Of a DNA stretch of 64,000 nt, positions 1 through 64,000 are shown one piece after another; the stretch's first letter is position 1, and the number at the start of each line of letters is the position of its first letter. Below the pieces are notes generated by a model. It saw only the letters and a list, made by a program, of their open reading frames with translations, was not told the DNA's origin and searched no databases. Position numbers and translations under genes: made by a program. This stretch comes from Moniliella sp. 'wahieum' (Eukaryota > Basidiomycota > Moniliellomycetes > Moniliellales > Moniliellaceae). The stretch lies in the NCBI GenBank assembly GCA_003971905.1, contig RSEE01000019.1, forward strand, positions 310,001 through 374,000, given 5' to 3'.

Positions 1-451
<451 letters not shown>

Positions 452-1258
452 ACTCGCCTAGCCACTTTGTTCCCATGTGTACTCTATAATGTGATGCGCG
501 TTATCACATGTGCACTGCATGTCATCCCTCTGGCCTCTCTATGTTTGTACAGCGCAATACAGTCCATAGCTGGGAAGAACCCAGTACATAGCCCTCTCTT
601 CCTTTTCCTTTTTGCGGGTGTGTGGGCCCCCAGAGGTAAAGAAAGATGTGCCCGTCGATCTTTGCGAAGAGGATGGCTGGGTAACTGTTCTAGGCCTTTG
701 CAAAACGCAAGCAGGCACGTCAAGCTCAAGCCAGTACCTGGGACACATTCCAGATCGTTCTTCCCTGACTATGGCGATACTCGGGGTATCTAAACGACGC
801 CCTATAAAATAGTTGAACACACCGGAAATGCTACCAGCGAAGAGCCTCTCATTGTGGAGATGGTTGTCGCTCATATACCGCCACGCTCTTTCGCATCGAG
901 TCGCGTTACATTCGATGCAGAAACGAATGATGGTAGCCTTTGCCTCCTGATTGGGTGGGCGCTAAGCTGAACTCAAAGAAGAGGGAGTTTGAGGGGCCTC
1001 CCTTAGGGGCCCGATGATGGACGCATCACTTTTCGCAAGTCGGCCACAACACTTGCAATGACAACGTAATCATTTTTGAACTGGCCCAAGGCGTCCACCG
1101 ATGTCCACCTGACAGGGCGGAATGGACGGTGACCATTCCGCTGCGGGCCTTGGGGTGTTCAACGTTCAACGTTTCACGTTCAACTACGAAAGTCGTCGAT
1201 GCCTTTCGTCGTCCATTCGGCCTTCCAGCCTGCCCATCACCATCGCCATCTCTTGTCC
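452..1258. other. Intergenic spacer, MET3 to SF3a1
   Basis: No gene is supported here. The short ORFs on both strands show no family signature. The spacer holds a CCTATAAAATAG stretch near 800-811 and, at 1157-1184, a run of overlapping GTTCAACGTT-type words that recurs in several other spacers of the window. Confidence 0.6.
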
Positions 1259-3521
1259 ATGGCGTCCACCCTGTCACTGCCGCCGCCCCAACATGGCGCA
1301 CCGGATGATGCCGACGGGGCGCCGCCGCTCCTCCTCCCGCAACTGCTGCGCAACGCTTTGCCGCTGGCCAGCTCATCCTCCCGCCTCCCAGCATGCGCAC
1401 TCTGATCGACAAGACTGCCCACTACATCGCCCGCAATGGTCCTGGCTTCGAGGAATCCCTGCGAAAATCTGATGCCGAAAAAAAGGAGAATCGCCTCCCA
1501 TTTCTTCTCCCAACTGACCCATACCATGCGTATTTTTCCCGCACACTTGACCGTATTCGCCGCGGCGAGCCTCTCGATCCAGTCGGCATTCCTGGCGCGC
1601 CTGAGGGGCAGGCCTTGCAAGACCCTCCGCTCTTCAGCAACAGCAGCAGACGGAGGACGAGGATTCCGAGGTTCCTCCTCCTCCTTCCTCTCTTACGTCT
1701 GACATCCCGACCACCACAGCGCTCGACTTGTTAGTATCAGCTTCCTGTCCCTCGGGTCCCCACACATTAAGCGTTCCCAATTGCTGACCACTGTTTGGAT
1801 TGGAAACAGAGATGTGATCAAGCTTACTGCGCTTTTTACTGCGACGCGTGGACGCGAATTTGCAACTCATCTGCTCCAAACGGAGAACCAATCATACCAG
1901 TACGAATTTCTGCGCCCCTCCCACTCGCTCCACCCGTTCTACAATCGCTTGGTGGAACAGTACCAGCTCGTCATCGACGCGCCTAGTGCTATCCAAGTCT
2001 CTGCGCGATGTGCCCCCAGGTGCGCCCGAGGACACGCCTGTGGATGCCCGTCAAGGACCCGGCGCTGGTGGACAGCGCTCTCTTCTCGCCCAAGTCCGCG
2101 CTCGCACTGCATGGGAGCTCAAGACGAGGGAGCGAGCTCGAAAGGAACAGGACGAGGCCGCGCTGGAGCGTGAGGAGTTTGAAGTGGTGGACTGGCAAGA
2201 CTTTGTGGTTGTCCAGACTGTTCGGCTTTTCAGCGGAACCGAGGAGGACGAGGAACTTCCCCCTCCGTTGAGCAAGCGCGATCTGGAAAACATGACTCTG
2301 GCCCAGAAGAAGTTGGCCGCCATGGTGGGCGAAGAAGCTGCGGAGGAGCCGGGCACCGCGGTCGGCCGCGAGAAAGAGGATGAGGCGATGGAGATGAGCG
2401 AGGAGGAGGAGGAGGAGGGAGCCGTCGCCGAAAAGTCGCCCGGCTCCCGCACCATCTGGTCCTCCTCCCCCAGATCCTACGGCTCCTGTCGCCGATTCTG
2501 CCAAGGGACGCACCCAGGTTGTCAAGACAGCTTTCTCAGGCCCCATCCGTGTTCGGAAAGATTATGTCCCTGGCACCAAGCAACCCAAGGTGGAGCAGGA
2601 CACGATTTGTCCTGTTTGTGGGCAACGCGTTCCCCTTGACGAAATGGCGGAGCACGTTCGGATCGAATTGCTTAACCCTCTCTACCGTGAGCAGCGTGCA
2701 TCGCTTGAAGCGCGCCAGGCGCAGCACCAGACACTCCAGTCGGGCGCTGATCCTGTGGCTGCGCTCAAGGATTTTGCCGGGCAGCGCACCGACATCTTTG
2801 GTGGAGATGCCGACCCAGAGGCTGAGCTGAGGAGGCAAGAAGCGGCTGCCCAGCGTGAGCGCGAGGCGCGAGACCGCGAAGCCTTGGCATACGATGGCCA
2901 TTTGGGAAGCAAGACGGTGATTATGGAACGAGCCAAGCAAGCGGCGAAAGTGGAGGAGTCCCGCCGGACTGCGGCGGTGCCTTCGGCACCAGCCGAGATT
3001 GGTCCTCGGATTGGTCTGCCTGCCCGCCCCGCAATGGGGTTGCCCCCAGACCTGCCGACCTGCCTCCCAAGCCTCTCGACCTTCCACTTCCAGGAGCCAG
3101 TCTGCCTCCGGCACCTGTGCTCGGCAAGCACCCTGCCGACGGCCCAGCTCTGAATGAGCCCCCGGCCCAACGCCCTGTACCTGCTGCCCCCAACCTGCCC
3201 CCTGGTACGTTGGTTGCAGAGGACATGTGGACTCAGATGCATCCAGAAGCAGTGACAATTACCGTTCGGATGCCTGTCGCCCCGGCCGAACATGAAGGGG
3301 TGCCGGCTTGCGATGGGCGCACGATTGCGTTGGACCCTCTGCCGCCCCTGGCGACCATGTCGCAGGTCCGGCAAGTGCTGTATCAGTCTGTCCTGCATGA
3401 GGCGATTGGTATTGCCCGCATCCGTCTGTTTGTCCGTGGAAAGCCCACTACGCTCAAACAGACCTTGGCCCATTGGAACTTGACGGATGCGGACGAAGTG
3501 GCGGTTGTGATCAAATGGTGA
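1259..3521 (+). CDS. PRP21: Splicing factor 3A subunit 1 (Prp21/SF3a120)
   Basis: This is a nuclear U2 snRNP protein needed for branch-site recognition. Domains in order: a short N-terminus from ATG 1259; SURP1 (about 1375-1560: PPPSMRTLIDKTAHYIARNG, then PTDPYHAYFSRTLDRI); SURP2 (1816-2000: DVIKLTALFTATRGREF, then NQSYQYEFLRPSHSLHPFYN, LVEQYQLVI); an acidic/proline-rich middle with WELKTRERARKEQDEAALE and VVDWQDFVVVQTV; the SF3a1 segment GPIRVRKDYVPG, ICPVCGQRVPLDEMAEHVRI; and a C-terminal ubiquitin-like domain ending VAVVIKW at 3521. An intron runs from 1730 to 1809 (GTTAGT...AACAG) and splices to DLDVIKL. Frame changes near 1300, 1590, 2440 and 3060 interrupt the reading, but every domain is present in order, so the gene is probably functional. 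The ATG chosen is the first one in a coding-like stretch; it is one frame shift from SURP1. Confidence 0.9.
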
Positions 3522-5540
3522 GATGGGGCGTAAGGCCTTATATTCAGGACCGGTTTACCGGGCACCCTCCTTGCCCTCGAGACCCGTTCGTGGTCTCAGC
3601 ATTCCCCGAGGGTTGATGTTACTCACACGCATGTACGGATCGGTCTTCCCGAGAGGCTCCAAAATACGTTGAGAATAACACATGCTTCGATCTAGTCCCC
3701 AAACATCGTCATCCGACATTCATCTCGCTCACTACTAGTCCGAACAGCCAGCAGAGCCTCTCCAGTCCCTGCTACGTGTCACGTAATTATCCTTTCAGGC
3801 TCCAAGCAGCCCCAAACCCAAGTGGACAGGAAAGTGGCATACGATAGGCAGATGCTATGGAAACGAAAGCTGCAGGGGCATGGACTGGTTTAGGGAATTA
3901 GTCTACATGAAGCGAGTATTAGTATTGGAGCGGCGCCCGTACTACTACTTTTGGCGTTTGCTCAGTGCGAGCGCCTCGTCATGTATGTGTGGCGCTGTCC
4001 TGTATTCAACAGTGCTCCGCTCCCTGATGCGGGGAACTAACCCCGTGTGGATACCAACTAAGGTGGCTGGCAGCTTCGGCCCATCAAAACCAAGATCGGT
4101 ACCTCATGCTGGACAATGAAGCTTGAAGAGTACATTGCGGCTTATCGCCGTAGGAGGCGCATGCCTCTCCGTGTCCCAAGCTGCAGTAACGAACCGCACC
4201 CGGTTTGGGAGGTTGTGACGCGTTGACGCCGCGTAGGAGGGGAGATATTTCCTCACTCGCTGTCCTGATGGCATCCTTGCAGAGGACTGTAGTTTTGCAG
4301 GCTACAAAAAAGCCTACGCGCTATAGGACTACTATATTAGTCAACCCTCACAGTTCAACGGGGGGGGGGGGGTTAGTTGTGAGGTTGCGCGCATTTCTTG
4401 CCGCTCCCGTGTTTCTGGAGTGGCGTGGAGGAAAAAGAGATGATCATTGATTGCACCCTAGGGGTGATCACCTGGGGTACACCCAACACACAGGAGCAGA
4501 GTGGGGGAAACCTTGGCACAAGTGATCGGGTGTTTCTTAGGGGGCCTCTTGCCGACAGGCACAATCACAGCATGCAAGAAGGGTGCGGTGACGAGGAGCT
4601 TGGCCAGCTATCGGCTATGCGAGACAATGCATCCTGTCTTAGCACATGCATCACCGAACAGTGTCGCGTAGCCACAATGCATACCTCCCAACGCAGCCAG
4701 CCCCCGTTCGATGCGCCGTGCAGGGTGGGTGGCAGGCGTTGGAGGGATTTTGTTTCGGACGAGGGCATGCGTTCAATTGGTCGCGGGACCAGGCGCTACC
4801 GCCTGTGGCCGTATGAGTTTCTTCCAGCCAGTCGAGGCGGAGAGGCAGCGGTGTGGCGGCGGAGGGCGCAGGGGAGGAGGAGGGCCAGCATGCAAACCGT
4901 AACCAGCGGGCGAGCACAGAGCCCATGCGGACGAGACCCAACACGGGCGGGTCCGGAGAGGAGCGGAGGGCGGCGGCTGGGTAAAGCGCTCAGCGGCTCA
5001 AACTTTGGGGTGGGCGGGAGGGTGCGCAGCCACACAGCACAGCCGGGCGGAATGGCGCGGCGGAAGCGGAAGGCGGGCGGGCGGCGGCCGTGGCTGGGAC
5101 GCAGGCGAGCAGGCGGGCACAACTAAATGATGCCGCTGGGAGGCGCAACCTAGCCTCCGGTGAGGCCCAAGCCAGCCTGAGTTTTCGGTTGGGCTCCGCC
5201 GTTCGTGGCAGCAGCTGCGACATGCAACTTTCAAACGCGGCCCTGTTGGGAGTGCTGCACGGGGCATCGGGGCGCAGCGGGTGGCCCGCAGCACGCGGGC
5301 AGTGTGTGGCGCGCCGCCAGACGCATTGGGGCCGTGGGTGCATGCGTTTGGTTTGTATTGGGGCCAGCCGCCCCCTCCGTCGCTTGGCCCGCCCTCGCCA
5401 CGCCGGGCTCCCAACCTCGGCTGCTCGCCTCTGGCCCATCCACGCTGTATAACCCCCACTCGGCCTGCGATGCGCTGCTCCTGCTCCTGCCACCACCACC
5501 ACCGCCCCCTCCTCCCCCCCCTCTCGCCCATCCACTCCCC
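3522..5540. other. Spacer and FAS upstream region
   Basis: No gene is supported. The stretch holds a G10 run at about 4362-4371, a strongly GC-rich block from about 4700 to 5500 that opens long spurious frames on both strands, and a GTATAAC TATA-like element at about 5449 some 90 bases before the FAS ATG, followed by a CT/CCACC-rich leader. The last is a plausible core promoter for FAS. Confidence 0.5.
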
Positions 5541-8500
5541 ATGGCCGCCACATCCCGGTCCGACGGCAGCTACGTCCACCTCGATCACCTCTACGACTTC
5601 GACCTGCCCACCACGTCCTCCCCCGTCCCCGCCTCCATGACAACCGCCACCCGCCCCTGGTCCTCCATGCCGCGGCGGCCACCGCCGCTGCCGAGCCAAG
5701 CGCCACGGTTGCCATTCCCGTGCCTGTCGCCCCCTACGAGATTTGGATGGTGGCCCAGGCTCCAACGAGCAGTTTGCGCGTCTGCCCCCGTCCGTCGTGC
5801 TGCCCGAGGGCACCGACGCGCACGATGCTCAGGTCGTGCTCTGCGCCAACTTCCTCCGCTTCCTCGCCGACACCATCCACGCCCAGCGCGGCGCCCAAGC
5901 CGCTGATGTGCCTTCCGAGGTCAAGGTCCTGCAGCATGCTTGGTTTGCCTTCAACACTACCTTCCTGCACCTCGCCCCCACGGGCCAACCGGGAATGCAA
6001 TCGGTCGACGTGCACCACCTCACCGCTTCCCTCGACGTCGATGCCCGGACTGCCGTACTGCGCGCCTACCTCGACGCCTATGTCCTCCTTGATGCATTCA
6101 AGAACAAGGACCCGGCTCTGCGCGATATGCAGCTCCGACACCGCTTCTCTTGCGCCTGGCTCAGCAGGACAAGGCCAAGGTTTTTGGCGTCTTTGGTGGC
6201 CAAGGCACCAACGAGGTACGTCGGCTTTAAATAACTGCCCTGCCTCTCTTACTAACGTTATACCCCCCCCCCCCCCCACTTTTCCAGATCTACTTTGCCG
6301 AGCTTCAAGCCCTCTTCAACACGTACCGGCCACTCGTCGAGCCCGTGGTGCGCGATGCCTCTGCCCTGCTTGAGACACTCGTGGATGAGGCGCGTCAACA
6401 AGGCTTTGCGAACTTTTACTCCCAAGGCCTCGATGTTGCTGGGTGGTTGATGGGCACCACACCCCAACCCGACAATGCCTACTTTGTCCCTGCGCCCGTG
6501 TCGTTGCCGTTGATTGGTATGACCCAGCTGCTCCAGTACCTCTTGTGTGCCGTTGCTCGGGATTGAGCCCGGATGAGTTCCGTCGGACTTTCGTGGACAC
6601 TACCGGCCACTCGCAAGGTATCATCTCGGCCGTCGTTCTGTCTTCGTCCGATACGCCTGCTGCGCTTCACTCCAACATTGTGGCCGCCATCCGCTTGTTG
6701 TTCCACATTGGCAAGCGTGGCCAAGCGGCCTTCCCCTCGACCACGCTGGAGCCCAAGTTGGCCGACGACTCGGTTGCTGGCGGTGAGGGTGAGCCCACAC
6801 CCATGTTGTCAGTATCCGGCCTGAGGCGTGAGCAACTGGAAAAACACATTGAAATCACGAACTCGTTCTTGGAGGCCGACCGTCACGTGGCCATCTCTCT
6901 TTACAATGGCAAGCGCAACTTCACGGTCACGGGTTTCCCGCGCTCGCTCTTTGGTCTCGTTTCGTCTCTTCGCGAGATCCGTGCCCCAGAGGGTGCTGAC
7001 CAGACGAAGGTGCCATTCAGCCAGCGCAAGCCTGTCTTTAATGTTCGCTTCTTGCCCATATCAGTCCCCTACCACTCGGGTTACCTTACTGGTGTGACGG
7101 ACACATTGATCGGCGTTGATTACGCCCCCAATGAAGCTCCGTTTGAGCCTTCCAAGCTGGCGGTACGTGTAAGCAACACGACGACGGTTCGGATCTCCGT
7201 TCGCTCAAGGATGGGAGAGCCTTGCTTCGCTCCCTCTGCGATCAGATCTTCACCCAGCCTATCCACTGGGAGACGATTGTGCCCCCCGCTCCTGCGGTGA
7301 CGCACCTGATCGACTTCGGCACGGGCGGCATGTCGGGCATTGGCGTGCTTACAAGTCGCAACCTGGAGGGCAAGGGCGTCTATTCGCTCTTCCCCTCGGG
7401 ACGTCATGCCAAAGCGAGTGAACTGTACAATTTGACTCGGTGGGGCGGGAGGTTCGGTGGGCCCAGGCGTTTGCGCTCGGTTGGTCCGTACGCGTGAAGG
7501 CAAGTTGTTGTTGTGGACACGCCGATGTCTCGGTGCTGGGCAAGCCGCCACTGATGGTGCCGGGCATGACGCCCACCACGGTTCAAGCTGGTTTCAACAT
7601 TGCGACCATGAACGCCGGTTACCACATTGAGCTCGCCGGTGGTGGACACTTTACGCCCGCAGATGCTCCGTGAAAAGTGGAGGCCATCTCTCGGCCACCC
7701 GTGCTGGCGAAGGGCTGACGCTCAACTGTCTGTACATTAACCAGCGTCTGTGGAACGTCCAGTTCCCCTCTGGCAAGAGATGCGTCGTGAGGGCCTGCCT
7801 CTCCAAGGCTTCTGTGTCGCTGCCGGTATTCCAAGCCCCGAGAAGGCCAAAGAGATCATCGACTCGCTTCGTGCAAGTGGGATTGAGCATATCAGCTTCA
7901 AGCCTGGCTCGGTCGATGGCATCAAGCAAGTGTGCACTATTGCGGCAAAGAACCCGGACTTCTCGATTCTGCTCCAGTGGACTGGTGGTCGTGCTGGTGG
8001 TCACCACAGCTGTGAAGACTTCCACCAACCCATCTTGGCAACCTACGGCCGCATTCGTCAGCACCCCAACCTTGTTTTGGTCGCCGGCTCTGGCTTTGGT
8101 TCTGCCGAGATTTCTGGCCCTACCTCACAGGCGATGGTCGCGCGATCAGTTTGATGCCGAGCCCATGCCGTTCGATGGTGTCCTCTTTGGCTCCTGGGTC
8201 ATGACCGCAAAGGAAGGCCACGCCAACAACGAGATCAAGCAGCTGGTTGAGGCCAAGGGTGTCGAGGACAAGGAGTGGGAGGGCACCTTTACGCACCCCA
8301 CTGGTGGAATTGTGACTGTCACTTCGGAGCTGGGTGAGCCCATTCACAAGATTGCGACGCGTGGCATGAAGCTCTGGGCTGAGTTGGACAAGAAGTGCTT
8401 CACCCTGCCCAAGGAAAAGCGTCTGGCCTGGCTTGCCAAGAACAAGAACTGGGTTATTGAGCACCTCAATGCTGATTTCCAGAAACCCTGGTTCCCTGCT

Positions 8501-11500
8501 TATCTTGATGGAGAGCCAGCCCAAGGGGTGGAGGACATGACCTACGAGGAGACGATCCGTCGCGCTCTTCGCCTTCTCTACATTCAGGCCAAGCAGCGCT
8601 GGGTGGATGTGTCCTTGCGCAATTTCTTTGGCGATTGGCTGCGGCGAGTGGAGGAGCGTTTTGCCCACACACGGGCCAGCAAGCCTCTCTCCTGCAGTCC
8701 TACAGCCAATTGGACAAGGACCCAGCTGCGTTTGTCGACAAGTTTATCGGGGTCTTCCCTGAGACGACCGACATGCTCCTTTCGGCTGAAGATGTTGCGT
8801 ACTTTATTGTGCTGTGCAATCGCCCGACGCAGAAGCCCGTGCCCTTCATCCCCCTGTTGGACGCCAACTTTGCAGTGTACTTCAAGAAGGACTCGCTTTC
8901 GTACTCGGAGGACCTTGACTCGGTCTTTGACCGTGACCCTCAGCGGGTTGCCATTTTGCACGGCCCTGTCGCTGCTCGTCACAACACTCGTGCCAACGTC
9001 CCTATCAAGGAGATGCTTGGTGGTGTAGAGGACAAGCTTGTGGAGCTCATGCTTCAGCGCTTCTATGGCAACGACAAGAACAGTGTTCCCCAGGTGGATT
9101 ATCTGGCAAAGCACCCCTGGGTATTGATCTTGCGGAGCTTGCGGCGGCCCACAATGTGCGCGTTGACCAGGCGGAGAACAGGGTGGAACTTGGGTTGCCG
9201 TCCGATGTCAAGCAACTGCCTGAGCCGTCGCAGTGGTTGGATGCGTTGGCCGGGCAAGAGGCTTCTTGGCTGCGTGCTCTGCTCACCTCGGTCAGCTTGG
9301 TCCGTGGGCGGGGTACATTGACAACCCGCTTAAAACGCCTGCTCGCTCCCGGGCCAACCAGGTGGTGCAGCTTGCCCACGGTGCTGAAGGCCCTGAACGC
9401 CTGACTCTCTTGGGTGCCTACCGTTCCTACGGTCCGTCAGACAAGCACACCCCCATTGTCGACATCACCTTTGCGCCGGCCACCAAGGCCATCACTGTCG
9501 TTATCAACGAGCTTCGTCGCGGCGAGCTTGTGCCGCTTACGATGGAGTTTGTCTACCACCCGGAGCAACCGGGTGCTTTGATTCATGAGCGCCTCGAAGG
9601 GCGTGAGCGTCGTATCAAGAGTTCTACTGGAAGTACGTATATATTATTCATTCCGAAGCCGTTCTTATCTTGATCATCTGCTGACTTACCATTTCTCAAG
9701 GCTCTGGTTCAACGAAAATGCCCTCCTCGTCGGCTCTCGCTAGCAAGGAGGTGTTCTCCAATGAGCCCAAGACGCTCAATGGCGAGTCCATCCAAAAGTT
9801 CTGCCAGGTCGTGGGCAACAACAATGTTGTCTACCAGGTGGGTGGGCAAGCGCCTATGGACTTTGCCATTGTTGCTGGCTGGGAGGCCATCATGCAAGCC
9901 TTGACGGCGAAGATCGACGGTGACTTGCTTAACCTCGTGCATCTTAGCAACAGCTTCGAGATGGTTCCTGGCGCCTCTGGCCTCCGCGTGGGAGACAAGT
10001 GCAAGGCTGAGGCTCGGGTGCTGAGTGTCAGATCTCCGCCACTGGCAAGTCGGTTTCAATTCAAGGCAAGGTCCTGCGACAGGAGGCGAGGAGTGGAAGC
10101 CCGTTATTACGGTCGTATCTTCTTCTTCTACCGTGGCAAGTTCAGCGACTATGGCTCCTGCTTCGAACATCAGCGTGACCGCTATTCGTTTGAGATCAAG
10201 TCCAAGGCTGAGGCTGCTGTTCTGATGGCCAAGGAATGGTTCTCCTGGACCGCCCCCTCACCCCTCGAGTCGGGCACGGTGCTGTATTTCGATGTGGACA
10301 ACACTATGCGCTATCAAAACGCTACGACCTTGCTGATGTGCAGGCTCAGGGGGTGTCTATATCAAGGACTACAAGACGACCTTATCCAGGTGGGTGTGGT
10401 GGAATACGAAGCCGACTCGATCAGCTACGGCAACCCGTTTCTGAGTACATCAAGCGCGCGGTGGCAGCTCTCAGATGCCGCTGCGCCTCGACCATGGCTA
10501 CACCTTGAGGGCGAACGGACCTGAGCAAGTTTACTGCTCCGGCGACCAACGAGCCCTATTCCCTGGCGTCGGGTGACTTCAACCCCATCCACATCAACCC
10601 CTACTTGCCGACCTGGCTTCGCTCCCTGGTACCATTACCCACGGTCTCTTTTCGTCGGCGGCCACGCGCCGATTTGTGGAGGATATGGCGGGCGAGGGCC
10701 ATCCGATCGTGTCCTCTTTCAAGGCCCAGTTTGTTGGCATGGTCCTCCCCGGGGACGAGTTGACGGTTACTTTGCGCCACATCGCTATGCACGGCGGCAA
10801 TAAGGTCATTTCTGTCCAGACCGTCAACCAAGCGGGCGAGAAGGGCTCGAGGGCGAGGCTGAGGTGCCAGCCACCACGGCCTACGCATTACTGGGCAAGG
10901 CTCGCAAGAACAGGGGAGGGGATGGACTTGTACTCATCTTCGGACACGGCCAAGGCGCTCTGGGATGAAGCCGATCAGCACCTGAAGGCCACCATGGGCT
11001 TTAGCATCCTCGAAATTGTGAAGGACAACCCCATGAGCAAGACGGTGCACTTTGGCGGGTGTGCGCGGCATGCGATTCGCGACCGTACAGCAGCATGATG
11101 TACGAGTCGACGGATACTGAAGGCAAACCGGTCACCCTCCCGCTTTCCCTGAGATTACGCTGCGCTCGCAGAGCTACACCTTCCAATCGCCCAAGGGGCT
11201 TCTCTACGCCACTCAATTCGCGCAGATTGCGTTGGTGCTCGTGGAGCTGTCGCCTACCGCGATATGAAGGACCGTGGCCTGATCCGTCCGACTCGGCATT
11301 TGCCGGCCACTCGCTGGGCGAGTACGCTTCCCTGGCCGCTGTGGCCTCGGTGCTGCAAGTTAAGGACTTGGTCGATGTGGTCTTCTACCGTGGCCTGACC
11401 ATGCAGCGTGCCGTCAAGCGTGACGCCGAGGGTCGCAGCTCGTATGGTATGATGGCCTGCAACCCGACTCGTGTTGGCCCCTCCTTCTCGGACGCGGCCT

Positions 11501-13330
11501 TTGCCGAGGTGGTGGACTCGATCGGGCGCGTGTCGGGCAAGTTGATCCAAACTGTCAACTTCAACGTCTCGAGCCAGCAGCTGGTCGTTGCTGGTGAGCT
11601 GGTTGCACTTCTGACGATGACCAACGTGCTCAACTACATCAAGCTGCAGAAGATTGATCTCAACCGCTTGCTGGAGACGATGAGCCCCGAAGAGGTGCGA
11701 GAGAAGCTGGAGGAGATTGTCTCGATGGTGTTTGCTGAAGCGGAAAAGGAAGCTGCCAAGGCCCTCTCCAACTTCAACGCGGTTCGCCACCATCCCTCTG
11801 CCCGGTATTGATGTGCCCTTCCACTCGCGCTACCTTATGCCGGGTGTGGCCCCTTCCGTGCCTACCTCTCCAAGCGGATCAACGTGGATGCCATTCGTCC
11901 TAACCTGCTGGTGGGCAAGTACATTCCCAACTTGATTGCCCAGCCGTTTGAGCTTTCCAAGGCGTATGCGGAGACGATTGTCAACCAGACGGGCTCGGGT
12001 CGCTTGGCCAAGGTGGTCAAGGAGTGGGAGAAGGAGGGCTGGGCATCGCCGGAGAAGCAGCAGCGGCTGACAACGTTGTTGGTTGTTGAGCTCTTGGCTT
12101 ACCAGTTTGCTTCGCCGGTGCAGTGGATCAAAACGCAGGAGCTGCTGTTTGGCAAGCCCTTCCAGATGGAGCGCTTTATCGAGTTTGGCCCCAGCCCCAC
12201 CCTGAGGCATGGCGGTGCGAACCCACAAGGCATTCTACAAGGCGTCGGACGAGGCCCGTGGACTGCGCCGTGAGCTGCTTTGCTCTTCTAAGGACAAGGA
12301 AGCGCTCTACTATGCCTTCACCGACCCCGAGGCGGACGAGGCGCCGGTGCAACAGAGGAGGCGGCCCCTGCGCCCGTGGCTGCTGCACCTGTGGCTGTGG
12401 CCGCTCCCGTCGCCGCCGCGCCCGCTGCTGGTCCTACTCAGGAGGTGCCGACGAGCCGGTCAAGGCAATCGAGACGCTCATGTCCATCCTGGCTCAGAAA
12501 CTGAAGAAGCCGCTCGACTCGATTCCCAAGGACAAGGCCATCAAGGAAATGGTCGGAGGCAAGTCGACGATGCAAAATGAGATTGTGTCGAGCCTGATCG
12601 AAGAGTTTGGCATGGTCCCCGACCGTGGAGAAGAACTGCCGGTGGAAGAGCTGGGCGCCGCGCTTCAGATTGGGTACAAGGGGACTCTGGGCAAGTACAC
12701 CTCGGGCCTCGTGTCGCGGTTTGTGGCGTCCAAGATGCCTGGTGGCTTCAACCTGTCGGCCGTCAAAGCGCACCTGTCCAATCGTGGGGGTTGGGTGCCG
12801 GACGGAGCGAGTCGGTGCTGCTAGCGGCTGTGGCTGACGAGCCGGCCAAGCGGTTGGGGTCTGAGGGCGAGGCCAAGGCCTGGCTCGACTCGGTTGTCCA
12901 GGGCTACGGAAGGCGGTCGGGTGTCTCCTTGAGCCAGGGCGGCGGTGCGCGGGCGGTGGTGCTGCGACGGGCGGGGCGGCAATCTCGTCGGAGGAGCTGG
13001 ACAAGCTGCGCGATGCAGAGCACCAACATGCTCGGCGGCAGATTCAGCTGCTGCAGCGCTACCTGGGTGTGGACGCGCGGGCCGAGGGTCGCGCTACGGA
13101 TGCGGTTCGCTCGGAACTGGCGCAGGCCCAGGCTGAGCTGGATGCGATTGCGGCCGAGCATGGCGAGCTGTACACGAACGGCATCCGCCCAAGTTTGATG
13201 CGCGCAAGGTGCGCACCTACTCTTCTTCGTGGAACTGGAGCCGGCAGCAGGCGCTCCTGCTTTACTATGACATTCTCAAGGCCGTCTGGGGCTGGAGAAT
13301 GGGCGGCTGACGTCGCTGGAGCACGAGTAA
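5541..13330 (+). CDS. Fused beta-alpha type I fatty acid synthase, lacking KR-KS-PPT
   Basis: This encodes a cytosolic fungal fatty acid synthase. Order of domains: an N-terminal region; acetyltransferase (GGQGTNE at 6195-6215, active-site GHSQG with Ser codon 6611-6613); FMN enoyl reductase barrel ([14 protein letters not shown] near 7550, [13 protein letters not shown] near 7980); dehydratase regions with the MaoC-type DFNPIH motif (His codon 10590-10592); malonyl/palmitoyl transferase (GHSLGEY, Ser codon 11311-11313); then, without a break, the alpha-subunit start ([17 protein letters not shown] near 12085), one acyl-carrier domain ([10 protein letters not shown], pantetheine Ser codon 12564-12566) and the linker [18 protein letters not shown]. 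Homology ends at GRLTSLEHE and a TAA at 13328-13330, so ketoreductase, ketosynthase and phosphopantetheinyl transferase are absent. Introns: 6216-6287 (with a C15 run) and 9633-9700 (FYWK|LWFNE). At least twenty frame changes cross the gene. Start from the first ATG after the leader. Truncated pseudogene, split gene or assembly collapse are all possible. Confidence 0.9.
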
Positions 13331-13907
13331 GGCGGCTGCCCGTGGCAGCGATGATGGGTTTCGACGTGTGGTTAGGAATATCATGGCATGTGGTTCGGAC
13401 TGCTGGAGATGTTGCATAGAGGTGGATCTCAGGTAGGATGCGGCTCCGAGCCAAGGGAGGCAAAGGGAACAGGCAGTGAGCGACTGGGGAGGATGAGACC
13501 AGCTTCCAGTCAAACTGAATAACCCAAGTGGGAGGTGTAGTGTAGTGGGAGGTGTGCAGAGGACATATGAGTCTATGGCGTGGGGGCCCCATGGCCTCAC
13601 GCGGTGAATCGGTACCCTGCCCTGCGCATGCCGGCGCACGGTGGGTGAAACGTTGAAAACAAGCCAGTGCAGAAGGATTAGAAATGGCACACTGCCCCCC
13701 CGGCGGCCGCCCGTCGAGACGCACCCCTTCGCCGCAGAGGGGCAGCGCCTGTGTGGCCTGCTGCGTTCCCAGCACCGGCTGGGGAGCAGTGTCCAGCCCA
13801 GCGGCCGAGCCGGGTGGGGCCGGGCCAGGCGGCCGGACGGATAGCCGCTGCTTGCTTCTGCGTCGCGCTCCACCACCCCCCTCCCCACCCTTCTTGCCCC
13901 CTCCAGC
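13331..13907. other. Spacer between truncated FAS and SDH3
   Basis: No ketoreductase or ketosynthase sequence is seen after the FAS stop. The DNA turns into non-coding sequence with a CT-rich leader just before the SDH3 ATG. A GAAACGTTGAAAAC word lies near 13647. Confidence 0.6.
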
Positions 13908-14602
13908 ATGAACTCGATCCGCACCGTTGGTCTGTCGCACTCGATCCTGGCGCGCCGCGTGCTTGTTGGGGCTGGTGCTGGGGCGCGTGTGGCCGCCGTG
14001 CGCCCGCTCGCGCTGGCGCCCCTCCTGGCTCGCCCGCTCTCGACCCAGACGCCAGCCAAGAAGCCCATTGCGATCCAGGAGTTGTCCCCGGCCCAGGAGC
14101 TGCAGCAGCTCGATGGCCAGCGCAACCGCCGTCCCACTTCGCCTCATCTCGATATCTACCAGCCGCAGCTGACCTGGCTCATGTCGGGTCTGCACCGTGC
14201 CACGGGTGTGCGACTGTTGGCAGTACGTCCTGCTTTCCTCCTTCTGTTTGGCGGGCCTTGCTGTTCTCCTGTGCCTCTGCCTCCCCCCCCTCCCTACCCC
14301 CATGACTAACGTTACCGTTACTTCAGTTCTGTACGCCTACTCGATTGTCTATGGCTTTCGCCCTGTTTGGTGTGCAGGAATACGTTTCGCCGGAGGTGGT
14401 TGCGATTGCGGGCTCGCTGCCGTTCTGGTTCAAGACGCTTGTCAAGGCCCCGCTGGCTGCCGTGGTGAGCTTCCATGCGTTCAACGGTCTGCGCCACCTG
14501 CTGTGGGACACGGCCGTGCTGACCATCCCGGGCGTGTACAAGACCGGGTACGCGGTTCTCGGCGCGACGGCGCTGTCGACGATCGCTTTGCTTTTGGTGT
14601 AA
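13908..14602 (+). CDS. SDH3: Succinate dehydrogenase cytochrome b560 membrane anchor
   Basis: This is a subunit of mitochondrial complex II that anchors the catalytic dimer in the inner membrane and helps hold heme b and ubiquinone. The N-terminus is rich in Arg/Ala/Leu without acid residues (LARRVLVGAGAGARVAAVR), as expected for a mitochondrial presequence. The family signature follows: RPTSPHLDIYQPQLTWLMSG, LHRATGVRLLA, and after the intron SFHAFNGLRHLLWD, where the His of SFH is the heme-ligand position. The C-terminus ends in a last membrane helix (ALSTIALLLV). The intron is 14223-14326 with a CATGACTAAC branch site. The spliced frame is open, but just after the intron the other frame reads YAYSIVYG, closer to the family, so two compensating indels may lie there. 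Length about 195 residues, normal for the family. Confidence 0.9.
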
Positions 14603-15564
14603 AGTGGCGCGTCGGATGGTATGGTATGTCCATGTGATCTATGAATGTGCGCAAGGGATCTGTAGACTGCATACGACACGTTCCCCTAGGTGCCGATGGC
14701 TCTCACGACGGTGGCGCTCATGAGGCCTGCGAGAGATTGAGCCCAGGGGCTAGCAAAACGGACCTGCATGGCAGGGCGAGGCGGTACGGAAGCAGAGGCC
14801 AGTGGGCATTTCAACCTCGGACGAAAGTGAGAGCGAGACGCGTACGAGAAAACGTGGAGGGATGACGGAGCAGTAGAGTTGAATGGGGCAAGCGGTGCCA
14901 ACCTGTTTCCCAAGTTTGGGCATCGATGTGATGGGGTAAAAAAGATGTTGGTTGGAGGACAACGTTGCTCGTGGCTGCTGGCCCTACACTTACTACTCCT
15001 CGTCGCCGCTGGATATTGAATGGTTTTTTGCCATAGACTGCCCTCCAGTCTACTACACACTGACAAGTGGCATGTGCCAGTTGGAATGCTGAATGCTGCT
15101 GGAAATGCCACACACCGAGAGAGAGTTCGCGACGGTGAACAGAGGGAGATGCGAGAGAGCAATAGATGAGAGATGATACGTCGACGTGGGTGAAGCATTC
15201 CATGACGGTACCGCAGATAGATGAACGACCTTAAACACGTCTCGCCCGGGCCAGCACGACTTTTTAGAGTAGTATAGGTTCCGGTTCCACTGGCTTCAAG
15301 ATTGTTGTTGTGTCCTTTGTTTCGTCCTTGTTTCGTTTGGTTCGATGAATTGAGATTGGCTTCCTCTAAAATAGACCTTTTCGATCTGCGATAGCAAACC
15401 ATAGTAGGAAGCCATAGTATGACAAGCGACAATGAATACACGGAGCCCCATCATCGTAGACGGTATGCGCTTTTCTATCCTCTCACGACCTGAAAGATAG
15501 CCAAACACATCCGTGGCACCACTTTTCATGGTAAGCAGCCATATACCCCTCTGAGGTCAGGACC

Positions 15565-15618
15565 CTCTGAGGCCCCCCTTTCCTCTGAGGCCCCCCTTTC
15601 CTCTGAGGCCCCCCTTTC
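15565..15618. repeat. Three perfect copies of an 18-nt unit
   Basis: The unit CTCTGAGGCCCCCCTTTC is repeated three times head to tail without a mismatch, including identical C6 runs. On the minus strand a frame through it would read KGGPQR three times, but nothing else supports coding. Confidence 0.9.
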
Positions 15619-16178
15619 ACTTCCAAACCGGATGTACTAAGTATATAGTAAATTGTAGTGCGAAGAGTGCGTACGAATGAGGGCGGAATAGACCTGCATG
15701 TGAGCGAGTGCGCGCTGTGGGCGATCAGAATGAACCATCTCCAGGCATGCCACATTCATCGCATCAATCCACCAGATGCATCAAAAGCACCTCTTTTCCC
15801 CAGCTGCTTCTTCGCGCGCTATCTATATAGCCTTCTTCGCTCGTTGGCCTCGCCTGAAAACCACCGCACGCGAACAAGTGTAACATGTAACACAGCACGC
15901 ACCCAGTATCCCAGCCATGTGTGTGGCGGCTGTCAGGAACGTGCCTACGTGACGCGGGAGGTACCTGGCTGCTTATTGCTTCCGTTCGGCATTCGATGTT
16001 CGGCACGGCAACCATTCAATGTTCAACTGAACGTTCAGAGCCGGGAAGTCGCGCTGGGGGAACGGCGGGCTGGCCCAGTGCTCCGTGGGAGCGCTCAGGC
16101 GCAGTCCCCAGCCTGGCACTGTCCAGCCCTGCCCAGCAGGTGCCAGGGAAGCGGGGCAGACACGCTGTCAGCCACCCA

Positions 16179-16213
16179 GCAGACGCCCGGCAGACGCCCC
16201 GGCAGACGCCCCG
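16179..16213. repeat. Short tandem repeat, about 12 nt x 3
   Basis: GCAGACGCCCCG occurs twice after a copy that lacks one C. It lies in GC-rich spacer. Confidence 0.75.
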
Positions 16214-16530
16214 GCGCTGGGCGGCAGCGGGGCTTGGCACGCTTCCACAGGCGCCGTGCGCCATGCGAGCGCATGCGACCCAGTCCCTCCCCTCCGCGGT
16301 CGTCTGGTGTGCTGGGGCGTGCAGATCACACAGTGCGCAGGCAGCGCAGGGGCACGGGGCAGTGGCGAGCGCGCTGCGCGCGGATGCCTTGGCTGCGGGC
16401 GGGCTGCGGCAGAGTCACTGACCAACTGCAGGAGCTCGCGTCGGAAAGCACAGCGCCAGCGCGCCCACACACTGCTCACGTGCGGCACGCCGCTGCCTCC
16501 TGCCCCCTGCATGTGCCTTGTACCCGCCCG

Positions 16531-16568
16531 CCCCGCCTCGCCCCGCCTCGCCCCGCCTCGCCCCGCCT
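16531..16568. repeat. Short tandem repeat, 10 nt x about 4
   Basis: CCCCGCCTCG is repeated three times and followed by a partial fourth copy, in the C-rich leader upstream of the GH79 gene. Confidence 0.8.
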
Positions 16569-16777
16569 GCCCTCGGCCCCGCACCTTGGCCTCCATCATC
16601 CCCCCGCGTGCTCCTGCCTACACCTCCTCCCTGCCCATCTCCCTGCGCGGCTGGCTGCTGGCACCCGCTGCTTCTCCTCCCCCACCCTCCTTTCGCTCCT
16701 TCCCCCCTCCCGTCCACCCCGCCTCAACTGGCGTGTCCCGGCCCACCCCCCGCGCCGGCGACGCCGCCCCCCCACAG

Positions 16778-19700
16778 GTGCAGCTGCGGCCGCATCCCTC
16801 CTTCTTTTCGCCCTGTCCCTGCACCCTCACCGCCCAGGTCACCCTCACACCGGACCCCACCATCAATGGCATGGCGTCCGGCGTGTCGCCTCTGCTCGAT
16901 GCCACGTTTATGGGTGTTGGGATTGAGCCCAGCAATCTACTCTCTTTTACCGGCGTAGACGCCCCCAACCCACTCACCAACCAGCTTTTGAGCAACATTG
17001 CTGGCTACATGGGCGCCCCACCTCACATCCGCATCGGCGGCAACAGTGGCGACAATATGCTCTACGATGCCTCCAACGCGTCGCTCGCCATCGTCAACAA
17101 CCCCAACGCCGTTGGCCCTGGCAATCCTGGCTCCAAAACTGACAGCTGGACGTATGGTCCTGGCTACTATGCTGCAATCGACAACTTTCCCAAGAGCACA
17201 CCGATCACTTTTGGCATCAACCTCGCTTACAATGGCGACGACTCATCCCGCGCGCAGTGAACACAAGCTCAGTCCCTGTTCGATTCCCTGAAGAACGTGG
17301 GTGATCAACTCGCTCGAGGTGGGAACGAACCTGACTTGTACATTGTCAATAACTACCGCCCTTCGTCCTGGTCCACAACCGACTACGGCAACGAGTGGAT
17401 CGCCAAAGGGGATGCTGTGTACCAGCAGGTACTTAAGCGCTCAAAAAGCCCCAGAATATATTCGAAGCTGCCTGCACGGCCACCACTGCGACCAAATCGG
17501 GCCATGCCACCGTATCGCCAACCTGATGGACACTGGTGTTGCTTCGGCCAATGGCCAGTACCTACGAGGCTGGAATGGCCATGACTATTATTGTACGTCG
17601 AACGGTCATGCCCCCTAAGTACCTAAGTTTGGTCCTGACCACTCCTTCGTGCCGAATAGACTATTCGGCTGTATCCAACTTCAAACTCACCATCGACCGG
17701 TTGTTGAACTCTGCCCCTGACGACCCAACAGTTTCCCGAATGGACTAACCAAGTGCAGCAAGCTAACCAGTCTGGCAAGGCCTACTACCTTCGCGAGATG
17801 GGATACGTGGGGCCGACGGCATCCAGGGAATCAGTGATACTTTTGGTACGTACTCTTCTCTTCTCTGCGATAACTGCAAAGTGCGGATAATTCTGACTGG
17901 GATTGCCAGCCAACACGCTCTGGACGCTCAATTTTTTTCTGTTTGCCTCCACTGTGGGCGTGTCGAGTGTACAGATCCACATGACCGACAACTCGTTTGG
18001 CTCACCCTGGCAACCCAACGTGCAGAATGGCGTCGGTCCTCATGTTCGCTCTTCCTACTATGCCTTTGCGGCAGTAAGTCAGCTGTTGGGGACTGGGTGC
18101 AACACCAACTTTGCTCTGCTCCAGCTGGGCAATGTCCCAAGCCCATACAGCAACCGCTTGGCTGCGTACGCTGTGTACCGTCAGAACACGCTCCAGAGTA
18201 TTGTGTTGATCAATTCCAACCCCACCGGTGCTGATACTACTGTTGCCCCCCCGCAACGCCGCTCGCATCGTTCCAGGGCTATACATAGGCGCCAATCGAC
18301 CCCTACGGTAAGCTTCACCGTATCGGTCCCCAAACTGGCAGGAAAAACATTCTTCCTCTCCACACTCTCTGCACCCCTCTCTACCTCGTCCACCAACACC
18401 ACGTGGAACGGAATTGAGTACGAGTCTAGCGGCGATGGCTCTCCTAACCTGGTCAACGCCACCAATGCCCAACAAACGGTTCAAGTTGGAGCCGACGGAA
18501 CACTCCTTGTCACTGTGGCCGACAGTACGGCTGTGGTGGCCAATCTCAATGTCGTGCTGGGGGGGATGATGGAAGTAAGAGCCTTTGTGTTGGGAATGGT
18601 TCCAGCGCCCCAATGCACCAACGGCACCTGGTGCGAATCCCTCCACTGGCTTTACGGGCTCAATTTCTTCATCCCATTCGCTCTCCAAAAGCCATTATTG
18701 CCATTGCGGCTGGTGGAGGTGGAGGTGGAGCGGTGCTGGCGGTGATCGTCGTTGCTGTGCTACTTGCGTGCATCCGCAAGCGCCGCCGCGCCAAGGAGCT
18801 TGATGTTGCCGTTGCAAGCGCCAAGATGGGTCATTTCGACAACGCTAAAACCAAAGCGGCCGCCACTACACTGCGTATCCCCCGTGGATATGACGGACGG
18901 GATAATCTCGCCTCGCCAAGTCACGAGCATCTCATGGACGGGTACGCCATGTCGGATCGTCCACGATGGGGTGCTTCGACGGGCGCAGTGGCGGCGGCAG
19001 CTGGGTACCAGTATGCCAGGACCACAGCAAAAAGATGTCGAACACCTCGATGAGTTCGATGGAGAAGGACCGATGGAGAGCTTCCCGAGCCAGCACAAGT
19101 TCGCTCACAGGCATACCCATTCGGCAGACACATTTGACTCGCGTGGCATCCGGGACGAGCCATATGCCTACGACGAGGCGGCTTGGGCTCAGATGCGCCC
19201 ATCTGCGAGCGCAGGGAGGCGCGCCTATGGCTATCCTGAAGGCTACGGCTCAGGCCAGAATCCCACCTCCTATGGCGATGGATACGGCTCCTATCCCGAC
19301 ACTCGGTACGATAATGATCCTACATGGGGTGGGGACGGGTCAAACCAACGCACCGAGGCTACGATGTACAAAACGATCCGGCGTACACGTCATACAACTA
19401 TGTCTATCAAGACGCGGGCCGCTCGGCTCAGAGCCCTACCGCACCTCAATCAATGCTACCCCAGTCTTCTCAGCACGGCTACAATCCAAGTTCCGAACCG
19501 CTCTCTGGTCGCACTCTTCTTGCCCCTGGCCAATCCCGCTCTGGCGACAGAGCCGGTGCGATCGGAGCCTTGGTTCTGGACGGCTCGGGATTGTCCAACG
19601 CGCCGAGCACGGACACCCGCCCGCGTCGGGGAAGAGCACGTGAGGTGGACTTAGCGGAAGTACGACCGGACATGCAAGCTCCCAACTGGGCCTTGGCCGC

Positions 19701-20386
19701 GGCCCCACAGCCCTCCGAGGGTTCTGCCACCCCACGAGCGCGCCCACGGTCCCTGTCGCAAGGCGCCTTGGACCTAGACCCATCGAGGAGGGATGTGTCT
19801 CGGGATGTTCTGCGTGAAGTTCGTGCGGCAGCGGCGAGCCCAGCCGCTACCCCAGCGTCGCTACGCCCGGCAGGGCGGCAAGAGACATGGGAGACAGGGA
19901 CGACAGGGTCGAGGCAAGCGACGCAGGCGACGCAGGCGGAGCGTCCTCGGTCCTATTGCCTCTCGCATTACCCCCGTGCGCCGCGACACGGGCGAGCGTG
20001 CGGAGCGGCAGGCGTATGCGGAGTGGTATGCCCAGCACTACGGTTCGGCCGACCAGGCCGAACGCGCTTCGTCGGGAACTAGGGCCGGGGCGGCGCCGAG
20101 CTCCGCTGGAGCTGACCTTGCCCCCGGCAACTACCCCAGCCAAGAGGCGTACAACGACGCGTATCACCAGTACTATGCCCAGTACTACCAAGCCCAAGCT
20201 CGTGCGGCCTCTACGGCGGGTCAGCCGCGCGGGGGCCAGACGGCAATAGCGGCCCCTTCTGCCAGCGGATACAATAACAGTCCCCACCAATACGCACACG
20301 AAGAGGCAGGTGCACCGCGCAATGCCCGGGATGCAGTGCGCCAAGCGCGCGCCGGAGCTCAACGGGCGGCCGGTCCCCCGCGCTGA
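16778..20386 (+). CDS. GH79-type glycosidase (beta-glucuronidase-like) with membrane span and long low-complexity tail
   Basis: The N-terminal two thirds read as a secreted glycoside hydrolase of family GH79: TLTPDPTINGMASG, GAPPHIRIGGNSGDN, LEVGNEPDLYIVNNYRP (acid/base Glu codon 17327-17329), YYLREMGY (likely nucleophile Glu codon 17795-17797), GISDTF|ANTLWTLNFFLFAS and a C-terminal beta-domain (VSFTVSVPKLAGKTFFLS, TTWNGIEYESSGDGS). A hydrophobic AAAASLLLFALSLH just after a 3' splice-like site at 16777 looks like a signal peptide in another frame; the initiating exon is not identified. Introns: 17593-17659 and 17846-17909. After 18600 comes a glycine-flanked transmembrane helix (GAVLAVIVVAVLLACI at about 18690-18775) with a basic stop-transfer IRKRRRAKE, then about 530 residues rich in Ser, Pro, Gln, Tyr and Gly (GYPEGYGSGQNPTSYGDGY; YHQYYAQYYQAQA), ending at 20386. 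Several frame changes cross it. The tail could instead be a second gene, but no promoter-like gap separates them. Confidence 0.7.
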
Positions 20387-21076
20387 GCATTGTCGGTGGC
20401 TCCTGTCCTACTTCCCTTGCCTTCCTTTGTTTTGTTCTGATTTGCTTTACTTGCCTGCTTTGCTTGATCTCGTTGCTCTGTACCCCACATTCTTTGACTC
20501 TCCTTTTGTGTCTTGCGATCTCCCCCCTTGCCCCACCCTACTTTTTCTTGCACTTTTCTTATCTCTCGCATCTTCCTTTTGGTCTATCGTATTGCAGATC
20601 GCATCGATCTTCCTGCGGTGGTCTTGTAACTTTACTCCAAATTGCATATGCCCTTGGTACCCCCCGCCCTTTGGGACGCAATGTGTGTGCCCTCGGCCTT
20701 TTCTCTTTCTCTTGCCTGTTTCCTTTGCTTTGGTGTGCCTCCCATCTACTCTTCTGCGCGTTCTCAGCACCTCGTCACGGCTTGCTGTCCCGCACGTTCG
20801 TTCTTCTCTGTCTTGCACGCCAAAACACGCGCTTCCTTAACGAGAAACCTATACGGAAGATAAAGGGCAATGTGATGGAGGGATGGATCGCTGTTGCCAT
20901 GGATCACAGCGGCCTTGCCGACCAACGATGGTCTCTTTGAGAGCTGGTGTCCGCACTACTGATGCTACAACCGGACCAACCCAGAACCAGAATCCATCTC
21001 CCATCTCGAGGCTCACTAGTGTCTTTGCCTGCACTTGCATCATGAGTAGAAATGTATAAATAGGGGGGAGAAGGGG
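20387..21076. other. Pyrimidine-rich 3' flank between convergent genes
   Basis: The strand downstream of the GH79 stop is very T/C-rich from about 20400 to 20830 and looks like a 3' untranslated region; its open frames (for example 20310-20840) are artefacts of this composition. A TATAAATA word at about 21055 points away from any supported gene. Confidence 0.5.
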
Positions 21077-23163
21077 TTACTGACTGGTCACGGTGTTGCC
21101 GGCGCCAAGACGAGGGCCGGACTGGGGGACCGGCTCCACGTTCTTGCTGCCACGAGGCAGCGAAGACAGAGGTGGCAAATGCTGTACAGGGGAGGGGTCA
21201 GCCAAACGGAGGGCATGCTGGGAGGGAGCAGGGGGTATCATGGGCGGCGAGGAGCTGGAGCCTTTGGCGGCCACGTCACAGGCGGGGAGGAGGTTGGGAG
21301 TAGATGGTGTGGAGGCGTAACGGAGGAGGGGGAAGGGGGGGGAGTAGGCGTTGTTGAGCCGATAGGCGGCTCTCGATTGGAGGTGGAGGCGGTGGGACGG
21401 AACATGTGCAAAGGGGCAATGGGTGCTTGAGAAGGAGGCGGAATGTGAGAAACACGGGGCCGTGCACAAGGTCCCACACTAGACCGAGGGTAGTATGGGC
21501 GAAAACAGAGTCGGTAGCTATCCGGGCCAGCCTTGTTGGGAGAGAACAACGAGGAGAAGGCAAAAGAGAGAGCGGATGAGGGAGGGGAGGAGCCAACAAG
21601 TTCTTGGGACCCCCCAGGCTTCCGGGCAGGCCAACTTGCCCACCCGCGCACGCATCAGAGGGAGCAAATCCAAGTGGGTCCAGTCGTACTTGTCGCTAAT
21701 CGTCTCACCAGAGACTGCGTACCCGCCATCCGGATCGTGTACCTCATCCGAAAGCGTGGGGATATCGTTGGGTCGATCGTTCAACGTTTTGGACGCAAAC
21801 AGTTTCCGCATCGTCTTATTCGCTCCAACTCGGGAGGAGCGGGGTCGTTGCAGGCGCGTCATCTGGCCCGCGTGTAAGGTCAAAGGGAAAGCACCCCGGT
21901 CGAGGTAGATGCAACTGGCGGGGGTTGAAGAACCATGGTTCTCCAGGCGTGATGCGTTGGGGGGGTGGTTCTCTTGGTCCCATGCTCTGTTTCATAAACT
22001 TGGCCGCCAAACTGCTCAGCTTGTTTCTTCGGTAGGGCATCACGGCGGCCGGCTTAACGATGCGTTCATACATTGTCCGTTGCTCAAACTCATGGTGCGC
22101 CGCCTTGGCTGCATTCTTCTCCAACCGGGAAAGCTCAAGGCCAAGCATGATCATGACAGTGTCCACGTCGAGCGGGCCGGAGGAACGGGTGACAGCACAC
22201 ATGCTCAGATGCACCTTCCGCCTGGCAGGGGGCCAAACGGACGAAAGCAGATAGGGCACGATAATAAAGGAGCAAGAGAAGCCCTCTCGATGAAGCTTAG
22301 GTCCAACTTGCACTCCGGGCGGAAGAACTGCACCCGCATTAACAATTGGTCCCGTGAGTAAGCTTTACGCTCTCGTTCTTGCTGTTCTTGCTTTTAACCA
22401 ATGCGAGCTCTCGCTTGCGCTGTGCGTTACGCGCTCGGTCTTGCTTTTCAGCCAATGCGAGTTCTCGCTTGCGCTTCCGGCTCTCCTTGCTCGTTGTGGA
22501 TATACGCGAAGTGGCGATGGGTCCTGGGAGCAACGTGTTGCGTTTTGCACTTCGCTGGTGGGTTCCGAACGCTCAAAGGCGTATCCTTAGAGCCCGACGA
22601 CGAACAGGTGCGGAGGTTACCGGACGCGAGACGGAAGAGAACACGAAGATGATGTGCCTTGTCGGGCAGCCACCGTTGTTTGGGAGCGAACGGGGGCAGT
22701 CTGGCACCGGAACCGAGAAAGGTGAGCGACAAGGTAGGCGGCTCAGGCTCTGGTTCCGGCTCCGATACAAGCTCAAGGTCCGATACAGTCTCAGGTTGGG
22801 TCCTATCGGAATCCGTATCGGACACAGCAGGGTCAGTGGGTGCGGGCCGGATCTCCTCTTGCTGGCAACGCTCGGAATTGGAGAGGCGACTGAAGAGCGG
22901 GGCATTGAGCAGTCCAAGGTCGGCCGATATCGTTGGCTCGCAGGTGCCGGGACCCATAAGACAGGTAGCGGGGTCATATACGCCGTTGGAGAGGGTGGGG
23001 CGAGCCACTGGTCCGATGTATCCATACCTCTTCCTCGCTATCCGAGGGGGGCACGATGGGCTCACCGCCGCTGAGCCGGCGGCGGCGGAGAGGAGCGGTC
23101 GCGGAGCAGGGCAGGACCATTGCTCATGAATGGCACGAGAACTCCGCCGCCACTCAGATGCAT
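21077..23163 (-). CDS. Uncharacterised proline-, serine- and acid-rich protein
   Basis: I do not recognise this protein. Read from 23163 downward it has: a short N-terminus (MHLSGGGVLVPFMSNGPALL; a second ATG at 23127 is as likely); an acidic stretch EPIVPPSDSEEE; a segment RYGYIGPVARPTLSNGVYDP; a Ser/Glu/Pro-rich linker (SDTDSDRTQPETVSDLELV, EPEPEPEPP); a highly charged helix with a duplicated RKRELAL heptad-like unit at about 22380-22480; a more structured part (RDQLLMRVQFFRPECKLDL, VDTVMIMLGLELSRLEKNAA, EFEQRTMYERIVKPAAVMPY) that carries a SCPICF pair; a region NDIPTLSDEVHDPDGGYAVS; and a proline-rich end stopping at 21077. The pieces sit in different frames, so frame errors or unseen introns intervene. 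The composition suggests a nuclear or scaffold protein; this is inference only. Confidence 0.5.
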
Positions 23164-23504
23164 CGCTTTCTGCACACGGTCGAGAACAGGGGCGGGTAGG
23201 AGGCTTTCAAAGGGATGGTGGATGTTGGCGGAAGTAAAAGGGCGGAGAGAAATTCATGTTTATTCAAGGGAATTTCGCGACCTCATTTTGGGTTAATTAT
23301 TAGCCGCGTCCTGGGTCCCTCGCCCACTTCCCATCGCACGCCCCCATACGGCTGACAGCCACGCCTATACGTTGATCACCCTTCCCTAGTCTCGTCAACG
23401 CGTCAATCCAATGTCTGAAGCGATTTTGTACATGACCATTCTCATTTTTGCGCATAGCGATGCAGCAATAGGGCTGCCCACCCCAGGGACCGGTCGTCAG
23501 GAAT

Positions 23505-23993
23505 TTACCTGCCGCGCCCGCGGCCACGCCCGCGCCCCCTGCCTCGGCCACGATCCGCCTTCTTGGCAGCATCGCGGCGGCGACCCTTGGACTTGGGTGT
23601 GTCATCGACGAGAAGCATGTCGAGCGGAAGCGAGTCGGGAAGAATCCAGTAGCGAACCGTACTGCCGCGGATGGAGAGCGTGTCGAGTGATTGGGGCTCT
23701 TGGCCCTTGACTGTCATCTTGACTGTCTTGAGGTGGGTGTTCATCTTGACGTCCACACCTGGGGAAAGAATACAGAGGTCAGTACCAGGGAGTAGGGAGC
23801 AGAATACCATAGAGAAGAAATGCCCAAAGCGGACGCACCTGTGACAGTACCGTGAACCACAGTGCCGTTCTTGAGCTCGATGGTCACCGTCTCATTGTTC
23901 AGCTTCATCAAGAAGCTGGGAAAAGGCGTGTCAGTCGGGCACGAGCAGGAAAAATAGGCAAGCACACCAAGACACGTACCGAATGAGCTGCAT
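23505..23993 (-). CDS. SMD1: Small nuclear ribonucleoprotein Sm D1
   Basis: Sm D1 is one of the seven proteins of the Sm ring on U1, U2, U4 and U5 snRNAs. Three exons join cleanly: [23 protein letters not shown] (Sm1 motif), [44 protein letters not shown] (Sm2 motif with IRG), then [15 protein letters not shown] and a C-terminal Gly-Arg tail ([10 protein letters not shown]) that is the usual target of arginine methylation. Introns are 23916-23979 and 23759-23838. Length about 115 residues, typical. No frame break is seen, in contrast to most neighbours. Start fixed by the universally short MxLxRFLMKL N-terminus. Confidence 0.96.
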
Positions 23994-24149
23994 GGTCGGC
24001 CACCTGTCCTGGCTACTACGCGACCCACGAGGAAAGCAGTGATGGAGGTGGGAATGCCGATGTCGTCGCCTGGACACTGGACTGCAAGCAATCCTTGCCC
24101 AACTTGCCGTCAGCGGCGGAACCATGGCTCATTCCGCCCAGCATCAACC

Positions 24150-24220
24150 CTACCATCCGCCATGCATCATTCGTCACGCGTCATGCACGTCATGCATCAT
24201 TCATCAGTACAGCAAGGATT
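24150..24220. repeat. TGCATCAT / TCATGCA word cluster
   Basis: Overlapping near-palindromic words CATGCATCAT, GTCATGCA and CATTCGTCACG repeat within about 70 bases upstream of SMD1. The same vocabulary returns at 26250-26345, 40185-40205 and 52510-52595. Confidence 0.5.
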
Positions 24221-24639
24221 GATGGATTTCAAAAGCCTGGGTAAACGCGCCTGGCAGCATCATGCATCACCGGCCCATCACCGGTCACCTGACGCGTGTG
24301 GCGCCCAGGTCGCCACGTGACGACAGGGCGCTGGCGTGCTGTGCTGAGCCTCAGCGCTGACGAGCAGCCTCTGACTAATCGTACCTCCCGCCTGCTAGCG
24401 TCCGAACCGCAACCAAAAAAGCACTGGCTCAGCCACAGGCCTGCCTCCGGCCTGCTCAGGCGCTCAAGCGGCAAGCAAGGTGGCAGCCACCGGCAGCAGC
24501 CCTCGGCGCCAGCGCCCAGCTGAGCTCAGCCTGAGCATCCCCACGTCCGCCTCGCCTCCTCGATTCGCCCAGGCAGCCCTGCTCAGCGCCACCACCAACC
24601 CCTCTCGGCCTGAGCCACTCAACTCAGTACTCAACGTTG

Positions 24640-25270
24640 ACTGGGCGACCGTACAGCCTCAACAATCTCCGTCCCGCCGGCCGTTGCCATTGCCAAGGTG
24701 GATGTCTCCCCGACTGACGGTGGCGTCTCCTGTTGCTAGCCCACGTCGCAGACATGCTCGTTTTGCCATCGATGGGTTCGATCCCCCCCTCCCCGCACTG
24801 TTGGGCCGATACCATCAGCTTCGCACAGGCCCCTTCCCCTCTGTTCGACCATATTGCAACAGAGCTTTCAACCTGAATCGTCGCGCAAGGATCGACCAGA
24901 GATGAATTCGCCAAAGTTTTGCCTGCTGGCAAAGTACCCTACACACTTACACCCAGTTCGTCCCCGAACGGGCTGTCCACCCGTGGGTCTGGTCGCCCAG
25001 CAGCTCCAGTATATCGATCCCACGAATGGTGAGTGCGACGGGTATCCTTCGACCCCCACGGGTAACTCTATGGAGATGATGTTCGAGGTCCTAGGAGAGT
25101 GGGTTTCGATCGAAACGGCTCAGCGCTTCAACACAGCTATGCTATACGATGTGTCGCACAGCCTATGCAATTGCCGTCAGGTGTGCCATAACAAGAGCCA
25201 GTGCACCTGTCTCCCGATGGGGCTATTTTCGAGGGCGTACGCGTTTGGAGATGCTGATGCCAACGCCTAA
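24640..25270 (+). CDS. Possible broken anonymous gene
   Basis: Coding-like stretches appear in changing frames: ISVPPAVAIAKVDVSPTDGG near 24665-24735, PSPLFDHIATEL near 24838-24870, DEFAKVLPAGKVPYTL near 24905-24950, VGLVAQQLQYIDPTNG near 24985-25030, then EMMFEVLGEWVSIETAQRFN to a stop at 25270. A GTGAGT after the PTNG segment could be a 5' splice site. I recognise no family. It may be a frame-broken gene, a remnant, or chance. The rest of 24000-26500 shows nothing beyond repeats. Confidence 0.25.
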
Positions 25271-26204
25271 GCAAACGAGCTATCTTGATGCTGTGGCAGA
25301 AGTGGCTATCGTGTTGTGTCGCCGCCGTACAGTCATCCTCGATGCTTGGACCAGCGTACTCGGATCCGGAGAGGAGCCAGTGCATGGTGTGCTACGAGGA
25401 CTTCAATGTGAGTATCCTTTCCTTGATTCAGTTGACCCAACTGAGGGCAGTTGATGGCTACTGGAGAGCTGACTGCGCTGACCGCCTATGCGTTTCTGAC
25501 GACCATTCCCGCAGTCCTGTTTGGTATAGACCTTGCCGTCTTGGCATGCGTTCCCCATTCTGTGTCCAACACCGTCTGAGTCTGACTGGATCAGCTGTTT
25601 GCTTGCCTGCTTCGCTGTGGGGAAGGGGCTCCCATCTCCTCGTCACGCGCTACACGGCATGCATCATTCCTCCCAGCCAAGATGGTTCCCACGGGACATC
25701 AGCCCGAATCAGCCCATCCATCAAGTGTGCGCCGCCATCTCGGAATCACCTGTCGACGTTGTGCGTCCCCCAGCCCGTTTTTTTCTCGACCCTCTTCTTG
25801 GATGGCGATGCGCATTTTCTCAGGGGCCATTCGCCGATCCACCGAGCCTGGTTGGTTGCTGGCAGCGAATGGACCAGACGACAAGACAGTCGGAGTGGAG
25901 GCGGGTGCGCACTGGGCTTGCAAAGCGCCACATGCGTGCCCCAGATGCCTGCAGTGGATTGGACAGGAGCGGCCTGGAGCCTAGCGACTAGTGACTAGTA
26001 ACTAGCAAGGATGGGTTCGATTCCTCCACGCCAAATCTCTCCTGGGGCCTGGTGGCCCAGCAGGCCCAGCAGCGCCAGGCAGCGGGCCAGCCCACGGACA
26101 AGCGCCCAACCGAGCAGCGCGGAGCGCGCTTTAATTTGGCCATTTGGGGGGGTTGCCCCTTTGGGCGGGGGGTGTCTCGCGTGCCTGATGCAATATGCAC
26201 CTGA

Positions 26205-26345
26205 GCCCTGGGCCTGAGGCCTGAGGTCAGGCCGGTCAGGCCTGAATATGCATGATGCTGGCGCTCAGCGCTCTTGCATCACGCGTCAGCCATGCATGCA
26301 TCGCATGTTAATGTTATGCATCATGCATCATGCATCATGCTCCAT
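26205..26345. repeat. CTGAGGCC and CATGCATCAT repeat block
   Basis: From 26205 to 26245 GCCTGAGG and GGTCAGGCCTGA words overlap, and from 26250 to 26345 CATGCATGCAT and repeated CATCATGCAT words follow. The block lies about 200 bases before the ATG of the lipid phosphatase gene. Confidence 0.6.
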
Positions 26346-26554
26346 GCGTCGCCAGCATTCCAGTGCACAGCGCTCGCCGTGCGCCACACTTGCACCCTGC
26401 GCCACCCACTGCTGGTCAGTTTCCGTGTTGCGGACATGCGCGGTGGGCCAGCTGGGCCATTTTTGCGCGTGTTCCGCGGAAGCGGCCGCGGGCTGCGGCC
26501 TCCCCCCATACCCAGCCGCCGGGAGCCCTTCTCCCTCCTGGCCAAATCCTCTCC

Positions 26555-28324
26555 ATGGGCGACCTCTACACCGAGCTCACCCAGTCGGCCTCGACCGACA
26601 TCGGCGTGCTGCCTGTGTCCGTCTACGATGTTGCTCTGCCGGCCTGGGCCGCCTGGGTGCGCTCCCACCTCCTCGCCCGTCTGGCGGGCGAAAGTGCATG
26701 GCTTGCCGCCCACCAGCGTTCCATGCGCGCGCGCCTTGGCCGCAAGGGCGACATCTTCTTTGTCTACACCTCCCTCCTCGGCACCCACAGTTTCTTCCTC
26801 CTTTTCCTCCCGCTCACCTTCTGGCTCGGCGCGCCTTACAACGGCCGCGGCCTGGTGGCTGTCACCGCGCTTGGGTGCTGGCTTGCGTCCTGGGTCAAAG
26901 ACTGCCTCTGTCTCCCACGCCCCTACGCCCCGCCTGTTCGCCGTCTTGCTCTCGGCACCCATCACCACGAGTATGGTTTCCCCTCCACCCACACTGCCAA
27001 TTGTGTGGCCATGGCCTTGTACGGCTGGTTCCTCCTTCGTGATCGCATCCACGCCGCCTTGCAGCCCGACTCTGCCCTCCCCATTGTCCCTGCGTTTATC
27101 CAGCCTGTGCTTGGAGTTGCGCTTTTGCTGTACTCCTTGAGCGTCAGCTACGGCCGTCTGTACGCTGGAATGCACAGCTTGATGGATGTGATCGGTGGAG
27201 CAGTGGTGGCTGTGTTGGTGGTTGTGCTGCAGCGGGTTGGCCAGCCCTGGCTCGAGACGCAGCTGCTGAACCCCTCCTTGGCTATTCCCATTCTCCTCAA
27301 CGGGCTTACCCTCTTGCTCGTCTCGCTACATCCCCAGCCGGTGGATGATTGTCCCTGCTTTGAAGATGCAGTCGCTTTTATGGCCGTTCTGGCAGGGGTC
27401 AACACAGGACGATGGTTTGGCCTTCGCGCGGGCTGGCTTGCCTTGAATGACGATCCGCTTCTGATGCGCAGCAAGATGGATCTCTTTGAGCCGCGTACCA
27501 ATTCTCGTCTTACGTGGGGGGATAGTATGGTGGCACGCATAATTGAACACGCTCTTGATCTGCCGCGTCACTTGTTCAACCCCCTTTTGGGTGTCTCTTC
27601 TCAAATTGGAGAGCCTTGGGCCGAACGAGCGTATACGCTGGTCCCCATCCTCATCTTCCTGTTGGGTACCCTACACCTGTTGGTGGTACGTCTGGTCGTC
27701 AAATCCCTTGCCCGAGCGATCCTGCCTCCACTCTTCCACCGCGCTCAGAAAGCTACCCATGGTCTCATCGTCTTGCACCGCCGTTACTACGTCCCGGCGC
27801 GCGAGTACGGAGGTATGGTGCCCCCCCAACCCCTGAGCCCTACCCCGTCGATTATGATGGACGAATTCGAATGGCGTGCGCCGACACCGGTCCCTCCCAC
27901 CAGTCCTCCTATGGACTCAGTTGCGCCTTCTCCCACCCCATCTCCCCCATGCTTCTCTCTCTCTCCCCTCGCGCCCAAGGGCACGACTGAGGCCCAGGCC
28001 GAAGGCGCTGAGGGCTTGCGCAAACGACACCCCAGTCCCCCTGCAGTACTGCGGGGTGCGAGCGACAACGCGGGTGCCGAACCTGTGCTCGAACCCAAGC
28101 TCGACTCGGAACAACCTACTGTGCCACACTACGATGTCGATGGTACGTATCTATCCATCACAGCTTCCTGCTTCCTGCTTGATGGCACAATTGGAGACTG
28201 ATACTGACTTGTCGGGAATGGACTAGTGTTGATCAAGTACCTTACCTATGTCTCCATTGGCTTTCATGCCGCCTTGGTGGTTCCCGTGCTTTCTCAGCGC
28301 TTTGGATGGCTACCACTGCCCTAG
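26555..28324 (+). CDS. Long-chain-base-1-phosphate phosphatase (PAP2 family)
   Basis: The enzyme should dephosphorylate sphingoid-base phosphates at the endoplasmic reticulum, like yeast Lcb3/Ysr3. All three PAP2 phosphatase motifs are intact: KDCLCLPRP (motif 1), YGFPSTHTANCVAM (motif 2) and SVSYGRLYAGMHSLMDV (motif 3, catalytic His). Several membrane helices surround them (FFLLFLPLTFWL, VLGVALLLYSLSV, GAVVAVLVVVL, LVPILIFLLGTLHLLVVRLV). A Pro/Ser-rich loop of about 110 residues (27810-28140) precedes a last exon that adds a helix (YVSIGFHAALVVPVLSQRFG) and ends at 28324. The intron is 28143-28226. The start at 26555 (MGDLYTELTQ) is the first ATG close to the conserved part; the frame is open further up to 26330 but that part is repeat-like. 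About 560 residues, no frame break. Specificity for sphingoid bases is inferred from family resemblance. Confidence 0.88.
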
Positions 28325-29859
28325 CGGGCATCGCCTCGGACACTAGCTACTGGACACTCATGCATACTGCTGTCATCGATCATCGTGTGGGTGTGGGGAC
28401 GCGCTCGGTAGTGTTTGTAGGAGCGATAGTAGACGGGCAGCGCTCCTGGCCTCTGACTTCTGGCTTCTGCTACTGCTATTAGCGCTGGAGGCTCCGCGGG
28501 ATTCAACTGGCTTCTGTGGCTTGCCGGCCATGGGTCTGTGGAAGAATCGGGCTGCCAGAGGGCAATGCACGCTGCAGTAGAACGATCGATGGGTGACCGG
28601 TGAGGCCGAGTAGCGGTGGATCACCGGTGATCGCGCAGAGCCGAAACCGCAGTTGTCCATCTAAACTGCGAGGACAGGCTACGCTTTCCTCGCTTATTAG
28701 GGCGAGATTGCACCTGTGCATGGCGGATGCTGCCACTTACGCCTTACGGGTGACGGTGGGTGTTCGAGCCCATCCTCCCGCCTTGTCTCCCTTGCCTGGG
28801 TTAGGGCTACGTCAAGAGTAGGCTGTCGTGTCTGAACGTTGAGCAAACCCATGCGCTCCGTTGGGCCCAAACGAAGCACATATGTTCCAACTAGGAGACC
28901 AAGTCCTCTGATACGGCTGAGGAGATCCGTGCGTGGGTTTATGCATGGGCCCCTGACTTTTCCTACTTCAATTATTTGGTCTTTGACCTCGAACGCAAGT
29001 GTGCTCTAAGTTGAGCTGCCGGGGATCTGGACGTCAGTTTCTTGATCTGTTGAGCGTCTCGCTCTTGTATAGTGAGATTATCTCCTCGCGCCTTTTTTTT
29101 TCATTTCTCTGTGGCTGAGAACCGAGAACCTGCCCTTTATGTTGGGCTTTTCTAACATTTCCTTACTTAGTTTGTGCTCCTTTCTCCTGTTTTCGTTGTG
29201 CGGTCTATTCCTTATAGATCCTGCCTGTATGACCCCTGATACATGTTCCTTTCCCCTAGCGGGTCATTTCTCGTCTTCTTGTCCACGTCCTAATCATCCC
29301 TTCCGTTCTCGTTTTTCGTCCTTGTACAGCATCCCTTGTGCTCGGGGGCCGATGGTAACAGGCGCAGTCCGAAACATGGGGAGGTACTCAAGAATCTGCA
29401 TGAGAAGGGGAGGGAGAACAATAAGACACAAATGAGATGCAAGTATGGAAGTAAAGGAAGACAGGTAGGTGCCGGCAGCCAGATGGCCAGTACTGGGAGG
29501 GCTCATAATTCGCAAGCTGAGCTCTGGCCTCAGGGAAGGGTGCGATGCGCCGTTCATCAAGCAGTCCATGAGCGGCTATGGTGAATCCAATCTTTAGGAC
29601 GAGCCAATCAAACAGGCGATCGGGGAAGAAGATTCTAGTTGGACGTCCAACGTTCAACGACGAACATGGATGTTGGCATTGAGGAGGAGTAAGTCAAGAT
29701 GAAATGTAGAGCTGAGATGAGGGAAAGGGTAACTGAGTACTGACTGACTCCTACAGCAGCTTGATTTCGGCTGCTACAATCCCCCACCCTACAAAACTCA
29801 AGGGGCGGAACGTCGAGCGCTGACCCCAGCCAGCAATGGCGGTTCTAGGCTCGGTTGCC
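28325..29859. other. Spacer between convergent genes
   Basis: No gene is supported. From about 29080 to 29330 the plus strand is T-rich with runs of T (T9 near 29092), and a GTCCAACGTTCAACGACGAAC word lies at about 29645-29665. Confidence 0.5.
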
Positions 29860-32800
29860 CTAGGCTCCCTTGATGACAAACCGACCAGGTAATAGAGCTG
29901 GCCACAGAACTTGAAACGCTGCCAAGCCTGCAACCGACCAGAGCAACACGCCCATGTACGTTAACTGCACCTTCGTCCCACCAACGTTGATGATGCAGAC
30001 CGCGAGGGCAATGTTGAGGATCAGCCAGGCGAGGAGCACGTTGGTTCGGACAGCGGCATAGTAGTCCTTTTGCCGAGCCTCGTGATCGACCTTGGGCGTC
30101 TCGGGGGCGGCTGCGAATGCAAGACGGTACAAGCGTCGTCGTACAATTCGTCAAGGTCCTTGGGATCTGTTGGAACGGCCACTTCCACTGTGCCTCCGGC
30201 ACCGCCCTTGACCACACCCAAGTCGGTTGCAACAGAGTCGGAGCCCTTGGTGCCCCAACTGAAAGAGAAACATGATGTTAGAGCGGGCACACAGAAAAGA
30301 GAGGGTAAGGAAGAGACAGGTAACGCACCTCACATCGAGTGTTGGAGAAAGCATACACGTTGATCACGTTGATCATCGACGGCGCCATAAGGACATACTG
30401 AACCAACGAGGTGAACATATGGAACGGGTCAAGCCACAGCAGGCTGGCCAAGAGCCAAATACCGTAAGTAGATGAGAAGGAAACGACCACGTCAATAAAC
30501 ACCATGCTGGACCCTAACGACTTGTGCTCCTTATTCAGCTTGACAATGCTCAGAATGGCCAACGCAATGGCAGCAGCTGTCATGTAGGCAGTTAGAACCG
30601 CAAAGACAATCATAGCGCCCATGTAGGCCCACTTATTGCCCGCCGGCCGGTTACCAAGGGACAAGATGAAGCAGAACAGGAGCACGGCGAGGTACACGTA
30701 GGTGAGGATGATGTTGGGTACCTTTAGTCCATGCACCTCCTCGCTCACCGCCCGCGTGAGGATCCAGAAGGCAATGAAAAAATTGGAGAGGGAGAAGAAA
30801 GAGAAGAAGAGCGTAATGGCCTGGTAAATCATCTCAATGTGGAGGAAGAACTTGCGCCAGAAAGAGTGGGCCGAGCGATAGATGTAGTAAAATTTGACGA
30901 TCGAGTGAAGACTGGCGAGAAGAAGGAACCGTTGAGCCAGCGACGCCGGGCCAATCAGTTCCGCGACGCTGTCAGGCACATCTGTCACGCCCTGTGCAGT
31001 CTTGACATAGTGCAGGATCCATTGTGAGCCCCGTTTGGCGACTAGTTCCCAACACAAGTACGATCCTCCGCCAAGTACATGTTGCTTGTGAAAATGTCGG
31101 CATCGGCGTCGCCCCCATGCAATGTTTCGCCCTTGAAGTACTCCTTCAGCGGGCCCGCACCTGTCTCGTCGTTTTGCAGGGCCACATACCGATAGGCGGA
31201 AAAGGCGCCCGGAAGGACTGTGATGTACCCGAAAGCAGATTCGAGCGGCTTATCCAGGATGTTGCTCATCTTGTACTCTGGTTGTGAAGAGTCGTTAGAA
31301 TGGTGCAAACGTGAAGAGGAATGACCGACGTACCAAAGTTCTGAGTTCCTACCAGGGATTGAGCAAAGCACTCCAATATTTGCCCTTGAGAGCAACAATC
31401 TCTCCGCAAGCCCCCCCACATTCTTGTTCACATCGAACGCTTTCCAAAGGTGATAGATGGAACGGCTGCGAGGCATAGTTCCCACATCAATCAAGATGCA
31501 TACACTGGGCTCAAGCACGCGGCCGAATGCGTTGAAGAACCAGCGATGTGAATTGATCTTCTTCTGGTTGCGCTCCTTGAGGCAGAAGATGATCTGGACG
31601 GGGACGATTTTGTCCTCGGAGGTCCTAAAGCGAAGCTTCTCATCAATCGAAACCTGGGTGGTGTACTCGTAAATATGAGCAGTGACAGGCTTGCCGTTGA
31701 CCACGTTCTTGGCTACGCCTTCTTGGTACACCCCCATGGCAGCCAAGACAGCGAGGGTGCGCGAATTGATTTTCTTTCGGCCATCGCTGACAATGCAGAC
31801 CACCACCTTCTTCCATCCGGCCGGACCCCAGGTCTTAGAATTCTTACGGCTGCATAGATGCGCAATGTTCTCCATCACGTGGTGCATGGTGCGCGTAAAG
31901 AGCACTCGTCCTCGTTGTACATGGTGAGGCAGATGAACAGCTCTGTCTTACGGGCAGGCTCGTATAGCGATTGGCGCAATTCGTACAACTCATTGGAAAA
32001 GTTGTCCGGCTCGCAGGTGGCGGCTGTATAGCGCATGCGAGTAAACTCTGCTGCCTTATCATCGGCACACTTGGCCAGAAGCTTGGGGGCACGCGGCAGT
32101 CAAGAACTAGATTCCCTGGAACAAATCGACCTTGCGCATCGTCTTGTACCGCCGCGGCACCCTTTGCGGAATGCGGCCATAGCGGATGCCGCCGGTCTCC
32201 TCTCCCTCTTCCATAGCCACCGGGTTGTACGCGCCAGGTACTTGGGGGACTTCCTCTTCCTCTTCCTCCTCTTCCTCCTCTTCTTCCTCAGAAGGGTTGA
32301 AGCACGCCCGCCCATGGGGTACTGGTGATACTGGTCATCATAGGTTGATTCAGGCTCTGGCGGTCGGCTAGTGTATGAAGGTCATCGTCACCATAAGGCT
32401 TGGAATACGCCTCATCACCGCCGTAATCGTACTGGAGCGGGTCGTGGATAGACTTGGCGAGGGGGCATAGGAGAGGTGCCGATTGCAGGCTGGGTGGCCG
32501 GAGGAGCAGTATTATCGTAAGCATGGTTTGGTACTGAGCTGCGTCGTACGGCTGGCAAAAGGGTCGTCGTAGCTGTAGCTGGACACGGGCCTGGGGGGTC
32601 AGCGTCATAGGGATTATTCAGTTGAACAGGGGGGGAGTATGGGGCGACGGGAGCGACGGGAGCTGTTGGGGCTGGTGCGGGGGGCTGTGGAGTGGCCGGG
32701 GCCGGGAGGGGGGTGTAGGGGGGCTGGTAGGGGGCATAGGCCGCTGGGGTGGGAGCCGGCGGGACAGGGGTGGGAGCCCAGGAAATGCCGGCCGGTGGCG

Positions 32801-33004
32801 GCGGCGGAGCGTAGGCATGGAGGATGCCGAGTGGCTGGCTCGATGCGGCCGGCGGAGGAGGCGGTGCCAGCGGTGCTGGCGCCGGAGCCGGTGGGGGCAG
32901 GGGGCCGGGCAGCGTGTAGGATGCGGGTTCTGGCTCCGCCCCGGGCGCATCGGCGAGCGGGGGGGTGGGCAAGCGCGGAGGCCCTGTGCGCCGTAGTGGG
33001 ACAT
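29860..33004 (-). CDS. Chitin synthase, division 1 (class I-III type)
   Basis: The protein is a plasma-membrane processive glycosyltransferase that builds cell-wall chitin from UDP-GlcNAc. From the ATG at 33004: a long Pro/Ala-rich N-terminus ([13 protein letters not shown]), an acidic block, the N-terminal chitin synthase domain ([26 protein letters not shown]), the catalytic core ([59 protein letters not shown] in a shifted frame, [38 protein letters not shown]), the [10 protein letters not shown] motif (shifted frame, about 30925-30955), then membrane helices and the hallmark WGTKGSD, ending in a hydrophobic tail at 29860. Introns: 31278-31333 and 30259-30328. About eight one- or two-base frame changes are visible, several in G or C runs. 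The core motifs exclude the myosin-motor classes V/VII. Confidence 0.92.
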
Positions 33005-34987
33005 GGGAGGGGATGGGGGGGATGGTGGTGGTGGTGGTGGTGGTAGTGGCGGGGGCGCCGGTGCCGGAGCCGGTGCGCAGAGAGAAGGGCGATGGAGATC
33101 TGGATGCAGGATACCGGATACGACGCGCAGCCAGGAGGCATCCAAGGCACCCGGGCGCACCGCACGGGAGCGCACCGCCCCCACCGAAGCCGCTGCTTCT
33201 CCGCAGCCAAGGCGAGTGCAGCGCCGTGCCGGCTGCGGCGGCCGTGCGCATGCATGCAGCATGGCGCCAGTGCTCCCGTGGTTGGCTGCTCCAGGTGGAG
33301 CAGCCGGAGAGAGGGGGAGACGCTGCGAGGCGCCCCGCCTTGCCCCGCCGGCCGTCGCTTCCAAATTCAAATTTCAGTCGGGCGGTCCGGCGCGGCGACA
33401 TGCCGTAATGGCAGCGCCTGCCTCGAATGCGGTGGCGGCGCACAGACCAGCACGGCTTCCGCCATGCTGCTGTCCACCGGCTGCCTGTCGCTATCGGTTG
33501 CGATGCCACACATGTGCTGCCGAAGGTGAAGAAGGCATACCTTGGTCAGCGCTGAGGCTCAGTCCCACTCCCCAACCTCCCACTCTCTGCTTCTGCACAC
33601 ACCCAATTCGCTTCAAATTCCCTCATTCTATGGTTTCGCGAGGTATTTTTGGCAAATGCAACGACCGCCAGGCCATCACGGATGCTGCCGATTCGCACAC
33701 TCGTGATGAGAGCGCCAAATCAATATTGGGCAGCCGGCTTTTGCCTGGCAGGTACAACTGCGATACCTGACGGATATTGCCGAAGAACAGCCAGTTCTCC
33801 TCCTCCACATGGTCCCGAACGTAGGTGTTGCAGAGGGCGTGGCTGCATCGCCAGCAGCCAGGCATTGTCGGCCAAAGCTCGACGGTTCCTCTGGCCACCC
33901 ACAACTCTCTCTCGGCATTACTTATGCTAGTATAGGCCTCTTTCGCCACAGCTTCTGTCGGGATCAGACCCACCTGGTCACCGATGGTTACCAGATTGAC
34001 TGAACCCTGTTTTGTTCTAGACCCTGTTTCCCCTTTTGGTCTATGCTCCCCTTTTGTTTTCTCCGTGTGACTCAGCTCACCTGTTCTCCTCTTCTCCGAG
34101 GTATATATACCTCGCTCCTATGCCACTCGATGAATATGATCTCTATCCTTTCCTCCATCTCCATCTCCTGATAGCTTCAATTACATTGGTCTCGCTGACG
34201 GTAGTCTACCTGGGTCAGAGAGGATAACATGACATTTCCCGAGTAACAAAGCCACAGGGTGTGCTCCAAAACCGCCGGCAAAAAAGCTGTAACCCACAGA
34301 GGAGACACCATGAATACTAGTCCCCGATGATAATCTTCTTCAGCCATAGAGCCCGACGGAAGATGCTTCGTCTCTGCAGAGCATCTCGCCTGTGGACACA
34401 GTATGCCACTCGCCAGCTCCAGGCCCAAACATTATGTCCTGCCCTTCCTTGACGTCCTGTTACCCAAGTGAAATCAGAGGTGCTTTTGCGCTGGGAAGTA
34501 TAGTTTGCCTATCAGACACACTACATGGCTAATCGAAATTTCTTGCGCACAATCTTGCACAGCCTTGCCCACCTTGAATTTTGTACGTAGTCCTCACATA
34601 TCTATCCGGAACCTTGTTACCAGCATTTTCGATTAGCTATGTACCTGTTTTACTATCTCTATAAGATACCCATACCCCTGCGCACCTCCCATCATTTCTC
34701 GGAATCGCAAGAATAAAGCAAGAGGGAGATGTTTGGATCCTACACCCCCGAGATTGATTCTATCCAGAGGAGACGCATCTCCCTGTCCTGCGCCCGAATC
34801 GACCACAGAATCTATCATCACTGCAATCCTAGTAGTATACAAAAAAGAGAGTGAAACATAGTGCCTCACGGTCCTGTCCATGTATATCATCGAAGAAACA
34901 CTACAAAATGCCTTAATGACCTCGGTTGAACTTTGAACGTTGAACGTTGATCCTTGTATCTCCTACCCCAGATGGTGTTGTCATGGA
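33005..34987. other. Spacer upstream of chitin synthase with a weak ORF
   Basis: The first 350 bases are GC-rich promoter-like DNA with no gene. A minus-strand frame at 33623-33973 (116 codons, containing ELWVARGTVELWPTMPGCW and EEENWLFFGNIRQVSQLYL) has protein-like composition but no family I know and no flanking exons; I give it little weight. From 34000 to 34987 the DNA is AT-richer, with a perfect 18-bp palindrome at 34097-34114 and a GTTGAACTTTGAACGTTGAA word at about 34925-34950. Confidence 0.4.
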
Positions 34988-35010
34988 GGGGGTCCCGAGG
35001 TGGGACCCCC
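34988..35010. other. Perfect 9-bp inverted repeat (hairpin)
   Basis: GGGGGTCCC, a five-base loop GAGGT and GGGACCCCC form a strong hairpin. It sits just beyond the 3' end of the minus-strand ORF 35019-35525, where it could be a transcript end structure or the edge of a small inserted element. Confidence 0.7.
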
Positions 35011-35018
35011 CCGGTAGT

Positions 35019-35525
35019 TTAGGGGTATAAACCTTTGGGCAGGTCAATCAGTGTCTCGTACGTTAGGTCCTGCTCCAGATCCTGGTTGAACCGAGCGGGT
35101 GTAGAGGCGAGGAAGAGACCCTCTAGTTTGGGTGGCTGCCTGCGTGCAAAGGCCGCAGTCCAGACCCTCCGAGGTAGAAGCCGCGTACGTAGGTCGTTAG
35201 ACCAGCTGAAGGGGCCTAGGAGCTCCGAAGTTACTCTGTACCTCGCAGCGTTACCACACTGGGTACACTGTATAGTAGGCGGGAACAGACAGAGTCCTAA
35301 AGCAGAGCAAGCCCTACTGATGAGAGTAACCGCATCTGTGGTGTACTTGACGTATGTCGTAACTTCGTAAGCGAAAGGGTGGTATAAGGTGGAAGGGCGA
35401 GAGAGGAACTGGTAGTCGGGGAGACCAAAGACAGGTGACAGGATGGTCGACAAGGACCGCAGCGAGCAAGCCTGAAACATGGCTGCTATAAACAGCAGAA
35501 AGGAACCAGGTCTCAGGTTCCTCAT
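35019..35525 (-). CDS. Uncharacterised ORF, 168 codons
   Basis: This continuous minus-strand frame ends LPKGLYP. It contains a hydrophobic N-terminal segment (SFLLFIAAMFQAC), PDYQFLSRPSTLYHPFAYEV, a CTQCG pair and WSNDLRTRLLPRRVWTAAFA. The frame is open in a moderately AT-rich area where long frames are less expected by chance. More protein-like sequence upstream (35530-35755, with FCVHCVQSW) may be a 5' exon. I recognise no family. It could be a fragment of a transposon-borne or lineage-specific gene. Confidence 0.35.
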   Translation of the reverse strand: MRNLRPGSFLLFIAAMFQACSLRSLSTILSPVFGLPDYQFLSRPSTLYHPFAYEVTTYVKYTTDAVTLISRACSALGLCLFPPTIQCTQCGNAARYRVTSELLGPFSWSNDLRTRLLPRRVWTAAFARRQPPKLEGLFLASTPARFNQDLEQDLTYETLIDLPKGLYP

Positions 35526-36273
35526 GATGCATGACAGGTATAGACAGAATGCAGGGCACTTTCCAGAGGGTAAAGACTAATACCCAACCCTTGCTCTCCA
35601 AGACGCTCACGCTGCGTATTCGGGCCCTGATGCTGCGTGGTCGGGCGCAGCAGGAAGGGTTCTGCCAAGACTGGACGCAATGGACACAAAACAACGTACC
35701 GCTCGATGAGCCCATGCCACCACGGCGGGCCGCGGATCAGTGATATCCGCAGCATAATGGATAAGGTGTCGTCTGTCTCTCTCTCGCTAGTCTAACAGGA
35801 CTATGGTACCCAAAACCTCTTTGAACCCCTCTATAACCGTAATAAGATACATGAGAGACAAACCGTGGGTATATACTATGAGAAGACACCAAAAAAGGCT
35901 ATACGAAAAAGACATTGGCCATCTACTTTGATATAGCCCAACGCGAACTGCACAGCAAATGCGCGATGAGGGATATAGGCGAAGCGCTTTTCCCATACCT
36001 CTCGCGTTTACTATAATGCTCGCCACAATACTAAAAGATCAATGAAGAGGGGATCATCAGTGTATTATCATCATTAATACGCTCTTCTGGATAGTAAAAC
36101 GAAAGGGGAGGGGAACAAAAGGAGCCAGCATGTGCAAGCCCGTTCTGGTGTGGGAGCAACATCGCCAGAACAAAAAAATCGAAAGAACGTAAATGAGAGA
36201 CGTATAAGGACACCATCATCAGATACGAGAGTCCTGCGCTCGATCTCCCGAGAACCCAAAATGGGTGGGCCCT
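35526..36273. other. Spacer downstream of the sedolisin gene
   Basis: Apart from the possible 5' extension of the neighbouring ORF (35530-35755), nothing is seen; the DNA is AT-richer near 35780-36120. Confidence 0.4.
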
Positions 36274-38228
36274 TTAGAGGTTCTTCCAAGCCTGGAAGAG
36301 GGGAGTACCCAGACCGGAGGCCGGGTCCCAGCCCTTCTTCGCAGGGAAGTAGAGAGTGTCGTCCTCGCCGCACCCACCAGTCTTGCCCGTGGTAAGGTCG
36401 GTCAGAGCCGAAGGGTTGCTGTACAGCTTGGAGTGGAACCAGCCCACGCGGCCCTTTCCGTTTTGCTCGCGGTAGTTGTTGAGCAGGGCAATGTGGGCGG
36501 CAACAATCGGAGCCGCAGCGCTGGTACCGCCGACGGTCGAGTCTTGCCCAGAGACGGTGATCTGAACGTTGAGGCCAAGGGCAGCCAAATCGGGGAAGGC
36601 GCGGCCCTTGGGGTTGAACTTGCCGCTATCCAGGTTGCCAATAGTGTTCAAGTACGCCTTGACTTGGCTCGCCTGGTACGAAGGAGCGTCAAAGATGTTG
36701 GAGAAACCAGCTCCACTGTGTTCATCCGTGTCAGAAGAAAACCATGGCATAGCGTCAAGAAGAAAATGGGAAATAATGGGAACGTACCTCCAGAAGCCGC
36801 TCTGGGTGCTTCCATCCACGGGCACCTCCGGGCTCGTGTTCTGGGTTGCACCAACCGAGAGGATGTAGGGGCAGCCAGACGGGAAGGTGGGGTTGAAGGA
36901 GGAGTCGCAGGTCTCACCCGACGAGGCCTGTATTCGTTCAAGAAGAATATAGGATGGGTCAATAACCGATCAGGTTGAGAGAATTGGTGCGGGGAATGTG
37001 GACGTTGGACTATCAAGGGAGGGAGAGGTTGAATAAAAGAACGAACCTGATTTGAGTTGACACCGTTGTCACCCGAGGCAAGCACAACCGTCGTACCACC
37101 AGCGGTCAACTTCTGGGCAGCCGTGCAGAGCGAGTGAGCGTCGCCGTTGGAGAAGTTGGACTCGTCGTCGCCGTACGAAATGGTGATCACACCGGGCTTG
37201 GTGCTAACAGTAAAAAAAGATAGGATAAAGTCAGTTTTATTCGAACAAATAACACAAGGAATAGGACAGAGAAAAATAGCAACACTCACCTCTGGCCAAG
37301 GACGTAATCAAAGCTGTCAACGAAGAAGTCGTCGTTGGAGGGTTTTCGCTCCCGTAAGAAAGGAATGTGGTGGCAAGCGGAGCGCTAATGCCGCTAACCA
37401 TCTCAACATCGAGCATTGACTCGGTACCCGGGTTGCTAGGGTCATTGGTTCCTCCACCCGCAGTCTCGATTTTGACCTTGTACGAGCCCTGGCTGGTTTG
37501 GGACTTCATAAACGAGGTGAGGTCGCTCTGCGAAACGTACTGGCCAATGTAGCCCATAACCAATGTGTCAACAGTCCCACTCTTGGGGGTGGGAGTGTAG
37601 CTATCCGAATTGTACTGGGACTTGATGCAGCTGATGGAGATCGCGTCGTCGTTGCAGCCACCGGCGCTTGCACTACGCTCGATCATCTTCTGGGTCTGAA
37701 CGGGGGCAGAGCGACGGACGTTGTTGAACGAAGTGAAGGGGTGAACGTTGACAACGGCATCTTGCAGTTCATCCGGGACAGTGTATTGACTGGTCCGCAA
37801 GATCTTGTTACCGTACCGGAGTGGGTAAAGTGGGACAGGCTGGCGTTCCAGGCCGCGTTGGCCTCCTTAGCCGAGTGGGTGACAGTGATCTTGTCGCCCC
37901 ACTTGTTGAGCTGCATCTTCTTCCCGCCAAACTTGGTTAGGTGAGCCTTGACGGACTGAATGTGGGCGTCCGAAGCACGAGTGTACCCCTGAAGTTCTTC
38001 ATCAGAAAGCCACTGGCCATCCGACTCGGCAATCTCAATCATCTTGGCGTCCAGCGCCGCCTGACCTGCAGCCGAGAGCTGGACCGAGTAGGTTACCTCA
38101 GTGGAGGGGTCGACTGGGGTACCCACCGAGTAAACATGGGGAATTTGCTTGGGAGCAACAAGGCGCGCCTGCGAGCCGGCCGCAGCCGCAATCACGAGTA
38201 GAGAAGTGAGGAGGTTCTTGCTGAACAT
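36274..38228 (-). CDS. Secreted sedolisin-family serine protease (S53, tripeptidyl-peptidase type)
   Basis: This is a secreted acid protease. A signal peptide starts at the ATG at 38228 (MFSKNLLTSLLVIAAAAGSQA). A pro-domain follows (VYSVGTPVDPSTEVTYSVQL, ASDAHIQSVKAHLTKFGGKK). The catalytic domain shows the Glu/Asp pair in TESMLDVEM, then TKPGVITISYGDDESNFS, VVLASGDNGVNSN, NPTFPSGCPYILSVGATQN, GRAFPDLAALG and the nucleophile in VGGTSAAAPIVAA. The C-terminus WDPASGLGTPLFQAWKNL carries the usual calcium-site DPASGLG. Introns: 37204-37289, 36928-37046 and 36716-36787. Two one-base losses are visible: near 37805 (HSGT to NKILRTSQYTV) and near 37335, where the other frame reads DDFFVDSFDYVLGQ as the family expects. 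A TATA box lies 64 bases upstream. Confidence 0.92.
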
Positions 38229-38291
38229 AAGGAAGTTGTCCAAGGCGGGAGGGGTGGGGATGGGATTCTGAATTGCTGGGGCCTGTGTGTG

Positions 38292-38300
38292 CTATTTATA
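38292..38300 (-). promoter_or_regulatory. TATA box of the sedolisin gene
   Basis: On the minus strand the sequence reads TATAAATAG about 64 bases before the ATG at 38228, inside a short, stop-free CT-rich leader. This is a canonical core promoter position for a highly expressed secreted enzyme. Confidence 0.7.
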
Positions 38301-40441
38301 CCCCTGCGACGGCCGTAATATTGATACCCATGTCATATGACCACCACTGCATCCATGAGGAGAATGTGATTATCATCTGCCCCCAACACCTCCTTTGTCG
38401 TTGTGGTCTGTGCACCTACTATCGCAACCACTGGTGATTACGCAGCGGGATGGGCAGGATTCAACGATGGCACAACCGATGGCTACCACGCGGATAGACG
38501 ACAATTAGATTTTGTCCGAGTGCACTTTGACACTAACCACCATATGATTGGGACGAAGAGAAGCGTGGGCGACGCGTAGCGCCGGAAGCAAAACACGAAT
38601 GCAAAACACAGCTATTAGGGCATGGGTGACATGAAGGTTAGTGGAGTCACTAGTCAGGCCTCAGGCTGTTGAGAGGCCCAAAACAAGGTTGCGAAAGCGC
38701 AGCCATGGCCATCGCGGTATGCAGTTCCATCCCCATCCTGCACCATATGGTGCATGCATACTACAGGATGACATGCTTGACATGATGACATTCTGAGAGG
38801 CTTTGGTGCCCGATATCGTGACGATCGATGCCGATGAACCCCATTAATGCGCGGCGTATGTATTTCACAGCGTTAAAAGCGTGTATAAACACGTTCAAGG
38901 TGAGATTGATCGATGATTGTGGGAAGCGAGACGGCGTATTGAGACGCGGTGACCGTATGAATGAGACGCGGTGCATGTGATGTATGTTGCAGATGGCAGG
39001 TCCTCGCTGCGGAACAACGCGGCGACTGCCAAACCACGGCTGTCCTGCCCAAGCGGAGAAGCACGGTGGGGTGTGGCGCTCGGGGGCCGAGCAGGCCGAG
39101 CTGGCGAGTTGATCACGTTGATCCTTGCCCGCACAAGGGCAGTGTCCTCCTCTGAGGGGTGAACGATGATCATGCGGTGAACCATGTGGCGCCTCTCAGG
39201 TGCTCATGTGCTGAAGCATCGTGTCATGTGGCCTCCAGTATACACTGTGCGATTCGCCCCCAGGCCCCATGTGCAACAACGCGCCAAGCCCTCTCCTTGG
39301 CTACCCGAGCATATGCTCTTGTCCTGTTTCTCCATATATCTCCTGCGCCCATCCCACACTCTATTACCCTTAGACGCCCCGCTGTTGCGTCACTCTCAAA
39401 CTTCGACATCTCATTGATCATCATCGAAATGAATATACTTCTACAATAAGGTTGGAATGGCCGAAGCATACGGAGAACTGAGAGGACGCATCCTTCGGAC
39501 TTCCAGCTATCAATAACTCGCTTCAAGCTCCAATAAGTCTCAGACTCTCTTGGAGATCATATTATAGGTCTCAACACGCTCAACCATCGTATCCATCGAT
39601 GAGAGCACAAATGTGGCGTTCACAGAGAGGTCTCCAACTCTCGCGGCCTAATCGATATCGATCACAATCCGGGGGTGTTGTGTGCCACCACACACACTTT
39701 CGCTAATAGATACACAGCCATTGGGAACTTAATGAACTGCGCACAACACAGTAACAGACAACTGTTACATGTTACAGCCTCACGGATGCTGTTTCAAGCT
39801 TCAAGCCTCAAGAGCTTCAAGCTTCAAGCTTCATGTAGCCGCGAGCTTCAACATGTGGCTGGCACATACCAGCGCACGCCCAGCACCTGTCCATATGCTA
39901 AAGAGCCCGCGGTGGAACAAAGGGGGCATATCACAGAGCTGTGCTGCTGCTGCGTGTGCCCATACCTAAGATCATGCCAGAGCTGAAGGCACCCTCCTTT
40001 TCATTTTCGCCTCGTTCACGACGTTCGCGGCGCGAACGCCGGTCAAGTCGCACGACCGAACCAAAGAGGGGTTAACCCGGTTAACCTTTAACACATTGTA
40101 CCAGACATAATTCACCCCTCTTGTTGGCGTTCTCTTTGTGTAGTGAGCATGTTGCATTTTGGTATTAAACATCGCGCTGACCCAGGGATGTCATGCATGT
40201 CATGTACCATCCCGACAAGCATGGTTGAGCCTCTGATGACCCGCATGGGTGCACCTCTCTATACAACGAGCACGGGATATTACGAGCAAGTCAATTGGAA
40301 ACTTGGATGTGTGGCTCCTTCGCTAGCGTATACAGGAAGCGGGAGAGATAGGGGTGAATGGTGGGACAGAGGGGGAATTCAATTGCTACCCCCGGGGAAG
40401 CGTGCACTCAGGATGCTGCAAGATGGTTTGTGGGCCAGAAG
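38301..40441. other. Gene-free spacer with CTTCAAG repeats
   Basis: No gene is supported. At 39793-39850 the words GCTTCAAGCTTCAAG and GAGCTTCAAG form a dense cluster. A TGTCATGCATGTCATG word is at about 40186. Short frames here lack family signals. Confidence 0.5.
39793..39850. repeat. CTTCAAG tandem words
   Basis: About seven CTTCAAG/CTTCAAGC units are packed in about 58 bases, several joined to the HindIII-like palindrome AAGCTT. Related clusters occur at 46319-46352, 52408-52452, 60826-60840 and 61196-61209. Confidence 0.7.
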
Positions 40442-43183
40442 TTAAGCGACAAAATCCTGGTCCCCAATCCGATCCCAAGTGCGCTCCCGTTCTTCCGGCT
40501 GAGTCTCGTCCCAAAGGGCACTGCCCGATCCTTTCGAGCTGGCCCCGACGGTGGTCGAGCCAGCGCGACCGTACATTGATTTTTTCCATACGATGGGCTG
40601 TGGAACAAGACCGAGAGGGTTAGCCAACGATTATTGCGGTCAGGGAGGAGACATACCTTGAGTGTCTTGAGTGCCCCACGATGGGCTTGACAAAGGGCCG
40701 CAATGTAGCGGCACGTTCTTTGTCTTCGTCCTGATCAGGATTGTAGTAGTACCACGGTTCGAGTGCATTGCCCGCCGCATCCTTGCCAGCTCGCTCAATC
40801 GCATCAAACTGAGGAAGAGACTGGAGAAGGAGGATCAAGTACTCGGTCCATGCTTTGCGTTGGATCAGGGCCTTGCGTGCCTCCGATACCCCCTGGGCTA
40901 CAGGCAAGGACCAAAGGGGATGAGCATCGCCTTGCTTCATCCCCACCCGCTCTGCCTGTTCCCCGGCTTCACCTTGCAACAGACCCGCAGTCCCAGCCAA
41001 TACTTGACGACAAGCTTCTCCGCCTGCCATGGTGGCCGTGCGGTGGAAACAACCACACCCGCCAAGAGACCAGGAGGTCATACGTGGGCGCCAGTGCCCG
41101 TACCGCCTCCCGGGCCTGGTCCCTCGCCATCAACTCATTTGCCTCACCCTTCACGTCGGTCGGAGCGGAGCGGGAGCTTCCTTACCGCCCCCACGGGTCG
41201 AACGGCGAGTTTTGGTCGATTTGGCTCGCTTCGAGGAAGGCATGCTCTCCCGTTCACTCTCCCTGCCACTCATGACTCATCTTGGCTGCGTTTCTTGCTC
41301 GAATCTTGGGAGTAAGCGGATAAGGCGGGTTTGTTAGAATGCTTGCCTTCAGCTGGAGTAGAAGTAGTAGGCGTTTCGCTCCTCTTGCGATTAGATTGTT
41401 TCGACATCTTAGCTGCAGGGGAAGCAGGAGGTTTGGTCCCTGCAGTAATGAGACGCCGAGGTACAGTCTTGTAGACAAAGTCACCGCGGGGATCTTGGAG
41501 CGGAAATTGAGCTCGACTGATCCATTGGGAGCATCAACCCGTTCACCTTCAAGTGAGTTTTCTGTAACAGGACCATTGACTGACAGCGGTGGGGCCATGG
41601 TGGAGTCAGAATTAGCGGCAGCAGGGTGTTGGATTGATTCTTGCGAGGGTGCGATCGCTTGTTCTTTGAGAGCCTGGCTGGTCGCGGGAGCGGGAGCAGG
41701 CTCCTGGCAGGGCTCTGCAGATGGGATGGGCGAAGAGCGGGTTGCAATTTCCGTCAGGTCACTTGAGGGAACCTCCACATCGGCTTCAAGTGTCTGGCAC
41801 GGGGCGGGGGCAGGTGCCAACGAGGAGGTCTCCATGTCAGGAACAGGAAGAGTAACATCAAGCTCGGTGTCCGACTCGAGCTTTTGGGCTTGCATCTGCA
41901 TCTCCTTGTTGTCCAGGAATCGGTGTAAACCGGCGCTGAGGACTGGGGCACATGCTCACCTCGCGTTCCGGCGATTCCCGCACAAGAGTAGGAGGAGATG
42001 AGGGAATGGCAAGACCAAGCGGGGGCGAAGACCGCAGCGCAAACGCGTCCGGACAGGGCGACGAGCTGCGCACCGAACAAGGTGGGGAGGAGGAGTTGTG
42101 TCCCCCGCGGTTGCGTTGAGAATGGGAAGGATACATGTCCATGTCTTCGTCCGAGCCAAGCTCAAGTTCCTGCACTTCGGGCAAGGAGCGAAGCACCTTG
42201 AAGGCCATTGGAGATGGCTCGATCGCGTCGCTAGAGGGCACCAGGTCGTATCGGATTTGAGCTCGGTATCGTACAAGGGAGACGAGGCTCGCATTTGCAC
42301 CTCTTTCGGACGGATCGAGATGGGCTTCTTGCACACCAGGGACAGAGAACCGAACGCGGGCAATACGACGGATCGCCTCGTCCTCTGTCTCAGTGTCGTC
42401 ATCGGTTGGGAGGACAACAGGTGCGCGGTCATCGTCGAAAGAAACTGGGGAAGTCTTGTGCTGCTCGACGGAAGTGCAGGCGACGGTCGGTAGTCGGGGC
42501 TGACACCTCTGAGGCCTTTGATGCCGGTGGGCGGACATTGGGAAAGTGCTCGACAACATAGACGCGGATACCGAAAAAGTCCAACTCGGTTGCAGCAGGA
42601 AGAGAAAGGTGATCTTTGGCGTCAGAGAGCACATTGGGTTGGGGACCCTCTTCGACCTCAAAGTCAAGTTGGTCGAAGAGATTGGCAACTTGGTCTTTGG
42701 GCAGCTCCAGGGTACCGAGGGCAAGGCGATGGGAGGTGCGGGGACGGCAGCGAGTGCCATCGATCAAAAGTCCGTTCTGGCCCACAACACGAATAACCCA
42801 ATGACCTTTGGAGCCGATTTGAACCCACTCCACGACCGCGTGAGCGCGACTCACATGACGCGCCTCGGCGGGGAGGGCAATGCTGCGCGACACGACATCG
42901 TTCGTGGACGCGGTAGGGCTGCCAGCCAACGGCGCGCGACCGAGGGTGACATGCACGCCACGAGAGACGACAAGCAGGTATGCCGGCGCGTCGGATGTAG
43001 CCGAGGGTGCGTTGGGATGGTGGCGTGCGCGCGTTGCGGGAACGATGGCGGACGGAACGCGGTAGAGCGCCGCCGAGGGCGAGGGCGTACGCGCGGAAGG
43101 CAGGTCGGGGTAGTGGTAGGCAGATGTGCCGATCTTGATGGGCGAGGTCCCGGGGGCAGCAAAGCCGGGGAAAGGATAGCCAT
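40442..43183 (-). CDS. FHA-domain protein, probably nuclear
   Basis: From the ATG at 43183 (MAILSPALLPPG, then in the next frame TSPIKIGTSAYHYPDL), an FHA phosphothreonine-binding domain is readable: YLLVVSRGVHVTLGRAPLAG, EARHVSRAHAVVEW, GHWVIRVVGQNGLLIDG, RLALGTLELP. Then come acidic Ser-rich linkers (DDDTETEDEAIRRIARVRFS, SDEDMDMYPSHSQRN), a Pro/Glu-rich part, a basic patch (KMSKQSNRKRSETPTTS), and a C-terminal module WYYYNPDQDEDKERAATLRP, then across an intron (40598-40656) PIVWKKSMYGRAG and WDETQPEERERTWDRIGDQD to the stop at 40442. This layout, with FHA first and a W/Y-rich C-terminal module, reminds me of fungal Tos4/Plm2-like chromatin proteins, but I cannot confirm it. About six frame changes cross the gene. 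Domain call secure, role inferred. Confidence 0.75.
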
Positions 43184-44007
43184 GGCTCGATGATGGAGGA
43201 ACGGCGAAGGTGGGAGGGGGGGCTGGTGGGGGCGCAGAGAAAAGAAAGCTGCACGCGTCTGGCCCGCCTCGTGTCTTCTGCGTGCACCTCTGCTGGCGGA
43301 CAGAACCCTACGCGCTGCGCGCCGCTGTCGCATCGCGTCGGGCAGACATGGCACGAGCCACCGGTTTAGGCGGAAGGCGGAATGGACGCGCCGGCCGGTG
43401 AAAGTTGCAAGTCGGTAGCTGCCCCTTGCAAGCTGCCCGCCAGGCCGCAAGCAACGCGCTTTCAATTTCAGCCCAAGCTTTGTTCGTTTCAAATGTGCCG
43501 CTGGCTACAAATGCGACGGGTGGGGCTGTCACAAGCCTGGTGTGTCCTGGTGTGCGCTGTGCGGCGTCGTGCCGTGTCGGGGCAGCTACAATCCCGCGCT
43601 GTACCGCCGCTGCCTGCCGCTGCATGCCGCCCTGCTGTGACCGGCAGGCCTGTTCTGCCTGGTTTAAAAGCTCGTGACAGCCGACAACCCTAATACTCCT
43701 GCAGGGCCCCGTGCCTGTCGTTGCCGTCAGAATGCAACACACGCGCCTCGTGCCGGATGAATGTGCCGATCCACGCATTCCAGGTGTCTCACCTCGCCGC
43801 CTGGCGCCTGAGCGCCAGAGCAGTACTGTGCCCAACATCGAGTTTAGTGTGCTACAATCCTAATTAGGCCTTAGGACTCCCATCGTATCCGCCTTGTACC
43901 CCGTCGCACTTTTGCCCTCCGTGGGCCCTCTCACCTTCTTCCCCCACAACCTTCTCTTTCGCTCCCTCTCCTCCTGCCTCCTCCACACTCTCTTCAGCCG
44001 CCGTCCC
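43184..44007. other. Divergent promoter region
   Basis: This spacer lies between the divergent FHA gene and membrane-protein gene and so probably holds both promoters. It is CpG-rich up to about 43700. No further gene is seen; the frames on both strands have no family signal. Confidence 0.5.
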
Positions 44008-45341
44008 ATGCCCCTCAATCTGGCTACGGCGGCCCATGCTGGCATGGCTCGCTCTTTCGCCTCCCTTCCGGCCCCATCGCTACCTACATCTACACGGCCG
44101 CAAACTCACTCTGCTAGGCCCTTCGGTCATCCATCCAATGTTCCTGACACCTTGTCACTTTTTGCCCGCCAGGCTGCGGCGACCGCGGCAGTCGCATCCT
44201 CTTCCCTCTCCTACTCCAGGCACTCCAATCCACTATTTTCGGTACCGACCGTGTCATTCAATCTGAGATCAAGACTATGCACGCGGACTCAACTGTTGCG
44301 TTTCGACAACACTTCTAGCATTACCGTTGCCATCATTGCGGTGGTTGTTGTTTTGGGTGGTGTCTTTTTGGCTTGCATCTTCGCGTCTGCCATCCTGAGC
44401 AAAACAATGCCCCCCGACACGAAGCATTCCCGTACGCCCAGGCGGCAGGGCCGCCATCAATGTACCAGCCTAGTGCATCGAGGTCTAGATCGAGGTTATT
44501 CAAGCACGCAACTACCTCGGAGCTGGACTACCCTTCTCACCTGTTTGAATTGGGAGCTGCGCCGGCTGGTGGCATTTCGCAGCACACGCGCACTGGATCC
44601 TCAGCCTTGAGTTTGTCAGGTCTAGTTATGCCCTCCCGTCGCAGTATCAATTCCGGGCCATCTCAATCGTACCAACCTCCAGGTAATCCAACATTGCCGC
44701 CAGCAGCTGGCTCTGGGAGGGTTCATTACAACGGCCGTGAGATGACCATCAACATGGCGGGGCCTGATGCTAATGCTGAAGCGAAGCGTGCGGCCGAAGA
44801 TCGTCTCAATCGTGAACGGAATCGCCGCAGCACCATCATTCGCGGCCCTCCTCCCATGACTGATGGGAAGCGTACAAGTCGATACAGTCGGTTGTCGATG
44901 GTTGCGAAACAGCCGCAACGCACGCGCCAACATCGCGTTTCCATCCACTCTACCTCTGACGCCATTGAGGGCACGAAGGGAAATATTTCTGCTCGCAGGC
45001 GTGGCGTCACGTCTACCGGTGCTGGTATGGTGCGTACTCCCAGTAATCGGTGGAAAGGTGATGACGAGAGCGGCGGCTACACGGGCTGTCGCGGGAGCCC
45101 TCACAAGTCCATTTCGCGCGTATCGAGGCGCCCATCCGACTCCGGTCGCCAAAGTCCATCGCCTTTTGACACTAGGGCGGTCAGTATGATCTCGGCTGAT
45201 TCGGACAGAATGTATGATGCGATCTCGGCTTACGACTCCGTCGAGCCCCAATGGAGTGCTGCCACACCAGACTCCCAGGTTAATCTGCTGGACCCGCTCC
45301 AGACTCATGGGCCTGGTCCCTTTGTCATCGCCCATGGCTAA
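44008..45341 (+). CDS. Uncharacterised single-pass membrane protein with Ser/Arg-rich tail
   Basis: The protein starts at ATG 44008 (MPLNLATAAHAGMARSFAS; a second Met is possible at 44041). A Ser/Thr-rich outside segment of about 100 residues is followed by one strong transmembrane helix (ITVAIIAVVVVLGGVFLACI at about 44320-44385). After a frame change near 44440 the tail continues in another frame: AAGPPSMYQPSASRSRSRLF, YNGREMTINMAGPDANAEAK, ERNRRSTIIRGPPPM, SRVSRRPSDSGRQSPSPFD, ending GPFVIAHG at 45341. The tail has many RRxS/RxxS sites that basophilic kinases could use. I recognise no family. The overall shape (Ser-rich ectodomain, TM, long disordered phosphorylatable tail) resembles fungal wall-stress sensors, but the cysteine-rich WSC domain is not seen. 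Confidence 0.6.
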
Positions 45342-46489
45342 AGTCGCATGCATTATTTTTATTGAGGAGGAGAGTGCCGATATTCTTCCCTTCCTCATCG
45401 TTCTCTTTCACTTATTGGCTTTCCCACCACGATTCTGCTCCTATGCCCTTTTCGTGTGCCCTGCTTTCTCAGCTACCTTGCAACTCTCAGGCACATTACC
45501 TATGTGTGCTGAGTCCTGGTTGGAGTTGGGCGGTTTTCGGACTCTTTTCTCCTTTTTTGGGGTTTTGTTTTCTACCTTCGTCTTTCGTTTGCGAGATATC
45601 CGAGAGGTCCCACCTCTCTTATTGTCAGACTGGCCCCAAAAACTTGGTTCTCTATTGCTTTCATGCGGTAAACGGGGTCGTTTTTTTGCCCTGGTGCGGT
45701 GCACCTTGTGAGAATTTCCCTCCCCGGTCGTCTCCCCGACTTGATGTATTATCTCTTCCCCTACTCCCTCTCGTCTTTGGGTTCTACTCTCCTACTCCGG
45801 TTATTCTCCTACTCCGGTTATGAATCGCTAGTACCACCCCCCACTGCTATCTCACATCGTGACGGGATACGTAGTAGAGGGATGCTTTCCTTCTCACATG
45901 GAGTATATTCGGTGGACGTGGCGGGCTCCTTTCATAGTCTGCGGGACCAATGGTGTCCTCAAGACGCTGAAGACGGTGAAGGTGCTGGTATTCTTTCGGG
46001 CTTCGCGCGTTTACCGGATTATAGTGGTGCCCACCAAAAAATTCGCGAAATGAGGTAGATTTGTGCTACTTTAATTAGTGCGCCAACGTGGTGCGTGGAC
46101 TTGCTCACTGAGATCACCGACGGTCGATGATGCTTAGCTCAGCTCCTCCCTCGGACATGGTGCGGTAGAAGCGGAGAAAACACTGGACGTCGATCGAAAT
46201 GGCCGGCCACGTAGGCTGTTGGCAGTGAGCGTAGTGAGCATTACCAATAGGCTGCCCTTGCACTGCTCCTGTGCCACGTGGTTTATCCCCAAGGTTTTGT
46301 TCGGACTTGATACGCCTCATGCTTCAAGCTTCACTCACCGCTTCAAGCTCCAAGTTTCAGAGCATGTCTTCTCCGTGCCTTCCCCTGCGCCGCTATTTCC
46401 GCGTCGGCTTTTCAATGCTCCCTCCAAGACGACACCTTTTCCACCCTTCCACCGTCTGACACTTCCTTTCCCCCCCCCCCATCTCCACC
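45342..46489. other. 3' flank and LEU1 upstream region
   Basis: The first 500 bases are T/C-rich 3' flank. A CTTCAAG cluster lies at 46319-46352. A C-rich leader (C11 near 46470) precedes the LEU1 ATG. No gene is supported. Confidence 0.5.
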
Positions 46490-48797
46490 ATGGCGCCGCG
46501 CACCCTCTACCAGAAGATCTTTGACGACCATCTCATCCGGGAGGAGGAAGATGGCACCTGCCTTATCTACATTGACCGCCACCTTGTCCATGAGGTAACT
46601 TCGCCGCAGGCATTCGAAGGCCTGCGTCTCGCAAATCGTCCTGTGCGTCGCACCGACTGCACTCTCGCCACTGTCGACCACAACATTCCTACTAGCAGCA
46701 GGAAAAAGTACGTGGACACGGCCTCGTTTATCGAAGAACCCAGCTCGCGCACCCAAGTCGTCACCCTCGAGCACAATGTCAAGGAATTCGGCCTTACCTT
46801 CTTTGGCATGACCGACGATCGACAAGGCATTGTCCATGTCATTGGCCCCGAGCAGGGCTTTACCCTCCCTGGTGCTACAATTGTCTGCGGTGATTCGCAC
46901 ACCTCTACCCATGGCGCCTTTGGTGCGCTAGCCTTTGGCATTGGTACCTCCGAAGTGGAACACGTCCTCGCGACGCAGACCATCATCCAAAAGCGGGCCA
47001 AAAACATGCGCGTCCAAGTCGATGGCGAGCTTGCGCCTGGAGTCAACTCGAAGGACATTGTTCTTCATGTTATTGGACTTATTGGTACCGCGGGGGGCAC
47101 TGGGAGCGTGATTGAATTTTGCGGGACGACAATTGAGAAGCTGTCGATGGAGGCGCGCATGTCGATCTGCAACATGTCTATTGAGGGAGGCGCACGTGCC
47201 GGTCTCATTGCTCCCGATGAGGTCACATTTGCGTACTTGAAGAACCGCCCGCTCGCTCCCAAGGGCGAAGAGTGGGAGAAGGCGGTGGCATACTGGAAGT
47301 CACTTCCTTCCGACCCAGACGCCAAGTACGATGTGGTGGTCAAGATTGATGCTAAGGACATTCCTCCCACTGTCACCTGGGGCACCTCGCCTCAGGATGC
47401 GATCAGTATTACCGCATCGGTTCCCGACCCGGCCAAGGCTAAGGACGAGACACAAGCTGCTGCCTGGAAGCGCTCACTAGCCTACATGGGTCTCGAGCCT
47501 AACACGCCCATGGAGCAAATCAAAATCCACAAGGTTTTTATCGGTTCGTGCACCAACTCGCGTATTGAGGATCTGCGCAGCGCCGCTCAGGTGCTCCATG
47601 GCCGCAAAGTGGCGGAGGGAGTGTACGCCATGCTCGTGCCCGGATCGGGCTTGATCAAGAAGCAAGCCGAGGCTGAGGGCCTGGACAAGGTGTTCAAGGC
47701 GGCTGGGTTTGACTGGCGCGAGGCTGGCTGCTCCATGTGTCTGGGCATGAACCCGGACCAGCTCGAGCCTGGGGAACGCTGCGCCTCTACATCCAACCGT
47801 AACTTTGAGGGCCGGCAGGGACCTGGGGGTCGCACTCACCTCGTCTCTCCTGCCATGGCTGCCGCTGCGGCTGTGACGGGGCATCTGACTGATGTGCGTA
47901 CTCTCCTTGCCGGCTCGCCCAAGACTGCCGCGGCTCATGCCCAAGTGGAGATCCTGGACGGCAAGACCTTCCTTCCCCCTGCGGAGGCCCCACCCACCCC
48001 ACAGCCGGAGGAGCCGCAGGCCCCTGTGGATGCACCCCCGAGTCAAACGGATGAGGACTGTTTGGAGGATGTACCAATCAGTATGGAGACCACGGCAGGC
48101 AGTGGACTCAAAACGTTCACCACCCTCTCAGGCATTGCAGCCCCGATTGAGCGGGCCAATGTGGACACGGACTTGATTATCCCAGCCAAATTCCTCAAGG
48201 TGATCACTCGTTCGGGTTTGGGAGGAGCACTGCTCAATACTCTCCGCTACAACAAGGACACTGGGGCGCCAAACCCCGATTTTGTCCTCAATCAAGAGCC
48301 CTGGTCACATGCCAAGTTTATTGTGGCCGGGCCTAACTGGGGCTGTGGTTCGTCGCGTGAGCATGCGGCCTGGTCCTTGCTTGACTTTGGCATCCGTGCC
48401 GTCATTGCGCCTTCAATCGCCGATATTCACGCCACCAACCTGTCTAAGAATGGGATTGTGGGTGTTGTCCTTCCCCAAGAACAAGTGGACCGGGTTATGG
48501 CGGATGCCAAGGCTGCCAAGACGGTGACGGTGGATCTACCGAACCAGGTGGTGGTACTCGAGGACGGTTCTAGTTAGTTTCCCCTTCTCCATCTCGCCAT
48601 TTACCAAGCACTGTCTTATCAATGGTTTGGACGACATTAGTCTCACCCTCCAGCACGAGAAGTCTATCGAGTCCTTTGAGAAGACGCGCTCTTTGAAGTA
48701 CCCTTGGCTCAATGGCGTGGGCTACAAGGGCCCCGGCCCCAAAGCCATTCCTATCATCTCGGGCGATGCTGTCAAGAAACAAAAAATTGACTGGTAA
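46490..48797 (+). CDS. LEU1: 3-isopropylmalate dehydratase (isopropylmalate isomerase)
   Basis: The enzyme interconverts 2- and 3-isopropylmalate in leucine synthesis and needs a [4Fe-4S] cluster. It is the fused fungal form: a LeuC-type large domain ([60 protein letters not shown]) with cluster cysteines in [13 protein letters not shown] and [11 protein letters not shown], then [14 protein letters not shown]; a Pro/Glu linker; and a LeuD-type swivel domain ([50 protein letters not shown]). The frame is open to 48577. Beyond it, in the +1 frame, [20 protein letters not shown] and [13 protein letters not shown] run to a stop at 48795-48797, which is the true C-terminus, so one indel lies near 48575. 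No intron is seen. Length about 765 residues, usual for fungi. Confidence 0.95.
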
Positions 48798-50292
48798 AGC
48801 AGTCTCACTGTCTGTCATCTTGTTGTTATACGTCGGCTCGCGGTTATGCATGGTAATACCGTTCTCTTGTTTTTCTGCAAGCAGTTTCTTCACATAGAAT
48901 TTCTCGATATATAGTCTCTTAGTTTGTTTGTCCTGCTAGCACCTCATCGACGGTGCCATTCTTCCGAATGCAACTCTCGTTTGCAGGGGGTATCGCAAGT
49001 TCAAGAGCTACCTACCTCACTCTCCGCGCTGAGATCGACCCAAAAAGCATGCAAAGTAATACACTACGTCGGAGATCATGCCTGGGACATTCGAGGACCT
49101 CCGTCCCCAGGCTCTGTTGATTATACGGCGATTCGATGTGGATCAATATGTGGAAATGCCTGGAAAAGCGCCTGACCCTCTACCGCGACTTGTGTGCTCT
49201 CAATATGTACGTGGGCCTGCTGTGCTAGCATGTGATGATGCTCGTCACTCCCTCATCGAGTCATCCGCATCTCATATCTTTTCTTGTGCACAGTTCTGAG
49301 AAAATATTAGCCGCAGCCACAGAGCCGCGGATGCGCTTCTAGATGAAGCCGACGATAGCCCGCCACCGTGGTGTCAGTGTGTCAACAGGCATGGTGTGCT
49401 TGCTTCTGGACTTGTTCCATCTGCATAGAAAATCGGCAGCTGATGCGATGAGATGACGCGGCACTTCCCGTATTTTATGGGGAGTCACAAGTGTCATACT
49501 CGAGCCCCTATATCCGCGTTTGCCAGTCGCAGTTGGCCAGTGGAGGGTGATCGGTGAGCGAAACGTTGAAACACGATCAACTCCGCACTCCGGAGTAAGT
49601 TGATCGCTGACGCGTGAGTGAGGCGGGGTCGATGATCCGGCCCGGCCCGACCACCGATCTGACGCAGTCTAGTCCATCTGACGCCCGCCAGCGCACCGCT
49701 CGCCCAACCACATGGCTGGCGACCGCTGTGACTCGGGTCACCGGTGAACTGCCACCATGACCAGTGAACGGGTTAGTGTATTTTTTCGCCACCATCGCAG
49801 CTCAGCGTGTGGATGCTTGCCGCTACGCCCCCACCACCTCCCCCGTCGCCGCAGTCATCCTCACAACCCGCACGGGACCCCCCAAAACCTTCCAAGCAGC
49901 CCCCCTTGTCTACATCATTTGCGCGCCCACCCACCTCTCAACCTTGGTATCCGGCCCCGCCTGCGTCCAGGTATGCGCACCAGTCCCCACACTGCTGTCC
50001 CATCTGTCGAGTGCAAAGGACGCCAATTACTCAGGCTGAGTGCTGACCATCTCTTCTCTATTTCCGGGTTCAACAGCAGCCTTCCCTCTCTCTCATCATT
50101 GTTTTGAATGATCAACTCGCCCCGAGGTTTCCATGATCAAGCTACTGCACAACATATAACGACGGACCGGATTGCAAGGCTGGAGGAGCGGGCGGCTTTT
50201 GGAGTAGAAGCGGATTCCTGCATGCCTGCGTGTACCCCACCTTGCCCCGTTCGCGTCGTGATTCTCCTCGGGAACCTTGCAGGGCACTTGCG
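48798..50292. other. Spacer before the RING gene
   Basis: No supported gene. A proline-rich frame at 49807-50046 (PPPPPPSPQSSSQPARDPP, ending CCPICRVQRTPITQAEC) is protein-like and carries a CPIC-type pair, but it has no start context or partner exons and could be a lost 5' part of the RING gene or chance. Words AAACGTTGAAAC and GATCAACTCC occur near 49560. Confidence 0.4.
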
Positions 50293-51750
50293 ATGGAATC
50301 TCCCGCTTCTTTCGACATAGAGGAGCGAGGAGATGAAGAAGGCCCTCGCCGCAAGAAGCCCAAGCTCGGTCCCCTTTCTTCTTCCAGCCGTGGTTTAACC
50401 TCGCGCTGCGCTCGTCATTGCAAGTCTGAAGGGACTTCTGACCTCAAGCGTTCCTATAAGCTCCTCGGTTCATTCACTTGTCCTATTTGTCTCGACGTGA
50501 TCAAGAATGCTGTGGCTACCCCTTGTGGCCATATGATGTGCGGTGAATGTCTCTTCAACATCTTCAAAGCAGATGCCTTGACGAAGCAAGAGAAGGACCG
50601 TGGTCAGCAGCGTTTGACGGTGCTGTGTGATATGGCTCGAGGGGTACCGGAAACTCCAGTGTCTCCAGCTCTTTCCGGCTCGAGTACCCAAAGCCGGGCC
50701 CTCTACTTTCTATCTGCCCAGCAAATCGCCAACGTCCTCGAATCCGCCACTCGATCCACCACTCAATACTGGCTCATTCGCTTTATTGAGAATGCTCGGA
50801 CCAAGGTGGGTCATAGGACCCACCGATCTTGGTCCAACTTCCTCTGTGAACTTCTTCGTATGGCTATCTGCCCGGGAGTATCTCTAGCGAGGGAGGGGCC
50901 ACCTCAGGGTCGGTTCAAGATATGGGTGTATTCCTCGCCACGGCCTCCTCCTCTCACCTGGCGTCGTTACTCTGTTCCACCCGGGCACCCAAAGGCACTA
51001 TCGAGCAGGCCGCCCTAGATGCCGGAATCAAGCTTTCCGCCAATCGATCGGTTGATCTGGATCTTCAAACCTGTAACTCATCCCTTGGCGCCTTACCGGT
51101 GATTTGGTCCTTGTTCTCCACCGCTGCACCCGACTGGGTCCAAGTATTTGACCAACTTAAGAGCACCACTGAGTTGATTGAGGTGATACGGAAGACGGGC
51201 GTGCGCCTGTCGCTACAAGAGCCGTTGGCCCAGGGTTTCTTGCCCAATGCGTCCTCTGACGGTCTGTCTTTGGTATCGGCACTGGACATTGCCCAAGCAA
51301 ACGACACGAGTCAAGTGCTTTCCTCAGCCGATGCTCCGAGCCCAGCTGTTTCAAGTCCTGGACCAGCTATCGGCCTGTCTTTGGACACTGACGGATCCAA
51401 CCCGGACCTTCGACGAATTTCTTGCTGCGGCGCAAAGCCAGCGTGCCGACGCATTTAGACGTCGGGATCCTCACAGCCCCTCACGTTTCCGTCTCACCGC
51501 GGATGAGTTGGACCCTTTGCTCGGTACGCCTTGCCCTGTTTGTCGGACCTCCATACCCGGTGGCTTCTTTGGCAAGATCCAACGGCAAGGAGTGCAAGGC
51601 CTCAAATTCAAGATGGGCAAACCGCTTCAGGACGCTGCTTCTCCAGTTGCCGGTGGCCGCCCCCGTGGCTCAAAAGAGAGCAGACGGTCACCACAACACC
51701 TACTGATGGTCAACGAGAGCTTCCCCTGCCATCATCGTAACCCCACGTGA
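50293..51750 (+). CDS. RING-finger protein, ring interrupted by about 0.9 kb
   Basis: The likely product is an E3 ubiquitin (or SUMO-targeted) ligase. From ATG 50293 (MESPASFDIEERGDEEGPRR) a basic, Ser-rich N-terminus with a KKPK nuclear-type signal leads to the first half of a C3HC4 RING: FTCPICLDVIKNAV, TPCGHMMCGECLFNIF, then KADALTKQEKDRGQQRLT. The last zinc pair, GTPCPVCRTSIPGGFFGKI, followed by QGVQGLKFKMGKP, appears only at 51527-51620. Between the halves lie about 900 bases that are themselves coding-like in shifting frames (SAQQIANVLESATRSTTQYW, LDAGIKLSANRSVDLDLQT, STTELIEVIRKTGVRLSLQE, FDEFLAAAQSQRADAFRRRD). Typical rings have fewer than about 50 residues here. The insert has no clear GT...AG ends; CGGT flanks it on both sides (50618-50621 and 51522-51525). 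It may be an insertion, an unusual domain, or a misassembly. Confidence 0.65.
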
Positions 51751-54007
51751 GATCTTCCCTTCCGGTGGAACGCACGGTTCTTTCCCCTAAGGAAAGAGGG
51801 TGATTACGCGGGAGGTGTATTATGTATGAGTTTGCTCCTTTACTTAGCAGCAGACGCGTGTGGAATCATCATCATCTTTAATTCAAGGACTGTTGGTATC
51901 GGTGCGAGTCGTCGGGCTTTGATAGAGAATACAGATAGTAGAACCCTGCTTCACACCGACTCAAATCTTTCGGTGCATGCACTCTCGTCATTGGTCGTTG
52001 ATGAACGAGTTGACTTAGAGCTCGTTGGCAAAGCATTGGGGTGCGCTTGATGGAAGGAGATGAGCGTTGATGTTGAGCGTTCAAGCAATACGCTTTACGC
52101 GCGCGTTCCGGCTCATCAGACCAACTGTTTGAGGTTGGTTGAGCGGAGGGACTTTTTGGTATACTTGCCTCTCACGGTGCGTATCCAATGCCTACGGGAC
52201 GCTTGCCGAACACACGTCAAGCAACTGTCGCGCCGTGGCAACCTGTGACCGAAAACAGTGGGCCCCGACTAATAAGAGCTGGGAGGTCGATCATGACCAC
52301 CGAGGTTGAAGAAGATCGAGTGGAGGTAGTATCGGTCGCCGAGAGAAATACAGGGGAGAATAGCCAGGAGGGGCATAGAAGAAGTTCACTCGAACGAGCC
52401 ACCAGCTTCAACCTTCAACTTCAAGCTCTTCAAGCTTCAAGAGCTTCAAGTGAATCCCGGCATGCATCAGGTCACGCGCTACGCGTTTTTAAGTCGCGAG
52501 GACTTGGTGACGCCGATAACGCATGACGCGTGACGTATGACCTGTGACGTGTGACACGTGTGACATGTGGCATGCATGACATGTGACATGTGACACCTCG
52601 CGTTGTGAGGCCCAGTTACTAGTTACTCAAGTACTTAGTCACACTAGTCACTGCCACTGTGGGACAGGTTCAAAATGTTCAGGAGACGTTCAGGCCCTCA
52701 GCGCCGCAGCGGCGCTCAGCCGCTCAGCTGAGCCGCTCACGCTCAGGTTAGGCCATCGATCATCGACGTCATCGAATCGATCCTCCGGCCTGATACACTG
52801 CTGCAGATGCCTCGGCGCCAGCCATAGCTGCACATAATGGGGGTACATACATGTTAGGGTCAAACGGGCGAACTTGTGTTTCTTCACCAAAAAGGCAGGA
52901 GTAGCCCTTGCCAAAGGCTCGAGATCGAGAGCAGTTCCGAGCCCAGCATCTTTTGGTTCAGCGTACGAAGCGCTTCAAGCTGCAGCGCACTTGGCGCACT
53001 TAGCGCTCAGGCTGAGCTCCCCTCAGGCCGCCGGCCACGACGCCTCCTTCTGGGGAATACGGGGGCACTGCAAACCCATGTATCGCTTGCCTGGCTGTCC
53101 ACACACTCCGGCAGCTTCGTCAAAAAATTCAGCGATTTAACTGTGCATGAGTACCATGAGTGCGGGCTGAGCCTCAAGCTCACAGGCCGAAACTGGTCCA
53201 GTGCGCTCTCAGTACTCAGTTTGAGTTCAACGTTCAGACGTTATTCAGAATAGCTGAAGCTTAAGAGCGCCGTTTAAGTGCTTTTGAGCGATAGACGTTG
53301 AGCGCTGAGGCGCTGAGACCGGTCAAAAAAGCTATTTACTTATGAGGTCATCGCCGTGCTCGCATCAAAACATCTCACACACAGGATTCCTCCTCTTTCC
53401 GGCTTGGAGAGGTCTGGAATAGGGTCTTGGAGCGTGGGAAGAGCAGGACATCGTAGTTATGACGTTTTTATACACACGAATGGGCCTTCCACATTGGTGA
53501 TCGGCCAAATATGCACGACACGATCCCCATTGCAGAGGCAACTGGAGGACTGCCCCGTACTGCGCAGCATCATCTCTGTCTATCTCCTCCTCCCTCTCCC
53601 CCGCGGAGTGAACCAATCACCCCCCACAACCATTCAATCTCGAGCCTGAGGCCCTAGGCCTCTGTGCTCAGATGCGCTCAGCAGCACTCAGCCTCAGCGC
53701 TCAGGCCCAGTGCCCTAGCCCCGGATCCCTATACCAGTCCATGTGACTCTCCAGATATCGTGGCCTGGTTCAGATCGAATCTCAGATCTCACTGGGGTTC
53801 GCATACGCACCTATCGGTTCACCGAGACCGCGGATGTATCGTCTCTTCAACAGCTCTCTTCAGATTGTGGGTATCATTCTCTTTCCTTCCTCCCACCACA
53901 CCCTTTTGCCTTCTCATCTCTCGTCTGGCTGAGCCTGTCGACTTTGGTGAGAACACCGCCCGCGTTATCTCCTCGCAATCCCGCTTTATCTCGGCTATCT
54001 GGACGAC
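51751..54007. other. Repeat-rich spacer
   Basis: No gene is supported. The stretch concentrates the window's dispersed word families: CTTCAAG words at 52408-52452, GTGACATGTGACA words at 52510-52595, GCTCAGCCGCTCAG words at 52695-52750 and again near 53290-53315 and 53655-53705, and GTTCAACGTTCAG near 53227. The last 300 bases before 54008 are pyrimidine-rich leader of the Kre6-like gene. Confidence 0.55.
52510..52595. repeat. TGACATGTGACA-type tandem words
   Basis: GTGACGTATGACC, GTGACGTGTGACACG and repeated TGACATGTGACA words run head to tail for about 85 bases, each close to an E-box-like CACGTG/CATGTG core. Confidence 0.65.
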
Positions 54008-57000
54008 ATGCCGACAGGAGACAATCCCGTTGGTCTGAACCAGTCATCTACTGCTGGCAACACTTCGTTACGGGCACCGAATAGCCCAACCATCAAACGC
54101 AAACCCGTTCCACCTAGACTGCAAACTGCCATTGACGGGGATGTAGACGAGGCCACCCCGACAAAGAATGCCAAGATTATGTCGATACGGACTGCCTCAA
54201 CCACAGTGTCTTCTCCACCTCAGGCATTACGGGGGGGGCATACGGCAAACGCGCCAGAGCATACGGGTCCTACCACTGGCACAAATGTTTCTACTGCCGG
54301 ATCTCCCTCAGAAACAACTCCATCAAACACCCAGCTACCCTCTCGTCTGGTCAAGTGCGCCGTGGTGGACATGGTCGCACCCCGAGCAGTGAAAGTGCTA
54401 AGGGGCTACAGAATTTTGTCTTCCCCAGTCAAGGCCGTGTTACACCTGCTGACATGGGTGGGCGGAGTACTCCGGGATCTATGAACGCTGCCCCTGGCAC
54501 GACGACACCTGAGCCTGGCGCTTACTTCACCCCGCCTCGGAGTGCTGCAGGATCGATAAACTCCTTTTATGACGCTCCGGCCACTCCCGGAAACGGAAGC
54601 CGTCCAGCTTCTGTTGTTGTCCCAAGCAGCCCCGTGTCTCCGTCTATCAACTCTAAATTCTCTCCTGCTTCTCCTACCCGGACCATTTTCCCAACTTCAC
54701 CTGGCTCCCCATCGTCATTGACCCGGCAAGCAATCAATCGGAACGCAAGTGTTGCTCGCAGCGCCTCTTTGGGACATGGATTCCACCGTCCTCGCCACTC
54801 ATCCGGTACAGGCCATATGCCTACGGTCCAAGAGGGTTTAAACCGTGCACGTAGTCATGGTCATACCCGCCGCGTCTCTCAGTACGATGACCCGGTGAAC
54901 CACGGTCTTATGAGCTTAATCGGGTTTGATTCAGCCTATCCCTCCCCTGCTCTCAATGCCCACACATCCACCAAACGGATAACCTCGACGCACGGTGGCT
55001 CTGCCGTACCATCCCATCCCTCTTCAGTAACTGGATCAAGCGACAAACTCGACAGCCCATTTGCGGCAGAGCTTCCCCAGCCTGGAAGCCAGAAGGTGAG
55101 CAGCAGCGGCTCGGGCAGCGGCTCGGTGCATCACAGTTATGGCCACGAAGACCATGGTACAGGCTACTCCTCTCCTATCCGATCCAGCATCAACTCAAGT
55201 GGTGAACCACACTCCAACACTCTAGTCGCCTCTTCTGATGGGAGTACTTGTGGCAAGTACCACCCCATTACGCGTGATGGAACTGGGAAGATGGGTTTCC
55301 GTGACATTATCGACATTGCAACCATGAGTCCTCTGTCCTTCGACCGTCTGGATGAGGTGGAATCGGACGACGACCTTCATGATCCTGAAAAACTAGAGGA
55401 TGCGCTTCACCGAAAGATTTCCTTGCGCAGTTGGCGCGCAGGCCGTCGCAAGACCGGACATGAATACCGTGAGGCTATCAAAGCGGAGGAGAATCGGGCC
55501 GAGAAGGATGATGTCGCCGGCCCCCCTCCTGGCAAAAAAACTGAGGCAAAGAGGGTGGGAATTCGGGCCTTCCTCAATGTTGGAAGCATGCTGATCGTGA
55601 CACTGGGCGTACTCATGCTTTTTGCTGGCTACCCAATTTACAGTCACTACAAACTGTACAGCTATCACAAGTACGGTGCTTACCAAATTGGAGGTACTAA
55701 TGCATCGGGCCAAGTAGGGCAAGTCCCTGGCATTCGCACTCCTCTCATCGACCCTGACACTCCCAAAGATGCCTACACCCGCGTGGGACAAGATGGTGTT
55801 ACCAAATACGAGCTGGTCTTCTCGGATGAGTTCAACACCCCCGGGCGCAGTTTTACCCGGAGATGTAAGTCAATCTTGGTTCAAAAGCGCAACCAGAAGT
55901 ATTATACTGACACGATTTCTTTCCACAGGATCCCTTTTGGGAAGCCGTCAACCTGCACTACTGGCGTGAGTACAGCTTTCCCCTGCATATACCCGACTCG
56001 AACACGATACTAACCTATACCTCGATTGCGAACAGAACGAATAATTACGAGTGGTACGACCCGGCGGCGGTCACTAACCCAAGACGGGGCACTTTCCATC
56101 ACTCTCAGCCAACACCCGGACCACGACCTCAACTTCCGTGGTGGTATGATCCAATCGTGGAACAAGTTCTGCTTTACTGGCGGAATGATTGTGGTTAGTG
56201 TTCGCCTTCCTGGCCAGGCTGGTGTTGGGGGGCTATGGCCCGCCATCTGGATGATGGGTAATCTGGGACGTGCCGGATACGGTGCATCTCTTGACGGCAC
56301 CTGGCCCTACACTTATGACTCGTGCGATACAGGTACCCTGGCAAACCAGACAGATCCAGCTACTGGTATGTACCTCTTTTCCATATTTTAGCCACCACGT
56401 GCCTTTCTGACATTCAAACCACTCTTTTACTACAGGTTTACCCAACAGCACGACTCTTGGAGATTGTGGTTTTAACAGTCAGTTCCAGAGCAAGGCCTTA
56501 AGCTATCTGTCCGGCCAGAAGCTTTCTTCGTGCACTTGCCCTGGCGAGGACCACCCTGGACCGCGGCACAAGGATGGTACCTTCAAGGGTCGTGCTGCAC
56601 CTGAACTTGACATTTTCGAGGCTCAGATCAGCGACACACATGAGATGACCGTCAGCCAGAGTCTGCAACTGGCTCCCTTCAACGCCTATTACAAGCTATC
56701 GCAGCCAGCGGAGCTGTTCAGCAACGCTTCTTGGGTCAACACGTATACCGGGGAGCTGACGCAGCAAGCAGCCTCTGGTATTACGCCAACGGACCAGACG
56801 GCCATACAATATCTTCCCGATGGTTCCTTGGGCGGGTTCTCTGAGTATGGTGTTGAGTATGTTCCGGGGTATGACGGATTTATCAAGTGGAACGCCGGCG
56901 GAAAACCTGCATGGATGATCAACTCAACCCACCTCCAGGCCGACCTATTGGCTGGTATTTCGCGTCGACCGGTACCCGAGGAACCATTGTACATTATTAT

Positions 57001-57454
57001 GGTACGTCTCCCTTCTTCTGTGCCGCAAACTGGATTGCTGACAGGCTCTTTCAATCGCTGGCAGAACCTGGGTATGAGTTCAAACTTTGGGACGATCAAC
57101 TGGGACCAACTCCGGTGGCCAAACCGGATGGACATCGACCATGTGCGTGTTTATCAGGAGCCCGGCAAAACCAACGTTGGTTGCGACCCAAAGGACTTCC
57201 CCACACGGGACTATATCAACCGGCATATTGAGGCATATACGAACCCCAATTTCACCCTCTGGGGCAACACACGCGAAGAAGGTGGTTATGGGAAGGAATG
57301 GCCTCGGAACAGGCTTTATCCTGGCGGATGCAATGCTCCTGCGTCCACTTTGCCCGGTAGTGTGTTGCATCCAATGCCTCGTGCCAAGACATATGAGGGC
57401 TGGCAAATTGGCCAGGACCCGTCCCTCTGTGCAGTCCCCAACACCAAGCAGTGA
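54008..57454 (+). CDS. Beta-1,6-glucan synthesis-associated protein, Kre6/Skn1 family (GH16-like)
   Basis: The family consists of type II membrane proteins of the secretory pathway needed for beta-1,6-glucan of the cell wall. A long Ser/Pro/Gly-rich cytoplasmic N-terminus (about 500 residues, basic near the membrane) precedes one transmembrane helix (SMLIVTLGVLMLFAGYPIY at about 55585-55640). The luminal GH16-type domain reads KYELVFSDEFNTPGRSF, DPFWEAVNLHYW, NNYEWYDPAAVT, LNFRGGMIQSWNKFCFTGG, GLWPAIWMMGNLGRAGYG, WPYTYDSCD, the catalytic-site PELDIFEAQ, MDIDHVRVYQ and a C-terminal YPGGCNAP. Introns: 55865-55928, 55966-56035, 56366-56435 and 57002-57064. Frame changes lie near 54380, near 55855 (T4 run), and near 56040-56075. 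Start at 54008 (MPTGDNPVGLN) after a pyrimidine leader; stop at 57454. Confidence 0.93.
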
Positions 57455-57979
57455 TATGCGCGCTTTCCCAGTCTGGACGTACTACATCTACTTACCATCC
57501 CTCCACACCTGCCGGCTCTCCCTTTTTTTTCTATGTGAACAACTTCTACCAGCACCTTGATGTGGTGTACCATCCCCACTCACCTCCTCTTGCACGATTG
57601 TGTTGCGCTTCGGCACGCGCTATTGCCTTTTTTGCATGTGAAACGCTTGTTTCTCAGTATCATTTGTGTGGTCTACACCTACCTATAATGTTCCCCTTTG
57701 TCCCTGTCTCTTTTGAGCTTCTGTGAATAGAACACACGGGCGACTCAATTAGCATGTTGAACTCATCGAACTCATCTGTGGCCGTAGTGACAAAACTATA
57801 TAAGCTTACTCTTTTCTCCGTTATCAGGGGCGTAAAGCCCTGTTTCTTCTAGGTGTGAAGACATGAGGCCGGCTCAGACCTATACCACCACCATCGCCAT
57901 TGCATTGCTCCTCTCCAAAGGTTGTCCACACCCAATCCCTTGGGTTTTCCTTCAGGCTTGCATCCAGGCCTGCAGTGGC
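57455..57979. other. Spacer between convergent genes
   Basis: T/C-rich 3' flank of the Kre6-like gene, followed by AT-rich DNA with a CTATATAAGC word near 57797. No gene is seen. Confidence 0.5.
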
Positions 57980-59120
57980 TCAACCTAAATGGGTGTCTTG
58001 AGGACGGATCACGACCTTGATCCCGCTCACTCCGTCCTTGTTTTTCTTTAGCGCAGCTGGCAGACCGTTGAGGCCGCCAGGGGTTACTTCAGGACGGTTG
58101 GGAAAGAACTCTCCGCGCTCGAGCCAGCCGCTGACAGCGGCAACAAACTTCTCTGCCAAGGGGCGCAACTCGGGCGAGTGGCCAACGCCCATCACTGGCT
58201 TGAACTGAATCGCGGGAGTGGCCTCCGCCGCAGCCTTGAGGCTGGGCTCGGTAGGGGGCAAGACTGTGAGAATAGGAAGCACGGTGGTGCTGTTGGTCAC
58301 TTCGTTGTGCTTCTTGATAATCTCCACCGCCAAAGCTTGCGAGTCATCGGTGGAGACAGCGTCCGAGGTGGCGACTAGAGTCTTGCCATCCAATGCTTGC
58401 ACAAAGTCGTTCACGGTTGCCGTGTGACGGTTAAGGACAACATCTGCACCCAACTTCTTGAGCCACGCCGTGTGGGCAACGGACGAGTTGGTGACCACGC
58501 GGAAGCCCGACAGACGAGCGAGCTGGATTGCATATTGCCCCACGCTAGACGAACCACCGAGGACGATCACTGCCTTACCCACCCGTCTGGGAACCGCCCT
58601 GATCCCAAGGGGCAGGAGAGATAGCAGCACCTTGTTCAGCATACAGTCCAGTCCAGGCAGCGGCAGCCGCCAAGCAAATCCCCGCCGCCTCGTCGTCCGA
58701 AACGTTGGGTGGGGTACGAGCCAAGAGGGATGCGGGTATCGTGACGTATTGCTGGAATGTGGAGCGCTCAATGTTGCCGAGGAGGCCCTGGAAAAAGACG
58801 CGGTCGCCAACCTTAAGAAAAAGGACAGAGTGGGTCAGCTTCGAGTAGTCGTAACTAAAATGTGCGTACCTTCAATTCTTTCACGTCTGCGCCCACTGTA
58901 ACGACCTTGCCCGCCGCGTCGGAGCCCAGGACGGTGGGAGGAGTGAGGAACAAGCCATGCTCGACGATTTTCCAGTCAGCCGGGTTGATCGCAGTGCTGA
59001 TGACAGCCACCAGAGCCTCATCGGCAGCGGGAGTAGGAACAGGCCGGGTCTCAACCACAGGCGGGACGCCTTCACGGGCGGGTGTGAAAAATTAAAATTT
59101 CGCTTAGATGACCACATCAC
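57980..59120 (-). CDS. Medium-chain reductase (zinc-binding-dehydrogenase-like / trans-enoyl-reductase type)
   Basis: This is a cytosolic NAD(P)H-dependent oxidoreductase of the quinone/enoyl reductase branch. From the ATG at 59120 (MMWSSKRNFNF, then one frame over FTPAREGVPPVVETRPVP) the GroES-like domain shows ALVAVISTAINPADWKIVEH and PPTVLGSDAAGKVVTVGADV, followed after an intron (58812-58869) by VGDRVFFQGLLGN. The nucleotide-binding fold has KAVIVLGGSSSVGQYAIQLA and RVVTNSSVAHTAWLKKLGAD. The C-terminus KPVMGVGHSPELRPLAEKFV and GGLNGLPAALKKNKDGVSG matches fungal ToxD-like reductases. No structural-zinc cysteines are seen, so it is probably zinc-free despite the family name. Frame changes near 59090 (T run) and 58590. 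The substrate is unknown; no secondary-metabolite genes sit beside it. The start codon abuts a minisatellite. Confidence 0.85.
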
Positions 59121-59159
59121 CCAAAAATGAGTAAATTTTTCCGAATATTACCTTCGGCA

Positions 59160-59477
59160 CTTTGGCCACATGAGGTCAAGCGCTTTGGCCCAAGAGGTCA
59201 AGCGCTTTGGCCACATGAGATCAAGCGCTTTGGCCACATGCGTTCAAGCGCTTTGGCCACATGAGATCAAGCTTTGGCCACATGCGCTCAAGGCTTTGGC
59301 CACATGCGCTCAATGGCTTTGGCCACATGCGCTCAAGCGCTTTGGCCACGCTCAATGGCTTTGGCCACATGCGCTCAATGGCTTTGGCCACATGCGCTCA
59401 ATGGCTTTGGCCACATGCGCTCAATGGCTTTGGCCACATGCGCTCAAGCGCTTTGGCCACATGCGCTCAAACGCTTA
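59160..59477. repeat. Minisatellite, about 14 copies of a 23-nt unit
   Basis: The core TTTGGCCACATGCGCTCA is followed by five variable bases (AGCGC or ATGGC). I count 14 copies; copies 2, 5, 6 and 9 are shortened, the others are 23 nt. Variants ATGAGATCA and ATGCGTTCA occur in the left part, while the right part is nearly uniform, which suggests recent spread by replication slippage or unequal exchange from the right. Frames through the array give repeating MRSSALATCAQALWPHE-like peptides, but they start and end inside the repeat and are not credible genes. The array begins about 40 bases upstream of the ATG of the reductase gene on the minus strand. Confidence 0.95.
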
Positions 59478-59479
59478 GC

Positions 59480-60780
59480 TGTTGATTGGATGCGTGCTTG
59501 TAGGCTTTCTAACCGGCTGGTTGGATGGGGCTGGCATCGATCCAGAACTACTAGATTTATAGGCAGGGTAGGTATTTCTTAGGTATAGAATGCATTCGAA
59601 GATCGCTGGGAAGCGATGACACGGCAACCACGGTTAGGTGTGACGTCAGACGGAAGCACCACAACATAGTAGAGCAGTGAGCGGTACAGAAAGTGGCAGG
59701 TTAGTATGAGGGGAGCGCGCACTAGGGAGACGCTGGCCAAGTCAGCAGCAGCATGGGGTTAGCGAGAGACACAGAAAATGTGCGACGGACTCACAGGTCA
59801 GGCGATCAAGAGGGCCAGTAGCGAGGTCAAGCGGGATGAAGGCGGAATGTACACTGGTAGGGCGAACAAGGTTAGGAACAGCGTTGGCATATAACAGAGA
59901 AGGGACGTACGACGGCGAAAAAGGTCAGATGAGTCGAGGCGAACAAGACGAGACGAACCAACCGTGGGATTCCGTGCATGCAGAGCAGCTGGGTAGATAG
60001 TGTCAGTGGCAGGACAACTCCAAGCGCGAAGTACGGGGGACATACGATGGCAAGGCAGGCCAGCCAAGCGAGAGGACCTCAGGCGAGGCAAAATGGAACC
60101 AGACGGACAAGGCCGAAGGTGAGCGAAACGGTGCATGCACATCACGCATGCTACCCACAAGGTCAGCAGAAGTGTGGGGAATGCGAAGGAAGCGGGCACG
60201 TACGATGGCGCTGCGGATCAGGTGAAACGAGGGCAAGATGGCCACCGAGGGGGTGTCTGTGTAGGCGGGGTCAGCAACAGAGCGCTGGTGGGCAAGAGAA
60301 CACATACGACAAAAGCAATGCAGACAGTGAGAGGGGGCCGGGGCGAGAGGCAGAGGGGGCGTTCACCAGCGATACTGACGAGGCGAGGAGGACGGAGTGT
60401 GGCGGGAGAGGGAATGGAGACGTACGGCAGCAATGCAGACCAGGCGCGGAGAACCGAGCGATGGGGACGGGACTAGCAAGGCGGGCAGTAAGCAGTGCAG
60501 GCAACAACGATGGTGATGTTAGTGGCCAGGGGAAGAAGATGGTGCTGTTGCGCCGTGGCACAGCAGAGCACTCTGAGATGTGTTGGCTGCAGAGATGGGA
60601 TACTGGTTGCTGCGGGCGCAATGAGAGGGGCGGTGGTGAGGAGACAGGATGCAACCACAGAGGAGCAGGAGGTTAAAAGGAGGCGCGTGTGGCGCAGCCA
60701 CATTCTGTGCGCACAGACCAATCTGGACCACGCCAGGGGCCTAGGTAAGCTATTATATCTGTCTATTAACGCCACAACAC
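59480..60780. repeat. Field of degenerate repeats with ACGTACGAYGG words
   Basis: No gene is supported. Words of the type ACGTACGACGG, ACATACGATGG, ACGTACGATGG, ACATACGACAA and ACGTACGGCAG recur near 59906, 60040, 60197, 60303 and 60420, each followed or preceded by G/A-rich tracts such as GCGAGGTCAAG, GCGAGGCAAAA and GACGAGGCGAGG. The spacing is about 100-160 bases, so this looks like an old, decayed tandem array. Confidence 0.4.
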
Positions 60781-61309
60781 TAGCGGCCCCCTGCAGCAGT
60801 GTTCAAGGGTCTAATCATCAATCAAGCTTCAAGAGCGCTCTCTTGAGTTTGCCGATTTGCGACTTGCTGTAGTACTAGTTGTCTCTGTTGCGACGGTGAC
60901 TGGTTACTGGCTTCGCCGAACGCGACGCACTTGCAGCTTCTCTAGCCCCGAGGCTCCGCGGGCTCCGAAGACTGCTGATGCGCGCGTACCCGCGTAAGCC
61001 AACGACGAATAGCCTGTCCAGTATAGCCCTCTCGTCCTGCTTCCTACCACCAACGCCTATCTCTCGCCCGCAATCGATCGTTTACGCTACTGTCCCAAAC
61101 GCTTCAGCATTCATTGCGGTCTCCATAGCCGGGTGAATCGCTATACAGGTCACGATTATCCTCACTTGATCCATACTAGTGGCCTACGGTGTTACATCAA
61201 GCTTCAAGTGAATGGGCACCACATGACTTCTTATGTTCACGCACGATGCACCAAAGTCCTTGCGCAGGCCGAATGAATGGTCAGTGCTATATCACTGGGA
61301 GGAGCTCCT
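60781..61309. other. Spacer
   Basis: No gene seen. Two CTTCAAG words linked to ATCAAGCTT lie at about 60826-60840 and 61196-61209. Confidence 0.5.
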
Positions 61310-62721
61310 CTAAGTCTTCGGAACTGCGTTCAGGTCCGGGAGCAGCATCGAGCAATGCGGATACACGTCCGCCGGGCCGCCTGCAACGTTTAGCTGACTC
61401 TGCAGCGTGTTCACATATGTGGTGGCATCTGGTGGTGTGTTCGAAGACAAGTTGTTAAACTCTTTTTCCACCCTCGTCCACTGGGCCTGGGCTGTTCGCT
61501 CAGTAGTGTCGCTGCCGTTCTGCGTGAAAACCTGAAGGCGCGCCATGGCAATATGGACAAGGGCAAATTTTTTCACAGCGCACGCTGGAAACCGCTTGAG
61601 ATGAGCCGGGAGCGTGTTGCGCATGTTGCCCAACTTCCCCCAGGTCTCACGAATGTAGCCGTCCAGGTTGAACACCGTCCTGTCGGCCTGCGTTGGATGA
61701 GGGCCTTGATGGCGGTACTGGAAATGGGTTAGGAGGGGTTAGCTGCAATCCTGGACACATAATGAGAGATTATGCGCACTCGATGCAGTAAATCATGCCG
61801 CAGAGTATTCCAATGAGGAGTCAGGACCTTCTTGAGCTCATGGAGAAAGTCGTCCATACGTCCTCTCCAAGCGAGGTCAAGAGGTATGCACAGGAGTTGC
61901 CGCTCGCGCGGTTGCCGTAGCAAGTGGGACACGCGCGACCACAGGTGGGCATTGCTAGTAATGGACGCATTCGGGGCGCACCACACGATGATCGCAAGGG
62001 CAGCAACCCACGTCTGCAGGCATTGAAGTTAGTCCTATAATAACCAATGAAGAATATGAGGCGAGCATACCTTGTTTGCATCCAAGAACGACCGGTAACC
62101 CTGGGGGCTCGCATTGGCAGACGCCATCAAGTTCTGATAATGAGTCTCCATTCTAGTCTCGATGCGTTCCATACGATCGTTCATGTGGTTGACAGCCCCT
62201 ACGAGCATACGCAACGTCGTCACAATCTGGTCGGTATTAGACCCTTCCTGTAAATCTCCCTCGTTGAAGAGGGAAGGGACGGCTGGAAATGATCCTTCCC
62301 GTTGGGCCCTGGGCATCGTATCATCGCCGTTGTCGAGCAAAGTGTCGATAGTTGGAAACATCTCGCCGAAAGTGCTCATCGCGCTGTTCCCATCGTTTTC
62401 GGTATCAGGAGCCGGAGTTTCCCCCTCCGTTACGGCCTCCTGGGTCATATCATCATCCACGTCGATGTTTCCTGTGGTGGTCATGTCCAAGGCATTGTTT
62501 GCATCCTCGCCATGGTACTGGGCTTGGGTTAGAATAACATTATTCTCAGAGGGAGCTGTCCCTTGCTGCGACAGTGTTGTCGGCCGCGCCTGGCGTGTCG
62601 CCCTCGCAGCAGAAAGCGCTGATCCAGGACGGACAGAAGGTGTGCCCGCCCCTGCCAACGAGGTGCGGCGCCGGAGAGGAATCCGACTGGGGGTTCCTCT
62701 TCTGACAATTGGAGGGGCCAT
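61310..62721 (-). CDS. Anonymous protein with disordered N-terminus and coiled coil
   Basis: I do not recognise a family. The start at 62721 gives MAPPIVRRGTPSRIPLRRR, a basic disordered N-terminus, then an acidic Thr/Asp-rich region (NIDVDDDMTQEAVTEGETPA), FGEMFPTIDTLLDNGDDTM and a likely coiled coil (AVNHMNDRMERIETRMETHY). After an intron at 62014-62070 a helical part follows (TWVAALAIIVWCAPNASITS, DDFLHELKKVLTPHWNTLRH), then, after a probable 41-nt intron near 61720-61765, DRTVFNLDGYIRETWGKLGN and AHLKRFPACAVKKFALVHIA, ending at 61310. Exon 1 is a clean 217-codon frame. The low conservation, repeat-rich surroundings and neighbouring zinc-motif ORF make a lineage-specific or mobile-element-derived gene likely, but there are no transposase, integrase or reverse transcriptase motifs. 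Confidence 0.6.
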
Positions 62722-63695
62722 TGTCGGTACAGTTGGTAAGCTGTATAAGCACAACGGTGTTGGTTGGGAAGGAAGTTGTAATGCGCTTATACACAAGGAG
62801 GACCACCGGGCCTACGGCCCGGTCAGCTGGGGCTTCGCTCCAGCTTGATGCTGCGTCGCCACCTTAGCACCTTTTCCACTTCGCCACCGTAGCCACCGTT
62901 CCACGGTCGCCAACACCGACATAGAGAAAATATAACCGATGCTTGCTGGCTGCAGGGGGCGTGGAAGGTGGCACGGGGCAGCTGATGTTAAAAGTGCACA
63001 GGGCGAATCGAGGGATAATATAGGACCGGATGGTGAGAACCGGAGGGTCCTGATATCCTGGCGATCCCTCTGGTTCCTTAACCTTGGTGGCGCATCCAAC
63101 AAGCAACCCCCGCAAGATGAACGGTTATTAGGTTTAGACGCAGGGTTCCCCCTGTCCCAGCCTTACGCTCTGTCAATGAAATAGACGCGATCTAGGGATA
63201 TTGTGAGAAGAGCCGCATCAGTATGGTCTGTGTGTTTCGACCAGGGTCTATCGCGCCCCGTGCAGTTCAAGGAGCTCCGATGTTGTAACCATTAATTCAA
63301 TTTAACTTTTGCGTTTTCTTTTCCCAAGATGCATGATCTCCGCATCCCTAAGGTATAGCCTCTGTTGCTCTTTTTGATGCATCCTTGTATTAGGCGTGTC
63401 GTTGGCTGGTGGCGTATTCGACCACCACGACCAACACTATAGTGCTATCGCATCACCCATTAGGGTGGCCATCTGGACTGCCACTCTCATCAGATAGGGG
63501 ATCACGAATGTAATACGCCTTGGAAGAGCATCAAAAAGAAGCGGGAGAGCGTGCGTCTCTGGTCTGTATGGGACAGGGGGGGCAAGGTTTAAGGTTGGAG
63601 GGCCGCGATTGTCTGTCGGGCCGGTGGCAAGAAAAGCACCCACACCCATGCATCATGTACAACCCATCGCCCATCCTTACCAAGTCGCCACCGCC
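62722..63695. other. Divergent spacer
   Basis: This region lies between two divergent anonymous genes. No other gene or RNA is seen. Confidence 0.4.
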
Positions 63696-64000
63696 ATGCT
63701 TCGACCTCGGCTCAGTGGTGCCGCCCGATGGAACAAGCTCGCACACGTGCACAATGGGACAGAAGCATCTGCTGTACCTGTTTCCTCGGCCTGGTCCACG
63801 GTGCAGCAGAACGGGAGGTTGCTGTTCCAGTGCCGTGCTTGCCCAGTTCGACCGATGACCCAGTTTGATGCACTCAAGCACGCGAAGGTGCGCAAGCACA
63901 TCCATAACGTGGTGCTGGGTGCGAGGATGGGGGCTAGTCACGCCCACGCCATTGACGAGGTGGCCGAAGATGCGAGCATGCCCCCCCAGCCACCTAACGC
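63696..64000 (+). CDS. Start of an anonymous gene with a C2..H2-like motif (cut by window end)
   Basis: An open frame of 101 codons runs from ATG 63696 to the end of the window. It reads MLRPRLSGAARWNKLAHVHN, then QQNGRLLFQCRACPVRPMTQ, FDALKHAKVRKHIHNVVLGA and AIDEVAEDASMPPQPPN. The C-x2-C pair followed by spaced histidines (CRAC...KHAKVRKHIH) looks like a zinc knuckle. Such N-termini precede large anonymous, often transposase-like, proteins in basidiomycetes, but the rest lies outside the window so this stays inference. Confidence 0.5.
   Translation, partial: MLRPRLSGAARWNKLAHVHNGTEASAVPVSSAWSTVQQNGRLLFQCRACPVRPMTQFDALKHAKVRKHIHNVVLGARMGASHAHAIDEVAEDASMPPQPPN

What the first reader, a model, noticed from the sequence alone, without database searches (positions are those of the whole stretch)
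13180..13345. Fused FAS ends right before the ketoreductase
The beta-alpha fused fatty acid synthase keeps AT, ER, DH, MPT, ACP and the alpha linker SSSWNW, then homology stops at GRLTSLEHE plus TAA. KR, KS and PPT domains, over 1000 residues in known alpha subunits, are absent from the 570-base spacer that follows. Either the organism has split its synthase at a new place (with KR-KS-PPT as a separate chain), or this is a truncated copy, or the assembly is broken here. A natural split at this linker would be a new FAS architecture.
Basis: partly seen in the sequence, partly recalled or inferred. Interest (0 to 1): 0.75.

Follow-up and report, generated by a model that had tools for sequence, protein, structure and literature searches.

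The report
Fatty acid synthase split in two
A smut-related fungus makes its giant fatty acid synthase as two separate proteins, cut at the very place where the distantly related Cryptococcus group also cuts it, so the gene has probably been broken there twice in evolution.

Summary
The beta-alpha FAS gene in the window (chain 1: AT-ER-DH-MPT-ACP plus half of the helical domain FAS_I_H) ends at TAA 13328-13330 before any KR. It is neither a truncated gene nor an assembly break: the other haplotype (C14) stops at the same codon, and Tilletiaria anomala has the same chain 1 with a homologous tail. The missing half is a separate gene (chain 2: rest of FAS_I_H, KR, KS, PPT) on four other contigs, under strong purifying selection (dN/dS 0.033-0.046 between homoeologs). 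No match spans the joint. The architecture is not new: it is the 'Tremellomycetes-type' FAS, split in the 4-helix bundle; yeast FAS rebuilt with that split works (PMC6972935). What my limited searches did not find in print is this split in Ustilaginomycotina, where that paper gives a one-gene FAS. On a 36-row tree window and Tilletiaria nest inside Ustilaginomycotina beside one-gene relatives, and one common split clade with Tremellomycetes is rejected (AU p 0.0001). The two lineages carry unlike end pieces. So the same loop, GRL|T(T/A)VDRE, was probably broken independently. Interesting, but a new member of a known kind.

The parts
5541..13330 (+). FAS chain 1 gene (AT-ER-DH-MPT-ACP-first half of FAS_I_H); probable ATG at 5541, stop TAA 13328-13330; two probable short introns near 6230-6290 and 9632-9701; many frame changes in this assembly
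   Evidence: start by comparison with the N-terminus of P0240
6605..6628 (+). AT motif GHSQGIIS (motif recalled)
12450..12821 (+). ACP domain (Fas_alpha_ACP)
13015..13280 (+). first half of FAS_I_H (profile positions 3-91 of 203)
   Evidence: C19:323015-323280 in two frames
13301..13330 (+). end of chain 1: GRLTSLEHE and stop TAA
   Evidence: same stop on C14
13331..13907 (+). spacer between chain 1 and SDHC, 577 bases, no FAS alpha domain seen
13908..14599 (+). SDHC-like gene (succinate dehydrogenase membrane subunit), next gene after the split end

Best explanation
This fungus, near Tilletiaria (Georgefischeriales, Exobasidiomycetes), has a type I fungal FAS encoded by two separate genes that arose by fission of a one-gene ancestor in the loop GRL|T(T/A)VDRE of the FAS_I_H / 4-helix bundle before KR. 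Shown: chain 1 ends there and chain 2 (rest of FAS_I_H, KR, KS, PPT) begins there, with own stop and own start, on different contigs. Inferred: the two chains meet by completing the 4-helix bundle between them, probably during translation, and then build the ordinary barrel, in which the ACP of chain 1 serves KS and KR of chain 2 and is loaded by the PPT of chain 2, as in Tremellomycetes-type FAS. Inferred from the tree and the end pieces: the fission is independent of that in Tremellomycetes.
For: FAS_I_H matches 8 places, the first half only on C14 and C19, the second half only on C43, C120, C16, C4, none spanning the joint. Chain 2 genes; with Tilletiaria chain 2 as query 31 of 31 matches fall on those four contigs, with Tilletiaria chain 1 27 of 27 on C14 and C19. 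PDB alignments meet at Thermomyces alpha 424-426. Tilletiaria has the same pair with homologous tail and head. dN/dS between chain 2 homoeologs 0.033-0.046. Tree: window+Tilletiaria 100/100 inside Ustilaginomycotina 100/100, Tremellomycetes a separate clade, 2 changes of the split, one split clade rejected with p-AU 0.000126. End pieces of the two lineages unlike. Yeast FAS rebuilt with this split complements and assembles (PMC6972935, passages).
Against: No RNA, protein or assembly data were available. The window copy has many frame changes although LEU1 on the same contig is intact, so uneven sequencing error is assumed, not shown. The exact place of the split clade within Ustilaginomycotina is weakly supported (90/89; 92). 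Chain 1 has one live locus and chain 2 two, so balance of the chains is unexplained.
Confidence: 0.85

Rival explanations
1. Assembly break: a one-gene FAS was cut at 13330 by the assembler and KR-KS-PPT was placed elsewhere.
For: The assembly has many one-base errors.
Against: Both haplotypes (C14 and C19) stop at the same codon and go on collinearly (SDHC next on both, by eye); the four chain 2 copies start alike with their own ATG far inside contigs of 194 kb to 1.3 Mb; Tilletiaria, a different genome, shows the same pair.
Confidence: 0.01
2. Truncated extra copy: chain 1 is a broken duplicate and a complete FAS works elsewhere.
For: 52 frame changes in the window copy; a decayed second copy of chain 1 really exists on C127.
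Against: No other match to chain 1 domains in the genome: ACP 4 of 4 and ER-helical 4 of 4 matches on C14 and C19, Tilletiaria chain 1 27 of 27 on C14 and C19; chain 1 haplotypes dN/dS 0.162. The search scores only the best candidates.
Confidence: 0.02
3. The split is real, but the window's own allele (C19) is decaying while C14 serves.
For: 52 frame changes against 14 on C14 (biased towards C14); LEU1 on C19 is intact.
Against: Between the haplotypes dN/dS is 0.162, like the 0.113 and 0.174 between haplotypes of chain 2; indels are denser in the next 3.1 kb (58) than in the gene (66 in 7.7 kb).
Confidence: 0.08
4. The split is shared by descent with Tremellomycetes: an old split, re-fused in other groups, or a transferred gene.
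For: The break lies at the same loop within about four residues in both.
Against: The gene tree follows the species groups and rejects one split clade, 355 log-likelihood units, p-AU 0.000126, which speaks against transfer of chain 2; end pieces are unlike; an old split would need repeated exact re-fusion in the one-gene groups, and the outgroup rows are joined at this site.
Confidence: 0.08

Closest known systems
Tremellomycetes-type FAS (Cryptococcus, Tremella, Kwoniella; PMC6972935)
   Same: AT-ER-DH-MPT-ACP on one chain, KR-KS-PPT on the other; cut at the same loop of the 4-helix bundle
   Different: Different lineage and a separate clade on the tree; unlike tail on chain 1 and unlike head on chain 2
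Tilletiaria anomala UBC 951 proteins P0121 (2646 aa) and P0002 (1382 aa, named thiolase-like protein)
   Same: Same two chains, homologous tail GRLGLExGRL and head; 74% identity over 99% of the scored part of chain 1 and over all of chain 2
   Different: Both lie on a contig of 167,012 bases, perhaps the same one; in the window's genome the genes lie on different contigs
One-gene (Ustilaginomycetes-type) FAS of Ustilago, Sporisorium, Tilletia, Pseudozyma flocculosa
   Same: Closest relatives by sequence after Tilletiaria
   Different: All domains on one chain of about 3,700-3,960 residues (rows)
Rhodosporidium-type and Ascomycota-type two-gene FAS
   Same: Two-gene fungal FAS
   Different: Cut elsewhere: in the SBS sheet, and inside MPT

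Membership tests
Tremellomycetes-type two-gene FAS (as an architecture) | ACP on the chain with AT, ER, DH, MPT | tested here: met
   P0121
Tremellomycetes-type two-gene FAS (as an architecture) | KR, KS, PPT on the second chain without ACP | tested here: met
   Pfam on the Tilletiaria ortholog P0002; Pfam was not run on the full window chain 2
Tremellomycetes-type two-gene FAS (as an architecture) | cut within the 4-helix bundle, first helices kept on chain 2 | tested here: met
   FAS_I_H cut at position 91-103; same alignment column as Tremellomycetes; the bundle itself is taken from PMC6972935, no structure was modelled
Tremellomycetes-type two-gene FAS (as a line of descent) | common origin with the Tremellomycete split | tested here: not met
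   separate clades, p-AU 0.000126
Tremellomycetes-type two-gene FAS (as an architecture) | co-translational assembly into an active barrel | not testable with these tools
   needs expression and purification
Ustilaginomycetes-type one-gene FAS | all domains on one chain | tested here: not met
Ascomycota-type two-gene FAS | cut inside MPT | tested here: not met
   MPT runs on into ACP on chain 1

The most novel reading that the evidence does not exclude
The FAS gene was broken independently at the same loop of the 4-helix bundle in Tremellomycetes and in Georgefischeriales, and again at another place inside MPT in Exobasidiales. That would mark the few loops where a nascent FAS chain can be cut without harming co-translational assembly: natural support for the engineered yeast splits.
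Probability: 0.8. Interest if true: 0.5.

Novelty: new member of a known kind. Interest (0 to 1): 0.4.

Why it matters
Published schemes tie each FAS gene layout to one fungal group. A second, apparently independent break at the same few residues suggests that fission sites are set by how the chains fold together rather than by ancestry. It gives a natural replicate of an engineered split in a lineage with close one-gene relatives, so that assembly before and after fission can be compared. It also shows that the Tilletiaria entry named 'thiolase-like protein' is the second FAS chain.

Tried and rejected
Rejected or rated low: broken assembly, truncated copy, decaying allele, shared descent with Tremellomycetes (see rivals). 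Trans-splicing of the two genes into one message was put aside: each chain has its own end or start shared with Tilletiaria; no data bear on it directly. Microstromatales proteins (Sympodiomycopsis P0011/P0312, Microstroma P0015, Jaminaea P0303) first looked like another split, but the letters after ...FFHPVS differ among models and the stretch before GHSLGEY is missing from the Sympodiomycopsis pair, so gene-model error at an intron is more likely. For some searches I picked 35 of the 239 proteins then held by hand, plus the window; none was dropped afterwards. One search used the mixture model (quick search); and its AU test used LG+G4. Wallemia moves between the two trees. The AU test came after I had seen the quick tree, but the group is defined by the split.

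Led nowhere: paper searches (0 papers each); some searches listed 15, 2, 1 and 2 papers, of which I read passages of three (PMC7300031, PMC4393869, PMC6972935). PMC4456111 is not held. Bukhari 2014 was seen only as a citation. In one search I meant to score the ACP end but gave the ER region; the list was still useful for Tremellomycete chain 1 ends. The query there was shortened so that most proteins of about 3,900 residues fell outside the length range; this is as the tool describes it.

Full report
What is in the window. The window is contig C19:310001-374000 of a 69.5-Mb assembly in 223 contigs. From about 5541 to 13330 it carries a fungal type I FAS gene with AT, ER, DH, MPT and ACP in order, then the first half of the FAS type I helical domain, Pfam FAS_I_H. 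It ends at TAA 13328-13330; the next gene, SDHC, begins at 13908. Against a read-through taken mostly from the C14 allele, the window copy has 52 frame changes, 44 of them one-base steps, and two probable short introns; the C14 allele has 14. C14 is 95.7% identical over 12.2 kb. Of 66 indels between the two in the gene 54 are of one base, and indels are denser in the 3.1 kb that follow (58). I take them as sequencing error; that LEU1 on the same contig is intact speaks for uneven error or, less likely, for decay of this allele.

The other half exists. FAS_I_H matches 8 places in the genome: positions 3-103 on C14 and C19 only, positions 92-202 on C43, C120, C16 and C4 only. The second set belongs to genes that begin MSS... 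and carry KR, KS and PPT; on C16 the gene runs from 685339 to 689579. With Tilletiaria chain 2 as query, 31 of 31 matches fall on those four contigs; with Tilletiaria chain 1, 27 of 27 fall on C14 and C19. C16/C4 and C43/C120 are two allelic pairs (94.7% and 95.4% identical in the longest alignments) that are about 91% identical to each other over 4.25 kb. dN/dS in the four comparisons between the pairs is 0.033, 0.043, 0.036 and 0.046, with 1025 to 1159 codons compared of 1388; within pairs it is 0.113 and 0.174, and 0.162 for the chain 1 haplotypes, where sequencing error weighs more. On C43 an ELO elongase gene lies head to head with chain 2 (Pfam, L002); C16 and C120 hold similar DNA at the corresponding place.

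Where the cut lies. The C14 allele of chain 1 aligns to the Thermomyces alpha chain up to residue 426 and chain 2 of C16 from residue 424. In one-gene relatives the place reads ...YDIIYGRLTTVDREITARC...; chain 1 here ends ...[22 protein letters not shown] and chain 2 begins ...GPSSALSRELTAKC. In Tremellomycetes chain 1 ends ...FYDIIHGELDPSTVF... (11 of 11 named rows printed, and 2 unnamed, with small variations) and chain 2 begins at or just before RREL/RREI (12 of 12 named rows printed; one unnamed model starts later). The cut is therefore at the same loop within about four residues, but the added end pieces are unlike.

Not new in kind. PMC6972935 (passages) describes the Tremellomycetes-type FAS, whose chain ends intertwine in a 4-helix bundle; it reports that yeast FAS rebuilt with that split complements a FAS-deficient strain and forms barrels, that loss of helices 10-12 of chain 2 abolishes complementation, and it gives Ustilaginomycetes-type FAS as a single polypeptide. 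PMC7300031 (passages) speaks of six gene-topological variations and of splitting as a late event. PMC4393869 (passages) says that Cryptococcus neoformans carries ACP on FAS1 and that Ustilago has one large protein.

New lineage, apparently a separate event. The nearest named relative of both chains is Tilletiaria anomala (Georgefischeriales, Exobasidiomycetes), with the same two chains, a homologous tail (GRLGLExGRL) and a homologous head; unnamed sequences come closer (P0001 92%, P0240 90%) but are partial. Of the 9 other Ustilaginomycotina on the tree 7 are one-gene and 2 are gene models that still join ACP to KR. On 36 rows window and Tilletiaria form a clade (100/100) within Ustilaginomycotina (100/100), Tremellomycetes form another (100/100), the split needs two changes, and holding the 9 split rows together costs 355 log-likelihood units (p-AU 0.000126) (one search agrees). 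The exact sister group is weakly supported (90/89). I found no paper on a split FAS in Tilletiaria or Exobasidiomycetes in the open PMC set; subscription papers, among them Bukhari 2014, were not available, so absence from print is a weak claim.

A relic helps to date the event. LEU1 has four near-identical copies (C19, C14, C13, C69), which suggests two haplotypes of two homoeologous sets. A second chain 1 is a relic on C127 next to an SDHC homoeolog: pieces of the ER region lie directly beside ACP-FAS_I_H pieces at 38-40% identity, and KGRLGLDGGRLT can still be read by eye in one frame. If that reading is right, the tail, and so the fission, is older than the duplication. On C198, which has the other SDHC homoeolog, no relic was listed. 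The genome thus seems to keep one live chain 1 locus and two chain 2 loci.

How it probably works. Shown: domain content, split point, selection on chain 2. Inferred: the chains complete the 4-helix bundle together, probably during translation, and build the usual barrel; the PPT of chain 2 loads the ACP of chain 1. Motifs seen by eye with names recalled, not tested: GHSQG, GHSLGEY, FNPIH, GGKS on chain 1; YSESK, GACATG, GVGIDVE on chain 2.

Noticed in passing
L035 (C127:150601-160600), reverse strand, about 152.0-153.1 kb of C127: Decayed second copy of chain 1 beside an SDHC homoeolog, with ER and ACP-FAS_I_H pieces directly joined (a large internal loss).
   Followed up: partly
proteins P0244/P0010 (consecutive locus tags in an Adiantum nelumboides entry), P0246/P0006 (contigs of equal length), P0245 (Exobasidium rhododendri), P0243: FAS of Exobasidium-like fungi seems split inside MPT: the first chain ends ...TLDKI(A/S)EFA in 4 of 4 rows printed, the second begins MS(V/I)LQKADPA; by recall this is not the ascomycete cut.
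   Followed up: partly
proteins P0010 and P0244, named Adiantum nelumboides (a fern): Fungal FAS genes in a fern assembly, probably contamination by an Exobasidium-like fungus.
   Followed up: no
window 46490-48577 and C14, C13, C69: LEU1-like gene in four near-identical copies: the 69.5-Mb assembly seems to hold two haplotypes of two homoeologous sets.
   Followed up: partly
C16, C4, C43, C120 (L002-L004, L011-L018): Chain 2 is kept at two homoeologous loci while chain 1 has one live locus; on C43 chain 2 lies head to head with an ELO elongase gene.
   Followed up: partly
window 2398-3518, 26330-28201, 31042-31905 (-), 54355-56013: Ordinary neighbours by Pfam: PRP21-like splicing factor, PAP2 phosphatase, chitin synthase, SKN1/KRE6.
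   Followed up: no
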